Shown here piece after piece: positions 1-64,000 of a stretch of 64,000 nucleotides of DNA; positions within the stretch are counted from its first letter, which is position 1; each line of letters starts with the position of its first letter. The stretch covers positions 1 through 64,000 of the forward strand of contig NZ_FZPH01000026.1 in the NCBI RefSeq assembly GCF_900188485.1, read 5' to 3'. The DNA is from Asanoa hainanensis. Its GTDB lineage: Bacteria > Actinomycetota > Actinomycetes > Mycobacteriales > Micromonosporaceae. Position numbers and translations under genes: made by a program. The notes beneath the pieces were generated by a model. That model ran no database searches and had not been told where the DNA came from. It was given only the letters and a program-made list of their open reading frames with translations.

Positions 1-111
1 GGTTGGCGATGATCTAACGGCCCAGGTGCTACCCGGCCATCCAACAACCAGGCAGCACCAGGATCACCCAATGAGCAACGGTCGCGCCCCCGACGGACCC
101 GGGACCGCATC

Positions 112-147
112 TTGACCTTGGCCTTGATCTTGACCTTGGCCTTGATC
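112..147. repeat. Two exact tandem 18-bp repeats
   Basis: The unit TTGACCTTGGCCTTGATC occurs twice back to back (112-129 and 130-147) and has an inner periodicity of about 6 bp. It lies just past the 3' end of the minus-strand GNAT gene. Nothing else is recognisable in positions 1-160, so the neighbour beyond the window edge is unknown. Confidence 0.8.
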
Positions 148-160
148 TTTGTTTTGGTTA

Positions 161-817
161 TCAGCTCTGACTTGCCCTGGTTGCCGGGCGAACTGGGCGG
201 AGGATGTTTTCTGGGCTCATCGAGCCGAGGAGTTTTTCCAGGGCGTATTCGACGTCGGACTTCCACGAGAGCGCGGTCCGCAGTTCGAGGCGTAGGCGCG
301 GGTAGCGCGGATGCGGACGAACGGTCTTAAAGCCGACGGACAGGAAGAAATCAACTGGAGCTAGGCAACCCGGCTCCTCTGGGGCGTCGCCGAACTTCGC
401 GTCGCCGAACGCCTCGATCGCTTTCACGCCGCGTTTTACCAGGTCGCGGGCCACTCCCTGGACGAGCATGCGGCCCAGGCCGCCGCCGGCGAACGCAGCG
501 ACCACGTGGGCGTTCATCAGCAGGGCGGCGTCGGCGGAGACCGGGGAGGTCGGGAACGCCATCGAGCGGGGCACGTAGGCCGGCGGGGCGAACATGACGA
601 AGCCGGCCGGCATGCCGTCTACGTAGATCAGCTTGCCGCAGGAGCCCCATTCGAGGAGGGTCTGCGAGACCCAGGCCTCCTTCTCCAGGCCGGGGTCACC
701 GGCGGCGCAGGCGCGCTCGGCGGAGACGGGGTCCAACTCCCAGTAGACGCATTGCCGGCATGGGCGCGGCAGGTCTTCCAGGGTGTCCAGAGTCAGGCTG
801 ACCAGACGACGTGACAT
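161..817 (-). CDS. GNAT family N-acetyltransferase
   Basis: A 218-residue protein predicted to move an acetyl group from acetyl-CoA to an unknown amine. The acetyl-CoA pyrophosphate-binding loop of the GNAT fold is visible as GGGLGRM near residues 111-117, after a strand ending in NAHV. The N-terminus carries a Cys pair (PCRQC, about residues 20-23) followed by VYWELDP, which is conserved in this actinobacterial subfamily as I recall it and could bind metal. The ATG at 817 is preceded by a GAGG-type ribosome site. The gene is divergent from the aminotransferase, with 265 bp between them. The substrate cannot be inferred. Confidence 0.8.
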   Translation of the reverse strand: MSRRLVSLTLDTLEDLPRPCRQCVYWELDPVSAERACAAGDPGLEKEAWVSQTLLEWGSCGKLIYVDGMPAGFVMFAPPAYVPRSMAFPTSPVSADAALLMNAHVVAAFAGGGLGRMLVQGVARDLVKRGVKAIEAFGDAKFGDAPEEPGCLAPVDFFLSVGFKTVRPHPRYPRLRLELRTALSWKSDVEYALEKLLGSMSPENILRPVRPATRASQS

Positions 818-1082
818 TGCGGAACCTCGAACCGCTCGCTTGCCAGATCACGGCTTTCGGAGCACGGTGGATGTCGCGTGCGGCCCGCCTTGCCCCCAAC
901 CAGCGATCGTACGCCGGAACCGGGCGGTAGGGGAGAGGTCGGACATCGCGCGTCCGGGGGTCTGACCTGCTGGGGGCCTCGGGTTCCGCGATATGGACTG
1001 CCCTGCGGTAACCCGAAGGTGCCTCGTCGGTGCGCGGTCTACCATCAACCAACCAGCGCAGCGCCCGAAAGTGAGGTAGGGC

Positions 1083-2399
1083 ATGACCGGGACGACGCTC
1101 GACGACTATACCGACCGCTATGCGCGGCGGGTTCGCGGCATGACGGCATCGGAGATCCGAGCTCTGTTCGCCGTCGCCAGCCGTCCCGAGGTCGTCTCGC
1201 TCGCTGGTGGCGCTCCCTACATCGCCGCACTGCCGCTCGACGCGGTCGGCGAGATGCTCGGCAGCCTGGCTGCTGATCATGGCACCAGCACCCTGCAGTA
1301 CGGGATCGGGCAGGGCACCCTCGAGCTTCGCGAGAAGATCTGCGAGGTGATGGCGCTCTCCGGCATCGACGCCTCCTCCGGCGCTTCGCCGGACGATGTC
1401 GTCGTCACCGTCGGGGGCCAGCAGGCCCTCGATCTCGTGTCCCGGCTCTTTCTCGACCCCGGCGACGTGGTTTTGGCCGAGGGCCCGACCTATGTCGGTG
1501 CGCTCGGGGCGTTCCAGTCGGCGCAGGCCCAGGTTGTGCACGTCGCCATGGACGACGACGGGCTGATTCCCTCCGCTCTGGAGGCGGCGATCGCCGAGGT
1601 CGCGCGGTCCGGGCGGCGGGCGAAGTTCCTCTACACGATCCCGACCTATCAGAACCCGGCCGGCGTGACGCTGACCGATTCGCGGCGCGACCAGGTGTTG
1701 GACATCTGCGAGCGGGCCGGGCTGCTGGTGGTCGAGGACGACCCCTATGGGCAGCTCTCCTTCGACGGCGAGGCGCCCTTGCCGTTGCGGGCCCGGCGGC
1801 GCGAGGGGGTTTTCTACCTTTCGACGTTCTCCAAGACGTTCGCGCCCGGGCTGCGGGTCGGCTGGATCCTGGCTCCGCACGCGGTGCGCGAGAAGCTGGT
1901 GATCGCGTCCGAGTCGCAGATCCTGTGCCCCAGCGCGTACGCGCAGGCGGCGGTGACCACGTACCTGTCGACGATGCCGTGGCGTGAGCAGATCAAGACG
2001 TACCGCGAGGTCTACCGGGAGCGGCGGGATGCGCTGCTGGAGGCTTTGACGGATCTGATGCCCGAGGGTACGACCTGGACGCGGCCCAGCGGTGGCCTGT
2101 TCGTCTGGGCGACGCTGCCGCCGGGGCTCGACTCGAAGGCGATGATGCCGCGGGCCATAGCCGCGCGGGTGGCCTACGTGCCTGGCACGGGCTTCTACGC
2201 CGACGGCACGGGCGGGGGCAACATGCGGCTCAACTTCTCGTTCCCGTCGCCGGAGCGGATTCGTGAGGGCGTACGCCGGCTGGCTGGCGTGATGGAGCAG
2301 GACCTAACGATGCGGCAGGTGTTCGGCGCGATCAGCGCGGTCGCCAATCGCCGCCGTGGGCAGGCCGGATCCGACGTTCCCGGCCCAGACTTGGCATGA
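1083..2399 (+). CDS. PLP-dependent aminotransferase, fold type I (2-aminoadipate/MocR-like class)
   Basis: A 438-residue cytosolic aminotransferase. Visible fold-type-I landmarks are YGIGQGTLELRE near 73-84 (cofactor-domain entry), the PTYQNPAG motif near 187-194 with the Asn that contacts the PLP ring oxygen, DDPYG near 219-223 with the Asp that binds the pyridine nitrogen, and STFSKTFAPGLR near 247-258 in which Lys251 should form the Schiff base. No N-terminal DNA-binding domain is present, so it is a free-standing enzyme rather than a MocR regulator. The start is supported by GAGGTAGG a few bases upstream. It is followed after 8 bp by the D-Ala-D-Ala ligase, so the two are probably co-transcribed. 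The amino acid substrate is unknown. Confidence 0.85.
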   Translation: MTGTTLDDYTDRYARRVRGMTASEIRALFAVASRPEVVSLAGGAPYIAALPLDAVGEMLGSLAADHGTSTLQYGIGQGTLELREKICEVMALSGIDASSGASPDDVVVTVGGQQALDLVSRLFLDPGDVVLAEGPTYVGALGAFQSAQAQVVHVAMDDDGLIPSALEAAIAEVARSGRRAKFLYTIPTYQNPAGVTLTDSRRDQVLDICERAGLLVVEDDPYGQLSFDGEAPLPLRARRREGVFYLSTFSKTFAPGLRVGWILAPHAVREKLVIASESQILCPSAYAQAAVTTYLSTMPWREQIKTYREVYRERRDALLEALTDLMPEGTTWTRPSGGLFVWATLPPGLDSKAMMPRAIAARVAYVPGTGFYADGTGGGNMRLNFSFPSPERIREGVRRLAGVMEQDLTMRQVFGAISAVANRRRGQAGSDVPGPDLA

Positions 2400-2407
2400 T
2401 CTGACCC

Positions 2408-3370
2408 ATGGGTACGACCGATCTGCGCGTCCTCGTCCTGGCTGGCGGGCTGTCCTACGAGCGGGATGTCTCGCTCAAGTCCGGCCGGCGGGTGCTCGAC
2501 GCCCTCCGGGCCGCCGGGATCGACGCGCAGCAGCGCGATGCTGATGTTGCACTGTTGCCGGCGCTGCGGTCGGATCCGCCGGACGCGGTGGTGATCGCGC
2601 TGCACGGTGCGACCGGTGAGGACGGGTCGCTGCGAGGGGTGCTCGACCTGTTCGACGTGCCCTATGTGGGTTGCGACGCGCTGGCCTCCCGGTTGGCGTG
2701 GGACAAGCCGTCAGCGAAGGCAGTGCTGCGGGAAGCTGGTATCCCCACCCCTGATTGGGTGGCGCTGCCGCACGACCGGTTCTCGGAGCTCGGGGCGGTC
2801 GCGGTGCTGGAGCGGATCGCGTCGCGGTTGCAGCTGCCGTTGATGGTCAAGCCAGCCCAGGGCGGCTCTGGCCTGGGGGCGGCGGTGGTGCGTGACGAGA
2901 GCGCGCTGCCCGCGGCGATGGTCGGGTGTTTCGCCTATGACTCGACCGCGCTCGTGGAGCGCTATGTGACCGGGATGGACGTCGCGGTCACGGTGATCGA
3001 CCTGGGCGACGGTCCGCAGGCGCTGCCGGCCGTGGAGATCGTTCCGCGTAACGGGGTCTATGACTACGCGGCGCGTTATACGGCTGGGCTGACTACGTGG
3101 CACGCGCCGGCGCGGCTTTCCCCGTCGGTGGCGTCGGAGGTGGCGTCGGTCGCGGTCGCCGCGCACAGCGCTCTGGGGCTGCGTGATCTGTCGCGGGTCG
3201 ACCTGATCGTCGACGAGTCCGGGGCGCCACACGTGCTCGAGGTCAACGTGGCGCCGGGCATGACGGAGACATCGCTGCTTCCGATGGCGATCCAGGCTGC
3301 CGGGTTGGACTTCGGGAAGGTCCTCGCGACGATGGTTTCGCGGGCGGCCGGGCGTTCGGCTCTCAGCTGA
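2408..3370 (+). CDS. ddl: D-alanine--D-alanine ligase (ATP-grasp)
   Basis: A 320-residue ATP-grasp ligase that joins two D-alanines using ATP for peptidoglycan precursor synthesis in the cytosol. The N-terminal domain has ALHGATGEDGSLRG followed by PYVG. The ATP-grasp loop is MVKPAQGGSGLG, and the C-terminal Mg/substrate motif is LEVNVAPGMTETSLLP. The length is close to other Ddl proteins of about 310-370 residues. The gene lies 8 bp after the aminotransferase stop and has only a weak ribosome site. Its last 8 bp overlap the end of the convergent GNAT gene. Actinomycetes often carry a second ddl near murF, so this may be a paralogue with another substrate preference; the assignment to this superfamily is firm. 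Confidence 0.88.
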   Translation: MGTTDLRVLVLAGGLSYERDVSLKSGRRVLDALRAAGIDAQQRDADVALLPALRSDPPDAVVIALHGATGEDGSLRGVLDLFDVPYVGCDALASRLAWDKPSAKAVLREAGIPTPDWVALPHDRFSELGAVAVLERIASRLQLPLMVKPAQGGSGLGAAVVRDESALPAAMVGCFAYDSTALVERYVTGMDVAVTVIDLGDGPQALPAVEIVPRNGVYDYAARYTAGLTTWHAPARLSPSVASEVASVAVAAHSALGLRDLSRVDLIVDESGAPHVLEVNVAPGMTETSLLPMAIQAAGLDFGKVLATMVSRAAGRSALS

Positions 3371-3911
3371 TCGTCGCTCGGCGCATGCCTACTCGGGGCC
3401 AGCGATCGAGGCCGTGGTCGGCTTCTTGCTGGCGCTTGGCTGCTAGCCCTGGTGTGAGCTCGTCGTCCGGGATGATGTGGAAGCCGCAGCGCTCGTAGTA
3501 CGGCGCGTTCCAGGGGACGTCTCGGAACGTGGTGAGGGTCAGGGCCGGCATGCCGTTTGTTCTTGCTTCGGTGGCTGCGTGCTCGATGAGTTGGCGCCCG
3601 AGGCGTTTTCCGGCGTGGGTCGGGTGGACCGAGACCTGCTCGATGTGCAGGTTGCCGTCGATCGGCTCTGCGATGAGGTAGGCAGCCACCTCGTCGTCGA
3701 CGGTCATGACCCAGGCTGTGCCGGCGTCCAAGTAGGCCGTTAGCTCCTCGACGGTTGGCGGTTCGTCGTCTGCGACCTCTGGCATGCCGAGTTCGCGGAA
3801 CGCTTCGCCGGCTGCACGCTCGATGTCCTGCAGGTTGGTCAGATCGTCCCGTCGTGCCTGTCGAATCTGCACCCAGCCATTCTGTGGGTGGTTTGGTTTC
3901 ACGTGAAACAT
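3363..3911 (-). CDS. GNAT family N-acetyltransferase, start codon embedded in parS
   Basis: A 182-residue GNAT acetyltransferase. The segment IEQVSVHPTHAGKRLGRQLIEHA (residues about 90-112) is the classic acetyl-CoA-binding strand and loop. The N-terminus MFHVKP is the direct translation of the parS site at 3895-3910, and the ATG at 3909-3911 (minus strand) uses its last bases. A GTG at 3872 (residue 14, before QIRQARRDD) is an alternative start, but it lacks a ribosome site. The gene converges on ddl with an 8-bp overlap. The substrate is unknown. Confidence 0.8.
   Translation of the reverse strand: MFHVKPNHPQNGWVQIRQARRDDLTNLQDIERAAGEAFRELGMPEVADDEPPTVEELTAYLDAGTAWVMTVDDEVAAYLIAEPIDGNLHIEQVSVHPTHAGKRLGRQLIEHAATEARTNGMPALTLTTFRDVPWNAPYYERCGFHIIPDDELTPGLAAKRQQEADHGLDRWPRVGMRRATIS
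3895..3910. promoter_or_regulatory. parS centromere site (near-perfect)
   Basis: GGTTTCACGTGAAACA matches the bacterial parS consensus TGTTTCACGTGAAACA at 15 of 16 positions and contains the full 14-bp palindrome GTTTCACGTGAAAC. It is a ParB loading site. It overlaps the start of a GNAT gene. Confidence 0.9.
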
Positions 3912-4484
3912 CTTTCTCGCTCGGTGGGGTTGGTTTGCCGCGTGGGGGTGGTGGGGGCAGGGACGCTCGGGTCGTGCGGACAGTTCGCTGGTGTCCGGGG
4001 TCCGCTGAGCGTCCGCGGGTGGTGTGCGATCGGCGGGTCGGGGTCATCCCGCTCGCGGTGGTCTACCTGTTCACCCGCTCCAGCGGCGACGTCGACGGGG
4101 TGAGTCGGCGCGGCTGGGCATCCGGTCAGAGGTGCGGTCAGGCGTTGCGGGGCCGTGCGAACGGAGCTTGTCGCGCTGGCTCCTGGTGCCGGCCGGAGGC
4201 AATGCCCGCCTGATCGTGGTTTCGGCGCTACCGCCGTCCTCGTGCGTTTGCCGTTGGGCCCCAACGAACTTGCGAGCTGACGGGCCGCATAACTAGCTCT
4301 CCGATGACGCTCCCAGCGCCGCATGAGCACCGAACCCACCCAGGATCGTGTGGCTACCTGGTGCCACGGGGGCGTTCAGCTCGAACCACGGCCGCGACGC
4401 CCCTTCCCGACCTGCAGCGCAGTCACCGCGTTTTGCACGAAACGCCCCTCCCGGGGCTTGAGAGTGGGCGCGATGCTCCGCCGC
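3912..4484. other. Gene-free stretch
   Basis: No convincing gene is seen. The open frames here are low-complexity Arg/Pro/Ser translations with no recognisable motif. The stretch leads into the tandem array that begins near 4485. Confidence 0.6.
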
Positions 4485-4850
4485 GGGTGTCCATGGCAGC
4501 CGCAGCCGAACCTCGGCAGGCACGCGATGGGCGGCCGGCCGTCGACGGCGAGCGAGCGACGCGGGAGCTAGAGGCGGTAGCGGGCAGCCGTCCACCACGG
4601 ACGCCCGGTAACCACGCCACGGGCGGCAGGCCGACGACGGAGCGATGCGGTGCTGGAGACCGCAGCAGGCAAACACAGCTCACCACCACGGACGCCCGGC
4701 ACCCCCCGACAAGCGGCAGCCCGACGACGGCGAACGAGTGACGCGGGGGCTAGAGGCCGCAGCAGGCCACACAGCCCTCCACCACGGACGCCCGGCAGCC
4801 GCACCACGGGCGGCAGGCCGACGACGGCGAGCGACCGACGCGGCGCTAGA
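4485..4850. repeat. Tandem repeat array, 85-97 bp unit (left part)
   Basis: Degenerate copies begin with GCTAGAGGC or GCTGGAGAC at 4567, 4652 and 4749 (units of 85, 97 and 96 bp), and a weaker copy lies before 4567. Each holds CACCACGGACGCCCGG and a GGCAGGCCGACGACGG-like block. The period is not a fixed multiple of three and no protein-like reading runs through it, so I regard it as non-coding. The array continues at 5548 after an inserted IS element. Confidence 0.85.
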
Positions 4851-5547
4851 TGTTCTGTCCACGGACGTTGGTGACATGAAAGAGATCTTGAAAGGGTGAG
4901 GACCTCCGGGTGGAGTGGAGCTTGCGACAGTTCCCGCCCACCTTGGAGGTCCTCGTGGTCCACGCTAACGCACCGTTGACCGAACGCGGCCGGCTGCGGC
5001 TGGCCCAGTGTGTCGTGGATGACGGCTGGGCGTTGCGGCGAGCCGCGGAACGGTTCCAGGTCACGGTCACGACCGCGAAACGGTGGGCCGACCGGTACCG
5101 CGAGCTCGGCCCAGCGGGCATGGCCGACCGGTCCAGCCGCCCCCACCACAGCCCGGCCCGGACCTCGGCACCCACCTAACGCAAGGTCCTGCACCTACGC
5201 CTGACCCGCCGGTGGGGACCAGCCCGGATCGCCGGCCGCCTCGGCCTGCCCACCTCGACAACCCACAAGATCCTGGCCCGCGCCGGCGTGCCACGCCTGG
5301 CCCACCTGGACCGCGGCACCCGTCAACCGGTCCGCCGCTACGAACACCCGAACCCCGGTGACCTGATCCACGTCGACGTCAAGAAACTCACCGACGAATG
5401 GGCCTACAGGCAAGGCCTACACCTCCGAGGCCGCCCGCCGAGCAGCACTACCGACCTGGCTCCACTTCTACAATCACCACCGAGCCCACACCGCCCTGGC
5501 CGGCAACCCACCCGCCAGCCGCGTCCCCAACCTCAATGGGCAGAACA
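4851..5547 (+). mobile_element. Decayed IS481-family insertion sequence (697 bp) with TIRs and 6-bp target duplication
   Basis: The left end TGTTCTGTCC (4851-4860) and right end GGGCAGAACA (5538-5547) are inverted repeats matching at 9 of 10 positions. Extended to 25 bp they match at 20 positions. The element is flanked on both sides by GCTAGA (4845-4850 and 5548-5553), an exact 6-bp target duplication, and sits inside the tandem array. It holds a broken IS481-type transposase gene. At 697 bp it is shorter than an intact member of about 1.0-1.1 kb because the catalytic core is missing. Confidence 0.85.
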
Positions 5548-5552
5548 GCTAG
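4955..5552 (+). pseudogene. IS481-type transposase remnant (in-frame stop, internal deletion, frameshift)
   Basis: The reading starts at GTG 4955 with GGAGGT at 4945-4950. It gives VVHANAPLTERGRLRL and a helix-turn-helix (ALRRAAERFQVTVTTAKRW), typical of the IS481 N-terminus. A TAA at 5177-5179 interrupts it, and the same frame then continues through RKVLHLRLTRRWGPARIA to GDLIHVDVKKL, which holds the first catalytic Asp. Around 5395-5414 the DDE core is deleted and the frame changes. The C-terminal 45 codons from 5415 (AYTSEAARRA..., FYNHHRAHTALAGNPPASR) are well preserved and stop at TAG 5550-5552, which is formed by the target duplication. Roughly 120 residues are missing, including the other two catalytic acids, so it cannot be active. 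Confidence 0.88.
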
Positions 5553-5775
5553 AGGCCGCAGCCGGCAGCCCCTCCACCACGGACGCCCGGCAGCCGCACC
5601 CCGGGCGGCAGGCCGACCACGGCGAACGACCGACGCGGCGCTAGAGGCCGCAGCCGGCAGCCCCTCCACCACGGACGCCCGGCAGCCGCACCCCGGCGGC
5701 AGGCCGACCACGGCGAACGACCGACGCGGTGCTAGAGGCCGCAGCCGGCAGCCCCTCCACCACGAGGCCCGGCGA
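5548..5775. repeat. Tandem repeat array, 91-92 bp unit (right part)
   Basis: Copies start with GCTAGAGGCCGCAGCCGG at 5548, 5640 and 5731 (units of 92 and 91 bp, the last truncated). They are much more alike than the copies left of the IS element, which points to recent amplification or gene conversion on this side. Confidence 0.85.
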
Positions 5776-5808
5776 CCTTCTACTGCCGCAACGTCGGCGC
5801 ACCCGACA

Positions 5809-5824
5809 AGTTTCACGGGAAACC
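5809..5824 (-). promoter_or_regulatory. parS-like site, GTTTCCCGTGAAAC variant (minus orientation)
   Basis: AGTTTCACGGGAAACC differs from the palindrome GTTTCACGTGAAAC at one base. On the minus strand it reads GTTTCCCGTGAAAC, the same variant found at 6957, 7553 and 7899. Confidence 0.7.
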
Positions 5825-6956
5825 TGAGAGGCCTGCGCGGGGGATGCAGCGGGCCGGGTCCTGACCCATGCACAGGTCCCAGCGGGAGAGTGGCAGCCGA
5901 TATTGGGGAGCGCTGGAGTGCGCCAGGCCGCGCGAACCAGGGATCGTCGCGGCCCAGTTGGAGCATGTCTCGTCCCGGGTCGACGTCTTGTCGCACGCTT
6001 ACCGCCGGTCTGCATCGCCGAAAGAAGCCCCCTTGGTCAGTCCGAGCTACAGCGGCGGACGTGAACCACCTCAATCTTGGTGAAGCGGGTCAGGTGTCAC
6101 GGAAACGAAGCATTGCGAGGGAACGCGGTGGCTCGGCCCGTGGCCTGGTCCGCAATTCGCGTCGCGACAAGCGATCCGCTCAGCCGGGTGCCTGCCTCTT
6201 CGAACGCTTCCTGGATCTGCGCATCGTGGGGAGGAGTGGTCTCACAGGCGTCCGACCCCCTTGCCACTGCTCGCCCCCGTGCGGGCGGTGCAGGCGGCGC
6301 TGACCGCTGCACGGCGTGAGTGGTTAGGCCGGCACGTGCTGGGTGTGCTGGGCGCGGCTGTCGGTTGGACGGTGTGGGCGGTTGGGGGGTCGCCCGTGGC
6401 GGCGGGACGGGGCGTTGACGGCGGTGCCGGGCTGCGCGGGCTTGGGCCGCCAGCCGGCGCAGGCCTGACCATCTGACGCTTTAGGGCCTTCCCGTGCTCG
6501 GCGTTGGACGGGATCGGCGACGGGCAGCGCTGCGTAACTGGGCGGGCGGCTGCACCGTCCTAGCAGCGGCGAGAACGCCCGCGTCGTGCTCGCAGGTGAC
6601 CCGTCGCCGGCCGGGTCGCCGCCCGGCTTGCGGGCTAGGTCGTAGTGCGCCTGCTGCCGGGCTGAGCCTTGCGCTGGTTCGGTACTTGGCGGACATTGGC
6701 CCGCGGCGGCCCGAGACGTGGTGGGCCGTGCTGGACGGGTCGGCTGCGAGGGCGCGGTGGGATTGACGGCGGATTAAGCCTGTAGTCCGCAGTCGTAACC
6801 CGCTCGGGCTTCCAAGCCATCCGCCGGTGGTCAACGGGGGCCAACGGTGGCGACAGGAGGTGGGCAAGGTCGAGGGGGCGTCAGCGGGTAAAGCCCCGTT
6901 GGCGTTATGGCTCTTCGCCACGAGGCGCCAACGGCGTTGTGCTAGTTCGATCTTTG

Positions 6957-6972
6957 GGTTTCCCGTGAAACA
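6957..6972 (+). promoter_or_regulatory. parS-like site, GTTTCCCGTGAAAC variant
   Basis: GGTTTCCCGTGAAACA has one substitution (A to C) from the 14-bp parS palindrome. It lies in non-coding DNA within the cluster. Confidence 0.7.
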
Positions 6973-7552
6973 TGCCGGCGTCGCGTAGAGCGTTGTTCGG
7001 ACTCCGGTCGTTGCATCTAGGCCTCGGCGCGCCATCGTGGGCTGCCTCCGCTGATGGCCCGCCAGTCCCTGGCCGGACTTGGGGCGCCGCAGTCGCTCGG
7101 GTTCAAGGACGACACAGGGGTACGCCGACCTCGGTGCCACAGCGCCGACCGGCTCGGCTTCGATGGGGCCTGCAGACGGGCCTACCCCCGCTGGGCTCCG
7201 AGTCGGCTTCGTGGTGCTCCCGGTCCGTGCCACCTCGGCAGCTTCGCTTTGGTCCCGACTCACGCTTCGACGGCTTCGGGAGCTCCCGGCCCTGCGGTGA
7301 GCGCTTCGCGTTTGGTTCCCCACGAACCAACGCCTTGGGATGGGCATCAGTTCAACTGCGGGGTGGCCACATTCGTCGCGTCGAAGGGCCTCGGCTTCGA
7401 GGGCCAGGACGGACCCTCCGGGTCAACGCTGGATTCCTGCGCGCTCGACCGGCGGCAAAGTCAGGTACTGCGGCGGGATCCGCGGCTTTGGCGTTCACGG
7501 AGGTGGTTGTTCCTCTGGCCGCGAACTGGCGCTGACCACTCTGGCGGCCGAG

Positions 7553-7568
7553 GGTTTCCCGTGAAACG
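7553..7568 (+). promoter_or_regulatory. parS-like site, GTTTCCCGTGAAAC variant
   Basis: GGTTTCCCGTGAAACG carries the same single substitution and orientation as the site at 6957. Confidence 0.7.
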
Positions 7569-7637
7569 CACTGCGGCTAGAGCGGCAGACTCGAAATGGC
7601 GACCGTGCCTCGCGTGGTTCTACGGATCCGATCCAGG

Positions 7638-7653
7638 TGTTTCACGCGAAACC
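7638..7653 (+). promoter_or_regulatory. parS-like site, GTTTCACGCGAAAC variant
   Basis: TGTTTCACGCGAAACC has one substitution (T to C, central half) from the parS palindrome. It begins 70 bp after the end of the site at 7553. Confidence 0.7.
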
Positions 7654-7898
7654 ACGAACCAAGAGCCACCAGTGGCGGTCTGGCGCCAGTGATCGCTCGG
7701 CGGGCGGAACATGGGCCCACGCGTTCAGGTCTTCCGCCATCGACGGCTCAGGCCGGCAGCAGCCGCTACCGGCACTAAGGGTGCGGTCGGCCAGCCATCA
7801 GTGGCGTTCGGTGCTGTCACGTCGACAAACGCCTCGGTCTTGACGTCTAGGGTTGGGCGCCGGTTTCGTCGTCGTGGTCAGACCTCACCCGTGGCCAA

Positions 7899-7914
7899 TG
7901 TTTCACGGGAAACC
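7899..7914 (-). promoter_or_regulatory. parS-like site, GTTTCCCGTGAAAC variant (minus orientation)
   Basis: TGTTTCACGGGAAACC reads GTTTCCCGTGAAAC on the minus strand, identical in the 14-bp core to the site at 5809. Confidence 0.7.
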
Positions 7915-8261
7915 AGAAGATCACGATGAGCGGGTGCCGGGGTTCGGTGCCGCATCGAGCTTCACTCACCGGCGACGAGCGCGAGGCATGCGCGGACAGC
8001 GCTGCGGCCGCGTCACGGCATGGGTTGGCGGTGAGGCGGTCAGGCTACGAGTGGTGGGCCACTGGTGGCGCGCCACGCCCACCCCGCCGGCACGAGCTGC
8101 CCGCCTGACGCGCGGACATCCACCACCGCTCACACGCCAACGCCATACGCGCCACCTGACCGGACGCGGTTGCAGCAGCCGACCGTCGCGCGACCCTCAA
8201 CACGGCGGAAGTCGGGGCCGCTGCGTCCCAGCGAATACCAACAGCGCCAGGTCGCCACGAT

Positions 8262-8704
8262 GCTGGCGCTCCCCGACGCACACCTCGCGAAATCGCCGTC
8301 CTTCACACATTGCTGTCGCCCCGTCCCGACGCGGGCGCGGCCACCAGGTCCGGCGAATTGCGCCCGCTGCGACGTTCGAACCCTCGGCCGGCAGCATGAC
8401 GCGGGTGCACGACCGGACTCAGGGTCGCGTCAGGGTCCACGGCCGCCGTGCGCTCGCCGTCGCCGGGCTCGACGACAGTCTCGGGCTCAGACGCAGCGGA
8501 GTCCGCGTAGGAGATCCCCCGTGATACGGGTCGTCCGGGCCACTCTCCTCCGGGTTCCTGGACACCCGTTCGCCAGGCTGCTGGCGCTCGCCGACGAACG
8601 TCTCGCGGAATCGCCGTCCTTCACCCCTGCTGTCGCCCGTTCCGAGCACGGGCGCGGCCACCAGGTCGGGGGAACGCGCCCGCCACATGTTCGAACCCGC
8701 GGCC
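8262..8704. repeat. Direct duplication of a ~125-bp segment (8262-8389 and 8580-8704)
   Basis: Both copies start GCTGGCGCTC and share ATCGCCGTCCTTCAC, then GGGCGCGGCCACCAGGTC, and end with a TTCGAACCC..GCGGCC-like block. They differ by scattered substitutions and small indels whose lengths do not preserve a reading frame, so the repeat is probably non-coding. Confidence 0.75.
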
Positions 8705-8780
8705 AGGTCGGATATGTGGCCCATCCAGCGAACGCCCATCAGTGACATAGGCACTGCCGCTCTCCGGAGGGCAGGCCCGA

Positions 8781-8795
8781 TGTTTCACGGAAACA
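8781..8795 (-). promoter_or_regulatory. Degenerate parS (one base deleted)
   Basis: TGTTTCACGGAAACA is 15 bp. Read on the minus strand it is the local variant TGTTTCCCGTGAAACA lacking one C. The outer bases on both sides are perfect. The changed half-site spacing probably weakens or abolishes ParB binding. It adjoins the terminator hairpin at 8798. Confidence 0.55.
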
Positions 8796-8797
8796 AT

Positions 8798-8830
8798 GAG
8801 CGCACTGGGTCGTGAGGACCCAGTGCGCTC
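8798..8830 (-). terminator. Stem-loop terminator of the HIT-like gene
   Basis: GAGCGCACTGGGTC (8798-8811) and GACCCAGTGCGCTC (8817-8830) form a perfect 14-bp stem with a 5-nt loop, 21 bp past the stop codon of the minus-strand gene. The T tract is short, as is usual for high-GC actinomycete terminators. Confidence 0.85.
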
Positions 8831-8851
8831 AGGTGTTCGTGTTGCGGGAAG

Positions 8852-9826
8852 CTACGGCTTCGTGGGCTTCGTCGCGCCGGCTACGACCACCGGGGCCGGT
8901 TTCCGCTCGGCCGTCTCGGCCACCGCGACCGCCTCACCACCACCGGCCAATGTGCTCTTCGCGTCGCCGACAAGCGCAGGGCGGGCCGTCCCAGCGGGAG
9001 CCCCCTGAGCGTCCGCGGGCGATCCGGCGGCGGGCGCCGACTGGGGCGCGACCGGAGCAGCGGGGGCAGCGGCAGCCTTAGCGCGGTCGAACGACGGGGC
9101 GACCTTCGGAGCGTCGGGAGCCGGCGCCACCCCGGCCGTCCCCTCCGGCGCCTCGGCGATCGCGACCGACAGCGGCTCCACGACCGTTTCAGCGGCCGCA
9201 GCGACCGCGGTCGGGGTCGTCGCCTGTGGGGTCAGGCTGGACGGCGCCTGCCACTCGATGTGGGGCGGCTCGGCGATCGCGGTGCCGCCGAACTCGGCGA
9301 GCCAGGCTGCCACCAGCGCCAGGTTCTCGCGCCATACCGACTCCGCGATGGGCGGCAGGATGTCGTCCCACAGCGAGAGGAACGTCCCGCGGAGCTGAAG
9401 CTGCCCGTACGGCCGCGCCAGGAACCACATGTGCAGGTGGGCTGAGCCGTCGCCCCAGCGGTTCACGTGCACCCGGGCCACGCCGTCGAGCGATCGGACC
9501 GCGCGCTCGAGGCGGACCGTCATCACTCCGAGCTCGGCCGCGAGAAGGTTCGGGAGGTCGCCGAGGTCGAGGTGGGATCGGGCTTCCAGGATGAGCACCA
9601 TGGGCAGGCCGGTCGGCCGCTCCATCGCGCGTACCCGCCAGCGTTCACTCACCCAGATGTAGGCGTCGTCCGGGGTGTTGCAGGCGACGCAGTCGGCTGC
9701 GTCTTCGCCCTTTCGCCGGGGCTCGGCGTCGACGGGGTCGGCAAGGCTCTTGACGCGCAGATCGCCCTCGAACGGGAATGAAGGCCACTTGGTGTATGCG
9801 GGGACCGAGTCGGCGGAGTGAGGCAC
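8852..9826 (-). CDS. HIT-like superfamily protein with Ala/Pro-rich tail
   Basis: About 324 residues. The first ~200 residues resemble the HIT (histidine triad) fold: PSFPFEGDLRVK, a paired-Cys segment DCVACNTPDD, and NRWGDGSAHLHMWFLARP, where the HxH (HLHMW, about residues 130-134) matches the end of a HIT catalytic motif. HIT proteins hydrolyse or transfer nucleotidyl groups; the activity here is unproven because the triad is not canonical. The C-terminal ~115 residues are low-complexity Ala/Pro/Val and probably disordered. I chose GTG 9826 (before PHSADSVPAY), with AGGG 8 nt upstream. The frame extends to an ATG at 9892, which would add 22 atypical residues. It sits downstream of parB in the same direction, as in related actinomycetes. 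Confidence 0.7.
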   Translation of the reverse strand: MPHSADSVPAYTKWPSFPFEGDLRVKSLADPVDAEPRRKGEDAADCVACNTPDDAYIWVSERWRVRAMERPTGLPMVLILEARSHLDLGDLPNLLAAELGVMTVRLERAVRSLDGVARVHVNRWGDGSAHLHMWFLARPYGQLQLRGTFLSLWDDILPPIAESVWRENLALVAAWLAEFGGTAIAEPPHIEWQAPSSLTPQATTPTAVAAAAETVVEPLSVAIAEAPEGTAGVAPAPDAPKVAPSFDRAKAAAAPAAPVAPQSAPAAGSPADAQGAPAGTARPALVGDAKSTLAGGGEAVAVAETAERKPAPVVVAGATKPTKP

Positions 9827-9901
9827 GAGGGTGACCCTATCGGAGGATGCGGGCCGCCGTCCTTCCCCATTTCGGGCGGTCGAGGCCTTCACTCCACTTG
9901 T

Positions 9902-9967
9902 TCATCCACAGGCCCACAACCCCTCCGACACGGGGTTTCGCTCTTTCGGAGGGGTGCCTGTGGACAA
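9902..9967. promoter_or_regulatory. Two DnaA-box-like 9-mers between parB and the HIT-like gene
   Basis: TCATCCACA (9902-9910) and TGTGGACAA (9959-9967, which is TTGTCCACA on the minus strand, a consensus actinobacterial box) lie 48 bp apart in the short intergenic stretch. Confidence 0.55.
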
Positions 9968-10000
9968 CGCCTGTGTAAAACTTCTGGCCCCGCGAATCGG

Positions 10001-10016
10001 GGTTTCACGTGAAACG
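10001..10016. promoter_or_regulatory. parS site (exact 14-bp palindrome)
   Basis: GGTTTCACGTGAAACG contains the perfect 14-bp core. It lies directly downstream of the parB terminator hairpin. Confidence 0.9.
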
Positions 10017-10045
10017 GCCGCGAACCCGAGTGGGGTTCGCGGCCG
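10015..10045 (-). terminator. parB stem-loop terminator
   Basis: CGGCCGCGAACCC (10015-10027) pairs perfectly with GGGTTCGCGGCCG (10033-10045) around a GAGTG loop, 16 bp past the parB stop. The hairpin abuts the parS site, so termination and ParB loading overlap in space. Confidence 0.85.
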
Positions 10046-10061
10046 TCGCGCCGAGTGGCGG

Positions 10062-11186
10062 CTACTCCTCCGAGGGAGGCTCCTCGGTCATGCCAATGAT
10101 CCCGACGATGCGCTCCAGGTCGTCGACCGTGGCGAACTCGATCGAGATCTTGCCCTTGTTGCGGCCCAGCTCGACCTTGACGCGCGTGTCGAAGCGATCC
10201 GACAGCCGGTCAGCCAGATCGGTGAGCGCGGGCGCAACCGCCCGCACGCGCCGCTTCGCCGGCGAAGCCGACTTGGCCGGGCCGTCGGCGAGCGCAAGAG
10301 TCACCAGCTCCTCGGTGGCCCGCACCGACAGCCCCTCCGCCACGACACGGTGCGCGAGCTGTTCCTGGGCGTCGGCGTCGTCGAGACCGAGCAACGCACG
10401 CGCGTGCCCGGCCGAGAGAACACCGGCAGCAACCCGACGTTGTACGACCGCCGGCAGGTTGAGCAACCGAATCGTGTTCGAGATCTGGGGGCGGCTCCGG
10501 CCGATCCGCCGCGCCAGTTCCTCATGCGTCGCGCCGAACTCGTCGAGCAGTTGCTGGTACGCGGCCGCCTCTTCGAGCGGGTTCAGGTTGGCCCGGTGGA
10601 TGTTCTCCAGCAGGGCGTCCCGCAACATGGCGTCATCCCGCGTGTCGCGCACGATCGCGGGAATGGTCGTACGCCCGACAGCCTGGGCGGCCCGCCACCG
10701 GCGCTCGCCCATGACGAGCTCGTACCGGCCGCTCTCGTCCGTCTCGCGCACCACGATCGGCTGCAGGAAGCCGACCTCCTGGATCGAGATCTTGAGCTCG
10801 TCGAGCGCCTCGTCGTCGAAAACCGACCGCGGCTGACGCGCGTTGGGCACGATCGCGTCGACGGGCAGTTCGGCGAACCGCGCGCCAGGGACCGGAGCGA
10901 GCTCCGACTCGGGATCGGTCTCGGACGGCACCGAAACGACGGCCTCGGCGACCGGCGCGGCCTCAGGAACCTCAGCGGGTACGGGCGCCGCAGGCTCGTC
11001 GGCCGGGGGAGCGGACACCTGCGCGGGCGCTGGCGGCGAACTGACGACGGGCGGCGCAGGCGATGCCGCCGGTGCCTCGGGCGCCGCCGGGGGTGGGGCG
11101 ACCGCCACCGACGACGCCGGTGCCGGCGCGGTGGGGATCAGGGCGCCCAACCCCCGTCCAAGACCGCCCCGCGGACGGTTCTTCAT
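10062..11186 (-). CDS. parB: Chromosome-partitioning protein ParB
   Basis: A 374-residue ParB, the parS-binding CTPase clamp that spreads around the origin and is pulled apart by ParA. After a basic start ([13 protein letters not shown]) there is a disordered Ala/Pro linker to about residue 100. The N-domain then has [15 protein letters not shown] (160-166) and [12 protein letters not shown] (194-205), which are the CTP-binding boxes. A helix-turn-helix ([16 protein letters not shown], about 221-236) reads parS, and a C-terminal dimerisation domain ends in EEPPSEE. The ATG overlaps the parA stop (ATGA), so the two are translationally coupled. The linker is longer than in compact ParB proteins. 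Many parS sites lie within 6 kb. Confidence 0.96.
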
Positions 11187-12478
11187 GCCTTGCCTCCCTT
11201 GACGCCATGCTCAGCGATCTCCTGGGCCGCCTCGAAATAGCTGGTGGCGCCTCGCGACCCCGGATCGTAGGTCATGACCGACTGGCCATAGCTCGGCGCC
11301 TCGGAGACCCGGACGTTGCGGGGGATGACCGCGCGCAGGACCTTGTCGCCGAAGTGGTTACGCACGTCCTGTTCGACGGCGTCGGCGAGACGGGTACGGC
11401 GGTCGTACATGGTCAGCAGGATGGTCGAGACGTCGAGCGTCGGGTTGAGGTGCTGGCGTACCAGGTTGATGTTGTTGATCAGCTGGTTGAGCCCTTCCAG
11501 CGCGTAGTACTCGCACTGAATCGGGATCAGCACCTCCTGGGCCGCGACGAGCGCATTGACCGTCAACAGGCCGAGGGACGGCGGGCAGTCGATGAAGACG
11601 TAGTCGAAGGTGTCCGGGTGCGCGGCGATCGCCCGCGACAGGCGGGACTCACGCGCGACCACTGAGACAAGCTCGATCTCGGCACCGGCAAGATCAATGG
11701 TCGCGGGTACGCACCAGAGGTTCGGGATGCCCTCGACCGCCTGGGCGACGTCCGAGAGTGGCACGTTGTCGATCAGGCAGTCGTACACGTCTGGAATGCC
11801 CGCGTGGTGCGGCACGTTCAGGCCGGTTGACGCGTTGCCCTGCGGGTCGAGGTCGACGACCAGGACGCGGTTGCCGTGCAGCGCGAGCGCGACGGCGAGG
11901 TTGACGGTGGTCGTGGTCTTACCCACGCCACCCTTCTGGTTGGCGACGCACATGATCCTGGTGTGATCCGGGCGCGGCATGGTGACCACGCCGCTCGGGT
12001 TCAGGATCTGCACGGCGCGCAGTGCCTCCATGGCCAACGGTGGGTCGTCCTCTTCGCGCGTCGGGGTTTCACGTGAAACGTACGCGTCGGTCACCGCTTC
12101 CTCCGGGGTCGCCTCGGGTGCCACGGTGGGTGCGTCCGTCCGAGGCTGGGCAGGCCGGGGCGGGGCAACATCGACCCGATCCGTGCTAGGTGTCGGCTGC
12201 GGGCGGGGGGCCGGAGCCGGGTAGCGCTCAGCCACGTCGGGCCGACCTGGAAGCGCGGCGTTGCCACCACTCTCCGGGCTAGAGAATGGTACGGCGAGAG
12301 GGACTCGCGTTGCAGACCCGGACCCGTCCGTTGCGCTGGCGACCGGTTCTGACTGTCCATTCGCGACTCGGGGGTCGGGGACCGGGGCCCGCCTACCTAC
12401 GGCCCAACCATCGGGCCCGGTTTCACGTGAAACATGAGGCGCCGTCGCGCCGGGGTCGTGGTTGCCGTTGTCATGCAC
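11183..12478 (-). CDS. parA: Chromosome-partitioning ATPase ParA (conservative start)
   Basis: The ParA ATPase acts with ParB to segregate origins. The core has the deviant Walker [15 protein letters not shown], a Walker A' segment [11 protein letters not shown], Walker [12 protein letters not shown], and the conserved [12 protein letters not shown] and PSYGQSV motifs. I place the start at GTG 12478 ([10 protein letters not shown]), with AGGGA 7 nt upstream, giving 431 residues. Actinomycete ParA proteins commonly begin with a short Pro-rich leader bearing VSRET, the translation of an internal parS. Two such copies occur here. The frame stays open without a stop to ATG 16111, directly after rsmG, so a 1,642-residue form is possible. 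Third-position G+C was 20 of 20 in one sampled core stretch (11581-11640). Confidence 0.85.
12065..12080. promoter_or_regulatory. parS site inside parA
   Basis: GGTTTCACGTGAAACG contains the perfect 14-bp core. Within parA it is translated as VSRET before PTREEDD. Confidence 0.9.
12419..12434. promoter_or_regulatory. parS site at the 5' end of parA
   Basis: GGTTTCACGTGAAACA has the exact core and 15 of 16 consensus positions. It is translated as HVSRET, 15 codons after GTG 12478. Its place beside the start suggests that ParB could affect parAB expression. Confidence 0.9.
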
Positions 12479-15400
12479 GGTGTCGTCCCTGTCCGCTCGG
12501 GGTGTATCGGCTTCGCCGAAGCTCGAGGTGATCGCGTATGGCGGCGACATCGCTCCGGCCGGCCCAGACGAGGCACTGTGTTCCTGGTCGGCCGGCGCAG
12601 GGGAGTGGGGTCCCTCCACGCGTTCCGCACTATTGCCGCGCGGCCAGCCTACGGCCGAACTCCGCTCGGGGCCACGGCTGTTCGGCCCGTCGATGGTTTC
12701 GGTACCCGAGTGTGGAGGGACAAACACCAGGAACCCGTCAACGAGTCGCAGGTAGCCACCCCGACGTGGCGTGGCAACCGGCGGCCAGCCTGTGCCACCT
12801 ACCGGGACGCGACGGGAACCTGACACGCCACCGCGCCGATTGGTGGTCTTTCCGGCCTCCTCCGGGCCTTCCGCGTCGAGGTCCTTTGCCTCGTCAACGT
12901 CCGCATTCGGGGCCGGACGCGGAACCTTGGTGTTTGGCCTGGGCGAGCGACCGCCGAGCTCGCCTGGTGGCTGATTCCTGGGCTTTCTACGCATGTCCGG
13001 CGCGGCCGGTTGGTCCCCTCGCGTACCGGGTTGCATAGCTGTCGGCGCCGCATTGGCTCGCCGACCCGTCAGCTCTTCCTGGTTTGCCTCGTTAGCCCGA
13101 TCCACGTATTCAGCCGCCTTACGACCAGCCCCGCCCGATGTGTGCCGGTAGTCGTTCCGCCCCGGCTCACCGCCCCGCATAACCGAACCAGACACCGCAG
13201 AACCTCGACTCGACTCGCGCGATCCTCTGCCCTTACTCGATCCCCTCAGCTCGCCTGCCTCAGGACGAGCCGAGACGCTGTCGGCGCTCGACCGCTCGGC
13301 GCGTGCGCCACGCCGCTTGGTGTCGGACGGGGTCGGTTCGCCCGTGTTCACCTCAGTGCGGTCCGCGCGATCTTCGGTCGCGCCCCTTCGACCCTTGCCG
13401 CGCCCGGTGGTGCCTGCCGGGCGCCGCGTCGTGCGGGTTGGTTTGCCCTGGCCGGCATCACCCTCGGCCCGAGCGCCCGCGGCCGAACTGTCGCGTTCGG
13501 GGTGATCAGCCTCGCCATCGCTGTTGGTAGCGGCGGTCGTGTGGTCATCCGGCGCTGGGGCAGGTGCGGCCTGCGCCAGCGTGGCGGGTGTCGAGGTGGT
13601 GCCCTTGCGGCGGGCGCGTGGGACGACGGCTGCTGGAGTTCCAGACCGTTCGGGCGCCTTGCGTACGCGGGGGAGAGGCCCGCGCGCGGCGTCGGAGGTT
13701 GACGTGGGCTCCTGCGTCTCTGAACCGCCAGGAGCAGGAAGGTCCAGCGGGAGTTGCGGGTCCATTTGCACCGCCGTTGGCCGGCGGCGCGCCGCGGGCG
13801 TTGACTGTGTGGTGGCCTTCGAGCGCGACCGGCTCCGCCCGGTGCCACCCGGGCCGGGGTCGGCGGCCGGAGCTACCGAGACCGCAAGTGGCTCCTGGGT
13901 CGCCTTCGAGACCCCGGAAAGACCAGGATTCGAGCGCGCACCGACCGGTCGCGCGGCTCCGGACCGCGCGGGCGTCGATTTCGTCGCCGCCGACTGTGCA
14001 TCCGCTGATTTGGCCACTTCCGACCTCGCAGCGATCGGTTCCGCCGCCACCGACACTCCAGCCACCGGTTCCGCAGCCACCGACACCCCAGCTAACGGTC
14101 CCGCAGCCATGGGTTCCGCGGCCAAGGGTTCCGCAGCCCTTGACTGCGCAACTCCCGATCCTGCAGCCCTCGATCCCGCAGACGGAGACGCGGCGGTTCC
14201 CGACCTTACGGCCGCCGGCCGCCTGGGTGCCGGCTGGCCAGCCGTGGAGAGGGCGGTTTCCGACGTCGCAGCCACCGACCGCCGACGACCAGGCGCCGAC
14301 GGGCCCGGAGCGGCAGGGACTGGCTCGTGAAGGTCCGCTTGCTGCCTCGGCGACGGCGTCGAGGAACGAGGCACCGCCGTGGTTCGCTTCGCTCTGGGAG
14401 CCGGGGGCTCGATGCCAGGTGCCGGCGAGCCTGTGCGACGAGTCGCGGCGGCACCAGGACGCGCCTGGGTCTTTGATGTCGCCCGGCCGGTGCTACCCGC
14501 CAGGGGCTCCGCGCGACCCGGCAACGCCGACTTGCCCGCCGGCTTGGTGCGGCCATGCACGGTTCCGGCTTCCAACGCGGTTCCAGGACCAACGGGCTTG
14601 GCCGAAGCCGGCTTACGACGGCGACCTACCGGCACAGTTGTGGGCGCCGACTCAGCTGGGGTGCGCGAGTTGGGCGCCGCCCCAGACTCGACACCAGGCG
14701 CACCAGACTGCCGCTCTGATTCAGCCACGATGCCCGAACCTGAAGGCGGCAAAGACTCCTCAGCCTGCGAGCCGGACGCCGGCGCGGCTTCGCCGCTACG
14801 CGAGCTCGACCGCGTCGCTGCCTTGCCAGCGCGCGAACCCGACCGCGGAGCGGCCTCACCCCCACGCGCACTCGACCGCGACGAAGGCGCTGCCGGACCG
14901 CGTGAACTCGGCTGGGCCGCCGGCTCAGCCGCGCTACCCGAACTCGACCGGGACACAGCCTTGGCGCCGCGCGAACTCGACCGCGGCGCGGGTTCGGTAT
15001 CACGCGAACCGGACCGCAGGTCACGCGCAGCAGCGCGCGAGGCCGACCTTGGCGCAAGCTCAGCCGCACCGCGCGCACTCGACCGCGGCACAGACTCACC
15101 ACCACGCGAACTCGACCGCGGCGCGGGTTCGGTATCACGCGAACCGGACCGCAGGTCACGCTCAACGGGGCGCGAGGCCGACCGCGACGAAGGCTCAGCC
15201 GCGCCGCGTGGACTTAACCCGGATGGGGCCTCGGAACCGCGCGCGCTCGACGGCGGCACGGACGAACCGCCGCGCGGACTTAAACGCGGCGTAATTTCGG
15301 CACCGGGTGAACCTGAGCGGGGTGCTTTCTCGGCATTCGCCGCGTCGACGACCGCGGCACGCGCACCGCGCGCAGCCCGCACACCCGACCGGGGCGCGCC

Positions 15401-16111
15401 CTCGGCATCGGCCGCGTCAACGACCACCGCACGCGCACCGCGCGCAGCCCGCACACCCGAGCGGGGCACGGCCTCGGCATCGGCCGCCCTTTTTGCAGCC
15501 ACGCGCCCACCGCGCGCAGGCGCAACGGAAGGCTTGCTCGAGACCGAAGCGGCCCGACGCCCCCGAACAGACGCGGGCTCCGAAGCCGCAGCGGTCAACT
15601 CGTCTCCGCCACTACCGGGCGTCGAGGCGCCACCGCGTCGACGAACCTTCTGCGCCGACGGACCCGATTCAGCCGCGGCGGTCGGGGGCACGCTACGCAC
15701 GCGACCGGACGACCCAGCAGCGGCCTCCGCCGAACCCCTGCTCACAGACTTACCGCGGCGTGCACGACCCTCCGCCGGCGAGCCCGCGATCGGGGCAGCA
15801 GACGCGGACTTACGAGGACGGCCAAGGGGCACCACGGACGCCGGATCGCCTGTTGATGACGGGGAGGCTGACCCCGACCCACGACGGCGGCCAGGCGACG
15901 ACGCGGTGCGGCCATCGTCCGAAGGCGGCGGGGAAACCGACGCTGAGCCGCGCCGACGAACCGGTGCCGACGCAGCAGGCGAATCGTCCGCAGAACCCGA
16001 GGAGACCGACGCCGGCCCGCGACGGCGGGTGGGCGGTGGTGCGGTGGGTGGGTCGGCCGTAGGCGGCGGGGTAGAGGTCTCGAACCCAGGTGCTGGTCCC
16101 CGCCGGCCCAT
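12479..16111 (-). other. Open low-complexity frame in phase with parA (possible giant ParA N-terminal extension)
   Basis: About 1,211 sense codons without a stop run from ATG 16111 into the parA core. The ATG follows the rsmG stop directly (TAG-ATG) and has GGAGGGG 4 nt upstream. The predicted chain is Ser/Arg/Ala/Pro rich and basic, with motifs such as PRSSSRG and VAAEP, and has no domain I recognise. Internal DNA repeats have periods of 72 bp (15330, 15402, 15474), 135 bp (14971, 15106) and 30 bp (14040, 14070), all multiples of three, which supports translation. Against this, third-position G+C in six 20-codon samples I counted was only 12 to 16 of 20, and two plus-strand frames of over 570 codons are also open here. 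Either a disordered ParA extension or non-coding repeat DNA is possible. Confidence 0.5.
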
Positions 16112-16873
16112 CTAACCCCTCCGCGTTCTCCCGCGCCCACCGCCGTCCGGAGCGGAGCGGCGGCGACCCCGGTCCGCCGACGCCGACCGGGGGCGTGCTG
16201 GCTCGACTACGCGCTCGCGGACGATTTCCACGACGGTCGTCGGCGGGTCGACCAGGCCGACCCCGCAGTGCCGGACGACCGGCGTGGAACCACCCAGTCG
16301 ACCGATCGCGGTCTGGTGTTCCGCGATCTCGTCGGAGGCCGACGCGCCCTTGAGGGCGAGCAGCCGTCCGCCGGGTGCGGTGAGGGGGAGACACCAGCCG
16401 GCGAGCCGGTCGAGCGGCGCGACCGCCCGAGCGGTGACCACGTCGGCGGGGACAACCGCGTCCCGCGCCTCCTCGGCCCGGCCTCGGACGACTGTCACGG
16501 TGTCGTCCAGGCCGAGTTCAGCCACCACCTCCGCCAGGAAAGCGGTCCGTCGTGCCAATGGCTCGACCAGGACCATGGTCAGGTCCGGCCGCGCCACCGC
16601 AAGCACGATACCGGGCAAACCCGCCCCAGACCCCACGTCAATCACCGAAGCGCCGGACGGGATCAATTCGGTCATCGTGGCGCAGTTGAGCAGGTGGCGG
16701 TCCCAGATCCGGGGGGCCTCGCGCGGGCCGATCAGGCCGCGCACCACGCCGTCGGTCGCCAACAGGTCCGCATAACGCACAGCCAACGGGAGCCGCGAGC
16801 CGAAGAGGGCCACGGCCGGCTCATGAAACGGCCCGGGTGGCATACCACCCGGGCCGGAAGAGACATCAACCAT
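16112..16873 (-). CDS. rsmG: 16S rRNA (guanine-N7)-methyltransferase RsmG
   Basis: A 253-residue SAM-dependent methyltransferase that makes m7G527 in the 530 loop of 16S rRNA; its loss is known to give low-level streptomycin resistance. Visible motifs are [10 protein letters not shown], the SAM loop [29 protein letters not shown] and [13 protein letters not shown] Arg/Ser-rich basic tail is added at the C-terminus. I chose ATG 16873 because it overlaps the jag stop (TGATG); the frame extends 32 codons further upstream within jag, which is unlikely to be used. The stop is followed at once by ATG 16111 of the frame leading into parA. Confidence 0.93.
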
Positions 16874-17535
16874 CAGGGAGCCGGGCGTACGACGATCCGG
16901 CGGTGCGGCTCGACGCCCTCGGACTCGCTCTCCACACCGGCGAGAGCGTTGACGACATCGTGTACGCACTTGCGCTCGAACGCCGACATCGGCTCGAGGC
17001 GCACGGACTCGCCATACTCCTTGACCTTCTCGACCGCGTTCTTCGCCACCGCGGCGAGCTCCTTGCGCCGGTTGGCCCGGTAGCCGCCCACGTCGAGCAG
17101 CAGTCGGCTCGGCGAGCCCGTCTCGCGGAAGACCGCCAGGCGGGTCAGCTCCTGCAGCGCCTCCAGCGTGGCGCCGCGCTGGCCGACCAGCGGCTGCAGC
17201 CGGCCGCCGACGACCTCGACCATCGGGCGACCGCCGGAAACGAGCTCGTCGATGTCGCCGTCGTAGTCGAGGATGTCGAGCAGGCCCTCGACGTAGTCCG
17301 CGGCGATCTCGCTCTGCCGGAACAGGTCGCTGTCGCTGGTCTCCTTGGTCTCGGCGACAACCGCACCGGCCTCGTCGGCCGAGTCGTCGTCAGCGTCGTC
17401 GGCCTCGTCAGCCTCCGCGGGCGAGTCGGTCAGCTCCGCCTCGTCGGTCACGTCAGCCTCGTCCGCACGCGCAGCAGCCTCGTCGTTCTCCTCGTCGAAC
17501 GGCTTGTCGGTGCGGGGGATGCTGGTCTCGGTCAC
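16873..17535 (-). CDS. jag: Jag/KhpB-type R3H-domain RNA-binding protein
   Basis: A 220-residue RNA-binding protein of the SpoIIIJ-associated (Jag) family, found next to yidC in many bacteria. The first ~70 residues are acidic (Glu/Asp/Ala) and probably disordered. Next comes the KH-like part ([18 protein letters not shown], then [13 protein letters not shown] as the GxxG-like loop). The C-terminal R3H domain includes [11 protein letters not shown] and [10 protein letters not shown]. It starts 131 bp after yidC and its stop overlaps the rsmG ATG. Confidence 0.92.
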
Positions 17536-17666
17536 GGTGTCATCTCCGTATGTCTCGCGCTGGACCCCTGGGTCCGCTGGTCAGCCCGGGCGGGTGAGCG
17601 AGTCACCCGGCCGGGCACGTCTGTGTCGCGAGGCGCGGCCGGTGGAGGAGTCACCGGCCGCAGCGC

Positions 17667-18809
17667 TCACTTGCGTTTAGCCGGGCGGCGGCCGCCGGCC
17701 TTCTTCGGGTTCACCGGTTTAGCGCCCGGCTTGGGCGCCAGGGCCTTTCCATCGGTGGCGGGCTTGGCGTCCGCGGACTGCGCAGCGCCGTTGGACTTGG
17801 CGCGCGCGGCCGGCTTGCCGTTGGCCGCACCCTTGCCGACCGCCTTGGGGGTCGCGCCGGGCTGCGGGGCAGCGGCGGACTTGGCCGCGTCGGTGATGCG
17901 GCTGAGCAGGCCACCGGACTTCGGCTGCGACTGGGTCTCGCGGGCCGCGGCGGCGGCCCGGGCCTTCTCGCCGGCTTCCGAGTAGCGGTTGACCGTGTTG
18001 CTCTTGCTGACCGGCGGCGGCGGGAACTTGCGCAGGACCCACTGCTGCTGAGCGAGCGTGAAGAGGTTGTTCGTGACCCAGTAGATGATCACGCCGATCG
18101 GGAAGATCGCACCGGAGATCAGCAGCGAGGCCGGGATGCCGTACAGCATGATCCGCTGAAGCATGCGCTGCTGCGGGTCCTCGGCCCAGCCGGTCTTGAG
18201 GATCATCTGGCGGCTGGTCAGGTAGGTCGTCGTGATCATGATGGCGACCAGGATGGCCGCGATGACCTTCACGGTGACGACGCTGGCGTCCAGGGCGGCG
18301 AGCTCGGTCGCGCTGGAGCCGAACCGGCCGGAGATGGGTGCGGTGAACAGGGTCGCGTGCGACGCGCTGTCGAACTGCGCGGCCGTCCAGCCGTACAGCT
18401 CCTTTGCCTGGTTGTTCGGGTTTACCCGTTTCAGGACGTGGAAGAGGCCCAGGAAGACCGGAATCTGCAGGAACATCGGAAGGCAGCCCATGAGCGGGTT
18501 GGCCTTCTCCGTCCGGTACAGCTCCATGATCTCTTTCTGGAGCGTTTCCCGGTCACCCTTGTGTTTCTCCTGCAGCTCCTTGACCTTGGGCTGCAGGGCT
18601 TGCATAGCGCGCTGCGACTTGATCTGTTTGACGAAGATCGGGAACAGGATGACGCGGACGGTGACGACCAGGAAGAAGATCGCCAGGATCCACGACCAGG
18701 TGGTGCCGAGCACCGCCTTGTCGGGCACGCCGATGGCATCCCACACCCCGTGCCAGCGCAGCAGGATCCACGAAATCGCGTAGTAGATCCAGTCGAGACT
18801 GATGTGCAC
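17667..18809 (-). CDS. yidC: Membrane protein insertase YidC/Oxa1
   Basis: About 380 residues. YidC inserts and folds membrane proteins with or without SecYEG. An N-terminal hydrophobic segment (WIYYAISWILL) is followed by TM segments around WSWILAIFFLVVTVRVILF, MGCLPMFLQIPVFLGLFHVL, VKVIAAILVAIMITTTYL and SLLISGAIFPIGVIIYWVTN. A conserved cytosolic coiled segment (KQIKSQRAMQ...KVKELQEKHKGD) lies between the first two. The large periplasmic domain of Gram-negative YidC is absent, as expected. The C-terminal ~120 residues are Ala/Lys-rich and basic, suited to ribosome contact. The start is GTG 18809 with GGGAG upstream (TTG 18812 is possible). It lies 12 bp after yidD. Confidence 0.95.
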   Translation of the reverse strand: MHISLDWIYYAISWILLRWHGVWDAIGVPDKAVLGTTWSWILAIFFLVVTVRVILFPIFVKQIKSQRAMQALQPKVKELQEKHKGDRETLQKEIMELYRTEKANPLMGCLPMFLQIPVFLGLFHVLKRVNPNNQAKELYGWTAAQFDSASHATLFTAPISGRFGSSATELAALDASVVTVKVIAAILVAIMITTTYLTSRQMILKTGWAEDPQQRMLQRIMLYGIPASLLISGAIFPIGVIIYWVTNNLFTLAQQQWVLRKFPPPPVSKSNTVNRYSEAGEKARAAAAARETQSQPKSGGLLSRITDAAKSAAAPQPGATPKAVGKGAANGKPAARAKSNGAAQSADAKPATDGKALAPKPGAKPVNPKKAGGRRPAKRK

Positions 18810-18821
18810 CAAGGGCTCCCG

Positions 18822-19130
18822 TCACTCGGCCAGGGGTTCCGCCGTGTTGGCGGGGCGACGACGACGCGGTTCCGGCACCGGGTCGTAGCCACCGGGGTGG
18901 AAGGGGTGGCAGCGCAGCAGCCGCCAGATCGCCAGGCCGGTTCCACGGATCGCGCCATGCCGCGACACCGCCTCGAGGGCGTAGGCGCTACATGACGGAT
19001 AGAACCGACAGCGAGCCGGCAGTGCCGGGCTTATCCAACGACGGTACGCGATGATGCAAAAAGCCAGTACGCGGGCGGGGAGACTGATGTTTTTGGGTGT
19101 CGAGTTGCTGATGGTTTCCTGAGAACTCAC
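18822..19130 (-). CDS. yidD: Membrane protein insertion efficiency factor YidD
   Basis: A 102-residue small membrane-associated protein that aids YidC-dependent insertion. The hallmark is [27 protein letters not shown], with the conserved cysteines CRFYPSCS, followed by [18 protein letters not shown]. The GTG start overlaps the rnpA stop (GTGA), so the pair is translationally coupled. Confidence 0.95.
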
Positions 19131-19555
19131 GACCGCTCCCGACCCTTTCGCCGGGGGTCGCGGGCCAACGCGATCGCGTTGTCAAGATCGACACCCAGTC
19201 GCTGGTACGAGCGGTCGGCCGCCCTGGGCAGCGCTCGGACCACCAAGGTCGTGCCCGCCGGCAGGCTGTCGAGCCGCTCGCGGGCGAGGTGCCGCAACCG
19301 GCGCTTGACCTGGTTGCGGACGACGGCACCGCCCACCGCCTTGGACACGACGAAGCCGACGCGCGCCGGCGGTGTGGCGTTGGCCGCACCAGGGGCGGAC
19401 GTCGGCTCGTCGAGGTCGTGCGGGTGAGACTCGAGGTCAGGCTGGGACGGGAGGGTCAGATGGACGACCACCGCACCGCGACCGGCGCTGCGGCCGGTGC
19501 GGACTGCGGTGGAGAACTCGCTGCGGCGCCGAAGTCGCTGCGCTGCGGCCAGCAT
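19127..19555 (-). CDS. rnpA: Ribonuclease P protein component
   Basis: A 142-residue basic protein that joins the RNase P RNA to mature tRNA 5' ends. It begins [23 protein letters not shown] and carries the conserved [16 protein letters not shown] helix. An insertion of about 20 residues ([20 protein letters not shown]) follows the first strand, which is common in actinomycetes. It lies 35 bp after rpmH in the same operon and overlaps yidD. Confidence 0.95.
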
Positions 19556-19590
19556 CGCTGCCCTACTTCCATCCCGGTGCCGGACTGAGG

Positions 19591-19728
19591 TCAGGCCGAC
19601 AGCTCCTTGCGGCCCTTCGACCGGCGGGCGGAGAGGATCGCGCGGCCGGCGCGGGTGCGCATGCGCAGCCGGAAGCCGTGGGTCTTGGCACGCCGGCGGT
19701 TGTTCGGCTGGAAGGTGCGCTTGCTCAC
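19591..19728 (-). CDS. rpmH: 50S ribosomal protein L34
   Basis: A 45-residue, strongly basic ribosomal protein with the invariant [18 protein letters not shown] start and [20 protein letters not shown]. The start is GTG 19728. The frame extends further upstream but without protein-like sequence. It is the first gene of the rpmH-rnpA-yidD-yidC-jag-rsmG-parA-parB series and is divergent from dnaA. Confidence 0.97.
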
Positions 19729-20351
19729 GTCAGGCTCTCCGTCGTCGGGCGGCCCATGAGGAGGCGGGCCGGGTCGTGTGGTGGTCGATGCGCGAGGCGA
19801 CAAATGTGCGAGCGCATCAGCCGGCATGCGCGAGAGGCGTTCACACACCTACGCAGCAAACATCCGCCACCCTACCAGAGGGCGACGGAGCGGCCGCTCA
19901 AGCCTACGCACGGACGCAATGACCGTCAAACACCGGCAAACAGCGCGTCGCCGCAGGCCGCGGCGGGTACGACGCACCGCACCCCTGCCCTCTTTCGCGT
20001 ATGCCGGGGAGGCAGTTCTGTGGACAACGGTTGTAGGGGTGTGGACAACGCTGTTAGCGTGCCGGGTTGCTGGTCGGCGATCTGGGGGGCTCACGACTGC
20101 CATACGGGGCAAAACCGGGCGAGGTGGTCAATCGTTCGGCACGGTGTAGCCACACCGATGCCGGATCGGCTGAGTCCGGGTCGTCAGTTCGTATGAGTAA
20201 CGGCACCACGATCGGTCAGCACACAGGCTGTGGACAACTTGTGGACAGCGGTCAGGCCAGCCGCCCGTACGCGGGGGTTATGCCAGGTCAAGGCGGGTCT
20301 GGACAGAGCCCACCGTGGCCGAGCACGTGAAGCGAGGGGGGTGGCAACGGG
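19729..20351. promoter_or_regulatory. rpmH-dnaA intergenic region with four DnaA boxes
   Basis: This 620-bp divergent promoter region holds TGTGGACAA at 20019-20027, 20040-20048 and 20229-20237 (each TTGTCCACA on the minus strand, the actinobacterial consensus), plus TGTGGACAG at 20240-20248. The pairs are spaced 21 and 11 bp start to start. They probably mediate dnaA autoregulation. No gene lies here. Confidence 0.8.
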
Positions 20352-22442
20352 GTGTCCGAGACGATCGATCTCGCCGGCGTCTGGATGGCGGCGACGGACG
20401 AGCTCGCGGATGAGATCGTCTCCGCCCAGCAGCGTGCCTACCTCCGCCTGACCCGGCTCCGCGCCATCGTCGAAGACACCGCGCTGCTCTCCGTGCCTGA
20501 CGCGTTCACCCGCGACGTCATCGAGTCCCGCCTGCGCCCGGCGATCACCGAGGCGCTGTCGCGCCGGATGGGCCGCGCGATCCAGGTGGCCGTCACGGTC
20601 CGCCCGCCCGAGGACGGCCAGGGCCGCCCCGCCGGCACCGTCTATACCGGCGCACCGGAGACCCCCGGCGACTTCGCCGGGCCACCCTTCCCACCGCAAC
20701 AGCGCACGACGGCACCGGACGAGACGTCGACGCCGGACCGGCCGCACCTGGCGCCGGCACCGACGCTGGGCCAGCTCGACTTCCCGCAGCCCCAGAGCCC
20801 GGCCGCGCCGCCGGCACCCCGCCCGGCCCTCGCCGCCCAGCCGGCGCCGCAGCCTCCCGCGCAGCGGCCGAGCCCGACGCCGCCGGCCAACAAGACCGAG
20901 AGCGCGCCCGAGGAGTCGGTCAGCGCGCTGAACGCACCGACCGCCCTGCACAGCGTCATCCAGCCCAAGCCCAACCCGCCGATCGACCCGGCACCGAACA
21001 GCCCGGCAGCCCCGGCCTCGGCACCGGCCCCCGCGCAGGCCCGTCCGGCGGGCACCGGAGCCGTCGGCACGGCGCGCCCGCCGGTCCCGTCGGCCAACCC
21101 GCAGCCGCGGGACTCCGACCGCGACCGCCAGGACGCGCTCTTCGCCACCCCGTACCCGCCGGCCCCGCCCTCGGCCTCTGCCGGCTACCAGTCGGGCGGA
21201 ACGACCTACGGCACGCCGACCCCGTACTCACCGCGCCCGCAGACGCCGGCCACCGACCGCGGTGACAGCCGGCCGGGCGGCGACAACCGCGGTGTCCTGC
21301 CCTACGACGAGCCACCGACCCAGCCGTTGCGCCGCGACAGCGGTTCCGACAGCGGGCCCGGTCGTTCGGGCGATCCGCGCCGCGACGACCGCCGGGCCGG
21401 TGCCGACGGCGGCGGCAACCGGTTGAACCCGAAGTACATGTTCGAGACGTTCGTCATCGGCTCGTCCAACCGGTTCGCGCACGCCGCGTCGGTCGCGGTC
21501 TCCGAGTCGCCGGCGAAGGCCTACAACCCGCTGTTCATCTACGGCAGCTCCGGGTTGGGCAAGACGCACCTGCTGCACGCGATCGGCCACTACGCCACGA
21601 CGCTGGGCAACGCCCGCTCGGTGCGCTACGTGTCGACCGAAGAGTTCACCAACGACTTCATCAACTCGCTGCGGGACGACAAGACCAGTGCGTTCCAGCG
21701 CCGCTACCGCGACGTCGACATCCTGCTGATCGACGACATCCAGTTCCTGGAGAACCGCGAGCGTACGCAGGAAGAGTTCTTCCACACCTTCAATACCCTG
21801 CACAACGCGAACAAGCAGATCGTCATCACGTCCGACCGCTCACCGAAGCAGCTGGCCACATTGGAGGATCGGCTGCGCACGCGGTTCGAGTGGGGGCTGC
21901 TCGCCGACATCCAACCGCCGGACCTGGAGACGCGGATCGCGATCCTCCAGAAGAAGGCGGCACAGGAACGGCTGTACGCGCCACCGGACGTGCTGGAGTT
22001 CATCGCCTCCCGGATCTCCAACTCGATCCGCGAGCTCGAGGGCGCGCTGATCCGGGTGACCGCGTTCGCCTCGCTGACCCGGTCCCCAGTGGAGCTCGCG
22101 ATCGCCGAAGAGGTGCTCCGCGACTTCATCCCGGACGGCTCGGGCCCGGAGATCACCGCCGACCAGATCATGGTCGGTGCGGCCGACTACTTCGGAGTCT
22201 CGCTCGAGGACCTCCGCGGCCACTCCCGCTCGCGCGTGCTCGTCAACGCCCGTCAGGTGGCCATGTACCTCTGTCGTGAGCTGACCGACCTGTCGCTGCC
22301 CCGGATCGGGCAGGCGTTCGGCGGCCGCGACCACACCACGGTGATGCACGCGGACCGGAAGATCCGTCAGCAGATGGCCGAACGGCGCTCGCTCTACAAC
22401 CAGATCGCCGAGCTGACGAACCGGATCAAGCAGTCCTCCTGA
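20352..22442 (+). CDS. dnaA: Chromosomal replication initiator DnaA
   Basis: A 696-residue initiator that binds DnaA boxes and melts oriC. Domain I ([16 protein letters not shown]...) occupies about residues 1-95. Domain II is an unusually long Pro/Ala/Asp-rich linker (about 95-355). The AAA+ domain begins at [20 protein letters not shown], with Walker [14 protein letters not shown], Walker [12 protein letters not shown] and the arginine-finger region. Domain IV ends with the box-reading signature [15 protein letters not shown]. The start is GTG 20352 with a G-rich ribosome site (GAGGGGGG). Upstream boxes suggest self-repression. oriC follows directly. Confidence 0.97.
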
Positions 22443-23291
22443 TAGCACCCGGGTCTTCACAACCCGGTCGCGCTCGATCCACCAATTAGGACCTTATCCA
22501 CAGGCCGACGTCTATCCACAGACCGGCACTGTTTTCCCCAGCTTGCCCACAGGCGTACCCCCAGCGGTGTCCACACGACGAAAAACCGTCGCTGCCCGCG
22601 TTTCCAGTATTGTCCGGATTAGGTTGTTTACTAGGATTAGTCTGGATCACTCTGCGTCCCCAGGTTTCTGCACAGGTAAGGAGCGGTTATCCCCCGAACA
22701 CACAGGTGACTCGCGTCTATCCACAGTTCCCACATCGAATCCACAGCCGCTGTCCACCGTCGTGGACGGCGTCGTGGTCGTGCCCGTCGATATCCACACA
22801 GGCTGTGGACGAAGGCTGGGGACAGTGCTGTGGACGTGGGGCCGAGCATCCACAGCGACGGTGGACATGTGCGCATCGTGTTGAAGGTTCTGGGGAAAGC
22901 CAGAAGATGATCTCCAGGGCCTGGGGAGAAACCGTGGGGAAACCCGGTGGACAACCGGTGGACAACTTCGCGTCGCTGTGTGCGAAGGCTCGCCTGTGGA
23001 GAAGCGGCCGAGTTACCCGCAGGCTTCTCCACATGTTCGACACCGGTGGATAACGGGTCTGAGCTGCGGAAACTCGGGTTCTCCACAGTTCGCACAGGAC
23101 CGATGAAGACGACTACTTATCTCTTTAGAGAGAAGAAAACCAATCATCACGTCTGGGGATTTGTGCATGGCCGTAGAACCTCGCCAGAAATCACCGGGGT
23201 CGGGCGCACGTCAGGCCGAGCCTCGCCTTAAGGTGCGGTGGGGCATCTTGTATCTGACCCGGCCCCGTCCTAGCCGACCCGGAGGCAACGC
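22443..23291. other. oriC: replication origin with ~17 DnaA boxes and AT-rich segment
   Basis: No gene lies between dnaA and dnaN. DnaA-box-like 9-mers in forward orientation start at 22494 (TTATCCACA, perfect), 22512 and 22717 (CTATCCACA), 22543 (TTGCCCACA), 22567, 22737, 22790, 22846, 23025 and 23079 (TTCTCCACA). In reverse orientation they start at 22804, 22829, 22860, 22946 and 22957 (GGTGGACAA twice, 11 bp apart), 22995 and 23045 (GGTGGATAA). The forward boxes dominate on the dnaA side and the reverse boxes in the middle. An AT-rich run at 23112-23150 (CTTATCTCTTTAGAGAGAAG) near dnaN is the likely unwinding element. This layout is typical of actinomycete origins. Confidence 0.93.
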
Positions 23292-24425
23292 ATGAAGTTC
23301 CGTGTGGAGCGCGACGCGCTCGCCGACGCCGTGGCGTGGACGGCGAAGAGCCTGCCCAGTCGCCCGTCCGTGCCTGTCCTCGCCGGTGTGATGCTGCGTG
23401 TCTCCGACGGCAGCCTCGAGGTCTCCGGCTTCGACTACGAGGTCTCCAGTCAGGTGACCGTCGACATCCAGGGTGACGCCGACGGCGCCGCACTGGTCTC
23501 CGGCCGCCTGCTCGCCGAGATCACCAAGGCGCTACCCGGCAAGCCGGTCGACATCGCCGCCGTCGGCTCGCACCTCGAGCTCGTCTGCGGCAGCGCCCGG
23601 TTCACCCTCCCGACCATGCCGGTCGAGGACTACCCGAGCCTGCCGGCGATGCCCGCCAGCGCCGGCACGATCGACGCCGCGGCCTTCGCCACAGCGGTGG
23701 CCCAGGTCGCGATCGCCGCGGGCCGTGACGAGACGCTGCCGATGATGACCGGTGTGCGCCTGGAGCTCTCCGGCAACAACATCGCGCTGCTGGCCACCGA
23801 CCGCTACCGGCTCGCCATGCGCGAGCTGGAGTGGCGCCCAGAGGACCCCGAGATCAGCCTCAACGCCCTCGTGCCGGCCCGCACGCTCAACGACACGGCA
23901 AAGACCCTGGGTCCGCTCGGTGGCGACGTCACGATGTCGCTGGCGCACGGTGGCGCCGGCGAAGGCATGATCGGGTTCTCGGCCGGCACTCGACGCACCA
24001 CGAGCCGGCTGCTCGACGGAGCCAACTACCCGCCGGTCCGCTCGCTCTTCCCGGCCAGCCACAACGCCGAGGCCCGGGTATCCGTGCCGGCGCTGGTCGA
24101 GGTCGTGCGCCGCGTCGCCCTCGTCGCTGAGCGCACCACCCCGGTGCTGCTCAGCTTCGGCCCCGACGGCCTGGTCGTCGAGGCCGGCGCCAGCGAGGAG
24201 GCGCGGGCGAGCGAGGCGATGGAGGCCACCTTCAGCGGCGAGCCGCTGACCATCGGCTTCAACCCGCAGTACCTGATCGACGGGCTGCAGAACCTACTCG
24301 CGCCGACGGCACTCCTCTCCTTCGTCGACGCGTACAAGCCTGCCGTGATCTCGCCCGCCGGTGACGACGGCGAGATCGTCTCCGGATACCGGTATCTGAT
24401 CATGCCGATCCGGGTAACCCGCTGA
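23292..24425 (+). CDS. dnaN: DNA polymerase III beta sliding clamp
   Basis: A 377-residue clamp that encircles DNA and tethers the replicative polymerase. It begins MKFRVERDALADAVAWTAKSLPSRP and shows the three-fold domain repeat. Clamp landmarks include ALLATDRYRLAMRELEW, NPQYLIDGL and the C-terminal YLIMPIRV. The start has GGAGG at 23280. It heads the dnaN-gnd-recF-dciA series. Confidence 0.97.
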   Translation: MKFRVERDALADAVAWTAKSLPSRPSVPVLAGVMLRVSDGSLEVSGFDYEVSSQVTVDIQGDADGAALVSGRLLAEITKALPGKPVDIAAVGSHLELVCGSARFTLPTMPVEDYPSLPAMPASAGTIDAAAFATAVAQVAIAAGRDETLPMMTGVRLELSGNNIALLATDRYRLAMRELEWRPEDPEISLNALVPARTLNDTAKTLGPLGGDVTMSLAHGGAGEGMIGFSAGTRRTTSRLLDGANYPPVRSLFPASHNAEARVSVPALVEVVRRVALVAERTTPVLLSFGPDGLVVEAGASEEARASEAMEATFSGEPLTIGFNPQYLIDGLQNLLAPTALLSFVDAYKPAVISPAGDDGEIVSGYRYLIMPIRVTR

Positions 24426-24476
24426 TCGGCGGGCACGGCACGAGCAAAGGGCACGTCAACGGGAGGAGAACCCGCT

Positions 24477-25349
24477 ATGCAGCTGGGGCTCATCGGCCTG
24501 GGCCGGATGGGTGGCAACATGCGCGAACGTCTGCGCGCCGCCGGTCACGAGGTCGTCGGATTCGACCATAAGCCAGAGATCTCCGACGCCAAGAGCATGG
24601 CCGACCTGGCCGCGAAGCTGACCGCTCCGCGCGCCGTGTGGGTGATGGTCCCGGCCGGGGTCACCGACTCCACCATCGACGAACTGGCCACCCATCTCAG
24701 CCCCGGCGACATCATCATCGACGGTGGCAACTCCCGCTTCAGCATGGACGGCCCGCGGGCGGAGCGGCTCGACCCGCAGGGCATCGGCTACGTCGACGTC
24801 GGCGTCTCGGGCGGTGTCTGGGGCAACGAGCTCGGCTACGCGCTGATGGCCGGCGGCTCCGACGAGCACATCGCGCGGCTCATGCCGATCTTCCAGGCGC
24901 TCAAGCCGGCCGGCGAGTTCGGCTTCGTGCACGCCGGCCCCGTCGGCGCCGGGCACTACGCCAAGATGGTCCACAACGGCATCGAATACGGCATCATGCA
25001 CGCGTACGCCGAGGGCTACGAGCTGCTCGGCGCCTCCGAGCACGTGGTCAACGTCCCCGGCGTGATCAAGTCGTGGCGCGAGGGCACGGTCATCAAGTCC
25101 TGGCTGCTCGACCTGCTCGACCGAGCGCTCGACGAGGACCCGGGCCTGGACGCGATCAAGGGCTACGCCGACGACACCGGCGAGGGCCGTTGGACGGTCG
25201 AGGAGGCGATCCGGCTCGCGGTGCCGTTGCACGTCATCGCCGCGTCGCTGTTCGCCCGCTTCGAGTCGCGCGAAGACGACTCGCCGGCGATGAAGGCGGT
25301 GGCCGCACTGCGCAACCAGTTCGGTGGACACCCCGTCCATAAGAGCTGA
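24477..25349 (+). CDS. gnd: 6-phosphogluconate dehydrogenase, decarboxylating (short form)
   Basis: A 290-residue enzyme that oxidises and decarboxylates 6-phosphogluconate to ribulose 5-phosphate. The Rossmann motif [12 protein letters not shown] is at the N-terminus. The substrate region [12 protein letters not shown], the catalytic helix [19 protein letters not shown] (Lys and Asn conserved) and [10 protein letters not shown] are visible. The short length groups it with the NAD-preferring bacterial class rather than the ~470-residue form. Its position between dnaN and recF is an actinomycete hallmark. It starts 51 bp after dnaN, with GGAGGAG upstream. Confidence 0.93.
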
Positions 25350-25351
25350 CG

Positions 25352-26479
25352 GTGTACGTCCAGCGGCTCGAGCTGGTCGACTTCCGCTCGTACGAGTCGG
25401 TCGCGGTCGACCTGTCCGCTGGCACGAGTGTGTTGGTAGGCCCCAACGGGGTCGGCAAGACCAACCTGCTGGAAGCGCTCGGCTACGTGGCGACCCTGGA
25501 CAGTCACCGGGTCGCCACGGACGCCCCGCTGGTCCGGGCCGGTGCCGCCGCGGCGGTGATCCGGTGCTTGATAGTCCACGATGGACGCGAACTGCTGGTC
25601 GAGCTGGAGATCGTCCCCGGCAAGGCCAACCGGGCGCGGCTGGGCCGGTCTCCGGTCCGCCGCGCCCGCGACGTGCTCGGCGCGCTGCGGATGGTGCTGT
25701 TCGCGCCGGAAGACCTGGAGCTCGTCCGCGGCGACCCGGCGGAGCGCCGGCGCTATCTCGACGACCTGCTGGTCGCCCGCCAGCCGCGGTACGCGGGCGT
25801 GCGGGCCGACTACGACCGGGTTGTCAAGCAGCGCAACGCGCTGTTGCGCACCGCCTACCTGGCCCGCAAGACCGGCGGCACCCGCGGCGGCGACCTGTCC
25901 ACACTGGACGTCTGGGACACGCACCTGGCCCGGCACGGCGCGGAGCTGCTCGCCGGCCGACTGGAGCTGGTCAACGCGCTCGGGCCGTTCGTGGCCAAGG
26001 CCTACGACGCGGTGGCGGCCGGCAAGGGCGCGGCGGGCATCGCCTACCGGTCCGGCGTCGAGGTCGGTGCCGGCGACCGGGCCACGCTGGAGGAGGCGCT
26101 GCTGGAGGCGTTGGCCGACGGCCGTTCGTCCGAAGTGGATCGTGGCGTGACGCTGACCGGTCCGCACCGCGACGACCTGACGCTGACGCTGGGCACGCTG
26201 CCGGCCAAGGGCTATGCCAGCCACGGCGAGTCCTGGTCGTACGCGCTGGCGTTGCGCCTGGCCGCCTACGACCTGCTGCGGGCCGACGGCATCGAGCCGG
26301 TGCTGGCCCTCGACGACGTGTTCGCCGAGTTGGACGCGGGCCGCCGCGAGCGGCTGGCCGAGCTGGTCGGCGGCGCCAAGCAGCTGCTGGTGACGTGCGC
26401 CGTTCCGGAGGACGTGCCGGCGTCCCTGCGCGGCGCCCGCTTCGAGGTCTCCGAAGGGACGGTCCGCCGTGCCGACTGA
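25352..26479 (+). CDS. recF: DNA replication and repair protein RecF
   Basis: A 375-residue SMC-like ATPase that helps load RecA at gaps. The N-terminus [15 protein letters not shown] leads to Walker [16 protein letters not shown]. Further motifs are [16 protein letters not shown], the ABC signature region [14 protein letters not shown] and Walker [13 protein letters not shown]. The GTG start lies 2 bp after the gnd stop, and the 3' end overlaps the next gene by 11 bp. Confidence 0.96.
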
Positions 26480-27071
26480 CCAACCCGGCCGGGGCGAGCC
26501 GAAGAAGACACCTGACGCGCCCGACAAGGGAACGACACCGGCCGCGGCCGCCGGCTCGGCTGACGGGCCGTCCGGACCGCAGCTCGCCCGCGCGGCGCTG
26601 GATGCCGCGTTGGCCAAACGTGCCGCGGCCGCGCCTCGGCGCCGATCAGCCGTCAGCGGCGACGGTGGCGGCCGGGGCAAGCGGCTCCGCGGCTACTCGG
26701 GGCCGGGTCCCGATCCGCGCGACCCGCAGCTCTTCGGTGTGGTCCTGGAGCGCCTCGTCAAAGCCCGCGGCTGGCAGAAGCCGGCGGCGGAGGCAACCGT
26801 GTTCGGCGCGTGGGAGAAAGTCGTCGGCCCGGACATCGCCGCACACTGTCGCCCGATCAAGCTCGCGGACGGCGAGCTCACCGTCGAGGCCGAGTCGACC
26901 GCCTGGGCCACCCAACTGCGCCTGCTGGCCGCGAACCTGCTCAAGCGGATCGCCGGCGAAGTCGGCCACAACGTCGTCAAGAAGCTCCACATCCACGGCC
27001 CGGCCGCCCCGAGCTGGAACAAGGGCCCCCGCCGCGTCCAGGGCCGCGGCCCCCGCGACACCTACGGTTGA
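26469..27071 (+). CDS. dciA: DciA family (DUF721) replicative-helicase operator
   Basis: A 200-residue protein of the DciA family, which assists DnaB loading in bacteria that lack DnaC/DnaI. The first ~85 residues are Pro/Ala-rich and disordered. The DUF721 core follows: [38 protein letters not shown], and [16 protein letters not shown]. The tail is basic. The start overlaps recF by 11 bp, as in Mycobacterium where this gene follows recF before gyrB. Confidence 0.93.
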
Positions 27072-27113
27072 CCCGCCCGCCACCCGTTCGGGTTGTGTGC
27101 CGCGGACCCGGCA

Positions 27114-27143
27114 GGGCAGGGCCCACGCAGTGGTGCCCTGCCC
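27114..27143 (+). terminator. Stem-loop after dciA
   Basis: GGGCAGGGC (27114-27122) and GCCCTGCCC (27135-27143) form a perfect 9-bp stem with a 12-nt loop, 43 bp past dciA and before the convergent gene. There is no T tract. Confidence 0.6.
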
Positions 27144-27211
27144 GTTGCGCGCGGGAGCAAGCGGTCCGGACCACCGCGGACGCGCGTAAAGCGCCCTTTC
27201 GAGACTTTGAC

Positions 27212-27766
27212 TTAGTAGTCGGCGTAGACGGCGAAACCTCGGTCGGCGCAGCGACGGTAGAACCTGGACAGCACAGCTAGCTCGCTGCGGGCGAAGCTCC
27301 ACTGCGGCGCGTCGCCCGACTCGTCGAGCAGGGCGTCGAGCCGCCCGTCGAGCCAGCGCAACTGTTGGTCGGCGAGGCGCCCGCCGGACAGCGCGGTGTG
27401 CAGCACGGCACCGACCGTCTCGAAGGTGACCGACTCGCCGTGGGGCCGGTGACCCTCGACGAAGCGCTCCAGGCCGCCCGCGATCCAGGCGCACCCGTCC
27501 GGGTCGATCACCGGGTCCTCGTCTTCCGCCGCGGCCTCTGTGGCGTAGAGCACACCTTCGAGACCGAGGAGGAGGTCGACCAGTTCCGTGTACGCCGTCG
27601 CGCGGACCGTGCCCGTCTTGGCGATGTGGCCCGCGAGGGCGGCGGTGGGCGCGGCGACGCGCGGGTCGTCGGCCAGGTCCGCGAAGTCGACGAACTCGGC
27701 CGGTGCGACCGGGTCGTAGAAGCGGCCTGTGCGCGGCCACTGGACGGCGACGTTGTCCAGCCCCAT
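27212..27766 (-). CDS. Hypothetical protein, acidic, between dciA and gyrB
   Basis: I do not recognise this 184-residue protein. It is acidic and mostly helical, with no signal peptide or membrane segment. Notable strings are GRFYDPVAPAEFVDFADL, KTGTVRATAYTELVDLL, HRPHGESVTFETVG and a C-terminal SELAVLSRFYRRCADRGFAVYADY. Third-position G+C is very high and the frame is free of low complexity, which supports a real gene. It is transcribed against the dciA operon and away from gyrB. Confidence 0.75.
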   Translation of the reverse strand: MGLDNVAVQWPRTGRFYDPVAPAEFVDFADLADDPRVAAPTAALAGHIAKTGTVRATAYTELVDLLLGLEGVLYATEAAAEDEDPVIDPDGCAWIAGGLERFVEGHRPHGESVTFETVGAVLHTALSGGRLADQQLRWLDGRLDALLDESGDAPQWSFARSELAVLSRFYRRCADRGFAVYADY

Positions 27767-28335
27767 CGGGTCACCCTTCTCCGTTCCGCGAGATTCCGAA
27801 ACCGGCGAGGACGGCCCGGATCGCGCCGCAGAAACTACGGCACGGCCGCAGGTTCGCGCGACCCCCGAAGGGTCACCTTTGGAGTGCGGATCATGGCCCG
27901 GATTTCCGATTTGCCCGGACCATCGCTCCCGGCGGCAACACCGGCCACCGAAGCCGGCTCATGATCCACGGCGAAAAGGGGCCGACGGCGGGCTGGCACT
28001 CGCGCAGGGGGCATTCGTGTGGGGGGAGTCGCGGATACCGGGGTTCGCGCCGCTGTGGCGCTTCTAGCGCCGTTTTTGGGGTGCGCCGGATGGGTGTTCA
28101 CGCTTCCGGCCCGGTAACATTGGTGGCAGACGAAGGACGACGCGCGGACGACCGTATCGGGTCCTCCCCGGCCCGGGGCCGCCCGCGTGTCATGTCCAGC
28201 CGATCGTGACCGCGGGAAGGCGCGGCGAGCGGTGCGCCCATGACCCCGGTCGCGCCGGTCGTCGCTGGCCATCCCGCCATACCCGCGCACCAGCGTCGCA
28301 CGACGACGCTGGGGCGGCGCGAGAAAGTGGCCAGA
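27767..28335. other. Long leader/promoter region of gyrB
   Basis: I find no supported gene in these ~570 bp between the divergent hypothetical gene and gyrB. The frame of gyrB is open back to 28240, but the extra residues are atypical. GyrB regulation by supercoiling would act here. I can point to no clear promoter elements by eye. Confidence 0.5.
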
Positions 28336-30282
<1,947 letters not shown>

Positions 30283-30344
30283 CGCAACCGTCCGGGGCTC
30301 GGCTCGCGTGTATGAGTCGGCCCCGGACCGAGCGAGCGCTGAAG

Positions 30345-30384
30345 TTATCCACAGACAGGTCGGTTTCCACAGCCGTTATCCACA
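30345..30384. promoter_or_regulatory. DnaA boxes between gyrB and gyrA
   Basis: TTATCCACA, the perfect DnaA box, occurs at 30345-30353 and 30376-30384 in the same orientation, with GTTTCCACA at 30363-30371 between them. They lie 38-77 bp upstream of gyrA. Confidence 0.8.
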
Positions 30385-30421
30385 GGACAAAGACGGCATT
30401 TAGGGCGAAAAAGGATTAATT

Positions 30422-32944
30422 GTGACGGATATCCCCGAGGCCAACGAGCCGGATCTCGAGGCGGCGGCGGCCGCGGTAGGCAGTCGCGACCGCGTCGAGC
30501 CGGTCGGGCTCGAGGTCGAGATGCAGCGTTCGTACCTCGACTACGCGATGAGCGTCATCGTCGGGCGTGCGCTTCCGGACGTCCGCGACGGTCTCAAGCC
30601 GGTTCACCGCAAGATCCTTTACGCGATGTACGACTCGGGCTACCGGCCCGACCGCGGCTACGTGAAGTGTTCCCGCGTCGTCGGCGACGTGATGGGTCAG
30701 TTCCACCCGCACGGCGACTCCGCGATCTACGACGCGCTGGTCCGGATGGCGCAGACCTGGTCGCTGCGCTACCCGCTGGTCGACGGCAACGGCAACTTCG
30801 GCTCGCCGGGCAACGACCCGGCCGCGGCCATGCGATACACCGAGTGCAAGCTCGACCCGCTGGCCATGGAGATGCTCCGGGACATCGACGAGGACACCGT
30901 CGACTTCCAGGACAACTACGACGGCCGGGCCAAGGAGCCGGTGATCCTGCCGTCGCGGATCCCCAACCTGCTGGTCAACGGCGCTGAGGGCATCGCGGTC
31001 GGCATGGCCACCAAGATCCCGCCGCACAACCTCCGCGAGATCGCCGACGCGGTCAAGTGGTGCCTGGACAACCCGGAGGCCGACGAGCCGACCACGCTCG
31101 AGGCGCTCCTGGAGATCGTCAAGGGCCCCGACTTCCCGACCCACGGCCTGATCGTCGGCACCCAGGCGATCCAGGACGCGTACCGCACCGGTCGTGGCTC
31201 CATCCGGATGCGCGCGGTGGTCGAGGTCGAAGAGGACAAGAAGGGCCGCGCCTGCCTGGTCGTCAGCGAGCTGCCGTACCAGGTGAACCCCGACAACCTG
31301 GCCGAGCGGATCGCGGAGCTGATCCGCGAGGGCAAGATCGCCGGCATCGCGGACATCCGCGACGAGTCGTCGGGCCGCACCGGCATGCGGATCGTGATCG
31401 TGCTCCGGCGCGACGCGGTCGCCAAGGTCGTGCTCAACAACCTGTACAAGCACACCCAGCTCCAGGAGACCTTCGGCGCCAACATGCTGGCGCTGGTCGA
31501 CGGCGTGCCGCGCACGCTCAACCTGGCGCAGTTCATCCGCTACTACGTCGAGCACCAGATCGACGTCATCCAGCGTCGTACGGCTTACCGCCTGCGCAAG
31601 GCCGAGGAGCGCGCGCACATCCTGCGCGGTCTGGTCAAGGCGCTGGACGCCCTCGACGAGGTGATCGCCCTGATCCGGCGCTCGCCCACCGTCGAAGACG
31701 CCCGCGGTGGGCTGCGGACCCTGCTCGACATCGACGACATCCAGGCCACCGCGATCCTCGACATGCAGCTCCGCCGCCTCGCGGCCCTGGAGCGGCAGAA
31801 GATCATCGACGAGTTGGCGAAGATCGAGATCGACATCGCCGACCTGCGCGACATCCTCGCCAAGCCGGAGCGGCAGCGGAAGATCATCGCCGACGAGCTC
31901 AGCGAGATTGTGGCCAAGTGGGGCGACGAGCGGCGCACCAAGATCGTCCCGTTCGACGGCGAGGTCTCGATGGAAGACCTCATCGCGCGCGAGGACGTGG
32001 TCGTCACGATCACCCGCACCGGGTACGCGAAGCGCACCAAGGTCGACCTCTACCGCTCGCAGCGGCGGGGCGGCAAGGGCGTCAGCGGCGCCGGGCTGCG
32101 GCAGGACGACATCGTCAGCCACTTCTTCGTCTGCTCGACGCACGACTGGATCCTGTTCTTCACGAACAAGGGCCGGGTCTACCGCGCCAAGGCGTACGAG
32201 CTGCCGGAGGCGAGCCGCACCGCCCGCGGCCAGCACGTGGCCAACCTGCTGGCCTTCCAGCCGGACGAGCACATCGCCCAGGTGATCGAGATCGCCGACT
32301 ACGGTGTGGCGCCCTACCTGGTGCTGGCGACCCGCAACGGCCTGGTCAAGAAGACCAAGCTGGAGGAGTTCGACTCCAACCGGTCGGGCGGCATCATCGC
32401 GATCAACCTGCGTGACGAGGACGAGCTCGTCGGCGCCGCGCTCGCCGGCACCGGCGACGACCTACTGCTGGTCTCGAAGATGGCGCAGGCGATCCGGTTC
32501 AACGCGACCGACGAGGCGCTGCGCCCGATGGGCCGCGCCACGTCCGGCGTCATCGGCATGCGGTTCTCCGACGACGACGAACTGCTGGCCATGGAGGTCG
32601 TCGGCGACGGCATGGAGCACCTGGACGTGCTGGTGGCCACCAACGGTGGTTACGCGAAGCGCACGCCGATCTCCGAATATCCGGTCCAGGGGCGCGGCGG
32701 GAAGGGTGTCCTCACCGCTAAGCTCACCGAGCGTCGGGGCGGTCTCGTAGGAGCGGTGGTGATCAGTCCCGACGATGAGCTGTTTGCTATAACGAGCAAT
32801 GGTGGTGTTATCCGGACTCCGGTGAAGCCTGTACGCCGAACGCGCGATCGGAACACAATGGGGGTCAAGCTCATGGACCTTCCGGACGGCGTAACCATCG
32901 TGGCCATCGCTCGCAATGCCGACGAGCCCGACGAACAGGACTAG
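30422..32944 (+). CDS. gyrA: DNA gyrase subunit A
   Basis: An 840-residue DNA-breaking subunit of gyrase. The catalytic Tyr is Tyr139 in AAAMRYTEC. The quinolone region [15 protein letters not shown] keeps Ser100 and Asp104, which correspond to E. coli Ser83 and Asp87, so no classic resistance change is present. The GyrA box is seen as QRRGGKG in the C-terminal beta-pinwheel domain. The start is GTG 30422. Two perfect DnaA boxes precede it. The DUF3566 gene follows 3 bp after the stop. Confidence 0.97.
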
Positions 32945-32947
32945 TTG

Positions 32948-33964
32948 ATGACGGAGACAACGGCGAAGTCGGGGACTGCGGGGGCCTCGACCACCCCGGC
33001 CGAGGGCGAGGCCGCCGACAGCGGCGCGTCCGCGACCGGCCGCGCGGCAGTAGGCCGGGCGGTAGTCCCCGCCGACGCACCGTCGCCCAAGTTCACCCGT
33101 GCACCTGGCATGCCGGCGCCGCCGGACAAGCCCGGTGAGAGCGGCAACGCGTCCGACGGGGGTGCCTCGTCGTCGTCCTCGTCCGGTGGGTCCGGCTCGG
33201 GCGCCGGCTCCGCTTCTGGCTCGGGTTCCGGCTCGGGCTCGGGCTCCGGTTCCGGTTCGGGTTCGGCAGGCTCCGGTCCCAAGTCGCCGGTCTCCGTCGG
33301 CACGTCGGTCGGTGGTGGCCTGTCCGGTGGCGGGTCCGTGCCTCCGAGCATCACGCGCCCGGGCGCGTCGCGTCCGGGCGAGCGTCCTGGTGAGGCCGGC
33401 TCGGGCCTCGGGCTTGGTTTCGGCGGGGCTGGTGCCGGCCCGGGCGTGACCCAGGCGAATGCGACCTCGGCGCCGACCCGGCCCGGTGCGGCCGGTGCCG
33501 CCGGCGCGGCGGGCCCGGCTTCGGCGGTGGGTGCGGCCCGGGTGACCGAGGCGGTGCGCACGGCGCGCTCGACGGTGGCCGGCGGGGCCGCGCGTGGTCC
33601 GCGGCGGGCCCGGCTCAACGTCAAGCGGATCGACCCGTGGTCGGTGTTCAAGTTCTCGTTCGCCGTGTCTCTGGTGCTCTTCATCGTCGTGATCGTGGCG
33701 ACCTCGGTGCTCTACCTCGCGCTCGACGCGATGGGCGTCTTCGAGAAGGTCAACACCAGCCTGGGCGACCTGATCAGCGCCAGCGGCGGCAGCGACGGCA
33801 GCACATTCAAGATCACGGCCAAGGGCGTGATCGGCACGTCGGCCCTGATCGGCGTGGTCAACGTGGTGCTCTTCACCGCGCTGGCCACCCTGGGCGCGTT
33901 CATCTACAACGTCTGCGCCGACCTGGTCGGTGGGGTCGAGCTCACCCTGGCCGAGCGGGACTAG
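32948..33964 (+). CDS. DUF3566 membrane protein
   Basis: A 338-residue protein of the actinobacterial DUF3566 family, always found after gyrA (Rv0007 position in Mycobacterium). The first ~210 residues are disordered and low-complexity, with a long Gly/Ser run near residues 75-105 and Pro/Gly/Ala sequence after it. The conserved C-terminal part starts at RRARLNVKRIDPWSVFKFSF, with TM segments VSLVLFIVVIVATSVLYLAL and TSALIGVVNVVLFTALATLGAF, then YNVCADLVGGVELTL. The function is unknown; co-transcription with gyrBA is likely. Confidence 0.92.
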   Translation: MTETTAKSGTAGASTTPAEGEAADSGASATGRAAVGRAVVPADAPSPKFTRAPGMPAPPDKPGESGNASDGGASSSSSSGGSGSGAGSASGSGSGSGSGSGSGSGSAGSGPKSPVSVGTSVGGGLSGGGSVPPSITRPGASRPGERPGEAGSGLGLGFGGAGAGPGVTQANATSAPTRPGAAGAAGAAGPASAVGAARVTEAVRTARSTVAGGAARGPRRARLNVKRIDPWSVFKFSFAVSLVLFIVVIVATSVLYLALDAMGVFEKVNTSLGDLISASGGSDGSTFKITAKGVIGTSALIGVVNVVLFTALATLGAFIYNVCADLVGGVELTLAERD

Positions 33965-33972
33965 TTTTCGTC

Positions 33973-34006
33973 AAGGAGGCGTGACGCTTCGGCGTCGCGC
34001 CTCCTT
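33973..34006 (+). terminator. Terminator of the gyrB-gyrA-DUF3566 unit
   Basis: AAGGAGGCGTGACGC and GCGTCGCGCCTCCTT form a 15-bp stem with one mismatch around a TTCG tetraloop, just after the DUF3566 stop and followed by GTCTGTC. Confidence 0.85.
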
Positions 34007-34084
34007 GTCTGTCCGCCCCCCAGGCGCGCCGGGTATCCAAGTTGGGGGAAGCCGGGGCGGTACGGTAACCTTGCCCGGTCGCAC

Positions 34085-34158
34085 GGGGCTATAGCTCAGT
34101 CGGTTAGAGCGCAGAGCTGATAACTCTGAGGTCGCTGGTTCGATTCCAGCTAGCCCCA
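34085..34158 (+). tRNA. tRNA-Ile (GAT anticodon)
   Basis: A 74-nt cloverleaf. The acceptor GGGGCTA pairs with TAGCCCC with discriminator A. The D arm contains AGCTCAGTCGGTTAGAGC, the anticodon stem-loop is CAGAG-CTGATAA-CTCTG, and the T arm is GCTGG-TTCGATT-CCAGC. No CCA is encoded. tRNA-Ile then tRNA-Ala after gyrA is the standard actinobacterial order. Confidence 0.97.
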
Positions 34159-34193
34159 CTTCAGACGGTTGCGAGCGTGAGGGGATTCCCCCA

Positions 34194-34322
34194 ATGTTGA
34201 AGAAGCTCCTGATCATCGTCGGAGTCGTGGGCGTCGCCGCCCTGGTGGTCAAGAAGGTCAAGGCCTCCAGCGACGAGCGGGCCCTGTGGCACGAGGCGAC
34301 CACCGCCCCCGACCTGCGATAG
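34194..34322 (+). CDS. DLW-39 family small membrane protein
   Basis: A 42-residue protein starting MLKKLLIIVGVVGVAALVVKKVK, a single membrane segment followed by a short charged tail with ERALWHEAT, the counterpart of the DLW motif that names the family. It lies between the two tRNA genes, as in other actinomycetes, and has GTGAGGGG upstream. The function is unknown. Confidence 0.85.
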   Translation: MLKKLLIIVGVVGVAALVVKKVKASSDERALWHEATTAPDLR

Positions 34323-34352
34323 TTTTCCGATCTGGCGGCTCCACCCGCCGTC

Positions 34353-34425
34353 GGGGCCGTAGCTCAACTGGCAGAGCACTGCCTTTGCAAGGCAGGGGTT
34401 AGGGGTTCAAGTCCCCTCGGCTCCA
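34353..34425 (+). tRNA. tRNA-Ala (TGC anticodon)
   Basis: A 73-nt cloverleaf. The acceptor GGGGCCG pairs with CGGCTCC (one G-T pair) with discriminator A. The anticodon arm is CTGCC-TTTGCAA-GGCAG, and the T arm contains GGGGTTCAAGTCCCC. No CCA is encoded. Confidence 0.97.
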
Positions 34426-34481
34426 CGAATGCCTGCCTAGAGCACGTCCGCATACGCGGCCACGATCTAGGCAGGCATTCG
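34426..34481 (+). terminator. Inverted repeat after tRNA-Ala (likely terminator)
   Basis: CGAATGCCTGCCTAGA (34426-34441) and TCTAGGCAGGCATTCG (34466-34481) are perfect 16-bp arms with a 24-nt loop, beginning at the base after the tRNA and followed by TCTTT. Confidence 0.8.
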
Positions 34482-34989
34482 TCTTTCCTGGCTCCGGGGG
34501 CGACCCCCGGACATCCCACGGTCTGGTGCGCGCGGTCCGCGGGTATGCGAGCGGCCGGACCCAACGTCACTCGTGAGCCTGCCTTTCTCGGCCGGCGCTG
34601 TGGCCGCGGCGGCTCGCTCGTCGCGCTCCCGGGCACGCCGCTGGTTGCGGCGGTGGCCAACCCAGGCCGCTTCCGCGTGAACGCTCGAGGTGACGACTGG
34701 TCGGACGGGGCCTAATAGCTGAACGTCCGAGGTGGTGACGACCTACGCAGGCCGTGATCGGACGAGGCGCGCGAGTGGACGCTCAAGGTGGCGACCCACG
34801 CAGGCCCAGATCGGGTGAGGCTCGAGAATGGCGGTCGGGCCAGGTCCAGCTTCGGTGGCTCCAGTCCCATTGACGGGCCGGTCAGGTCTGGACTGGCCGC
34901 GAAGAGACGATCGCGGATCCGTCTAACGGCCACGAAGGCCACCTGTTCACGCAAATCCCCGCTTGAGCGCACGCCGGTACGCTGCGCGC
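34482..34989. other. Gene-free stretch
   Basis: I see no supported gene here. Short open frames on both strands have no motif or ribosome site. A loosely repeated phrase (CGCTCGAGGTGACGAC, CGTCCGAGGTGGTGACG, CGCTCAAGGTGGCGAC at roughly 34681-34795) suggests an old degenerate repeat. Confidence 0.5.
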
Positions 34990-35439
34990 GTGAGCTATGA
35001 CCTCATGTTTCTGCGCCGCCAGCCGGACCAGAGCTGGGACGAGGCGCTGGAAGCCGCCGAGGACTACCAGGATTTCGGTGCTGGCCCTGACGACGAGGTC
35101 TGGCAGCGGGTGCTCACCCGGGCCAGGCTCCTGCTGGGCGAGGTCACAGCCGGCCTGACCGACGACGGCGGCGAGATCAGCCACGATCGCACGGGCATCC
35201 AGCTCTCCCTGTACGCGGACTCCGCCGAGATGAGCGTCCCCTACGGCGAGACCGGGGAGGGCGCGACCGCCGTACTGCGGACGATGTTCCTGCTCGGCCA
35301 GGTGGTGGAGGAGGAGACGGGCCTGGAGGGCTACGACCCACAACTGGAGCAGCCCATCCGCGCGGCCGCCGCCAACCTGGACCTGGGCGCGGCCTCGTTC
35401 GACATGGTCGCCCGCATGCTCAGCAGACCGGCCGGCTAG
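34990..35439 (+). CDS. Hypothetical protein
   Basis: I do not recognise a named family for this 149-residue acidic protein. It starts with SYDLMFLRRQPDQSWDEALEAAE and contains VWQRVLTRARLLLGEVTAG, GIQLSLYADSAEMSVPYG and a C-terminal AAANLDLGAASFDMVARML. It is soluble, without a signal peptide. Similar SYDL-starting small proteins occur in actinomycetes without assigned function. GTG 34990 is chosen because the homology-like core begins there; the frame runs 9 codons further upstream. Confidence 0.75.
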   Translation: MSYDLMFLRRQPDQSWDEALEAAEDYQDFGAGPDDEVWQRVLTRARLLLGEVTAGLTDDGGEISHDRTGIQLSLYADSAEMSVPYGETGEGATAVLRTMFLLGQVVEEETGLEGYDPQLEQPIRAAAANLDLGAASFDMVARMLSRPAG

Positions 35440-36205
35440 GCCCCTGTCTCGTCCAAGAGATCGCCCGATCGCCCAATTGGCCGGCGAACGTACGCCGCGC
35501 GGCTTCCATGGGGCTTTGGCCGCGCGGTCTCCGTCGGCCGTGGACGCCGGGTGCGGTGGGCTCTCAGCGTTGGGGCTGGTGTCGGCCTTTGGCCTCCCGG
35601 CTGGCCATCGGGCTCTGACCGCTGGGCTGCGTCGGCTTTGGGGCCTGGCGGTGTATTGGTCTTGGCCTCGGGGAGTGCGTTGGGCTCTGACCGCTGGGCC
35701 GCGTCGGCCTTGGTCGTTGGGGGTGGTGTCGGCCTTTGGCTGTCCGGGGGTGCGTTGGGCTTTGACCGTTGGGGTGCGTCGGTCTTGGCGTCCGGGAGTG
35801 CGTTTGGCTTGGCCGTTTGGGTGCGATGGCCCAGGCCGCTGGGCTGCGTCGGCCCTGGCCGTTGCGGGTTTGTCGGTCTTGGCGTCCGGGAGTGCGTTTG
35901 GCTTGGCCGCTTGGGTGCGATGGCCCAGGCTGCTGGGCTGTGCCGGCCTTGGCCGTTGCGGGGATTGTCGGTCTTGGCCTCCGGAATTGCCTTTGGCTTG
36001 GCCGATTGGGGGTGCGGTGGCCCTGGCCGCTGGGCTGCCCGGCTATGGCTGCTGAAAGGTGTCGGCCCTGGCCGCCTAGCCGCGTTCGGCATTGACCGCT
36101 CGGCGGCATGCGCGCCGGCCGTTTGGGGGTGCGTATCCCCGGGGCGTTGACGGGCTTCGTCCTGCCGGGTTGTTCGTGTCGTCTGCTGCCAGTTTGCTTC
36201 GCTGG
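35440..36205. repeat. Degenerate tandem repeats, main period 94-95 bp
   Basis: The phrase GTCGGTCTTGGCGTCCGGGA recurs at 35778 and 35872, and in altered form at 35967. Shorter pieces (GGCTCTGACCGCTGGGC, GTCGGCCTTTGGC) recur between 35575 and 35760. The strand is strongly T/G-biased. Frames are open on both strands because of the composition; the period is not a multiple of three and the translations (Trp/Pro/Ser/Arg strings) look artificial, so I call no gene. Confidence 0.75.
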
Positions 36206-36898
36206 TTATGGCGTGGTGATGTTCCAGCGCTCCGCGAGCTGGCGGCGGCCTTCGTCTGTGATCCGGAGGGCGCGGTGGCCCGGTGCGCGACGGACGAACC
36301 AGCCGTCCGCGAGTGTCTGGGCGCACAGCGCCGCGCCGAGGGCGCCGGCCAGGTGGGGGCGGCGTTCGGTGAAGTCGAGGCACGAGCGGGCGAAGGCCCG
36401 TCGGCTGGTTCGCGCACCCGCCACGTCCACGCCCGCCTTGGCCAGCGTCTCGGCGCCCGCCGGAGTCAGGGTGAAGCCGTCGCCGCCGGCTGCCAGGATG
36501 TCGTCCGCCACGAAGGCGTCGACCAGGGAGACGGCCACGACGCCGGCCAGGTGGTCGTAGCAGGTGCGGGCGAGTGTCATCGCCTCGTCGGTGCGGGACT
36601 GGCGCAGCGAGCGGATCGGACGTGGTGGGCTGATCGCACCCAACGCCTCGAGGGCGTGCGCCACGTCGGCGGAAGCCAGGCGGAAGTAGCGGTGCCGACC
36701 GCTGTGGGTGACCTCGACCAGGCCGCCCTCGACGAGCTGGGACAGGTGGCCGCTGGCTGTCGACGCCCGCACGCCGCCGGCCCGGGCGAGCTCGCCCGCG
36801 GCCAGCGCCTGGCCGGAAAGAAGCGCGTCGAGCATGGCCGCCCGGGCCGGCTCGGCGATGAGCCGCGCGGCCGCGGCCAGGTCGACGTCTGTGGTCAT
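36206..36898 (-). CDS. ArsR-type winged-helix transcriptional regulator
   Basis: A 230-residue regulator. The N-terminal winged helix (AAARLIAEPARAAMLDALLSG, then GVRASTASGHLSQLVEGGLV as recognition region, and GRHRYFRLAS as wing) is typical of ArsR proteins. The C-terminal ~120 residues form an additional domain with GFTLTPAGAETLAKAG and RRAPGHRALRITDEGRRQL, which resembles a second winged helix. No CxC metal site is visible. I chose ATG 36898 (MTTDVDL), which lies after the dyad at 36907-36954; the frame continues 17 codons into it. It is divergent from the DinB-like gene. Confidence 0.85.
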   Translation of the reverse strand: MTTDVDLAAAARLIAEPARAAMLDALLSGQALAAGELARAGGVRASTASGHLSQLVEGGLVEVTHSGRHRYFRLASADVAHALEALGAISPPRPIRSLRQSRTDEAMTLARTCYDHLAGVVAVSLVDAFVADDILAAGGDGFTLTPAGAETLAKAGVDVAGARTSRRAFARSCLDFTERRPHLAGALGAALCAQTLADGWFVRRAPGHRALRITDEGRRQLAERWNITTP

Positions 36899-36906
36899 CG
36901 CCCAAC

Positions 36907-36954
36907 GGTAGGCCGCCGACAGTTCGGCGCCGACCGAACTGTTAGGCACCTACC
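36907..36954. promoter_or_regulatory. Large operator-like dyad between ArsR-type and DinB-like genes
   Basis: ACAGTTCGG (36919-36927) and CCGAACTGT (36934-36942) are perfect 9-bp arms with a 6-bp spacer. An outer pair GGTAGG (36907-36912) and CCTACC (36949-36954) has exactly the same centre (36930.5), each 6 bp outside the inner arms. It probably binds the ArsR-type dimer and controls both genes. Confidence 0.75.
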
Positions 36955-36963
36955 TTCGGCCTC

Positions 36964-37410
36964 ATGATCGTTGAACTCATTCCGGCGGCGGTGGACGAGG
37001 TGCTGGGCCGCGCCGAGAGCTGGCTCGGGTGGGACGGCCGTCCTGTCCATCGGGACGGCAACGCTTGGACACCCCACAAGGCGATCCGCCGGGTCTCCGA
37101 CCACCTGGTCGACCACCTCGCCGAGATCGACTGCCGGCTGGCCGGCCTGCCGACCATCCCCGACGAGTGGCACGGCCGAACGGTGACCACCCACGCCGAC
37201 TTCGCCTGGTTCACGGAGGTCGACCTCGACGAGGCCCGCAGCCGGCTGACCCGACTCGCGGCCTGCTACCGGGCCAGACTCAGCGCGCTAGACACCGAAA
37301 CCTTGGACCACGAACCCGAAGACGGCGCGTGGCCCATCCGCAAGATCGTCGAACACGTCGCGAACGTCACCTACTACGCCCGCATGCTCGACCCGAATCC
37401 GCTGCCGTAG
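36964..37410 (+). CDS. DinB-like domain protein
   Basis: A 148-residue four-helix protein of the DinB/YfiT-like superfamily, which are often metal-dependent enzymes using small thiols. Helix 2 carries RRVSDHLVDHLAEIDCRL, and the last helix carries RKIVEHVANVTYYARM, which would supply metal-binding histidines. It begins close to the promoter dyad and diverges from the ArsR-type gene, which is its probable regulator. The substrate is unknown. Confidence 0.75.
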   Translation: MIVELIPAAVDEVLGRAESWLGWDGRPVHRDGNAWTPHKAIRRVSDHLVDHLAEIDCRLAGLPTIPDEWHGRTVTTHADFAWFTEVDLDEARSRLTRLAACYRARLSALDTETLDHEPEDGAWPIRKIVEHVANVTYYARMLDPNPLP

Positions 37411-38558
37411 CCGGCCAGTCCCCTTGAGTGCTGCGTCGGCTGGCCGAGCAGCTCCACCGCGCTGTTCGCCTTTGCCGGCCCGCCCTGCCGTGCCGAACGG
37501 CGGCTTGATCGATGGCAAGCCATCGTGTGTGCTTGGTCGGGTAGATCAGGCGCCTGCCGAGTGATCATGTGCACGCCTTCCGGTCGACACGCCGTGCGAG
37601 AACTCGACCAGATGCACCCGATCATGCGGTCCGGGTCGGCGAGGCTTGATGTGCCACACCCGATCATCACCGGCCCTCTCCGGCGGCGTCCGATCCCAGC
37701 CGGGTCGGCCCTGGCCGGGCGGATTGACCGCACCGGCCTTGGGCGGCGCGAGCCTTGGTGGGGCCGGCCACGCGGGTGAGGCGGTGCAGGCTTGATGGGG
37801 CTGGGTCGTGCGGGTTGACGGCGCCGGCTTTTGCGCGGGCTGCGCGGGCCTTCGGTGGGACGGGGCGCGTGGGCCTCGGTGGGGCCGGCCATGCGGGTGG
37901 GGGCGGTGCTGGCTTTTCAGGGGGGCTGGGTCGTGCGGTTTGACCGCACCGGCTTTGCGGGCGGGCGCCCGGCCTTCGGTGGGACGGGGCGCGCGGGCGT
38001 CGGCGGGCCGGGTGGGGCGATGCCGGCTTCCTGGGGGCGGGGCCGTGCGGGTTGACGGCGTCGGCCTTAGGCGGTCGCGCTGCGCGGCCCTCTCGACACG
38101 GGGCGCGGACCTCGGTAGGGCCGGGCGGTGCCGGCCATCCTGGCCGGGCAAGTGCCGATCTCTTAAACGGGCAGGGCCGTGCGGGACGAACGCGCTGCCC
38201 ACGGGCGGGGTGGGGCCCCGCGCGGGCCGTGGCGGGTCCGGGCGGGGTGGGCCTTGACGGGAGGGTGGTGCCGGCCCTCACGGTGCCTGGCCGTGCGGGT
38301 TGACCAGCGCTTTCCCCGGCGGGCCTTCACCGCGTCGCCTCTTGAGCATCGCGAGTGCGGATTGCCAGCTCTTCGTCTCCGCTCATGGTGATCCGCAAGA
38401 CGGCGCAAGGGTCTGTCTCGAAGTGTTGACCGGGCTGCGGTGAAATCCAGACGCCGCCCGGAACCACGCCGGGCACGGCCCTGCCCTGCCCTGCCCGGCG
38501 CGGCCCCCGCTGACCCCTTGGGGCTTGCCGCGCTCCGGCCCTCAGGTCGAGGCGGGCG
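37411..38558. repeat. Repeat-filled intergenic strip, period ~114-124 bp
   Basis: The phrase GGGGCTGGGTCGTGCGG starts at 37798 and 37922, with a variant GGGCGGGGCCGTGCGGG at 38036. Between these GTTGACGGCGCCGGCTT-like and CTTCGGTGGGACGGGGCGCG blocks recur. The strand is extremely G-rich. I see no gene; frames on both strands are open only through composition. 37411-37735 and 38340-38558 show no feature. Confidence 0.7.
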
Positions 38559-38927
38559 CTAGTTGCTCGGGGCCTCGGTGGGGTCGGGCGGAGCCAAGGT
38601 CGGTGACGGTGGGTCGGACGGGCTTTCCGGTGGTGGTGCCGGCGTTGTCGTGGGCGGCGGGGTCGGTGTGGTTGGCCGCTCTGACGGCGTCGACGAGCGG
38701 GTGGGCGGTGTCGATGGTGTCGGGGTCGCGTGGGTTTCGCGGGGCGTCGGTGTGGTCGACGGTGATGGCGGGCTGTCGCGTTGCTGCGAGTTCGAGCCGG
38801 GCCGCTCGCCGCCCGTTGCGTTCGGCTGTCCCGGGCGCAGCAGGAGGTAGCTGACGAAGGCGAGTACGAAGATCAGTAGGAGCACCACTGTGGAGAGCCG
38901 GATCTTGCCCAGCTTCAGGCCGCTCAT
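38559..38927 (-). CDS. Membrane-anchored Pro/Thr/Ser-rich protein
   Basis: A 122-residue protein with a basic start (SGLKLGKIRL), one membrane segment (TVVLLLIFVLAFVSYLLL) and an extracytoplasmic tail of about 85 residues made almost wholly of Pro, Thr and Ser. No catalytic domain is present. The start overlaps the mscS-like stop (ATGA), so it is translated together with the channel. It may be a wall-spanning stalk. Confidence 0.75.
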   Translation of the reverse strand: MSGLKLGKIRLSTVVLLLIFVLAFVSYLLLRPGQPNATGGERPGSNSQQRDSPPSPSTTPTPRETHATPTPSTPPTRSSTPSERPTTPTPPPTTTPAPPPESPSDPPSPTLAPPDPTEAPSN

Positions 38928-39823
38928 GAGGCGGCCATTGGCTCGGCGGTGTCCAGTGCCGTGGCTACCCGGACGCCCTCGTGTTGGAAGGCGATGGCTA
39001 CCCGGGAACGTAGCTCGCGGCCCACGTCGAACTGTTTGCCCGGCAGGGTGCGGGCGACGATGCGCAGGTGCACCGAATCCACTTCGAGGCTCTGCACGCC
39101 CAGCACCGTCGGGGCGTCCAGCAGCAGCTGGCCCAGGTTCGGGTCTTCGACCGCGGCCGCGGTGACCTCCTGCAGGATCTCTCGTGCGCGCGTCAGGTCG
39201 ACGCTCGTCGGCACCGGGACGTCGATGACGGCCCGCGCCCAGTCACGCGACATGTTGATGACCTGCACGATCTGGCCGTTGGGGATCATCACCACCTCGC
39301 CCTGGAGCGTGCGCAGCCGGGTGATCCGGAGGGTCACCTCTTCGACGGTGCCCGTCACGCCGCTCTCCGAGCCGAGCGTGCCGATCCGGATCGTGTCACC
39401 GAAGCCGTACTGGCGCTCGAAGATGATGAACGTGCCCGCCAGGATGTCCTGCACGATCCGCTGCGCGCCGAAGCCGAGCGCGACACCGAGCACCGCCGCG
39501 GGTGCGACCAGGCCGGTCACCGGGACGTTCAGTTGCTGCAGGATGAGCACGGCGGCGATCGAGTAGATCGCCACGATGATGAGCCAGGTCAAGCCCTGGG
39601 TCACGACGTGGCGGTGTTTGGCTCCCTCGTCGGCGATCTGCCCGGTGCTGGTCGGATGCGCGTCGATCCGCTGGTAGATGCGTCCGCTGATCCACCGCGT
39701 CAGTCGGGACAGCAGGATCGCCCCGACCACGAACAGGACGACCAACAGCCCACTGCCGCGGAGCCAGTCGGTCAGATCGTTCGTCGAAGCCATCGCCACC
39801 ACCATGGCAACCCATCCTGACAT
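38924..39823 (-). CDS. Mechanosensitive ion channel, MscS family
   Basis: A 299-residue small-conductance mechanosensitive channel that releases solutes on hypo-osmotic shock. TM segments are LLVVLFVVGAILLSRL, GLTWLIIVAIYSIAAVLIL and the pore helix VTGLVAPAAVLGVALGFGAQRIVQDILAG. The MscS beta domain follows, with FERQYGFGDTIRIG, GTVEEVTLRITRLRTLQGE and IPNGQI. The length is near that of E. coli MscS (286). It is the first gene of a two-gene unit. Confidence 0.93.
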   Translation of the reverse strand: MSGWVAMVVAMASTNDLTDWLRGSGLLVVLFVVGAILLSRLTRWISGRIYQRIDAHPTSTGQIADEGAKHRHVVTQGLTWLIIVAIYSIAAVLILQQLNVPVTGLVAPAAVLGVALGFGAQRIVQDILAGTFIIFERQYGFGDTIRIGTLGSESGVTGTVEEVTLRITRLRTLQGEVVMIPNGQIVQVINMSRDWARAVIDVPVPTSVDLTRAREILQEVTAAAVEDPNLGQLLLDAPTVLGVQSLEVDSVHLRIVARTLPGKQFDVGRELRSRVAIAFQHEGVRVATALDTAEPMAAS

Positions 39824-39857
39824 GGCCCATCAGCGCCCGCACCAGCTGACCGGGTCG

Positions 39858-40562
39858 TCAGGCCGCTTGGAGAGCGGTAAGAATCACCTCCCCGAGCTGA
39901 ACCGGGCGGGTGAACTGCGGCCAGTGCCCCGTCGGCAGGTCGATGTAAGAGACATCACGCAGGCGGGCGAGCTCGGCCGTGTAGGGCGAACCCTGGTCGA
40001 TCAGCGAGCGCAGCTCCGCGCTGGGGAACTCGCACGCGATCACCGTCGCCGGCACGTCGTGGCGCCGGGGGTCCGATAGTCGGATCGGCCCGGCGGCGAC
40101 CTGAGCGGGTGACGGGATCGCCCTGGCCCGGAAGGTCGCGCGCAGTGAGTCATCGAGGTCGACCAGGTCCTCGTCGTCGAACAAAGACCAGTCGGGCAGC
40201 GGCACCTCGCCGCCAAGAGACGGCAGGCTGTCGTTGATGCAGTCGCCGTCGGAGGCCGGCACCGCGTCGACATAGACGACCCGGTCAACCAGCGCGGGCC
40301 GGGCGTCGGCCACGGCGTGCGCGATCGCCCCGCCGCCGGAGTGGCCGACCAGCACGACACCGTCGGGCGGGTCCAGGTCGTCGACCACCGCGACCACCGC
40401 CGCGATGTGGTCAGCGACGGTGATCGAGGCGCGGGAGGCACCGACCACCATGCCCGGCAGCGTCAGCGCGTGCGCCCTGTGCCCGGCCTTCTCGATCACC
40501 GGCACGACCTCGTCCCACGACGAGCCGTCGAGCCACAGGCCGGGAATCAGCACGATGTCCAT
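39858..40562 (-). CDS. Alpha/beta hydrolase
   Basis: A 234-residue cytosolic alpha/beta-hydrolase. The nucleophile elbow is GHSGGGAIAH, with Ser as nucleophile. The oxyanion region PGLWLDGSSWDEV lies near the N-terminus, and the likely catalytic His is in LPTGHWPQF near the C-terminus. It resembles small esterases of the MES/salicylate-methylesterase-like group. It lies 9 bp after the ABC permease gene. The substrate is unknown. Confidence 0.87.
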   Translation of the reverse strand: MDIVLIPGLWLDGSSWDEVVPVIEKAGHRAHALTLPGMVVGASRASITVADHIAAVVAVVDDLDPPDGVVLVGHSGGGAIAHAVADARPALVDRVVYVDAVPASDGDCINDSLPSLGGEVPLPDWSLFDDEDLVDLDDSLRATFRARAIPSPAQVAAGPIRLSDPRRHDVPATVIACEFPSAELRSLIDQGSPYTAELARLRDVSYIDLPTGHWPQFTRPVQLGEVILTALQAA

Positions 40563-40571
40563 GCGGGGAGG

Positions 40572-41267
40572 CTAGGACAGGCCACCGACAATTTTGACGT
40601 GTGGCCGCCGGCGCAGCCGGACCCCGAACGCGACCGCGACCAGCACGAGCAGCAGGAGCGCCGTGACCGCCGCGTGCAGCAGCCCACGGTCGAAGTAGCC
40701 GACCGAGGTGTGGTCGATCGCGTACGTGCCGATCTCCCGGCTGAACCAGAACGGCAACAGCCGGGCCGCGTTGCCCGCCGGGTCGAGGATCATCTGCAGG
40801 CCGACCACGGTCATCAGCACCAGCATGCCCTCGAGGTCACGGGGCAGCAGCGCGCTGAGCGCGAGCCCGAGCAGCGGCGCGACCAGCACGCCGAGCAGCA
40901 TGATCACCGCGATCGCCCCGTACCGGACGTTGTGTTGATCGAAGCGGATCAGCAGGAAGTACGGCGCCGACAGCAGCAGGCCGAGCGTCCAGAGGGCCAG
41001 CAGCCGGCCGAGGAAGAGCTGGTGGGTGCGGTAGCCCGACAGCCGCAGCCGAGGTTCGAGCGACCGCGCGGAAGAGCCCACGAACAGCGCCGCCGCGCTC
41101 AGCACCCAGGCCAGCCCCAGGCAGACGAACCGGATCGACTGACCGAGGTGATCGCCGCGCCGGCCGAGATAGAACGCCAACGGCAGGACCAACAGCAGCA
41201 CGAGTACGCCGCGCCGGCGTACCGTCTCGCGCAGCGTCATCTCGGCGATCGTCATGGTCTGGTTCAT
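40572..41267 (-). CDS. ABC-2 type transporter permease
   Basis: A 231-residue membrane protein, the permease partner of the ATPase gene upstream. It has about six TM segments (VLVLLLVLPLAFYL, SIRFVCLGLAWVLSAAALFVG, LLALWTLGLLLSAPYFLL, GAIAVIMLLGVLVAPLLGLALSAL, GMLVLMTVVGLQMIL and AAVTALLLLVLVAVAFGV). I chose ATG 41267 (MNQTMTIAEM), overlapping the ATPase stop (ATGA). The cargo is unknown. Confidence 0.88.
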   Translation of the reverse strand: MNQTMTIAEMTLRETVRRRGVLVLLLVLPLAFYLGRRGDHLGQSIRFVCLGLAWVLSAAALFVGSSARSLEPRLRLSGYRTHQLFLGRLLALWTLGLLLSAPYFLLIRFDQHNVRYGAIAVIMLLGVLVAPLLGLALSALLPRDLEGMLVLMTVVGLQMILDPAGNAARLLPFWFSREIGTYAIDHTSVGYFDRGLLHAAVTALLLLVLVAVAFGVRLRRRPHVKIVGGLS

Positions 41268-42088
41268 GCCGCCACCCCCGCCCCGCCGGCCGACAGGTCG
41301 AGCACGATGTCGACCCGGTCGAGCTGGTTGAGCAGGTGGGTGACCACCACGACGGCCCGCCCCGCGTCGCGCCAGCGCCACACCTCGTGCCAGAAGTCGA
41401 GATAGGTGCCCCGGTCGAAGCCCTGGTACGGCTCGTCGAGCAGCAGCACCTCGGGATCGCCGAGTCCGGCGAGCACCAGGTTGAGCTTCTGCCGCGTGCC
41501 ACCGGACAGGTGCCGGGCCTGGGCGTCACCAGGCACCCAGTCGAGCGCGGCCGCCCGCCGGGCGCCCTCCCGCGCGGCCGCCGAGCGCGGCACCCCGCGA
41601 CCTGCGCCGATCAACGCGAAGTGCTCCTCGGCCAGGAGGAAGTCGGCCGTGCCGCCGGCCTGTGGGCAGTAGCCGACCGTGCCGTGCAGCTCGACGTGGC
41701 CACCGTCGGCACCGACGAGCCCCGCGCAGATCCGCAGGAACGTCGACTTGCCGGACCCGTTGGCGCCGACCACCGCCGCGACCTGGCCGGCGTGCACCGT
41801 CAACGAAACCCCGGAGAGCACGGTGCGCCGCCCGTACCGCTTGGAAATGTCGACGGCCCGCAGCCGCACCGGGCCGACCGACGAGCGGGTGGAAAGGGCC
41901 GGACCACCGACGCTGTCCGCGACGGCCGCCGCATAAGCCGACGGTGGACCGAACGCCCGCAGCGGCGGCTCGCCACTGTCGCGCAGGTGCCCGGCCGCCT
42001 CGGCCACCACGTGCGCGGCCAGGTCTGGGCCGACGCCGTGCCGCCGGAGCTCGTCGGTGAGTGCGGCCAGCCAGATCTCGTGTCTCAC
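41264..42088 (-). CDS. ABC transporter ATP-binding protein with N-terminal helical (HAAS-like) domain
   Basis: A 274-residue ATPase. Residues ~1-65 (RHEIWLAALTDELRRHGVGPDLAAHVVAEA) are a helical domain resembling the HAAS/DUF1700 signalling module often encoded next to PadR regulators. The ATPase part has Walker A VGANGSGKSTFLR, signature HLSGGTRQKLNL and Walker B VLLLDEPYQGFDRG with a D-loop, then a switch His in VVVVTHLL. GTG 42088 overlaps the PadR stop (GTGA). It forms an operon PadR, ATPase, permease, hydrolase. Confidence 0.9.
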   Translation of the reverse strand: MRHEIWLAALTDELRRHGVGPDLAAHVVAEAAGHLRDSGEPPLRAFGPPSAYAAAVADSVGGPALSTRSSVGPVRLRAVDISKRYGRRTVLSGVSLTVHAGQVAAVVGANGSGKSTFLRICAGLVGADGGHVELHGTVGYCPQAGGTADFLLAEEHFALIGAGRGVPRSAAAREGARRAAALDWVPGDAQARHLSGGTRQKLNLVLAGLGDPEVLLLDEPYQGFDRGTYLDFWHEVWRWRDAGRAVVVVTHLLNQLDRVDIVLDLSAGGAGVAA

Positions 42089-42447
42089 CGGGCCGTCCTT
42101 TCCTGGATTATCGCGCCGACCCCGCCGGCGAACGCCGCCCACTGGCCGGCGGCCTCGCCCAGGACCGCGAGGCCCGCAGCGCTGATCGTGTAGTACTTGC
42201 GGGCCGGACCGCCGCCGCCCTCGCGCCAGTAGACGGTCACCAGGCCGGAACGCTGCAACCGCAACAGCACGGGGTAGAGCGTGCCGCCCTGGATCGTGCC
42301 GAGGCCTGCGGACTGCAGGGACTGGGCCAGCTCGTAGCCGTAGGAGTCGCCGCGCGCGAGCAGCCCGAGCACGCACAGGTCGAGCACACCCCGCAACCAC
42401 TGCGCCCGGCGATCCTGATCCACAGTCGAGCACGCTAGCACGGCCAT
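42085..42447 (-). CDS. PadR family transcriptional regulator
   Basis: A 120-residue winged-helix repressor with LRGVLDLCVLGLLARGDSYGYELAQSL, the recognition region GTIQGGTLYPVLLRLQRSGLV and wing YYTISAAGLAVLGE. PadR proteins usually repress an adjacent exporter until they bind its substrate. It heads the operon and its stop overlaps the ATPase start. Confidence 0.93.
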   Translation of the reverse strand: MAVLACSTVDQDRRAQWLRGVLDLCVLGLLARGDSYGYELAQSLQSAGLGTIQGGTLYPVLLRLQRSGLVTVYWREGGGGPARKYYTISAAGLAVLGEAAGQWAAFAGGVGAIIQERTAR

Positions 42448-42468
42448 CTAGATAGTGAAACCACCTAG

Positions 42469-43635
42469 TTAGGGAGCGGCCAGCGCCGCGGTCGGCGCCA
42501 GCCGGGCCGCCCGCACCGCGGGATAGAGCCCGGCCACGGCCCCGATCAGCAGGGTCGCCGCCAGCGCGCCGAGCGAGGCCCAGGCCGGCACGACGGCAGG
42601 CCAACCCTGGGTCAGCGCGTACGCGGACGTCACCCCGATGCCCAACAGCACGCCACCGACCCCGCCGAGCCCGCACAGCAGCAACGACTCCGCGAGAAAC
42701 TGAGCCCGGATCTGCCCCCGCGTCGCACCGAGCGACCGGCGCAGCCCAATCTCGCCCCGCCGTTCCAGCACCGAGATGACCATCGTGTTGGCCACCCCGA
42801 CCCCGCCGACCAGCAGCGCGACCGCGCCGAGCCCGAGCAGCAGCCCGGTGAACGCGTCGTCGGCGGCCCGGCCCGCCGCCAGGGCGTCGGACGGCCGCGA
42901 CACCTCCACCTCGGAAGGCGCGGCCGGGTTGGCGGTGTTGGCCAGCACGGCAGCCACCGCCTCGACCGAATCCTCGTCGGCGCGGGTGTAGATGGTCGTC
43001 GGATACCCGTCGAACCCCAGCTCAGCGGTGGCAGCCGGCCACCCGACCAGGGCCGACGAGTCGAGCTCCGGCGCCAGCGGCACCGGCGCGAGCACCCCGA
43101 CCACGGTGAACCAGGTGTCGCCCAGCCAGACCGGCTGCCCGATCACCGCGCCCAGCCGGTCGGCCGCCACCGCGCCCAGCACCACCGCCGGATAGCGGGC
43201 GGTCGCCTCGTTGAGCCAGACCCCGCGGGCGACCACGGCACCCACCGTGGCTGGCAGGTCCAGGTAGCTGGCCACCACCGCGATGCTGCCGTTCTGCGCG
43301 GCCGGGATCCGATCTGTCCGATAGACCTTCGCGGACACCCGCCCGGTCGCGCTGACCGAGGTCACCGGGCCGATCCGGCCGACCATCGCCGGCGCCTCGA
43401 CGGGCAGCGTCGCCGGCTCGTCCGCGAACAGCTTGCTGCCCGGGCCGACGGTGAGCAGGTTGGTGCCCAACCGGTCGAGCGTGCGGTGCAACTCCGCGCG
43501 GCTCGACGCGGAGACGCCGACGACCGCGGTCATCGCCGCGATGCCGATCGCGATGCCGAGCGCGGCGAGCACGGCCCGCGACGGCCGGGAGCGCAGCCCG
43601 GCGGCACCGAGTCGGAGGAGGTCGGAGAAGCTCAT
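42469..43635 (-). CDS. MacB/FtsX-type ABC transporter permease
   Basis: A 388-residue permease with one N-terminal TM ([21 protein letters not shown]), a large extracytoplasmic MacB-core domain (about 45-260) and three C-terminal TMs ([81 protein letters not shown]), the last ending in the conserved FtsX signature. It overlaps the ATPase gene by 4 bp. It is the last gene of a four-gene exporter operon. Confidence 0.92.
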
Positions 43636-44288
43636 GCGAGCCGCCCGTCGCGGATCTCGACCCGCCGGGGCAGGCGCCCGGCGATCTCCCGATCGTGGGT
43701 GATCACGATGATCGTGGTGCCGCCCGCGTGCAGCCTGTGCAGCAGATCGAGGACGGCCCCGCCCGACGCCGAGTCGAGGTTGCCGGTCGGCTCGTCCGCG
43801 AGCAGCAACGCCGGTGCTCCGACCACCGCGCGGGCGATCGCGACCCGCTGCTTCTCACCACCGGAGAGCTCGTGGGGCCGATGCCGCAGCCGGTGCGCGA
43901 GCCCGACCGTGTCCAGCGCCGCGCGGGCCCGATCGAGCCGAACCGAACGCCGTACCCCGGCGTAGAGCAACCCGTCCGCGACCGCGTCCAGCGCCGGAAC
44001 CCCCGGCGCCAGGTGGAACTGCTGGAACACGAAGCCGATCCGGGTCGCCCGCAGCGCGGAGAGGCGACGGTCGGACAACGCGGCGATGTCGGACCCGGCG
44101 AACTCCACGGTCCCCGAGGTCGGCCGGTCGAGCGTGCCGACCAGGTGCAGGACCGTCGACTTGCCCGAGCCCGACGGCCCGACGACGGCGACCAGCTCGC
44201 CCTCGTCGACGGAGAGCGAGATGCCGTCGACGGCGACGACCCCGCCCGGGTACTCCTTGCGGACGTCCCGCAACGCCACCAGTGTCAT
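43632..44288 (-). CDS. MacB/LolD-type ABC transporter ATP-binding protein
   Basis: A 218-residue ATPase with Walker [17 protein letters not shown]-loop FVFQQFHL, signature [15 protein letters not shown] and Walker [15 protein letters not shown], then [10 protein letters not shown]. This is the LolD/MacB subfamily, which powers tripartite-type export or mechanotransmission. It overlaps both neighbours by 4 bp. Confidence 0.95.
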
Positions 44289-45325
44289 GACGGCATCCCC
44301 ACGGTCAGCCCCTCCACCAGCCCGGCACCACTGATTTCGACCCGGCCGCCCGCGAACAGCCCGGTCTCGACCGCCAGGAACCGGCTCGTGCCGCCGTCGA
44401 CGACCTGCACCCCGTAGCCGCCCTCGGCCAGCGCGACCAGGGCAGCGACCGGCACGGTCAGCACGTCGGCCCGGCTGCCGGCGGTCAGTGCCACGTCGAC
44501 CGGCCCTTCGCGCAGGTCGCCCAGCGCACGCTGGTCGGCGACCGACACGGTGACCTCGACCGTCGGTGGCCCGCCGTCCGGCCCGGCCGTCGCGACCGCG
44601 CCGACCGTGGCCACCGTGCCCTGGGCCGTCTCACCGGACGGCAGTTCGACGGTCGCGGCCGCACCGGGCACCGCCAGGTCGCGGTCGCCGACCGGCAGGT
44701 CGATCGTCACCAGCCGGGTGGTGCCGGTGTAGCTGACCACGGTGCCGCCCGCCGGCGCACCGACCGGGGACCCGTGTGCGGCGATCCGGATCGGGCCCGG
44801 CGCGTACGCGACCAGGCCGGCCGTGACGACGCCGGTCGAGGACACGCCAAGGTCGTCCTGCCACTGCCGGACCGCGCCCGCGGTCGCGCCCGTGTAGTCG
44901 TCGTCGACGGTGAACCCGTCGTAGCCCAGTGCGGCCAGGTTCTGCTCGAACTGCCGGACGTCCGGCCCGTCGACACCCGGCGACAGCGGCCGGTAGACCG
45001 GCAGGGGCCCGTAGAGCAGCACGACCGGTTCGCCGGAAGACCGGAAGACCGGCTTGCCGCGGGTCACCGTCGAGCCCTCGGCCGCGAGCCAGGTGACCAT
45101 CCCGCCGGTGCCACGCAGCGCCACGGGCTCCCCGTACCCCAGGCGTCCTTCGACTTCCGAGGTGTCGACCAACGTCTCTCGGGTCACCGTCGCGGTCTTC
45201 GGCGGCAGGTCGGCGGCGTGCGCCGTGCCCCCGTCTCCGCCGCCCCCGAAGAGACCGACCGCGGCGGCGACCGCCGCACCGGCCGCGACCACCGCGACGC
45301 CGGCCACCAGCACCACCCGCCTCAC
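44285..45325 (-). CDS. Efflux periplasmic-adaptor-like protein with peptidoglycan-binding domain
   Basis: A 346-residue secreted or anchored protein. A signal/anchor segment ([25 protein letters not shown]) is followed by a lipoyl-like adaptor part ([25 protein letters not shown]). A PG_binding_1-type module ([24 protein letters not shown]...[14 protein letters not shown]) then precedes HlyD-like barrel strands. It probably links the MacB-type permease to the cell wall. GTG 45325 overlaps the lipoprotein stop (GTGA). It is the second gene of the operon. Confidence 0.88.
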
Positions 45326-45837
45326 CGGCGGACACCGCCGCTGGGCGTGGGCACGACGTCGCGGCACGTCTCCAGCGCGGCAAGCACGTCGGCATCGTGC
45401 TTGTCCAGGATGTACTCGCGGACAGCCGCGCCGCCGTCGGGATCCGGGTCGGGGAAGTCCGGCACTCCGTTGGCCCGCATGCACTCCGCCAACGCCCGCT
45501 GGCGTTCGAGTTGGTCGGGGTTGAGCTTGACGTCCTTGCCACCGCCGGGCATCAGGTCCCGGCACGCGTCGACGGCGTCGAGCACCTTGTCCTTGTCGAG
45601 CTTGTCCAGCTCGATGCCGAGCTTGCTGCCCGGCTGCGGGTCGGGCATGTCCACGCCGTGCTCGCGCATGCAGGCGGCGAACGCCCGTCCCCGCTCTTCG
45701 TCGCCGGAGGGGGCGGCGGCGCTCGCGCTCGGTGCGCCACCGCCGGCGGAGGCAACGCCGGGCGTCGCGCCAGCGCTGTCACAGGCCGCCAGACCAAGGC
45801 CGAGAACCAGCAGGGGTACGGCCAACGTACGTCTCAT
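45322..45837 (-). CDS. Lipoprotein with duplicated CMR-xGV-PDP motif
   Basis: A 171-residue lipoprotein. The signal peptide RRTLAVPLLVLGLGLAACDSAG ends in a lipobox LAAC. The mature part holds two copies of a motif, FAACMREHGVDMPDP and LAECMRANGVPDFPDPD, each with a single Cys, which could pair. Such proteins are common partners of actinomycete MacB-like exporters as I recall; their job is unknown. I chose ATG 45837; 21 further upstream codons are open but lie in the promoter. It is first in the operon and divergent from the two-component genes. Confidence 0.85.
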   Translation of the reverse strand: MRRTLAVPLLVLGLGLAACDSAGATPGVASAGGGAPSASAAAPSGDEERGRAFAACMREHGVDMPDPQPGSKLGIELDKLDKDKVLDAVDACRDLMPGGGKDVKLNPDQLERQRALAECMRANGVPDFPDPDPDGGAAVREYILDKHDADVLAALETCRDVVPTPSGGVRR

Positions 45838-45882
45838 GACTGCTCCTTTCGGTGTTCGTCGCGAAGCAGTCCAGCGATGGCC

Positions 45883-45931
45883 GGATAAGGCCGGCGTCAA
45901 GGCGGTCCAACCGCTTATGGCGGCCTTATCC
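45883..45931. promoter_or_regulatory. Inverted repeat in the exporter/two-component divergent promoter
   Basis: GGATAAGGCCG (45883-45893) and CGGCCTTATCC (45921-45931) are perfect 11-bp arms separated by 27 bp. A further CTTATGGCGG at 45914 resembles the right arm. This is a likely binding region for the response regulator encoded next to it. Confidence 0.6.
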
Positions 45932-45953
45932 GCTGGTGGGCGACCATGGCGGG

Positions 45954-46610
45954 GTGCGGGTGCTGGTGGTGGAGGACGAGCGGTTGCTGGCGGACGCGGT
46001 CGGCGAAGGGCTGCGCCGCGAGGCGCTCGCCGTCGACGTCGTCTACGACGGGGACGCGGCGTTGGAACGGCTCGGGGTCAACGACTACGACGTGCTGGTG
46101 CTCGACCGGGACCTGCCGGTCGTGCACGGCGACGACGTCTGCCGGGCCGTGGTCGCGTCGGGAGCGGAGACCCGGGTACTGATGCTGACCGCGGCCGTCG
46201 ACGTCGCCGACCGGGTCGCCGGCCTGGGCCTGGGTGCCGACGACTACCTGCCGAAGCCGTTCGCGTTCGCGGAGCTCGTCGCCCGGGTGCGGGCGCTCGG
46301 CCGGCGGGCCCGGCCGGCCGCGCCGCCGCTGCTGTGCCGGGCCGGCCTGGAGCTCGACCCCGGCCGGCGCACCGTGATCCGGGACGGCCGACCGCTCGCG
46401 CTGTCCCGCAAGGAGTTCGCGGTGCTGGAGGAGCTGCTGCGGGCCGACGGTGCCGTGGTCAGCGCCGAGCAACTGTTGGAGCGGGCCTGGGACGAGCACA
46501 TCGACCCGTTCACCAACGTGCTGCGGGTGACCGTCATGACGCTGCGGCGCAAGCTCGGCGAACCGCAGGTGGTGCTGACCGTGCCGGGAGTGGGGTACCA
46601 GATCCGATGA
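45954..46610 (+). CDS. OmpR/PhoB-type response regulator
   Basis: A 218-residue response regulator. The receiver domain has VVEDERLLAD (acid pocket), the phospho-acceptor in VLVLDRDLP, MLTAAVDVADR, and the KPF lysine in DDYLPKPFAFAELVARV. The C-terminal winged helix has PLALSRKEFAVLEELLRADG and FTNVLRVTVMTLRRKLGEP. GTG 45954 (VRVLVVEDE) is the start that fits the family. The stop overlaps the kinase ATG. It most likely controls the divergent MacB-type operon. Confidence 0.93.
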   Translation: MRVLVVEDERLLADAVGEGLRREALAVDVVYDGDAALERLGVNDYDVLVLDRDLPVVHGDDVCRAVVASGAETRVLMLTAAVDVADRVAGLGLGADDYLPKPFAFAELVARVRALGRRARPAAPPLLCRAGLELDPGRRTVIRDGRPLALSRKEFAVLEELLRADGAVVSAEQLLERAWDEHIDPFTNVLRVTVMTLRRKLGEPQVVLTVPGVGYQIR

Positions 46611-47842
46611 GACGCCTGACTGTGCGGGTCCGGCTGACCGCCGCGTACGGGCTGGTGTTCCTGATCGCGGGCGTCGCGCTGCTGAGCGTCACGTACGTGC
46701 TGATGGACGCCACCCTCGACCGCCAGAAGATCGACGCGTCGGCGCTCCTCGCCAAGGTCAACGGCGAGAAGCTGCCGGAGGGCGCGAAGGACCTGCTCGG
46801 CGGCATCGCGATCGACAAGAAGCTGATCAACAAGGCGATCGAGGCCCGGCCGCTGACGGATGCCGAGCGGCAGAAGGTCATCGAGAACGTCGAGCTGGCC
46901 GAGCAGCTCCAGGAGGACATCAACCAGCGCACGCTCAACTCGCTGGTCACCCGGGGCGGCGTCGCCGTCGGGATCGTCACGGTGGTCGGACTCTGGGTGG
47001 GCTGGCTGCTGGCCGGCCGCACGCTGCGCCCGCTGACCCAGATCACCGCGACCGCCCGGCGGGTCGCCGACCGCAACCTGCACGAGCGGATCGGGCTGTC
47101 CGGGCCGCGCGACGAGCTGCGCGAGCTCGCGGACACTTTCGACGACATGCTGGCCCGGCTGGACGCGGCGTTCGACGGCCAGCGGCGGTTCGTGGCGAAC
47201 GCGTCGCACGAGCTGCGTACGCCGCTGGCCGTGAACCGGACTCTCCTGGAGGTGGCGATGGGCCGCCCGGGCGCACCGACCGAGCTGGTCCGGTTGGGCG
47301 AGACGCTGCTGGAGGTGAACGCCCGGCACGAGCGCCTGATCGACGGCCTGCTGACGCTGGCCCGTTCGGAGCAGGCGGTGTCCGACCCGGTGCCCGTCGA
47401 CCTGGCCGAGGTGGCGACGCGGGTGCACGACCAGTTCGCCGGCGAGGCCCGCGCGGCGGAGCTGTCGTTCGACCGGTCCGGGTCGCCGGCGCCGACCACG
47501 GGCGACCCGGTGCTGCTCGAACGCCTCGCGCAGAACCTGGTGGAGAACGCGATCCGGCACAACGTCGGCGCGGGCCGGGTCACGGTGACCACGGGCTCGT
47601 CGGCCGACCGCGCGCTGCTGACGGTGACCAACACCGGCCCGATCATCCCGGCGTACGAGGTGGCGGGCCTCTTCGAACCGTTCCGCCGCCTGACCGACCG
47701 CGTCGGTTCGGCCCGCGGCACCGGCCTCGGCCTGTCGATCGTCCGCTCGGTCACCCACGCCCACGGCGGCGAGGTAACAGCCCACCCGCGTCCAGGTGGC
47801 GGGCTGGTCGTCGACGTCGCCCTCCCGCTCAGTCGGGGGTGA
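46607..47842 (+). CDS. Sensor histidine kinase
   Basis: A 411-residue membrane kinase. TM1 is AAYGLVFLIAGVALLSVTYVL, an extracytoplasmic loop of ~90 residues follows, and TM2 is GGVAVGIVTVVGLWVGWLLAG. A HAMP domain (RTLRPLTQITATARRVADRNL) leads to the HisKA box NASHELRTPLAVNRT, with the phospho-accepting His. The ATPase part has N-box ERLAQNLVENAIRHN and G-box GTGLGLSIVRSV. It overlaps the regulator by 4 bp and the convergent MerR-type gene by 14 bp. Confidence 0.95.
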   Translation: MRRLTVRVRLTAAYGLVFLIAGVALLSVTYVLMDATLDRQKIDASALLAKVNGEKLPEGAKDLLGGIAIDKKLINKAIEARPLTDAERQKVIENVELAEQLQEDINQRTLNSLVTRGGVAVGIVTVVGLWVGWLLAGRTLRPLTQITATARRVADRNLHERIGLSGPRDELRELADTFDDMLARLDAAFDGQRRFVANASHELRTPLAVNRTLLEVAMGRPGAPTELVRLGETLLEVNARHERLIDGLLTLARSEQAVSDPVPVDLAEVATRVHDQFAGEARAAELSFDRSGSPAPTTGDPVLLERLAQNLVENAIRHNVGAGRVTVTTGSSADRALLTVTNTGPIIPAYEVAGLFEPFRRLTDRVGSARGTGLGLSIVRSVTHAHGGEVTAHPRPGGGLVVDVALPLSRG

Positions 47843-48644
47843 GGCGGAAAACCGGCCAGCCGATCTCCGTGCGCCAGGCGTTGGGTGCGTCGGTGTCGCG
47901 TGGGCCGACCAGGTACGTCTCGTAGACCGGGCCGTCGACGGCCAGGGCGTGTTCGACCACCCAGGAGCCGAGCCGGCCGTACGTGACGTCGATGTCGTCG
48001 TGTGGGCCCTCGTGCACGGTGACGGCGAGGTCGATCGCCGGCAGGTCGAGGGCCTCGATCCGGCCCGATCGGTGTGGCTCGCGGACCGGGCGGAAGACCG
48101 TCACCGCGCCCGTGCCCTCGGCGAACAGCTCGTTGGCGTAGCGGCCGCCGGGTGGGCCGGTGCGGTCGGCCGCCGGGAAGACCGCGTCCAGTTCGGCCAT
48201 CGCGGCCGCGTACCAGGGGAGCACGTCCGCAAGGGCGACCCGGTCGTCGCTGACGGCGGCGACGGTCCGGGCCGGCACGGAGCGGAGCTCGACCGCCAGG
48301 TCTGCCGGGTCTGGCCGGAGCAGTTGGCGGAGGGACACCACCGCGGACCGGGTGCGGTCCAACTGGTCCTCCAGGCGCTGGAGGTGGCCGGAGATCAGCT
48401 CGGTCCGTCGCCGCGGGTCGTCCGTGGCCAGGATCGACTTGACCTCGGCCAGAGGCACGTCCAGCTCACGGAGGCGGTGGATGACCTGCGCGGGCGGGAT
48501 CTGGTCGGCGGAGTAGTACCGGTAGCCGGTGAACTTGTCGACCTGGGCCGGCTCCAGCAGGCCGGCCTCGTGATAGCGGCGCAGCGTGCGCACGCTCAGG
48601 TGGGTGAGCGCGGCGAACTCGCCGATCGTCAATCCTGGGCGCAT
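47829..48644 (-). CDS. MerR family regulator with GyrI-like effector domain
   Basis: A 271-residue regulator. The N-terminal MerR helix-turn-helix is LTIGEFAALTHLSVRTLRRYHEAGLL, followed by the YRYYSADQ wing and a coiled-coil dimer helix (RRRTELISGHLQRLEDQLDRTR). The C-terminal ~150 residues look like a GyrI-like/BmrR-type ligand domain, with RTVAAVSDDR and a terminal WRTEIGWPVFRLTPD. ATG 48644 is close to a promoter with long-spaced dyads. It is divergent from the SnoaL and SDR genes, its likely targets. Confidence 0.9.
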   Translation of the reverse strand: MRPGLTIGEFAALTHLSVRTLRRYHEAGLLEPAQVDKFTGYRYYSADQIPPAQVIHRLRELDVPLAEVKSILATDDPRRRTELISGHLQRLEDQLDRTRSAVVSLRQLLRPDPADLAVELRSVPARTVAAVSDDRVALADVLPWYAAAMAELDAVFPAADRTGPPGGRYANELFAEGTGAVTVFRPVREPHRSGRIEALDLPAIDLAVTVHEGPHDDIDVTYGRLGSWVVEHALAVDGPVYETYLVGPRDTDAPNAWRTEIGWPVFRLTPD

Positions 48645-48660
48645 TGGCCCAGTTTGCTCC

Positions 48661-48710
48661 CTCTCCCTGGGGGAGAGTCCACGAGTTGACCCTCTCCCGG
48701 CGGGAGGGGT
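48661..48710. promoter_or_regulatory. MerR-type operator/promoter region
   Basis: CTCTCCCTGGGGGAGAG (48661-48677) is a near-perfect palindrome. TTGACC (48686-48691) acts as a -35-like element before ACCCTCTCCCGGCGGGAGGGGT, an imperfect dyad that fills the long spacer expected of MerR-controlled promoters. Confidence 0.55.
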
Positions 48711-48722
48711 CACGGTGGGTTC

Positions 48723-49049
48723 ATGAACCTGCCAGACACGATTACCGCATATCTGAAAGCTCACCAGGCCCGCGATGTCGAGACCGCGCTCGCGGTCTTC
48801 ACCTCGGACGCGGTCGTGCGTGACGACGGCCACACCCATCGGGGTACGGCCGAGATCCGGGACTGGCTCGGCGGAGCGGCCGTCGAGTACACCTTCACCA
48901 CCGAGCTGACCGGGGCCAGCCGGGTCGACGCCGAGCACTACGACGTGCGGCAGCGGCTCGAAGGCGACTTCCCCGGCGGCGTGGTCGACCTGCACTTCCG
49001 TTTCACCCTGCGCGGCGGGGCCGTGTCCGAGTTGGTGATCGAGCCGTGA
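48723..49049 (+). CDS. SnoaL-like/NTF2-like protein
   Basis: A 108-residue NTF2-fold protein. DTITAYLKAHQARDVETALAVFTSDAVVRDDG is the typical first helix pair and pocket, followed by THRGTAEIRDWL and a terminal DLHFRFTLRGGAVSELVIEP sheet. Such proteins act as small cyclases, isomerases or ligand binders. The next gene (SDR) overlaps its stop by GTGA, suggesting joint action on one substrate. Confidence 0.88.
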   Translation: MNLPDTITAYLKAHQARDVETALAVFTSDAVVRDDGHTHRGTAEIRDWLGGAAVEYTFTTELTGASRVDAEHYDVRQRLEGDFPGGVVDLHFRFTLRGGAVSELVIEP

Positions 49050-49888
49050 GGACGTGGTTCATCACCGGCGGCACTCCCGGTGGCTTCGGGTTGGCCTATG
49101 CCGACGCCGCTCTCGAGCTCGGTGACCAGGTGGTGCTCACCGCCCGGCGCACCGAGGCGCTGCGGGACTGGGAGCGGGAGCACGGCGACCGGGCGCTCGT
49201 CGTGCCGCTGGACGTCACCGACCCCGCCGCGGTGGCGGCAGCCGTGAAAGCGGCCGAGGACCGCTTCGGCGGCATCGACGTGCTGGTCAACAACGCCGGG
49301 CGAGGCTGGTACGGGTCGATCGAGGGCTCCTCCGACGCGGCCGTCCGGCAGCAGCTCGAACTCAACTTCTTCGCCGTGCTCACCGTGCTGCGGGCCGTCC
49401 TGCCCGGCATGCGTGCGCGGCGCAGTGGCTGGGTGGTCAACATGTCGTCCGTGGCCGGCGTGCGCGGGGTGACCGGGTTCGGCTACTACAGCGCGGCCAA
49501 GCACGCGGTCGAGGCGATCACCGAGGTGCTCCGCGCCGAGGTCGCCCCGCTGGGCATCAAGGTGCTGGCGGTCGAGCCGGGCGCGTTCCGCACCCGCGCC
49601 TACGCCGGGTTCGCCGACGAGCCGATCGAGGAGGAGCTCACGGACTACCGGCCGATGCTCGACGGGGTACGCGCCGCGATGGTCGACCAGGACGGCAACC
49701 AGCCCGGCGACCCCCGGCGCGGCGTCCGGGCAGTGCTGGCCGCCATGGCCCAGGACCCGCCACCGCACCGGCTGGTGCTCGGCAGCGCCGCCTTCGACGC
49801 CGTGACCATGACGTTCGAGGATGCGCTGACGGACGTCCGAGCCTCCGAAGCCGCCGCCCGGGCCTCCGACTTCCCAACGGGCGGATAG
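49046..49888 (+). CDS. Short-chain dehydrogenase/reductase
   Basis: A 280-residue SDR. The cofactor motif is ITGGTPGGFGLAYADAA (TGxxxGxG-like), with VPLDVTDPAAV, NNAGRGWYGS, a catalytic Ser in VNMSSVAGVRG and YxxxK as YYSAAKHAVEAI. It belongs to the classical SDR group near oxidoreductases of the Adh-short type. Probably NADP-dependent, since Arg residues follow the second strand (TARRTEAL). It is coupled to the SnoaL-like gene by a 4-bp overlap. Confidence 0.92.
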   Translation: MRTWFITGGTPGGFGLAYADAALELGDQVVLTARRTEALRDWEREHGDRALVVPLDVTDPAAVAAAVKAAEDRFGGIDVLVNNAGRGWYGSIEGSSDAAVRQQLELNFFAVLTVLRAVLPGMRARRSGWVVNMSSVAGVRGVTGFGYYSAAKHAVEAITEVLRAEVAPLGIKVLAVEPGAFRTRAYAGFADEPIEEELTDYRPMLDGVRAAMVDQDGNQPGDPRRGVRAVLAAMAQDPPPHRLVLGSAAFDAVTMTFEDALTDVRASEAAARASDFPTGG

Positions 49889-49941
49889 GCCCGCGCGGGG
49901 CCGGCCACCCCGGCCACGAGCGTGCGAGGATCGGCGCTGTG

Positions 49942-50484
49942 ATGGGAACGCTGAAGACTGAGCCGGCGCTCGGCCGGACCGACCTGTTGGCGAAGCCGGT
50001 TGTCGAGGCGCTCGAGCGCTGGCCGAGCGACGCCGCCGTGCCGGTCGAGGACATCCTGGTCGCGCCGATCGATGCCGACCTCGCGGACACCGCGGCGTTC
50101 TGCGAGGCGTACGAGGTCGGGCTGGACGTCTCGGCCAACTGTGTGATCGTGGCCGGCAAGCGTGGTGGCGAGGTGCGCTACGCCGCGTGCATGGTGCTCG
50201 CGACCACCCGCGCTGACGTCAACGGTGTCGTGCGGAAGCTGCTCGACGCCCGGAAGGCCAGTTTCGCGCCCATGGACGAAGCCGTGACCTTGACCGGCAT
50301 GGAGTACGGGGGCATCACGCCGATCGGGTTGCCGGCCGACTGGCCGATCCTGGTCGACGCCCGCGTCGCCGGCACGACGCGGGTGATCATCGGGTCGGGC
50401 GTGCGGCACAGCAAGATCGAGCTGCCGGGTGCCGCACTCGCGTTGCTGCCCAACGCGCAGGTGGTCGACGACCTGGCGCGGTGA
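49942..50484 (+). CDS. YbaK/EbsC-type aminoacyl-tRNA deacylase-like protein
   Basis: A 180-residue protein of the YbaK/ProX superfamily, which hydrolyses misacylated tRNA such as Cys-tRNA-Pro. Family features are AAFCEAYEVGLDVSANCVIVAGKRGGE, the catalytic-lysine-type strand and GMEYGGITPIGLP with the conserved GG-TP loop, and GSGVRHSKIELPG at the end. It starts at ATG 49942 (a GTG precedes it). A parS-like palindrome follows just past the stop. proS lies 1.6 kb away. Confidence 0.88.
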   Translation: MGTLKTEPALGRTDLLAKPVVEALERWPSDAAVPVEDILVAPIDADLADTAAFCEAYEVGLDVSANCVIVAGKRGGEVRYAACMVLATTRADVNGVVRKLLDARKASFAPMDEAVTLTGMEYGGITPIGLPADWPILVDARVAGTTRVIIGSGVRHSKIELPGAALALLPNAQVVDDLAR

Positions 50485-50488
50485 TGGT

Positions 50489-50508
50489 CATGTTCCACGT
50501 GGAACATG
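50489..50508. promoter_or_regulatory. 20-bp perfect palindrome, parS-like
   Basis: CATGTTCCACGTGGAACATG is a perfect palindrome. Its inner 16 bp differ from parS (TGTTTCACGTGAAACA) only at one symmetric position in each half. It sits between two convergent stop codons. Confidence 0.65.
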
Positions 50509-50512
50509 AAGA

Positions 50513-51151
50513 TCAACTAGCCGAGGCCGCCTCGCGCTTCTCGACCTCGGCCAGCACCTGGAGCAGGGTGCCCACCTCTTGCGCGCCGCTCACGCCGTAC
50601 TTGCCCGCGAAGATGAACATGGGCACCGCGGTGATGCCGAGCTCGCGCGCCTCGGCCAGCGCGGCCCGCACCTCCGCCTCGCCTCCGCCCGACGACAGGT
50701 GCGAAGCCGCCTCCGACTCGGACAGCCCGATCGAGCCGGCCAGCTTGGCGAGCTCCTTGTGCGAGCCGACGTCGACCCCGTTGACGAAGTGCGCCTCGTA
50801 GAGGGCCTCGACCATCTCACCCGACTTGCCGACCTGGTCGGCGAGCTGGACCAGGCGGTGCGCGTCGAACGTGTTCGCCGCCAGCGACCGGGCGAAGTCG
50901 ATGTCCAGCCCGTCGCGGGCCGCGGTCTTCGCGGTGTGCTCCGTGATCTGGCGGGCGCGCTCGGGACCACCGAACTTCTGCGCGAGCGCCTCGATGGTCG
51001 GGATCGGCTGCGGCACGGGGGACGGGTCGAGCTGGAACGGCCGGTACCGGATGGTCACCTCGCCGGGGTACGCGTCGAGCGCCTTCTCCAACCGCCGCTT
51101 GCCGATGTAGCACCACGGGCACACGACATCGGCGTAGATTTCGATCTCCAC
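50513..51151 (-). CDS. DsbA-like thioredoxin-fold oxidoreductase (FrnE family)
   Basis: A 212-residue cytosolic DsbA-fold protein. The active site is CPWC in IEIYADVVCPWCYIGKRRLEKAL. The helical insertion and the cis-Pro loop TAVPMFIFAGKYGVSGAQ are typical of FrnE/2-hydroxychromene-isomerase-like members. There is no signal peptide, so it is cytosolic. GTG 51151 is chosen over the ORF start 23 codons upstream. It lies 19 bp after sufE. Confidence 0.92.
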   Translation of the reverse strand: MEIEIYADVVCPWCYIGKRRLEKALDAYPGEVTIRYRPFQLDPSPVPQPIPTIEALAQKFGGPERARQITEHTAKTAARDGLDIDFARSLAANTFDAHRLVQLADQVGKSGEMVEALYEAHFVNGVDVGSHKELAKLAGSIGLSESEAASHLSSGGGEAEVRAALAEARELGITAVPMFIFAGKYGVSGAQEVGTLLQVLAEVEKREAASAS

Positions 51152-51170
51152 GCCAGCCCCAACCCGCGAC

Positions 51171-51590
51171 TCAGGCGATCTGTTCCCGCACCTGCCGCTT
51201 GAGTCGCGCCAGGATCGCACCGCCGCCGCGGACCCGCAGCGGGCTGATCGCCTGGGCCAGGCCCATCTGCTGGTAGAGATCGTCGGGCACGGAGAGCACG
51301 TCGTCGGCGCTGGCGCCGGAGAGCCCCTCGGCCAGGATTCCGGCGAAGGCGCGGGTCGTCGGCGCCTCCGGCGGGCAGTCGAACCAGGTCGTCACGGTCT
51401 TGTCCGCGGCCACCTCGGCCTTGAGGAAGAACGGCGTCTGACACTCGGGTACGGGCTCCATGCCGGCGTGCCCCGCCATCTCGGGCGGCAACGCCGGCAC
51501 GGCGTCCGAGTATTCGAGCAGCATCTCCAGCACCACGTCGCGCGGTGCGGAGCGGAACTCGTCGACGATCTCGGCCAACTTCGGCGGCAT
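51171..51590 (-). CDS. sufE: SufE-like cysteine desulfuration protein
   Basis: A 139-residue SufE-like sulfur acceptor. PPKLAEIVDEF starts the fold, and the sulfur-accepting Cys is in PVPECQTPFFL. WFDCPPEAPTTRAFAGIL and the C-terminal SPLRVRGGGAILARLKRQ are family-typical. It would take persulfide from a cysteine desulfurase or sulfurtransferase. In many actinomycetes it adjoins a rhodanese; here the rhodanese gene is 5.4 kb away at 57029. Confidence 0.93.
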   Translation of the reverse strand: MPPKLAEIVDEFRSAPRDVVLEMLLEYSDAVPALPPEMAGHAGMEPVPECQTPFFLKAEVAADKTVTTWFDCPPEAPTTRAFAGILAEGLSGASADDVLSVPDDLYQQMGLAQAISPLRVRGGGAILARLKRQVREQIA

Positions 51591-51599
51591 GCCCCTAAT

Positions 51600-52004
51600 C
51601 TAGTTCCGCTGCGCGGTGGCTGCCGTCTCGTGGATGAGGGCCAGGTCACCCAGGGCGATGATGCCGACGAGCTGGCGCTCGGTGTCGGCGACCAGGATCC
51701 GGCGGACCGACCGTTGCCGCATCAGCTCGGCCGCCTCGCGCAGGGTGGCCGACTGCTCGATGATCACGATCTCGCGGACCGCGACCTCGCCGAGCGTCAC
51801 CGACGACGGCTTGCGGTTGGTCGCGACCGAGCGGGTGACGATGTCGCGGTCGGTGACCATCCCCGCCAGGTTGGCTCCGTCGGTCACCACCACGTCACCG
51901 ATGTCGGTTTCGGCCATCGCCCGGGCGGCCTCGTCGAGCGGTGTCTCCACCGGCAGGTACACGATCCGCTTGGTCATGACGTCCGCAACTCGCACAGTGG
52001 CCAC
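51600..52004 (-). CDS. CBS-domain pair protein
   Basis: A 134-residue protein made of two CBS motifs: RVADVMTKRIVYLPVETPLDEAARAMAE with GDVVVTDGANLAGMVTDRDI, then VAVREIVIIEQSATLREAAELM with RILVADTERQLVGIIALGDLA. CBS pairs bind adenine nucleotides and often regulate a partner. It starts at GTG 52004 and ends 9 bp before sufE. Confidence 0.93.
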   Translation of the reverse strand: MATVRVADVMTKRIVYLPVETPLDEAARAMAETDIGDVVVTDGANLAGMVTDRDIVTRSVATNRKPSSVTLGEVAVREIVIIEQSATLREAAELMRQRSVRRILVADTERQLVGIIALGDLALIHETAATAQRN

Positions 52005-52056
52005 GGCCCCTCCCCGCTCCCCGTCGTGCCGCTGGCACCTTTCAGCCTTCGCTCAG

Positions 52057-53823
52057 CTAAGCCGACGGTACGCCGGAAATCGCCGTGCGAGTCGCGATCG
52101 CGTCAGCCACCTCGTCGACGGTCAGGTCTGTCCGTTCACCGGTGGCCCGGTCGCGCAGCTCCACGTATCCCTCGGCGAACCGGCGGCCGACCACCACGGC
52201 GACCGGGACGCCGATCAGCTCGGCGTCGGTGAACTTGACCCCCGGTGACACGTTCGCGCGGTCGTCGACCAGCACCCGCAGGCCAAGCCGGTGCAACCGC
52301 TCGCCCAGGGCGAGTGCGCCGGCGATCTGGTCGCCCTTGCCCGCGGCGACCACGTGCACGTCGACCGGCGACACGGCGGCGGGCCAGACCAGGCCGCGCT
52401 CGTCGTGGTGCTGCTCGGCGATCGCCGCGACGGCCCGGGAGATGCCGATGCCGTACGAGCCCATCGTCGGTCGGACCGGCTTGCCGTCGGCACCCAGCGC
52501 GTCGACCGCGAACGCGTCGGTGAACCGGCGGCCGAGCTGGAAGACATGGCCGATCTCGATGCCCCGGCGCATGGTCAGGGTGCCCTCGCCGCAGGCCGGG
52601 CAGGGGTCGCCGGCCCGCACCTCGGCTGCCTCGATCGTGCCGTCGGCGACGAAGTCGCGCCCGTGCGTCACGTCGATCGCGTGCCGGCCGGCCTCGTTGG
52701 CGCCGGTCAGCCAGGCGGTGCCGACCGCGACCCGGGGGTCGACCAGGTAGCGGATGCCGAGCCCGGCCAGCACCTGCGGCCCGATGTAACCGCGGACCAG
52801 CGACGGATGCGCGGCCCAGTCGTCGAACATGGCGACGGTGGCGGGCTCGAGGGCGGCGCCCAGGCGCTTGAGGTCGACCTCCCGGTCGCCGGGCACCCCG
52901 ACCACCAGCGGCGCGCCCTTCCCGCCGGGCGGGGTCACCGTGACCACCACGTTCTTGAGGGTGTCGGCGGCGGTCCAGTCGGTGCGGCCGCCCAGCTCAC
53001 GGGCGTTGGCCAGCGCGACCAGCGACTCGATGGTCGGTGTCTCCGGGGTGTCGTGCGTGGTCGCCGCGGGCCGGGCGGCCGGGTCCGTCGCCTGCACGGG
53101 CGGGGTCACGACGGCCTCGGTGTTGGCGGCGTACGCGCAACGAGCGCAACCCACGTAGGTGTCCTCGCCGGCCGGTGCCGTCGCCAGGAACTCCTCGGAC
53201 GCCGAGCCGCCCATCAGCCCGGACATCGCCTTGACGATCGTGTAGTCCATCCCGAGCCGGTCGAAGATCCGCTGGTACGCCGCGCGCATGGTCGCGTAGG
53301 AGTCGGCCAGCCCGGCGTCGTCGAGGTCGAACGAGTAGGCGTCCTTCATCAGGAACTCACGGCCGCGCAGCAGCCCGGCCCGCGGCCGCGCCTCGTCGCG
53401 GAACTTGGTCTGCACCTGGTAGAGCAGCACGGGATAGTCGCGATAGGAGCTGAACAGGTCGCGCACCAGCAGCGCGAACATCTCCTCGTGGGTGGGCGCC
53501 AGCAGGTATTCGGCGCCGCGCCGGTCGGCCAGCGTGAAGATGCCGTCGCCGTACTCCAGCCAGCGGCCACTCGTCTCGTACGGCTCGCGCGGCAGCAGCG
53601 CCGGGAACTGCACCTCCTGCGCGCCGACCTCGGCCAGTTCCGCGCGGACCACCTCGGTGACCCGGTCGAGCACCAGCTTGCCCAGCGGCAGCATGGTGAA
53701 CCCGCCCGGCGCGGCCCGCCGGATGTATCCGGCCCGCAGCAGCAGGCGGTGGCTGGCGACCTCGGCATCGGCCGGGTCCTCGCGCAGCGTGCGCAGGAAC
53801 AACGTGGCCATACGGAGCAGCAT
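52057..53823 (-). CDS. proS: Proline--tRNA ligase, bacterial type
   Basis: A 588-residue class II synthetase charging tRNA-Pro. Motif 2 is [32 protein letters not shown] and motif 3 is [20 protein letters not shown]. The YbaK-like editing insertion lies in the middle (about 225-400), which identifies the bacterial type. The C-terminal anticodon domain has [11 protein letters not shown] and [17 protein letters not shown]. It begins [16 protein letters not shown], the family start. Confidence 0.96.
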
Positions 53824-53932
53824 TCGCGCAGCTTAGGGCGACTGGCGAAAGAGAGTCGACCTACTTTCGCGGGACCGACAACCATTGACGGGTGTTCCTT
53901 CGTCTGGGGTGACGACGCGAGGAGGCACCAGA

Positions 53933-54862
53933 GTGGACGAGTTCGACGACTTCGTCCGGGCGCGGACGCCCGCCCTGCTCCGGTCCGCCTACCTGCTGAC
54001 CGGCGACCAGCACCTGGCCGAAGACCTCGTCCAGTCCGCGCTGGCCCGGACCCATCGGTCCTGGCGCCGGCTGGCCGCGCCCGAGAACGCCGAGGCGTAC
54101 ACCCGCCGCACCATGTACCACCTCCAGATCTCCTGGTGGCGCCGGCGCGGCCGCAGACCCGAATGGCTGACCGGCGACCTGCCCGAGCCGCGGCCCAGGG
54201 CGGCCGGCCCCGACCACGCACACCAGGCCGCGGTCCGGATCACCTTGCGCAACGCGCTGATGCGGCTGACGGACCGCCAGCGGGCGGTGCTCGTCCTGCG
54301 CTTCTTCGAGGACCACACCGAGGCCGAGGCGGCGGACCTGCTCGGCGTCTCGATCGGCACCGTCAAGAGCCAGACCGCGCGGGCGCTGGCCAGGCTGCGG
54401 GCTGGCCCTGCACCGCGCGCCGGACGGGTCGGTCGCCACGTTGGGCCAGGTCGTGACGGATCAGGGAGGGATCGGCGGCGGGTTCATAGCCGAGACCCTG
54501 ATCGGCTCGCCGGGACAGGTAGAGGTGATCTGGCGCGACGGGACGGTCGCGACCGCCGAGCGGCAACGACGGGCGTACCAGTGGACTGGCATCGGGTTCA
54601 TACAGACCAGCGGTTCGACGTCGTTCCCACCCGCGGCGTACGACGTGCGGATCTCGGCCGAGCCGGTCCGGCTGGTCACCAATGTCGCCGGAGACCGGGT
54701 GGGCGACCTGGAGTTCACCGTCGAGAACCGGGCGACCGTACGACGGTGACGATGCGCCTGGTCTACCCGAAGGGCACGCGGCCGACCGGCGGGATCTTGT
54801 CGATGGGCGCCACCGGCGACACCACACCGGGCGACAACCACGTCTCCTTCGTGGCGCAGTGA
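53933..54862 (+). CDS. ECF (SigE-like) RNA polymerase sigma factor fused to an out-of-frame remnant
   Basis: Residues ~1-157 are a complete ECF sigma factor. Region 2 is DDFVRARTPALLRSAYLLTGDQHLAEDLVQSAL, then RRTMYHLQISWWRRRGR. Region 4 is NALMRLTDRQRAVLVLRFFEDHTEAEAADLLGVSIGTVKSQTARALARL. This is the SigE-like group of actinomycetes, normally about 170 residues. After position ~54400 the reading becomes Arg/Gly-rich nonsense until 54748, because another gene lies there in a different frame, and it ends in a protein-like tail. GTG 53933 has AGGAGG 7 nt upstream. The sigma part looks functional. Confidence 0.8.
   Translation: MDEFDDFVRARTPALLRSAYLLTGDQHLAEDLVQSALARTHRSWRRLAAPENAEAYTRRTMYHLQISWWRRRGRRPEWLTGDLPEPRPRAAGPDHAHQAAVRITLRNALMRLTDRQRAVLVLRFFEDHTEAEAADLLGVSIGTVKSQTARALARLRAGPAPRAGRVGRHVGPGRDGSGRDRRRVHSRDPDRLAGTGRGDLARRDGRDRRAATTGVPVDWHRVHTDQRFDVVPTRGVRRADLGRAGPAGHQCRRRPGGRPGVHRREPGDRTTVTMRLVYPKGTRPTGGILSMGATGDTTPGDNHVSFVAQ
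54405..54862 (+). pseudogene. Truncated, frameshifted secreted/anti-sigma-like gene remnant
   Basis: In the frame of 54441, upstream-open codons read LHRAPDGSVATLGQVVTDQGG and continue with FIAETLIGSPGQVEVIWRDG, RRAYQWTGIGFIQTSGS and GDLEFTVENRATVRR, stopping at TGA 54747. The sequence then resumes in the sigma frame with TVTMRLVYPKGTRPTGG to NHVSFVAQ, stopping at 54862. An 8-bp insertion (54740-54747) would explain the shift. The 5' part of the gene is missing, consistent with a deletion that joined it to the sigma gene. Family unknown. Confidence 0.65.
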
Positions 54863-54907
54863 TGTTCCTGACCCGAGTGGGGGTTCTTCCCGGCAGTCAG
54901 TGCCAGA

Positions 54908-55687
54908 ATGCGCAATGTGCGTTGGGGGAGTTACGTAGCTGTTGGCGACAGTTTCACCGAGGGGATGGACGATCCCTACCCGGACGGCACCTACCGCGGG
55001 TGGGCCGACCTGGTCGCGGCGCGGTTGGCGGCCGACCGGCCGGACTTCCGCTACGCCAACCTGGCGATCCGTGGGCGGCTGTTCCCGAACGTGGTCGCCG
55101 AGCAGGTGCCGGCCGCGGTGGCGATGAAGCCGGATCTGATCAGCTTCGCGGCCGGCGGCAACGACGTGCTGCGGCGCTCGTTCGACCCGGAGACCCTGAT
55201 GGGCCGGTTCGACTCGGTGATCCGTGAGCTCCGGTCGACCGGAGCCGACGTGGTCGTGTTCCGGTTCGCGGACGTCACCTCGCGGCTGCCGGGCCAGCGG
55301 ATCATCGGCCCGCGGGCGGCCATTCTGAACCAGGCCGTCGGCGCGACCGCGGAACGCTACGGCGCGCACCTGATCGACCTGTTCGCCGACGACGAGTTCC
55401 GGAACCCGGTGATGTGGGGCCAGGACCGGCTGCACCTGTCGGCCGCCGGGCACCGCCGGGTCGCCGGGCACGTGTTGACCGCGCTGGGCGTACAGGCGGA
55501 TCCCGAATGGTTGGTCCCGCAGGCGTGGTTGCCGTCGGCGCGCTGGCTCAAGGCCCGCGCGGCCGACGCGATGTGGGCGGGCCGCCACCTCGCGCCATGG
55601 GTCAAGCGCCGGCTGACCGGCCGTTCCTCGGGCGACCTGGTCACGGCGAAACGCCCGGAGTTGTCGCCGTTCGGCGAGCTCGGTTGA
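54908..55687 (+). CDS. SGNH/GDSL hydrolase
   Basis: A 259-residue SGNH-fold esterase or lipase-like hydrolase. Block I is YVAVGDSFTEGMDDP with the nucleophile Ser. Block II Gly is in YANLAIRGRLF, block III is FAAGGNDVLRR, and block V is WGQDRLHLSAAGHRRVAGH with catalytic Asp and His. No signal peptide is present. The basic C-terminal ~60 residues are extra. Substrate unknown. Confidence 0.93.
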   Translation: MRNVRWGSYVAVGDSFTEGMDDPYPDGTYRGWADLVAARLAADRPDFRYANLAIRGRLFPNVVAEQVPAAVAMKPDLISFAAGGNDVLRRSFDPETLMGRFDSVIRELRSTGADVVVFRFADVTSRLPGQRIIGPRAAILNQAVGATAERYGAHLIDLFADDEFRNPVMWGQDRLHLSAAGHRRVAGHVLTALGVQADPEWLVPQAWLPSARWLKARAADAMWAGRHLAPWVKRRLTGRSSGDLVTAKRPELSPFGELG

Positions 55688-55722
55688 CCCACGTGTGACC
55701 TCGACGGTGTTCACTGTCCCGC

Positions 55723-57006
55723 ATGGCACAGCTGAGCCGCCGAGGTCTGCTGGGCGCGACAGCCGCCGTCGGCCTCGTGGGCGTCGCGGCGTGCGAGGGC
55801 GAGGGTGCACCCCCGAAAACCCCGCCGCTCGACCCGCGCGACTGGGCGAGCGTCCGGGCCCAGTTCGCCCTCGACCCGGCCGTGGCGCACCTGTCCACCT
55901 TCGTCTTCGCGCCACACCCGGCCGGCGTGCGGGCCGCGATCGAGCAGCACCGCGCCGGGTTCGACCGCGACCCGATCGGCTATCTGCACGCGCACGAGGC
56001 GCAGGCCGACCGCCGGGTGGCCAGCGCGGTCATGAACTACCTCGGCAGCGGCGTCGACAGGGTGGCGTTCACCGACTCCACGACACTCGGCCTCGGGCTG
56101 CTCTACGGCGGGCTGCGACTCGGCGCCGGCGACGAGGTGCTGACCACCAACCACGACTTCTACGCGACGCACGACGCGCTGCGGTTGCGCACCGAGCGGG
56201 ACGGGGTCGCGGTTCGGCAGGTCGAGCTCTACTCCGACCCGGCCACCACGTCCGTCGACGAGATCGTCGGCCGGCTGACGGCCGCGGTCGGGCCGCGTAC
56301 CCGCGTGGTCGCGGTGACCTGGGTGCACTCCAGCACCGGCGTGCGGCTGCCGATCCGGGCGATCGCCGATGCCCTGGCCGGCCGCGACGTGCTGCTCTGC
56401 GTCGACGGGGTGCACGGGTTCGGCGCCGTCGACGCGACACCCGAGAGCCTGGGCTGCGACTTCCTCGTCTCCGGCTGCCACAAATGGCTGCACGGCCCGC
56501 GCGGCACGGGCCTGGTCTGGGGCTCCGACCGCGGCTGGTCGAGGTTCACACCGAGCGTGCCGTCCTTCGACGGGCGCAGCCTGGCCGCCTGGCTGACGGC
56601 CGGCAAGGCGCTGACCCCGCCGGGCCCGGCCGCGACGCCCGGCGGCTACCACAGCTTCGAGCACCGCTGGGCCCTCGCCGAGGCGTTCCACCTGCACGAG
56701 AACATCGGCCGCGGCCGGGTCGCCGGCCGGGTCCGCGAGCTGGCCACCCGGCTCAAGGACGGGCTGGCCGCCATCGCCGGCGTCGAGGTGGTGACGCCGC
56801 GCGACCCCGACCTGTCCGCCGGGGTCGTCTGCTGCCGCATCGGCAACATCCAGGTCGACGAGGCGGTGGGCCGGCTCGCCGCGGCCAAGGTGGTGGCCAC
56901 TGCGACGCCCTATCGCACCACGTACGTGCGGTTCGGTCCGAGCATCGCCAACAGCGAGGAGCACATCGACGCGGCGCTGCACGCTGTTCGTGGCCTGGTG
57001 GGGTAG
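55723..57006 (+). CDS. PLP-dependent aminotransferase class V-fold enzyme with Tat-lipoprotein signal
   Basis: A 427-residue protein. The N-terminus [25 protein letters not shown] has a twin-arginine motif (SRRGLL), a hydrophobic core and a lipobox (VAAC), so export by Tat and lipid anchoring are predicted. The enzyme part is class V fold: [54 protein letters not shown] (PLP Asp and His) and [17 protein letters not shown], where Lys binds PLP. It resembles the isopenicillin-N-epimerase-like group. Substrate unknown. Confidence 0.88.
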
Positions 57007-57028
57007 TTACAGGTATAGCGTTGGTCTT

Positions 57029-57931
57029 ATGCCCGTTTCGAAGGACCCGGACCCGCGGCTGCAGGCGTACGCCGACCCGCAGTCCCTGGTCACCACGGAG
57101 TGGCTGGCGGAGCACCTGGGCAGCGACGGCCTGGTGGTCGTCGAGTCCGACGAAGACGTGCTGCTCTACGAGTCCGGCCACCTCCCCGGCGCGGTCAAGG
57201 TCGACTGGCACACCGACCTCAACGACGAGGTCAGCCGCGACTACGTCGACGCGGAAAGCTTCGCCGCGCTGTGCGCGAGCAAGGGGATCAGCCGCGACGA
57301 CACCGTGGTCTTCTACGGCGACAATTTCAACTGGTGGGCGGCGTACGCCCTCTGGGTGTTCTCGCTTTTCGGCCATCAGGACGTGCGGCTGCTCGACGGC
57401 GGCCGGCAGAAGTGGGTCGCCGAGGGCCGCGAGCTGACCCGGGACCGGACCCATCGGCCGCCGACGCCGTACCCGGTGCCGCGCCGCGACGACGCCCGGA
57501 TCCGGGCCTTCCGCGAGCAGGTGCTGGCCCACGTGCAGGCCGGCCGCCCGCTGGTCGACGTGCGCTCGCCGGACGAGTACACGGGCAAGCTGCTGGCCAT
57601 GGAGGCCTATCCGCAGGAGGGCGCGCTGCGCGGTGGGCATATCCCGGGCGCGCTCAGCAAGCCGTGGAAGTCGGCGGCCAACGACGACGGCACCTTCAAG
57701 TCGGCCGACGAGCTCCGCGCCATCTACGAGGACCAGCTGGGTCTGTCCGAAGGGGACGACGTCATCGCGTACTGCCGGATCGGCGAACGCTCCAGCCACA
57801 CCTGGTTCGTCCTGCAGCACCTGCTCGGGTTCACCCACGTGCGCAACTACGACGGCTCGTGGACCGAGTGGGGCAACCTGGTGCGTTCGCCGATCGCCAA
57901 GGGTGAGCAGCCGGGCTCGCTCAAACGCTGA
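57029..57931 (+). CDS. Thiosulfate/3-mercaptopyruvate-type sulfurtransferase (two rhodanese domains)
   Basis: A 300-residue rhodanese pair. The N-domain is inactive-like ([47 protein letters not shown]). The C-domain has [13 protein letters not shown] and the catalytic Cys loop [16 protein letters not shown], with CRIGER typical of thiosulfate sulfurtransferases. The start at ATG 57029 ([17 protein letters not shown]) fits the family; the frame extends 13 codons further upstream. Its usual partner SufE lies 5.4 kb away. Confidence 0.93.
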
Positions 57932-58048
57932 ACGTGACGTCCAGCACGCCAAACTGCCGGACAAAACCCCCCATAACCCACCCAATTACTAGGCTAAATT
58001 CAAGATCGCGACATCTTGTTGGTCTTGACAGCTGGCTAGGCTGGCCTC

Positions 58049-58660
58049 GTGACGCTGGAACAACAAGCGGACCCCCGGCATCCGGCCGCGTCCACACCGC
58101 CCAAGCGCCGATCGCGGCGTGACGAGATCCTCGAGATCGCGGTCGGCCTGTTCGCCTCCCGCGGCTATCACGGCGTCTCCATGGACGACATCGGGTCGGC
58201 GGCCGGGGTCACCGGCCCCGCGCTCTACCACCACTTCGCCGGCAAGGAAGCGATGCTGGTGGCCGCGCTGATCCCGGTCAGCGAAGGGCTGCTGGCCGGT
58301 GGCCGGGAACGGGTCGCACGGCACCCGGACGAGACCGCCCTCGCGTCACTGGTCGAGTTCCACGTCGACTTCGCCCTGGCCAACCCCGCCGTGATCGCGC
58401 TGCACCTGCACGAGCTCGACCGGTTGCCGGACGACCCGCGCCGCCAGATCCGGCGGCTCCAGCGCCTCTACGTCGAAGAGTGGGTGAAGGTGCTGCTGCG
58501 GATCCGCCCCGAGCTCACGGCGCCCGAGGCCAGGGCCCTCGCGCACGCCGCTTTCGGCCTGATGAACTCCACCCCGTTCCTGGGCGGGGAGGTCGACCGC
58601 GACCGGCTCGCCGAGCTGCTGGGCGCCGCCACCATGGCGGCATTGCGGCCGACATCCTGA
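58049..58660 (+). CDS. TetR family transcriptional regulator
   Basis: A 203-residue regulator. The TetR helix-turn-helix is RRDEILEIAVGLFASRGYHGVSMDDIGSAAGVTGPALYHHFAGKEAMLV, about residues 23-71. The C-terminal helical domain would bind a ligand, perhaps an acyl-CoA. It lies 75 bp upstream of and in line with the biotin carboxylase, the probable target. The start is GTG 58049. Confidence 0.93.
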   Translation: MTLEQQADPRHPAASTPPKRRSRRDEILEIAVGLFASRGYHGVSMDDIGSAAGVTGPALYHHFAGKEAMLVAALIPVSEGLLAGGRERVARHPDETALASLVEFHVDFALANPAVIALHLHELDRLPDDPRRQIRRLQRLYVEEWVKVLLRIRPELTAPEARALAHAAFGLMNSTPFLGGEVDRDRLAELLGAATMAALRPTS

Positions 58661-58735
58661 CCCGCCCCCGCACTGAACGACCCCTCAGGTAAACATGGTT
58701 GGCGGGCACCGTCGCCCGCCGAGAGGGGAGTTCTG

Positions 58736-60073
58736 ATGATCGAGTCTCTGCTGGTCGCCAACCGGGGTGAGATCGCCCGCCGGGTGATCCGCTCCGCGCG
58801 CCGGCTGGGCGTGCGCACGATCGCCGTCTACTCCGAGGCCGACGCCGACCTGCCGTTCGTCAAAGAGGCCGACGAGGCGGTGCTGATCGGCCCGGCCAAC
58901 GTGGCGCAGAGCTACCGCAACGTCGAGGCTCTCCTGGCCGCCGCGAAGACCACCGGCGCCCAGGCGGTCCACCCCGGCTATGGCTTCCTCTCCGAGAACG
59001 CCGAGTTCGCCCGCGCCGTCGAGGCCGCCGGCCTGATCTGGGTCGGTCCGAGCCCCGAGGCGATCAGCGCGATGGGCGACAAGATCAACGCGCGCAACCT
59101 GATGGCCGCCGCCGGTGTCCCGGTCGCACCCGGCACCACCGACCCGGCCGCGTCGGTCGACGCCGCCGTGGCGGCCGCCGCCGAGATCGGCTACCCGGTG
59201 ATGGTCAAGGCCGCGGCGGGTGGCGGCGGCATGGGCATGGGCGTCGCCGGCGACGAGGCCGCGCTGCGCACCGAGTACGACAAGGTCCGCACCTTCGCCG
59301 ACCGGATGTTCGGCGACGGCGCCGTGCTGATCGAGCGTTACTTCCCCCGCGTACGCCATGTCGAGGTGCAGATCCTGGGCCTGGCCGACGGCACCGTCGT
59401 GGCGCTCGGCGAGCGGGAGTGCTCGGTGCAGCGCCGCAACCAGAAGCTGGCCGAGGAGTCGCCGTCGCCGGCCGTCTCCCCGGAGCTGCGCGCCCGGCTG
59501 CTGGCCGCCGCCGTCCGGGCCGGCGAGGCGGTCGGCTACCGCAACGCGGGCACCGTCGAGTGCCTGCTGGAGCCCGCGACGGGCGAGTTCTTCTTCCTGG
59601 AGATGAACACCCGGCTGCAGGTCGAGCACCCGGTGACCGAGCTCGTCTACGGTGTCGACCTGGTCGAGGAGCAGTTGCGGGTGGCATCCGGCCTGCCGCC
59701 GGCGTTCGACCCGGCCGCGCTGGCCCCCCGCGGGCACGCGATCGAGCTGCGAGTCAACGCCGAGGACCCGAAGCGGTTCCTGCCCGGCCCGGGCGCGGTG
59801 ACCACCTGGGTCGAGCCGACCGGCGAGGGCGTCCGGGTCGACTCGGGGTACGCCGCAGGGACGACGGTGACTCCGTTCTACGACTCATTGATGGCCAAGC
59901 TCGTTGTGTATGGCGATGACCGTGCGCAGGCGCTCGAGCGGGCCCGGGCCGCGGTCGCCGCGTTCGAGATCGTGGGTCCGAAGCAGAACCTGCCGTTCTT
60001 CGCGGAACTGCTGGACAACGCCGAGTTCGGTTCGGGTGACTACGACACAGGCATCGTGGCTCGCATGCGATAA
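58736..60073 (+). CDS. accC: Biotin carboxylase subunit of an acyl-CoA carboxylase
   Basis: A 445-residue biotin carboxylase that carboxylates biotin on a carrier protein using ATP and bicarbonate. The N-domain is SLLVANRGEIARRVIRSARRLG, with HPGYGFLSENAEFA. The ATP-grasp domain has VMVKAAAGGGGMGMGVA, RHVEVQILG, ECSVQRRNQKLAEESPSP and FLEMNTRLQVEHPVTE. It ends without a biotin-carrier domain, unlike the ~590-residue actinomycete AccA proteins, so a separate BCCP must exist. The carboxyltransferase is at 63261, beyond two secreted-protein genes. Strong ribosome site GAGAGGGGAG. Confidence 0.94.
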   Translation: MIESLLVANRGEIARRVIRSARRLGVRTIAVYSEADADLPFVKEADEAVLIGPANVAQSYRNVEALLAAAKTTGAQAVHPGYGFLSENAEFARAVEAAGLIWVGPSPEAISAMGDKINARNLMAAAGVPVAPGTTDPAASVDAAVAAAAEIGYPVMVKAAAGGGGMGMGVAGDEAALRTEYDKVRTFADRMFGDGAVLIERYFPRVRHVEVQILGLADGTVVALGERECSVQRRNQKLAEESPSPAVSPELRARLLAAAVRAGEAVGYRNAGTVECLLEPATGEFFFLEMNTRLQVEHPVTELVYGVDLVEEQLRVASGLPPAFDPAALAPRGHAIELRVNAEDPKRFLPGPGAVTTWVEPTGEGVRVDSGYAAGTTVTPFYDSLMAKLVVYGDDRAQALERARAAVAAFEIVGPKQNLPFFAELLDNAEFGSGDYDTGIVARMR

Positions 60074-60126
60074 GTGGGGTTAGTGACCATTTTTTCCCAT
60101 TCACCTGCGTGACCCCGTTCAGGCCA

Positions 60127-60193
60127 GTTCGTTACCTAAGGCAGTGGCGGTCATAACCGGTCAAATCAGGCCGGACCGCCACCGCTAACGAAC
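60127..60193 (+). promoter_or_regulatory. Long interrupted inverted repeat in the leader of the secreted-protein gene
   Basis: GTTCGTTA (60127-60134) pairs with TAACGAAC (60186-60193), and GCAGTGGCGGTC (60141-60152) pairs with GACCGCCACCGC (60174-60185) with one mismatch. The left side has a 6-nt bulge and the loop is 21 nt. It ends 22 bp before ATG 60216 and 53 bp after the accC stop. Confidence 0.65.
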
Positions 60194-60215
60194 CGGCGAG
60201 CGGGAAGGCGGGCCC

Positions 60216-61406
60216 ATGATTCGGTCGGGAGTCGCGCGCGTCAAGCGCCAGGCTTCACGCCGGGTCCTGGTCCGCACGCTCGTCGTCGGTGGTCTCGCGG
60301 GAGCGGCCTGGCTGCTCTCCGCGTCGGCTGCTCAGGCCGCCGCCGCGGAACCGTCCGCCGACCGGAGCACGGGGTCCGTCCTCGAGCCCCTGGGCGGCGT
60401 GCTGGAAGCCGCGAAGCCGGTGTTGAGCACGGCAGAAGGACTGCTCGGGGGAGCATTGGCGCCGGCAACGGCGCAGGGTTCCACAGCGCCGGTGACGGCG
60501 CGCGGTTCCTCTGCGCCGGCAATGGCGCACGCTCCCGTCGAGCAGCCGGTGTCGACCGGCCGGACCGCCGCGCGGCGGGTGAGCTCCGATTCCGCCGTCG
60601 CCGTCGTCGCACCCAGTACGACGGCGAAACGCTCCATCACCATCGCGGACGCGGCGCCGGCCCTCGGGTCGGACCAGGCCGCCGTCCGTACGGCCGACCG
60701 CGCCGGCGCCCCCCACGGGTCGCCGAACCGCTCGGCGGACCGGCCCGAACCCCGCGTCAGCGGGTTGGCCGGCATCGGACTGGTCGCTCCGCTCGGGGTC
60801 ACCCGTGCGCTGACCGTCCCGGGCGCCCTGCTTACCCCGGTGGCTCAGGTCGCCCTGCCGGCACTCGCGCCGGTCACCGCGTTCTTCCGTCCACTGACCT
60901 CGATGCTGCGGTTCGCCGTGGTGCCGTTGTTCAGCACGGCGGGCGTGGTGGCCAAGACGGTGACCGGCACCCTGCCCGGCCCCCGTGGCCGGCCAAGCTC
61001 GGTTGTCACGCCCAACGGTCCCGTCGGCGTGCACGGAGGCGTGTCATCCGGCACGACCGGCACGGTCGCCGCGGGTGCGGCCTCCGCGGCCGCGGTTGGG
61101 GCCGCTCACACCGAGCCGAGCACCGACCGGCAGCATGCCGGCCGGCCGGAACGCGCGGTCGAGGCCGTGTCGTCCCGGAAGAAGGGCGATGCGCCCAGCC
61201 TGCCCCATCCCGTGCCCGCACAGGGTGAAGGCAGCGCTTCGGGGACCCCGGCCAGTGCGGCGGGTTCACCGATGGGCGGTGGTGCGTTCGCCACCGTTCC
61301 CTCGTCGGTCGCGGACAGCATGGTGGCCTACCAGTTGCTGCCGAAATCGGCCGACACAGTGGTACCGCGGCGTGACGCCGAGGAACCGACCGTCTCACCT
61401 GACTAG
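60216..61406 (+). CDS. Secreted hypothetical protein, Ala-rich with hydrophobic centre
   Basis: A 396-residue protein not belonging to a family I know. A basic N-region (GVARVKRQASRRVLVR) and hydrophobic core (TLVVGGLAGAAWLLSASAAQA) form a signal peptide with a likely cut after AQA. The mature part has short Ala/Thr/Ser repeats (ATAQGSTAP, TARGSSAP) and a hydrophobic central stretch (about 190-265: VAPLGVTRALTVPGALL, FFRPLTSMLRFAVVPLFST). The tail is Gly/Ser/Ala rich. No cysteine or catalytic motif stands out. It lies next to the chaplin-like gene and may share its role at the cell surface. Confidence 0.75.
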   Translation: MIRSGVARVKRQASRRVLVRTLVVGGLAGAAWLLSASAAQAAAAEPSADRSTGSVLEPLGGVLEAAKPVLSTAEGLLGGALAPATAQGSTAPVTARGSSAPAMAHAPVEQPVSTGRTAARRVSSDSAVAVVAPSTTAKRSITIADAAPALGSDQAAVRTADRAGAPHGSPNRSADRPEPRVSGLAGIGLVAPLGVTRALTVPGALLTPVAQVALPALAPVTAFFRPLTSMLRFAVVPLFSTAGVVAKTVTGTLPGPRGRPSSVVTPNGPVGVHGGVSSGTTGTVAAGAASAAAVGAAHTEPSTDRQHAGRPERAVEAVSSRKKGDAPSLPHPVPAQGEGSASGTPASAAGSPMGGGAFATVPSSVADSMVAYQLLPKSADTVVPRRDAEEPTVSPD

Positions 61407-61659
61407 TGATGAAGGACCTGCACCGGCGACGGGCAGGAGCCGACCAGCCCCACCGGGCCACCGGGCCCGTGTAGCGCGGCAGACCAGGGATTCCGATGAC
61501 CGCTCGCACTAGCGGCGAAACCCTGGCCGGACATCACGAACCACACCTGGGCGCAAGTCGACAGGCGGAGTCAGGGCACCTCACGGCACCGTCGCGCCCG
61601 GACAGCGACACCACGGCAACACCCTCTTACTGACATTTATTGAAAGGTCACTTCACCCA

Positions 61660-63153
61660 ATGAAGACTTGGGTTCGCAAGTCCATCAGCGTTGGCGTCAT
61701 GGCGGCTGGTGGTCTGCTCATCACCCAGGCGGCGGCCTCGGCCGACGTCATCAGCAACGGCAACTTCGGCGTCGGCAACGGCACCCAGCTGTACGCGCCG
61801 ATCCAGACCGTCGCGGACATCTGCGGCAACAGCATCGCCGGCGTCGGCGGTGCCGCGTTCGCGCAGTGTGACGGCGGCGCGGCCGCGGTCAACGGCGGCG
61901 GCAGCAACTTCATCACGTCGAACAACTTCGGTGTCGGCAACGGCAGCCAGGTGATCACGCCGGTCCAGACCGTCCTGGACGTCTGCGGCAACGCCATCGG
62001 TGCCGCCGCCAGCGCGGCCTTCGCCGCCTGTGACGGTGGCGCCCTGGCCGTCAACGGCGCCGGCGAGAGCGACGACAACGACGGTGGTTACCGCAAGCAC
62101 CACGACGCCGACGAGGCCCTCAAGATGGCCGAGGGCAAGAGCAAGAAGCACAAGAAGGGCCGCGGTGCTTGGGACGACCAGGCCACCAACGTCATCTCGT
62201 CGGGCAACTACGGTGTCCTGAACGGCACCCAGGTCTACGCGCCGATCCAGACCTCGATCAACATCTGCGGCAACGCGATCCCGCTGGTCGGTGCCGCGGC
62301 GTTCGCCTCCTGCGACGGCGGCGCGGCCGCGGTCAACGAGAGCGCTCGCGCTGAGGGTGGCGACTACGACGGTCGGGGCCACGACGGCCGGGGTCACCGT
62401 GGCAGCCGCGGCGACGGCGGCGGCACGCTGGTCTTCACCGGCGGCAACTACGGCGTCGGCAACGGCACCCAGGTGTTCGCGCCGATCCAGACCGTGATCG
62501 ACATCTGCGGTAACGGCATCGCCGCCGCCGGTGGGGCCGCGTTCGCGGCTTGCGACGGTGGCGCCGCCGCCGTCAACGAGAGCGCCCGCGAGGAAGCCAA
62601 CGTCATCTCGACCGGCAACTACGGCGTCGGCAACGGCACCCAGGCGTACGCGCCGGTCCAGACCGTCCTGGACGTCTGCGGCAACGGCATCGCCGGCGCT
62701 GCGGCGGCCGCGTTCGCGCAGTGCGACGGTGGCGCGATCGCCCTCAACGAGAGCGCTCGCGCCGAGGGTGCGCGCGACGAGGCGCTGCCGGTTCTCGGCT
62801 CGCTCCCCGTCGTCGCGGGCCTGCCGGTCGTCGGGTCGCTGGGGCAGAACACCGCCCCGGCCGCCGCTCCCAAGATGGACACCGCGCCGGGTGCCCGCTC
62901 GGGTGCCACCGAGGGTGACGACTACGACAACGACCGTCGTCACGGCAAGCACGGCAAGAAGAACGGCCACCGGGGCAGCGTTGCCTCCAACGGTGGGACC
63001 AACGTGATCACCACGGGCAACTACGGTGTCGCCAACGGCACCCAGGTGTACGCGCCGGTCCAGACCGTGATCGACATCAGCGGCAACGCGATCGCCGCCG
63101 CCGGTGGCGCCGCCTTCGCGCAGAGCCAGGGCGGGGCGCTCGCCCTCAACTGA
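61660..63153 (+). CDS. Secreted protein with six chaplin-like repeats
   Basis: A 497-residue secreted protein. A signal peptide ends at ASA near residue 28. Six ~50-residue repeats follow at about residues 29-78, 83-132, 177-226, 256-305, 313-362 and 447-496. Each reads NVIS-GNYGVGNGTQVYAPIQ, then a CGN, then FAxCDGGAxAxN. This resembles the chaplin domain of Streptomyces (GN, PV and CGN signature, two Cys). Spacers are charged, with Lys/His-rich (KSKKHKKGRG) and Gly/Arg/His-rich runs. The sixth repeat has Ser in place of both cysteines (DISGN and AQSQGG). Probably a surface-active or amyloid-like coat protein. ATG 61660 has AAGGT upstream. Confidence 0.85.
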   Translation: MKTWVRKSISVGVMAAGGLLITQAAASADVISNGNFGVGNGTQLYAPIQTVADICGNSIAGVGGAAFAQCDGGAAAVNGGGSNFITSNNFGVGNGSQVITPVQTVLDVCGNAIGAAASAAFAACDGGALAVNGAGESDDNDGGYRKHHDADEALKMAEGKSKKHKKGRGAWDDQATNVISSGNYGVLNGTQVYAPIQTSINICGNAIPLVGAAAFASCDGGAAAVNESARAEGGDYDGRGHDGRGHRGSRGDGGGTLVFTGGNYGVGNGTQVFAPIQTVIDICGNGIAAAGGAAFAACDGGAAAVNESAREEANVISTGNYGVGNGTQAYAPVQTVLDVCGNGIAGAAAAAFAQCDGGAIALNESARAEGARDEALPVLGSLPVVAGLPVVGSLGQNTAPAAAPKMDTAPGARSGATEGDDYDNDRRHGKHGKKNGHRGSVASNGGTNVITTGNYGVANGTQVYAPVQTVIDISGNAIAAAGGAAFAQSQGGALALN

Positions 63154-63173
63154 TCCACCGTTCGACCGCTTCA

Positions 63174-63204
63174 AAAGGGCCCCCGCGACCTGCGGGGGCC
63201 CTTT
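63174..63204 (+). terminator. Rho-independent terminator after the chaplin-like gene
   Basis: AAAGGGCCCCCGC (63174-63186) and GCGGGGGCCCTTT (63192-63204) form a perfect 13-bp stem with a GACCT loop, 20 bp after the stop and followed by CGTTTG. Confidence 0.92.
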
Positions 63205-63260
63205 CGTTTGCGGATGTAGTACCTTAACGATAGTTCAGTCGCGTTGGCGAAGGGGTCGGT

Positions 63261-64000
63261 GTGGCACTCGACGACGAAGAGCTCGAGCAGCTCGGCAAGC
63301 GGGTCCGGGCCGGTGGCGCGGAGCGCTACCACGCGGCCAACGCAGCCAAGGGCAAGATGTTCGCCCGCGAGCGGGTGGCGCACCTGGTCGACGAGGGCTC
63401 GTTCGTCGAGGACGGGCTCTACGCCAACGCCCTCGCCGAGGGCCTGCCGGCCGACGGCGTGATCACCGGTCAGGCGACCATCGACGGCCGTCGGGTCTGC
63501 CTGATGGCGAACGACTCGACGGTGAAGGCCGGCTCCTGGGGCGCCCGTACCGTTGAGAAGATCATCCGGATCATCGAGCGGGCCTACCAGTCCGGTCTGC
63601 CGATGGTCTACCTGGTCGACTCGGCCGGCGCCCGGATCACCGACCAGGTCGACCTGTTCCCTGGCCGGCGCGGCGCCGGGCACATCTTCTGGAACCAGGT
63701 CCGTGCCTCCGGGTCGATCCCGCAGGTCTGCGCGCTGTTCGGGCCGTCCGCGGCGGGCGGTGCGTACATCCCGGCGTTCTGCGACGTGGTCGCGATGGTC
63801 GACGGCAACGCCAGCATGTACCTCGGGTCCGACCGCATGGTCGAGATGGTCACCGGCGAGAAGACCACGCTGGAGGCGATGGGTGGCGCCGCGGTGCACA
63901 CCCGTGAGTCCGGCGTCGGCCACTTCCTGTGCAAGACCGAGGACGAGGCGCTCGACACCGTTCGCCGCTACCTGTCCTACCTGCCGGCCAACTACACCGA
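63261..64000 (+). CDS. Acyl-CoA carboxylase carboxyltransferase subunit (partial, runs off the window)
   Basis: The first 246 codons of a biotin-dependent carboxyltransferase (PccB/AccD family), which moves CO2 from carboxybiotin to an acyl-CoA. GTG 63261 (VALDDEELEQLGKRV) has AAGGGG upstream. The frame is open to the window end. Family motifs are AKGKMFARERVAHLVDEGSF, VYLVDSAGARITDQVDLFPGRRGAG, FGPSAAGGAYIPAFCDVV and GSDRMVEMVTGEKTTLEAMGG. Its partner biotin carboxylase is at 58736; a terminator and two secreted-protein genes separate them, so it has its own promoter. Confidence 0.94.
   Translation, partial: MALDDEELEQLGKRVRAGGAERYHAANAAKGKMFARERVAHLVDEGSFVEDGLYANALAEGLPADGVITGQATIDGRRVCLMANDSTVKAGSWGARTVEKIIRIIERAYQSGLPMVYLVDSAGARITDQVDLFPGRRGAGHIFWNQVRASGSIPQVCALFGPSAAGGAYIPAFCDVVAMVDGNASMYLGSDRMVEMVTGEKTTLEAMGGAAVHTRESGVGHFLCKTEDEALDTVRRYLSYLPANYT

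Follow-up and report, generated by a model that had tools for sequence, protein, structure and literature searches.

A predicted secreted six-domain polychaplin of Asanoa hainanensis with a cysteine-free C-terminal domain

Introduction

The closest described counterparts of the protein reported here are the chaplins of Streptomyces coelicolor. According to the part of PMC3079736 available to us, this species has eight chaplin genes, and its Cys-bearing and Cys-free chaplins are separate peptides. ChpE is devoid of cysteines; it is believed to coordinate assembly, and a wild-type background cannot do without it. The cysteines of ChpH are needed in vivo, and fibrils form in vitro without any need for chaplin cysteines. 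The smallest working set is seemingly ChpC, ChpE and ChpH (PMC3079736, same part). The available sections of other papers give three GN motifs per chaplin domain (PMC13251363), set out the roles of long and short chaplins (PMC13293333), and report that chaplins also act in surface attachment and that chaplin-like proteins occur outside Streptomyces, Stackebrandtia included (PMC4255298).

A chaplin domain at the C-terminus that lacks cysteines has been described before. The direct precedent, in the available part of PMC13251363, is S. coelicolor ChpB, whose C-terminal domain lacks both cysteines; PMC3079736, in the part available, instead describes the cysteines as conserved in all chaplin domains except that of ChpE. 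Among the matches listed in our literature search on chaplins in Micromonosporaceae, Actinomadura and Glycomyces, which covered titles and abstract openings, there was no multi-domain chaplin with a Cys-free end.

Here we describe a polychaplin gene in a 64,000-nucleotide stretch of the genome of the soil bacterium Asanoa hainanensis (contig NZ_FZPH01000026.1, positions 1 to 64,000), hereafter the window. How does its product compare with the known chaplins? Like ChpA-C of S. coelicolor, which are secreted and have more than one chaplin domain, it is predicted to be exported and carries several. However, ChpA-C have two domains and a C-terminal sortase signal, whereas the window protein runs to six domains, has charged spacers and lacks any sortase signal. 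It shares with ChpB the C-terminal domain without both cysteines, but the Cys-free domain of ChpB adjoins the wall anchor and that of the window protein is a free tip. ChpE, the proposed assembly coordinator (PMC3079736, available part), is Cys-free like domain 6 but is a separate single-domain protein, while domain 6 is joined to five Cys-bearing ones. Domains 1-5, finally, resemble ChpH and other Cys-bearing short chaplins in having one Cys pair per domain; the short chaplins are single-domain peptides, whereas the window protein strings such modules in tandem.

Results

The gene lies at 61660..63153 (forward strand, as do all features below), starts with ATG and encodes a predicted secreted polychaplin of 497 aa in which one ORF holds six copies of a 44-residue core. 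The copies are 61-82% identical to one another (mean 72%); when one member of each pair was shuffled, the mean fell to 12% and the maximum was 34%. The cores of domains 1 to 5 (61762..61893, 61924..62055, 62206..62337, 62446..62577 and 62617..62748) have two cysteines each, in 5/5 domains, and hold all ten cysteines of the protein (residues 55, 70, 109, 124, 203, 218, 283, 298, 340 and 355). The core of domain 6 (63019..63150) is a Cys-free end module. Ser474 and Ser489, both encoded by AGC (63079-63081 and 63124-63126), stand at its two Cys sites, and Gln replaces Asp after the second. The stop codon follows directly, leaving a C-terminus with no sortase or membrane signal. Six repeats, with cysteines in copies 1-5 and serines in copy 6, were what the original prediction had described, and both coordinates and residues were confirmed.

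A signal peptide with likely cleavage after A-S-A (61660..61743) was recognized by eye from its positively charged start, its hydrophobic stretch and the ASA before domain 1; M1, W4 and R6 of this region are invariant in 12/12 aligned proteins. The spacers between copies had been called charged. This is correct for spacers 2-3, 3-4, 4-5 and 5-6 but not for spacer 1-2 (GGGSNF), which is uncharged, nor for all of spacer 5-6 (86 aa). The latter is the long linker preceding the end domain (62749..63018), and it holds an uncharged, hydrophobic, LP-rich LPVLGSLPVVAGLPVVGSL stretch as well as a charged part. Just after the stop, a perfect 13-bp inverted repeat with a 5-base loop (63174..63204) was seen by eye and is a possible terminator; a promoter and terminator scan gave nothing useful and did not call this repeat.

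To which family does the protein belong? The Pfam profile ChpA-C (PF03777) matched the whole protein at 33.3 bits, against a cut-off of 21, and matched, at E <= 0.01, 12/12 of the proteins in alignment A1, which holds 11 relatives besides the window protein. The chaplin-like character originally proposed, which hung on profile similarity, is therefore upheld. When the profile was run on each repeat, as had been suggested, the outcome was mixed: domain 3 passed by itself (25.6 bits), domains 6, 4 and 5 scored below the cut-off (17.8, 15.2 and 11.5 bits), and domains 1 and 2 gave no ChpA-C match. No NCBIfam profile scored above its cut-off for the 497-aa protein. We rejected membership of HYR_4C (PF23237), whose 31.5 bits (cut-off 27) arise only as a sum over repeats with no single stretch passing, and which matched 1/12 A1 members, the window protein alone.

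By eye, the first GN site reads GN in 4/6 copies, the second (CGN or SGN) is present in 6/6, and the third is GG in 6/6. The protein thus differs from a classical chaplin, with three GN motifs per domain, and the two cysteines of such a domain are found in domains 1-5 and not in domain 6. It also has no C-terminal sortase signal of the kind that marks long chaplins. Because of the GN motifs we class it on its profile match, as a protein with ChpA-C domains and not as a classical chaplin; it is neither a short nor a long chaplin of the Streptomyces type.

The chaplin gene sits between two carboxylase-type genes (window 58736-63998). The upstream flanking gene (58736..60073) we take to be of the biotin carboxylase type, and the downstream one (63261..63998), which runs past the window end, is presumably of the acyl-CoA carboxylase carboxyltransferase type. 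Among 117 loci with a multi-domain chaplin ORF, the downstream gene was found on the same strand in 52 and both flanks in 23, many of the 117 being too short to show the upstream flanking gene. Five-domain tailed chaplins also occur at the carboxylase locus in the Actinoplanes group (L052, L055, L058, L084, L096, L105 and L106). A secreted-looking 396-aa ORF (60216..61406), present in 6/6 Asanoa genomes, lies upstream of the chaplin gene on the same strand and is a possible partner. Pfam and NCBIfam profiles gave no match to it. In loci of Phytohabitans, Pseudosporangium and Micromonospora, its last 36 residues also find a match ahead of the chaplin gene.

The constant presence of this 396-aa gene bears on one alternative explanation, that the window protein is a soluble mycelial surfactant or adhesin rather than a coat polymer. 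Its charged spacers would then separate the domains, and its Cys-free domain would bind the wall or the 396-aa protein. Two spacers of 46 and 86 aa do hold 22 and 23 charged residues (His counted), and the attachment role reported for chaplins (PMC4255298, in the part cited above) points the same way. However, any binding motif or partner is hypothetical, and the domain belongs to the same hydrophobic profile family as the amyloid-forming chaplins. We consider this explanation very unlikely.

The gene is present in 6/6 Asanoa genomes, the window's own included; in one of them (G004) it is split across two contigs. The best named match is in Asanoa ishikariensis (L045, 77% in the best segment), and across the family 146/354 genomes had a match at E <= 0.001, with four candidates scored per genome. 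A search with the domain alignment A2 (E <= 0.01) found domain matches in two genes only in each of the six Asanoa genomes, the polychaplin and one single-domain gene. The single-domain ORFs (L001, L012, L013, L017, L019 and L020) have both cysteines (CC) and a sortase-type tail in 6/6, and the window's genome contains seven sortase-family matches. These samples consist of matches to the window protein or to A2, so that distant chaplins are under-represented; two loci, L009 and L060, are cut at the N-terminal side.

We read the domains with an HMM built from the sampled loci, which gave 491 distinct domains. Both cysteines were present in 327, and 146 had none in the scanned stretch. Another 18/491, all of them end domains, had no internal Cys but one Cys at or next to the protein end. 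An apparent single-Cys domain (L118) proved to be a shortened domain holding both. Each of the 491 distinct domains thus has either both cysteines of the pair or neither, and such all-or-none pairs are what an intradomain disulfide predicts.

The Cys state of the last domain goes with the architecture of the chain. We clustered 123 C-terminally complete ORFs with at least two domains at 90% identity into 96 clusters, which are not phylogenetically independent, and called a protein tailless if no more than 20 residues separated its end from the second Cys position and tailed if its tail had at least 30 residues. The end domain was Cys-free in 44/47 tailless clusters, the other three ending CC (L023, the third ORF of L111, and L169), and in 0/49 tailed clusters. 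One of these 49, L027, is a frameshifted gene, leaving 48 that are sound; its frameshift splits the chaplin gene, and a Cys-free last domain lies in another frame. In the tailless set, Cys-free domains were also found at 21/101 middle and 5/47 first positions. Shuffling the Cys states within tailless proteins gave a mean of 16 and, in 20,000 draws, a maximum of 29 Cys-free ends, against the 44 observed.

The rule linking tail to end was fixed before further loci of the same family were fetched, which provides a check on a dependent sample. In the later-fetched distinct ORFs, 13/14 tailless proteins ended Cys-free and 13/13 tailed ones ended CC. The figures were 9/10 and 9/9 for the ORFs lying outside 90% of the first batch (19/27). 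The original prediction had named a strain-specific change as the finding that would count against it. Orthologues have the same Cys-free last repeat, however, and a unique or strain-specific Cys loss is ruled out. A more general rule, by which no genome with a polychaplin could lack a Cys-free domain, is also ruled out: the 5, 5 and 3 domain matches of genomes G362-G364 all fall in polychaplins built of CC domains only.

The last module had also been described as open. It does lack the internal pair, but openness is not general among its relatives. In 13/44 tailless free-ended clusters, a new Cys pair brackets the end domain: the first Cys lies a short way ahead of the domain, and the second is the C-terminal residue or close beside it (as in L029, GGCSDW...AYSC). 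If these cysteines bond, the end domain would be closed from outside. Because of these bracketed ends, the general property is that the last domain lacks its internal pair, rather than that it is open. Bracketed end domains include those of L029, L032, L050, L076, L115, L123, L148 and L162.

End domains also stand apart in their linkers. The longest linker precedes the end domain in 37/43 free-ended relatives with at least two linkers, where 14.8 would be expected. An LP/LGG-type motif is found in 29/44 last linkers, 5/100 internal linkers and 36/49 tails, counts that favour long linkers, as longer stretches hold such motifs more easily. From their sequences, the tailed relatives look like proteins that stop after the linker, without an end module.

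Polychaplins outside the window's family place the Cys-free domain elsewhere. A class search gave a match in 63/246 genomes at E <= 1e-4, and we scored architectures only for ORFs with at least two detected domains (n=23). Ten of the 23 end in a membrane-anchor-like segment, and in 10/10 of these all detected domains are CC except the first, which is Cys-free. Eight sortase-type proteins have all domains CC; three other sortase-type polychaplins (L244, L254 and L257) and two open-ended ORFs have no Cys in any detected domain. Eight Actinomadura genomes encode long chaplins in which the first detected domain is Cys-free (8/8); four of these proteins extend past the edge of the retrieved sequence, and the remaining four terminate in a membrane-anchor-like segment. 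In L215-L222, L231-L238, L240 and L248, between four and eight domains were detected, the first of them Cys-free, and a tail follows at the C-terminus. The other-family and Actinomadura polychaplins are thus like the window protein in combining many CC domains with one Cys-free end domain. They differ from it in that this domain is the first detected and that the chain continues into a long C-terminal tail, which in complete ORFs closes with a membrane-anchor-like segment; the window protein has no such tail.

These architectures, together with the bracketing cysteines, bear on a second alternative, in which the end domain serves folding or export. It would leave the translocon without an internal disulfide and avoid mispairing, with no special part in assembly, and some lineages would lock it by an outer disulfide. 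The bracketing pair in 13/44 end domains is what such locking would look like. However, tailed relatives (49 clusters, one frameshifted) end in a CC domain followed by a tail, and in the anchored polychaplins (10/10) and Actinomadura (8/8) the Cys-free domain is the first detected. In our judgement the folding or export explanation is improbable.

Is the Cys-free end simply inherited? We compared the end domains of the 44 tailless free-ended clusters with other domains, excluding the Cys columns. The mean identity of end domains was 68% to internals of their own protein, 52% to the ends of other proteins and 52% to the internals of others, and the own-internal mean exceeded the other-end mean in 41/44 clusters. 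Most protein pairs (916 of 946) were less than 0.75 similar, and in these the identity between two ends was equal or nearly equal to between-protein end-internal identity (46 vs 47% in 396 pairs, 55 vs 55% in 426 and 63 vs 62% in 94), while ends matched their own internals at 65, 70 and 71% in the same three bins. The sequences of distant proteins thus point to an end domain without a signature of its own besides the missing cysteines. The equality of the two identities argues that repeats were homogenized or re-expanded without bringing Cys into the end.

Near relatives differ from this picture. In the 30 nearest pairs (at least 0.75), identity was 77% between ends, 69% between an end and the other protein's internals, and 72% between an end and its own internals; over all 44 rows, the closest other end beat the closest own internal copy in 26, with 4 ties. 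Because ends of near relatives are more alike than they are to their own internals, end domains are inherited as such among near relatives, and part of the conservation is plain descent. Trees gave a similar indication. On a weak tree of 195 domains (about 40 columns), end position changed 32 times (shuffled mean 42, minimum 38) and Cys state 41 times (shuffled mean 58, minimum 48). A single clade of end domains is unsupported by this tree, yet they group more than by chance. The downstream-gene tree needs only about three switches of tail state, and a phylogenetically independent comparison of tail with Cys-free end had one pair on starred branches and three on all branches, too few to give it any power (p = 1).

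Descent is central to a third alternative, that the protein is an ordinary multi-domain chaplin and its Cys-free last domain a roleless relic left by a single ancestral fusion. There is precedent for chaplin domains without cysteines, in ChpE and at the C-terminus of ChpB (in the parts of the two papers cited above); the changes counted on the domain tree (32 vs 42 and 41 vs 58) indicate that common descent is present; near relatives have orthologous end domains in common; and the downstream-gene tree shows few changes of tail state. A relic fits less well with the distant ends, which have no signature except the missing Cys and whose proteins were apparently homogenized without Cys entering the end. 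It also fits less well with Asanoa itself, where domain 3 varies (CC in L002 and L004, Cys-free in L005) and the end domain is Cys-free in all five proteins read (L002, L004, L005, L006 and L008). We regard a roleless relic as unlikely, if still a serious candidate.

The paired loss of cysteines had been put down to selection. With 44/47 tailless clusters alike, and with the state persisting through longer-term repeat homogenization, this is a fair reading. Maintained selection for a Cys-free end is likely, not proven, on these comparisons of sequence, and the Cys-free last unit common to many relatives is more likely a kept design than an accident.

Predicted structures added little. AlphaFold gave a pLDDT of 43 for domain 6 alone (A2, 105 rows) and 47 for the full-length protein (A3, 22 rows). 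In the full-length model, the pLDDT of the blocks over domains 1, 2 and 6 rose to about 62-73, which does not suffice for placing the Ser or Cys sites. With these poor models, Foldseek returned 9 matches at E <= 10 and none at E <= 0.001.

Discussion

The window protein joins six chaplin domains in one chain, matches the ChpA-C profile, and has tailless relatives in which the Cys-free end is conserved. We favour the view that it is a secreted polychaplin, with five Cys-pair modules and a conserved, ChpE-like, Cys-free end module for docking, seeding or stopping; we put the chance that this is right at close to, but not quite, even. The 497-aa protein would be exported, and each Cys pair in domains 1-5 would close its own module as a disulfide. 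Cross-beta contacts between chains would then build a hydrophobic coat that covers aerial hyphae or spores, shared with the genome's one sortase-type single-domain chaplin, which is of the anchored kind. By analogy with Streptomyces, the end module may fill the role of ChpE, as the chain end at which molecules dock, seed or stop, so that ChpH-like and ChpE-like roles would be united in one chain.

The ChpE-like role of the end is supported by the longest linker, which sets the end apart in 37/43 relatives. Several observations count against it: the three tailless clusters that end CC, the all-CC polychaplins of G362-G364, the 13/44 bracketed ends, the likeness of end domains among near relatives, the roughly three tail-state changes, and the ChpB domain that sits beside a wall anchor.

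Why join Cys-bearing and Cys-free modules at fixed places in one chain? Only two chaplin genes were found per genome in Asanoa. As a tentative proposal, which we think possible but doubtful, polychaplins may be a one-chain chaplin apparatus. A Cys-free assembly tip would lie at the C-terminus in the secreted family of the window, or, in another family, at the N-terminus, with a membrane-anchor-like tail at the far end of the chain, and an Asanoa-like bacterium could run its whole coat on two chaplin genes. In S. coelicolor, the special role of the Cys-free ChpE is a proposal in the available part of PMC3079736. The window protein offers a simple system in which the role of a Cys-free module is testable by one deletion, and it may show how nature designs a polymer that coats surfaces and has one end unlike the rest.
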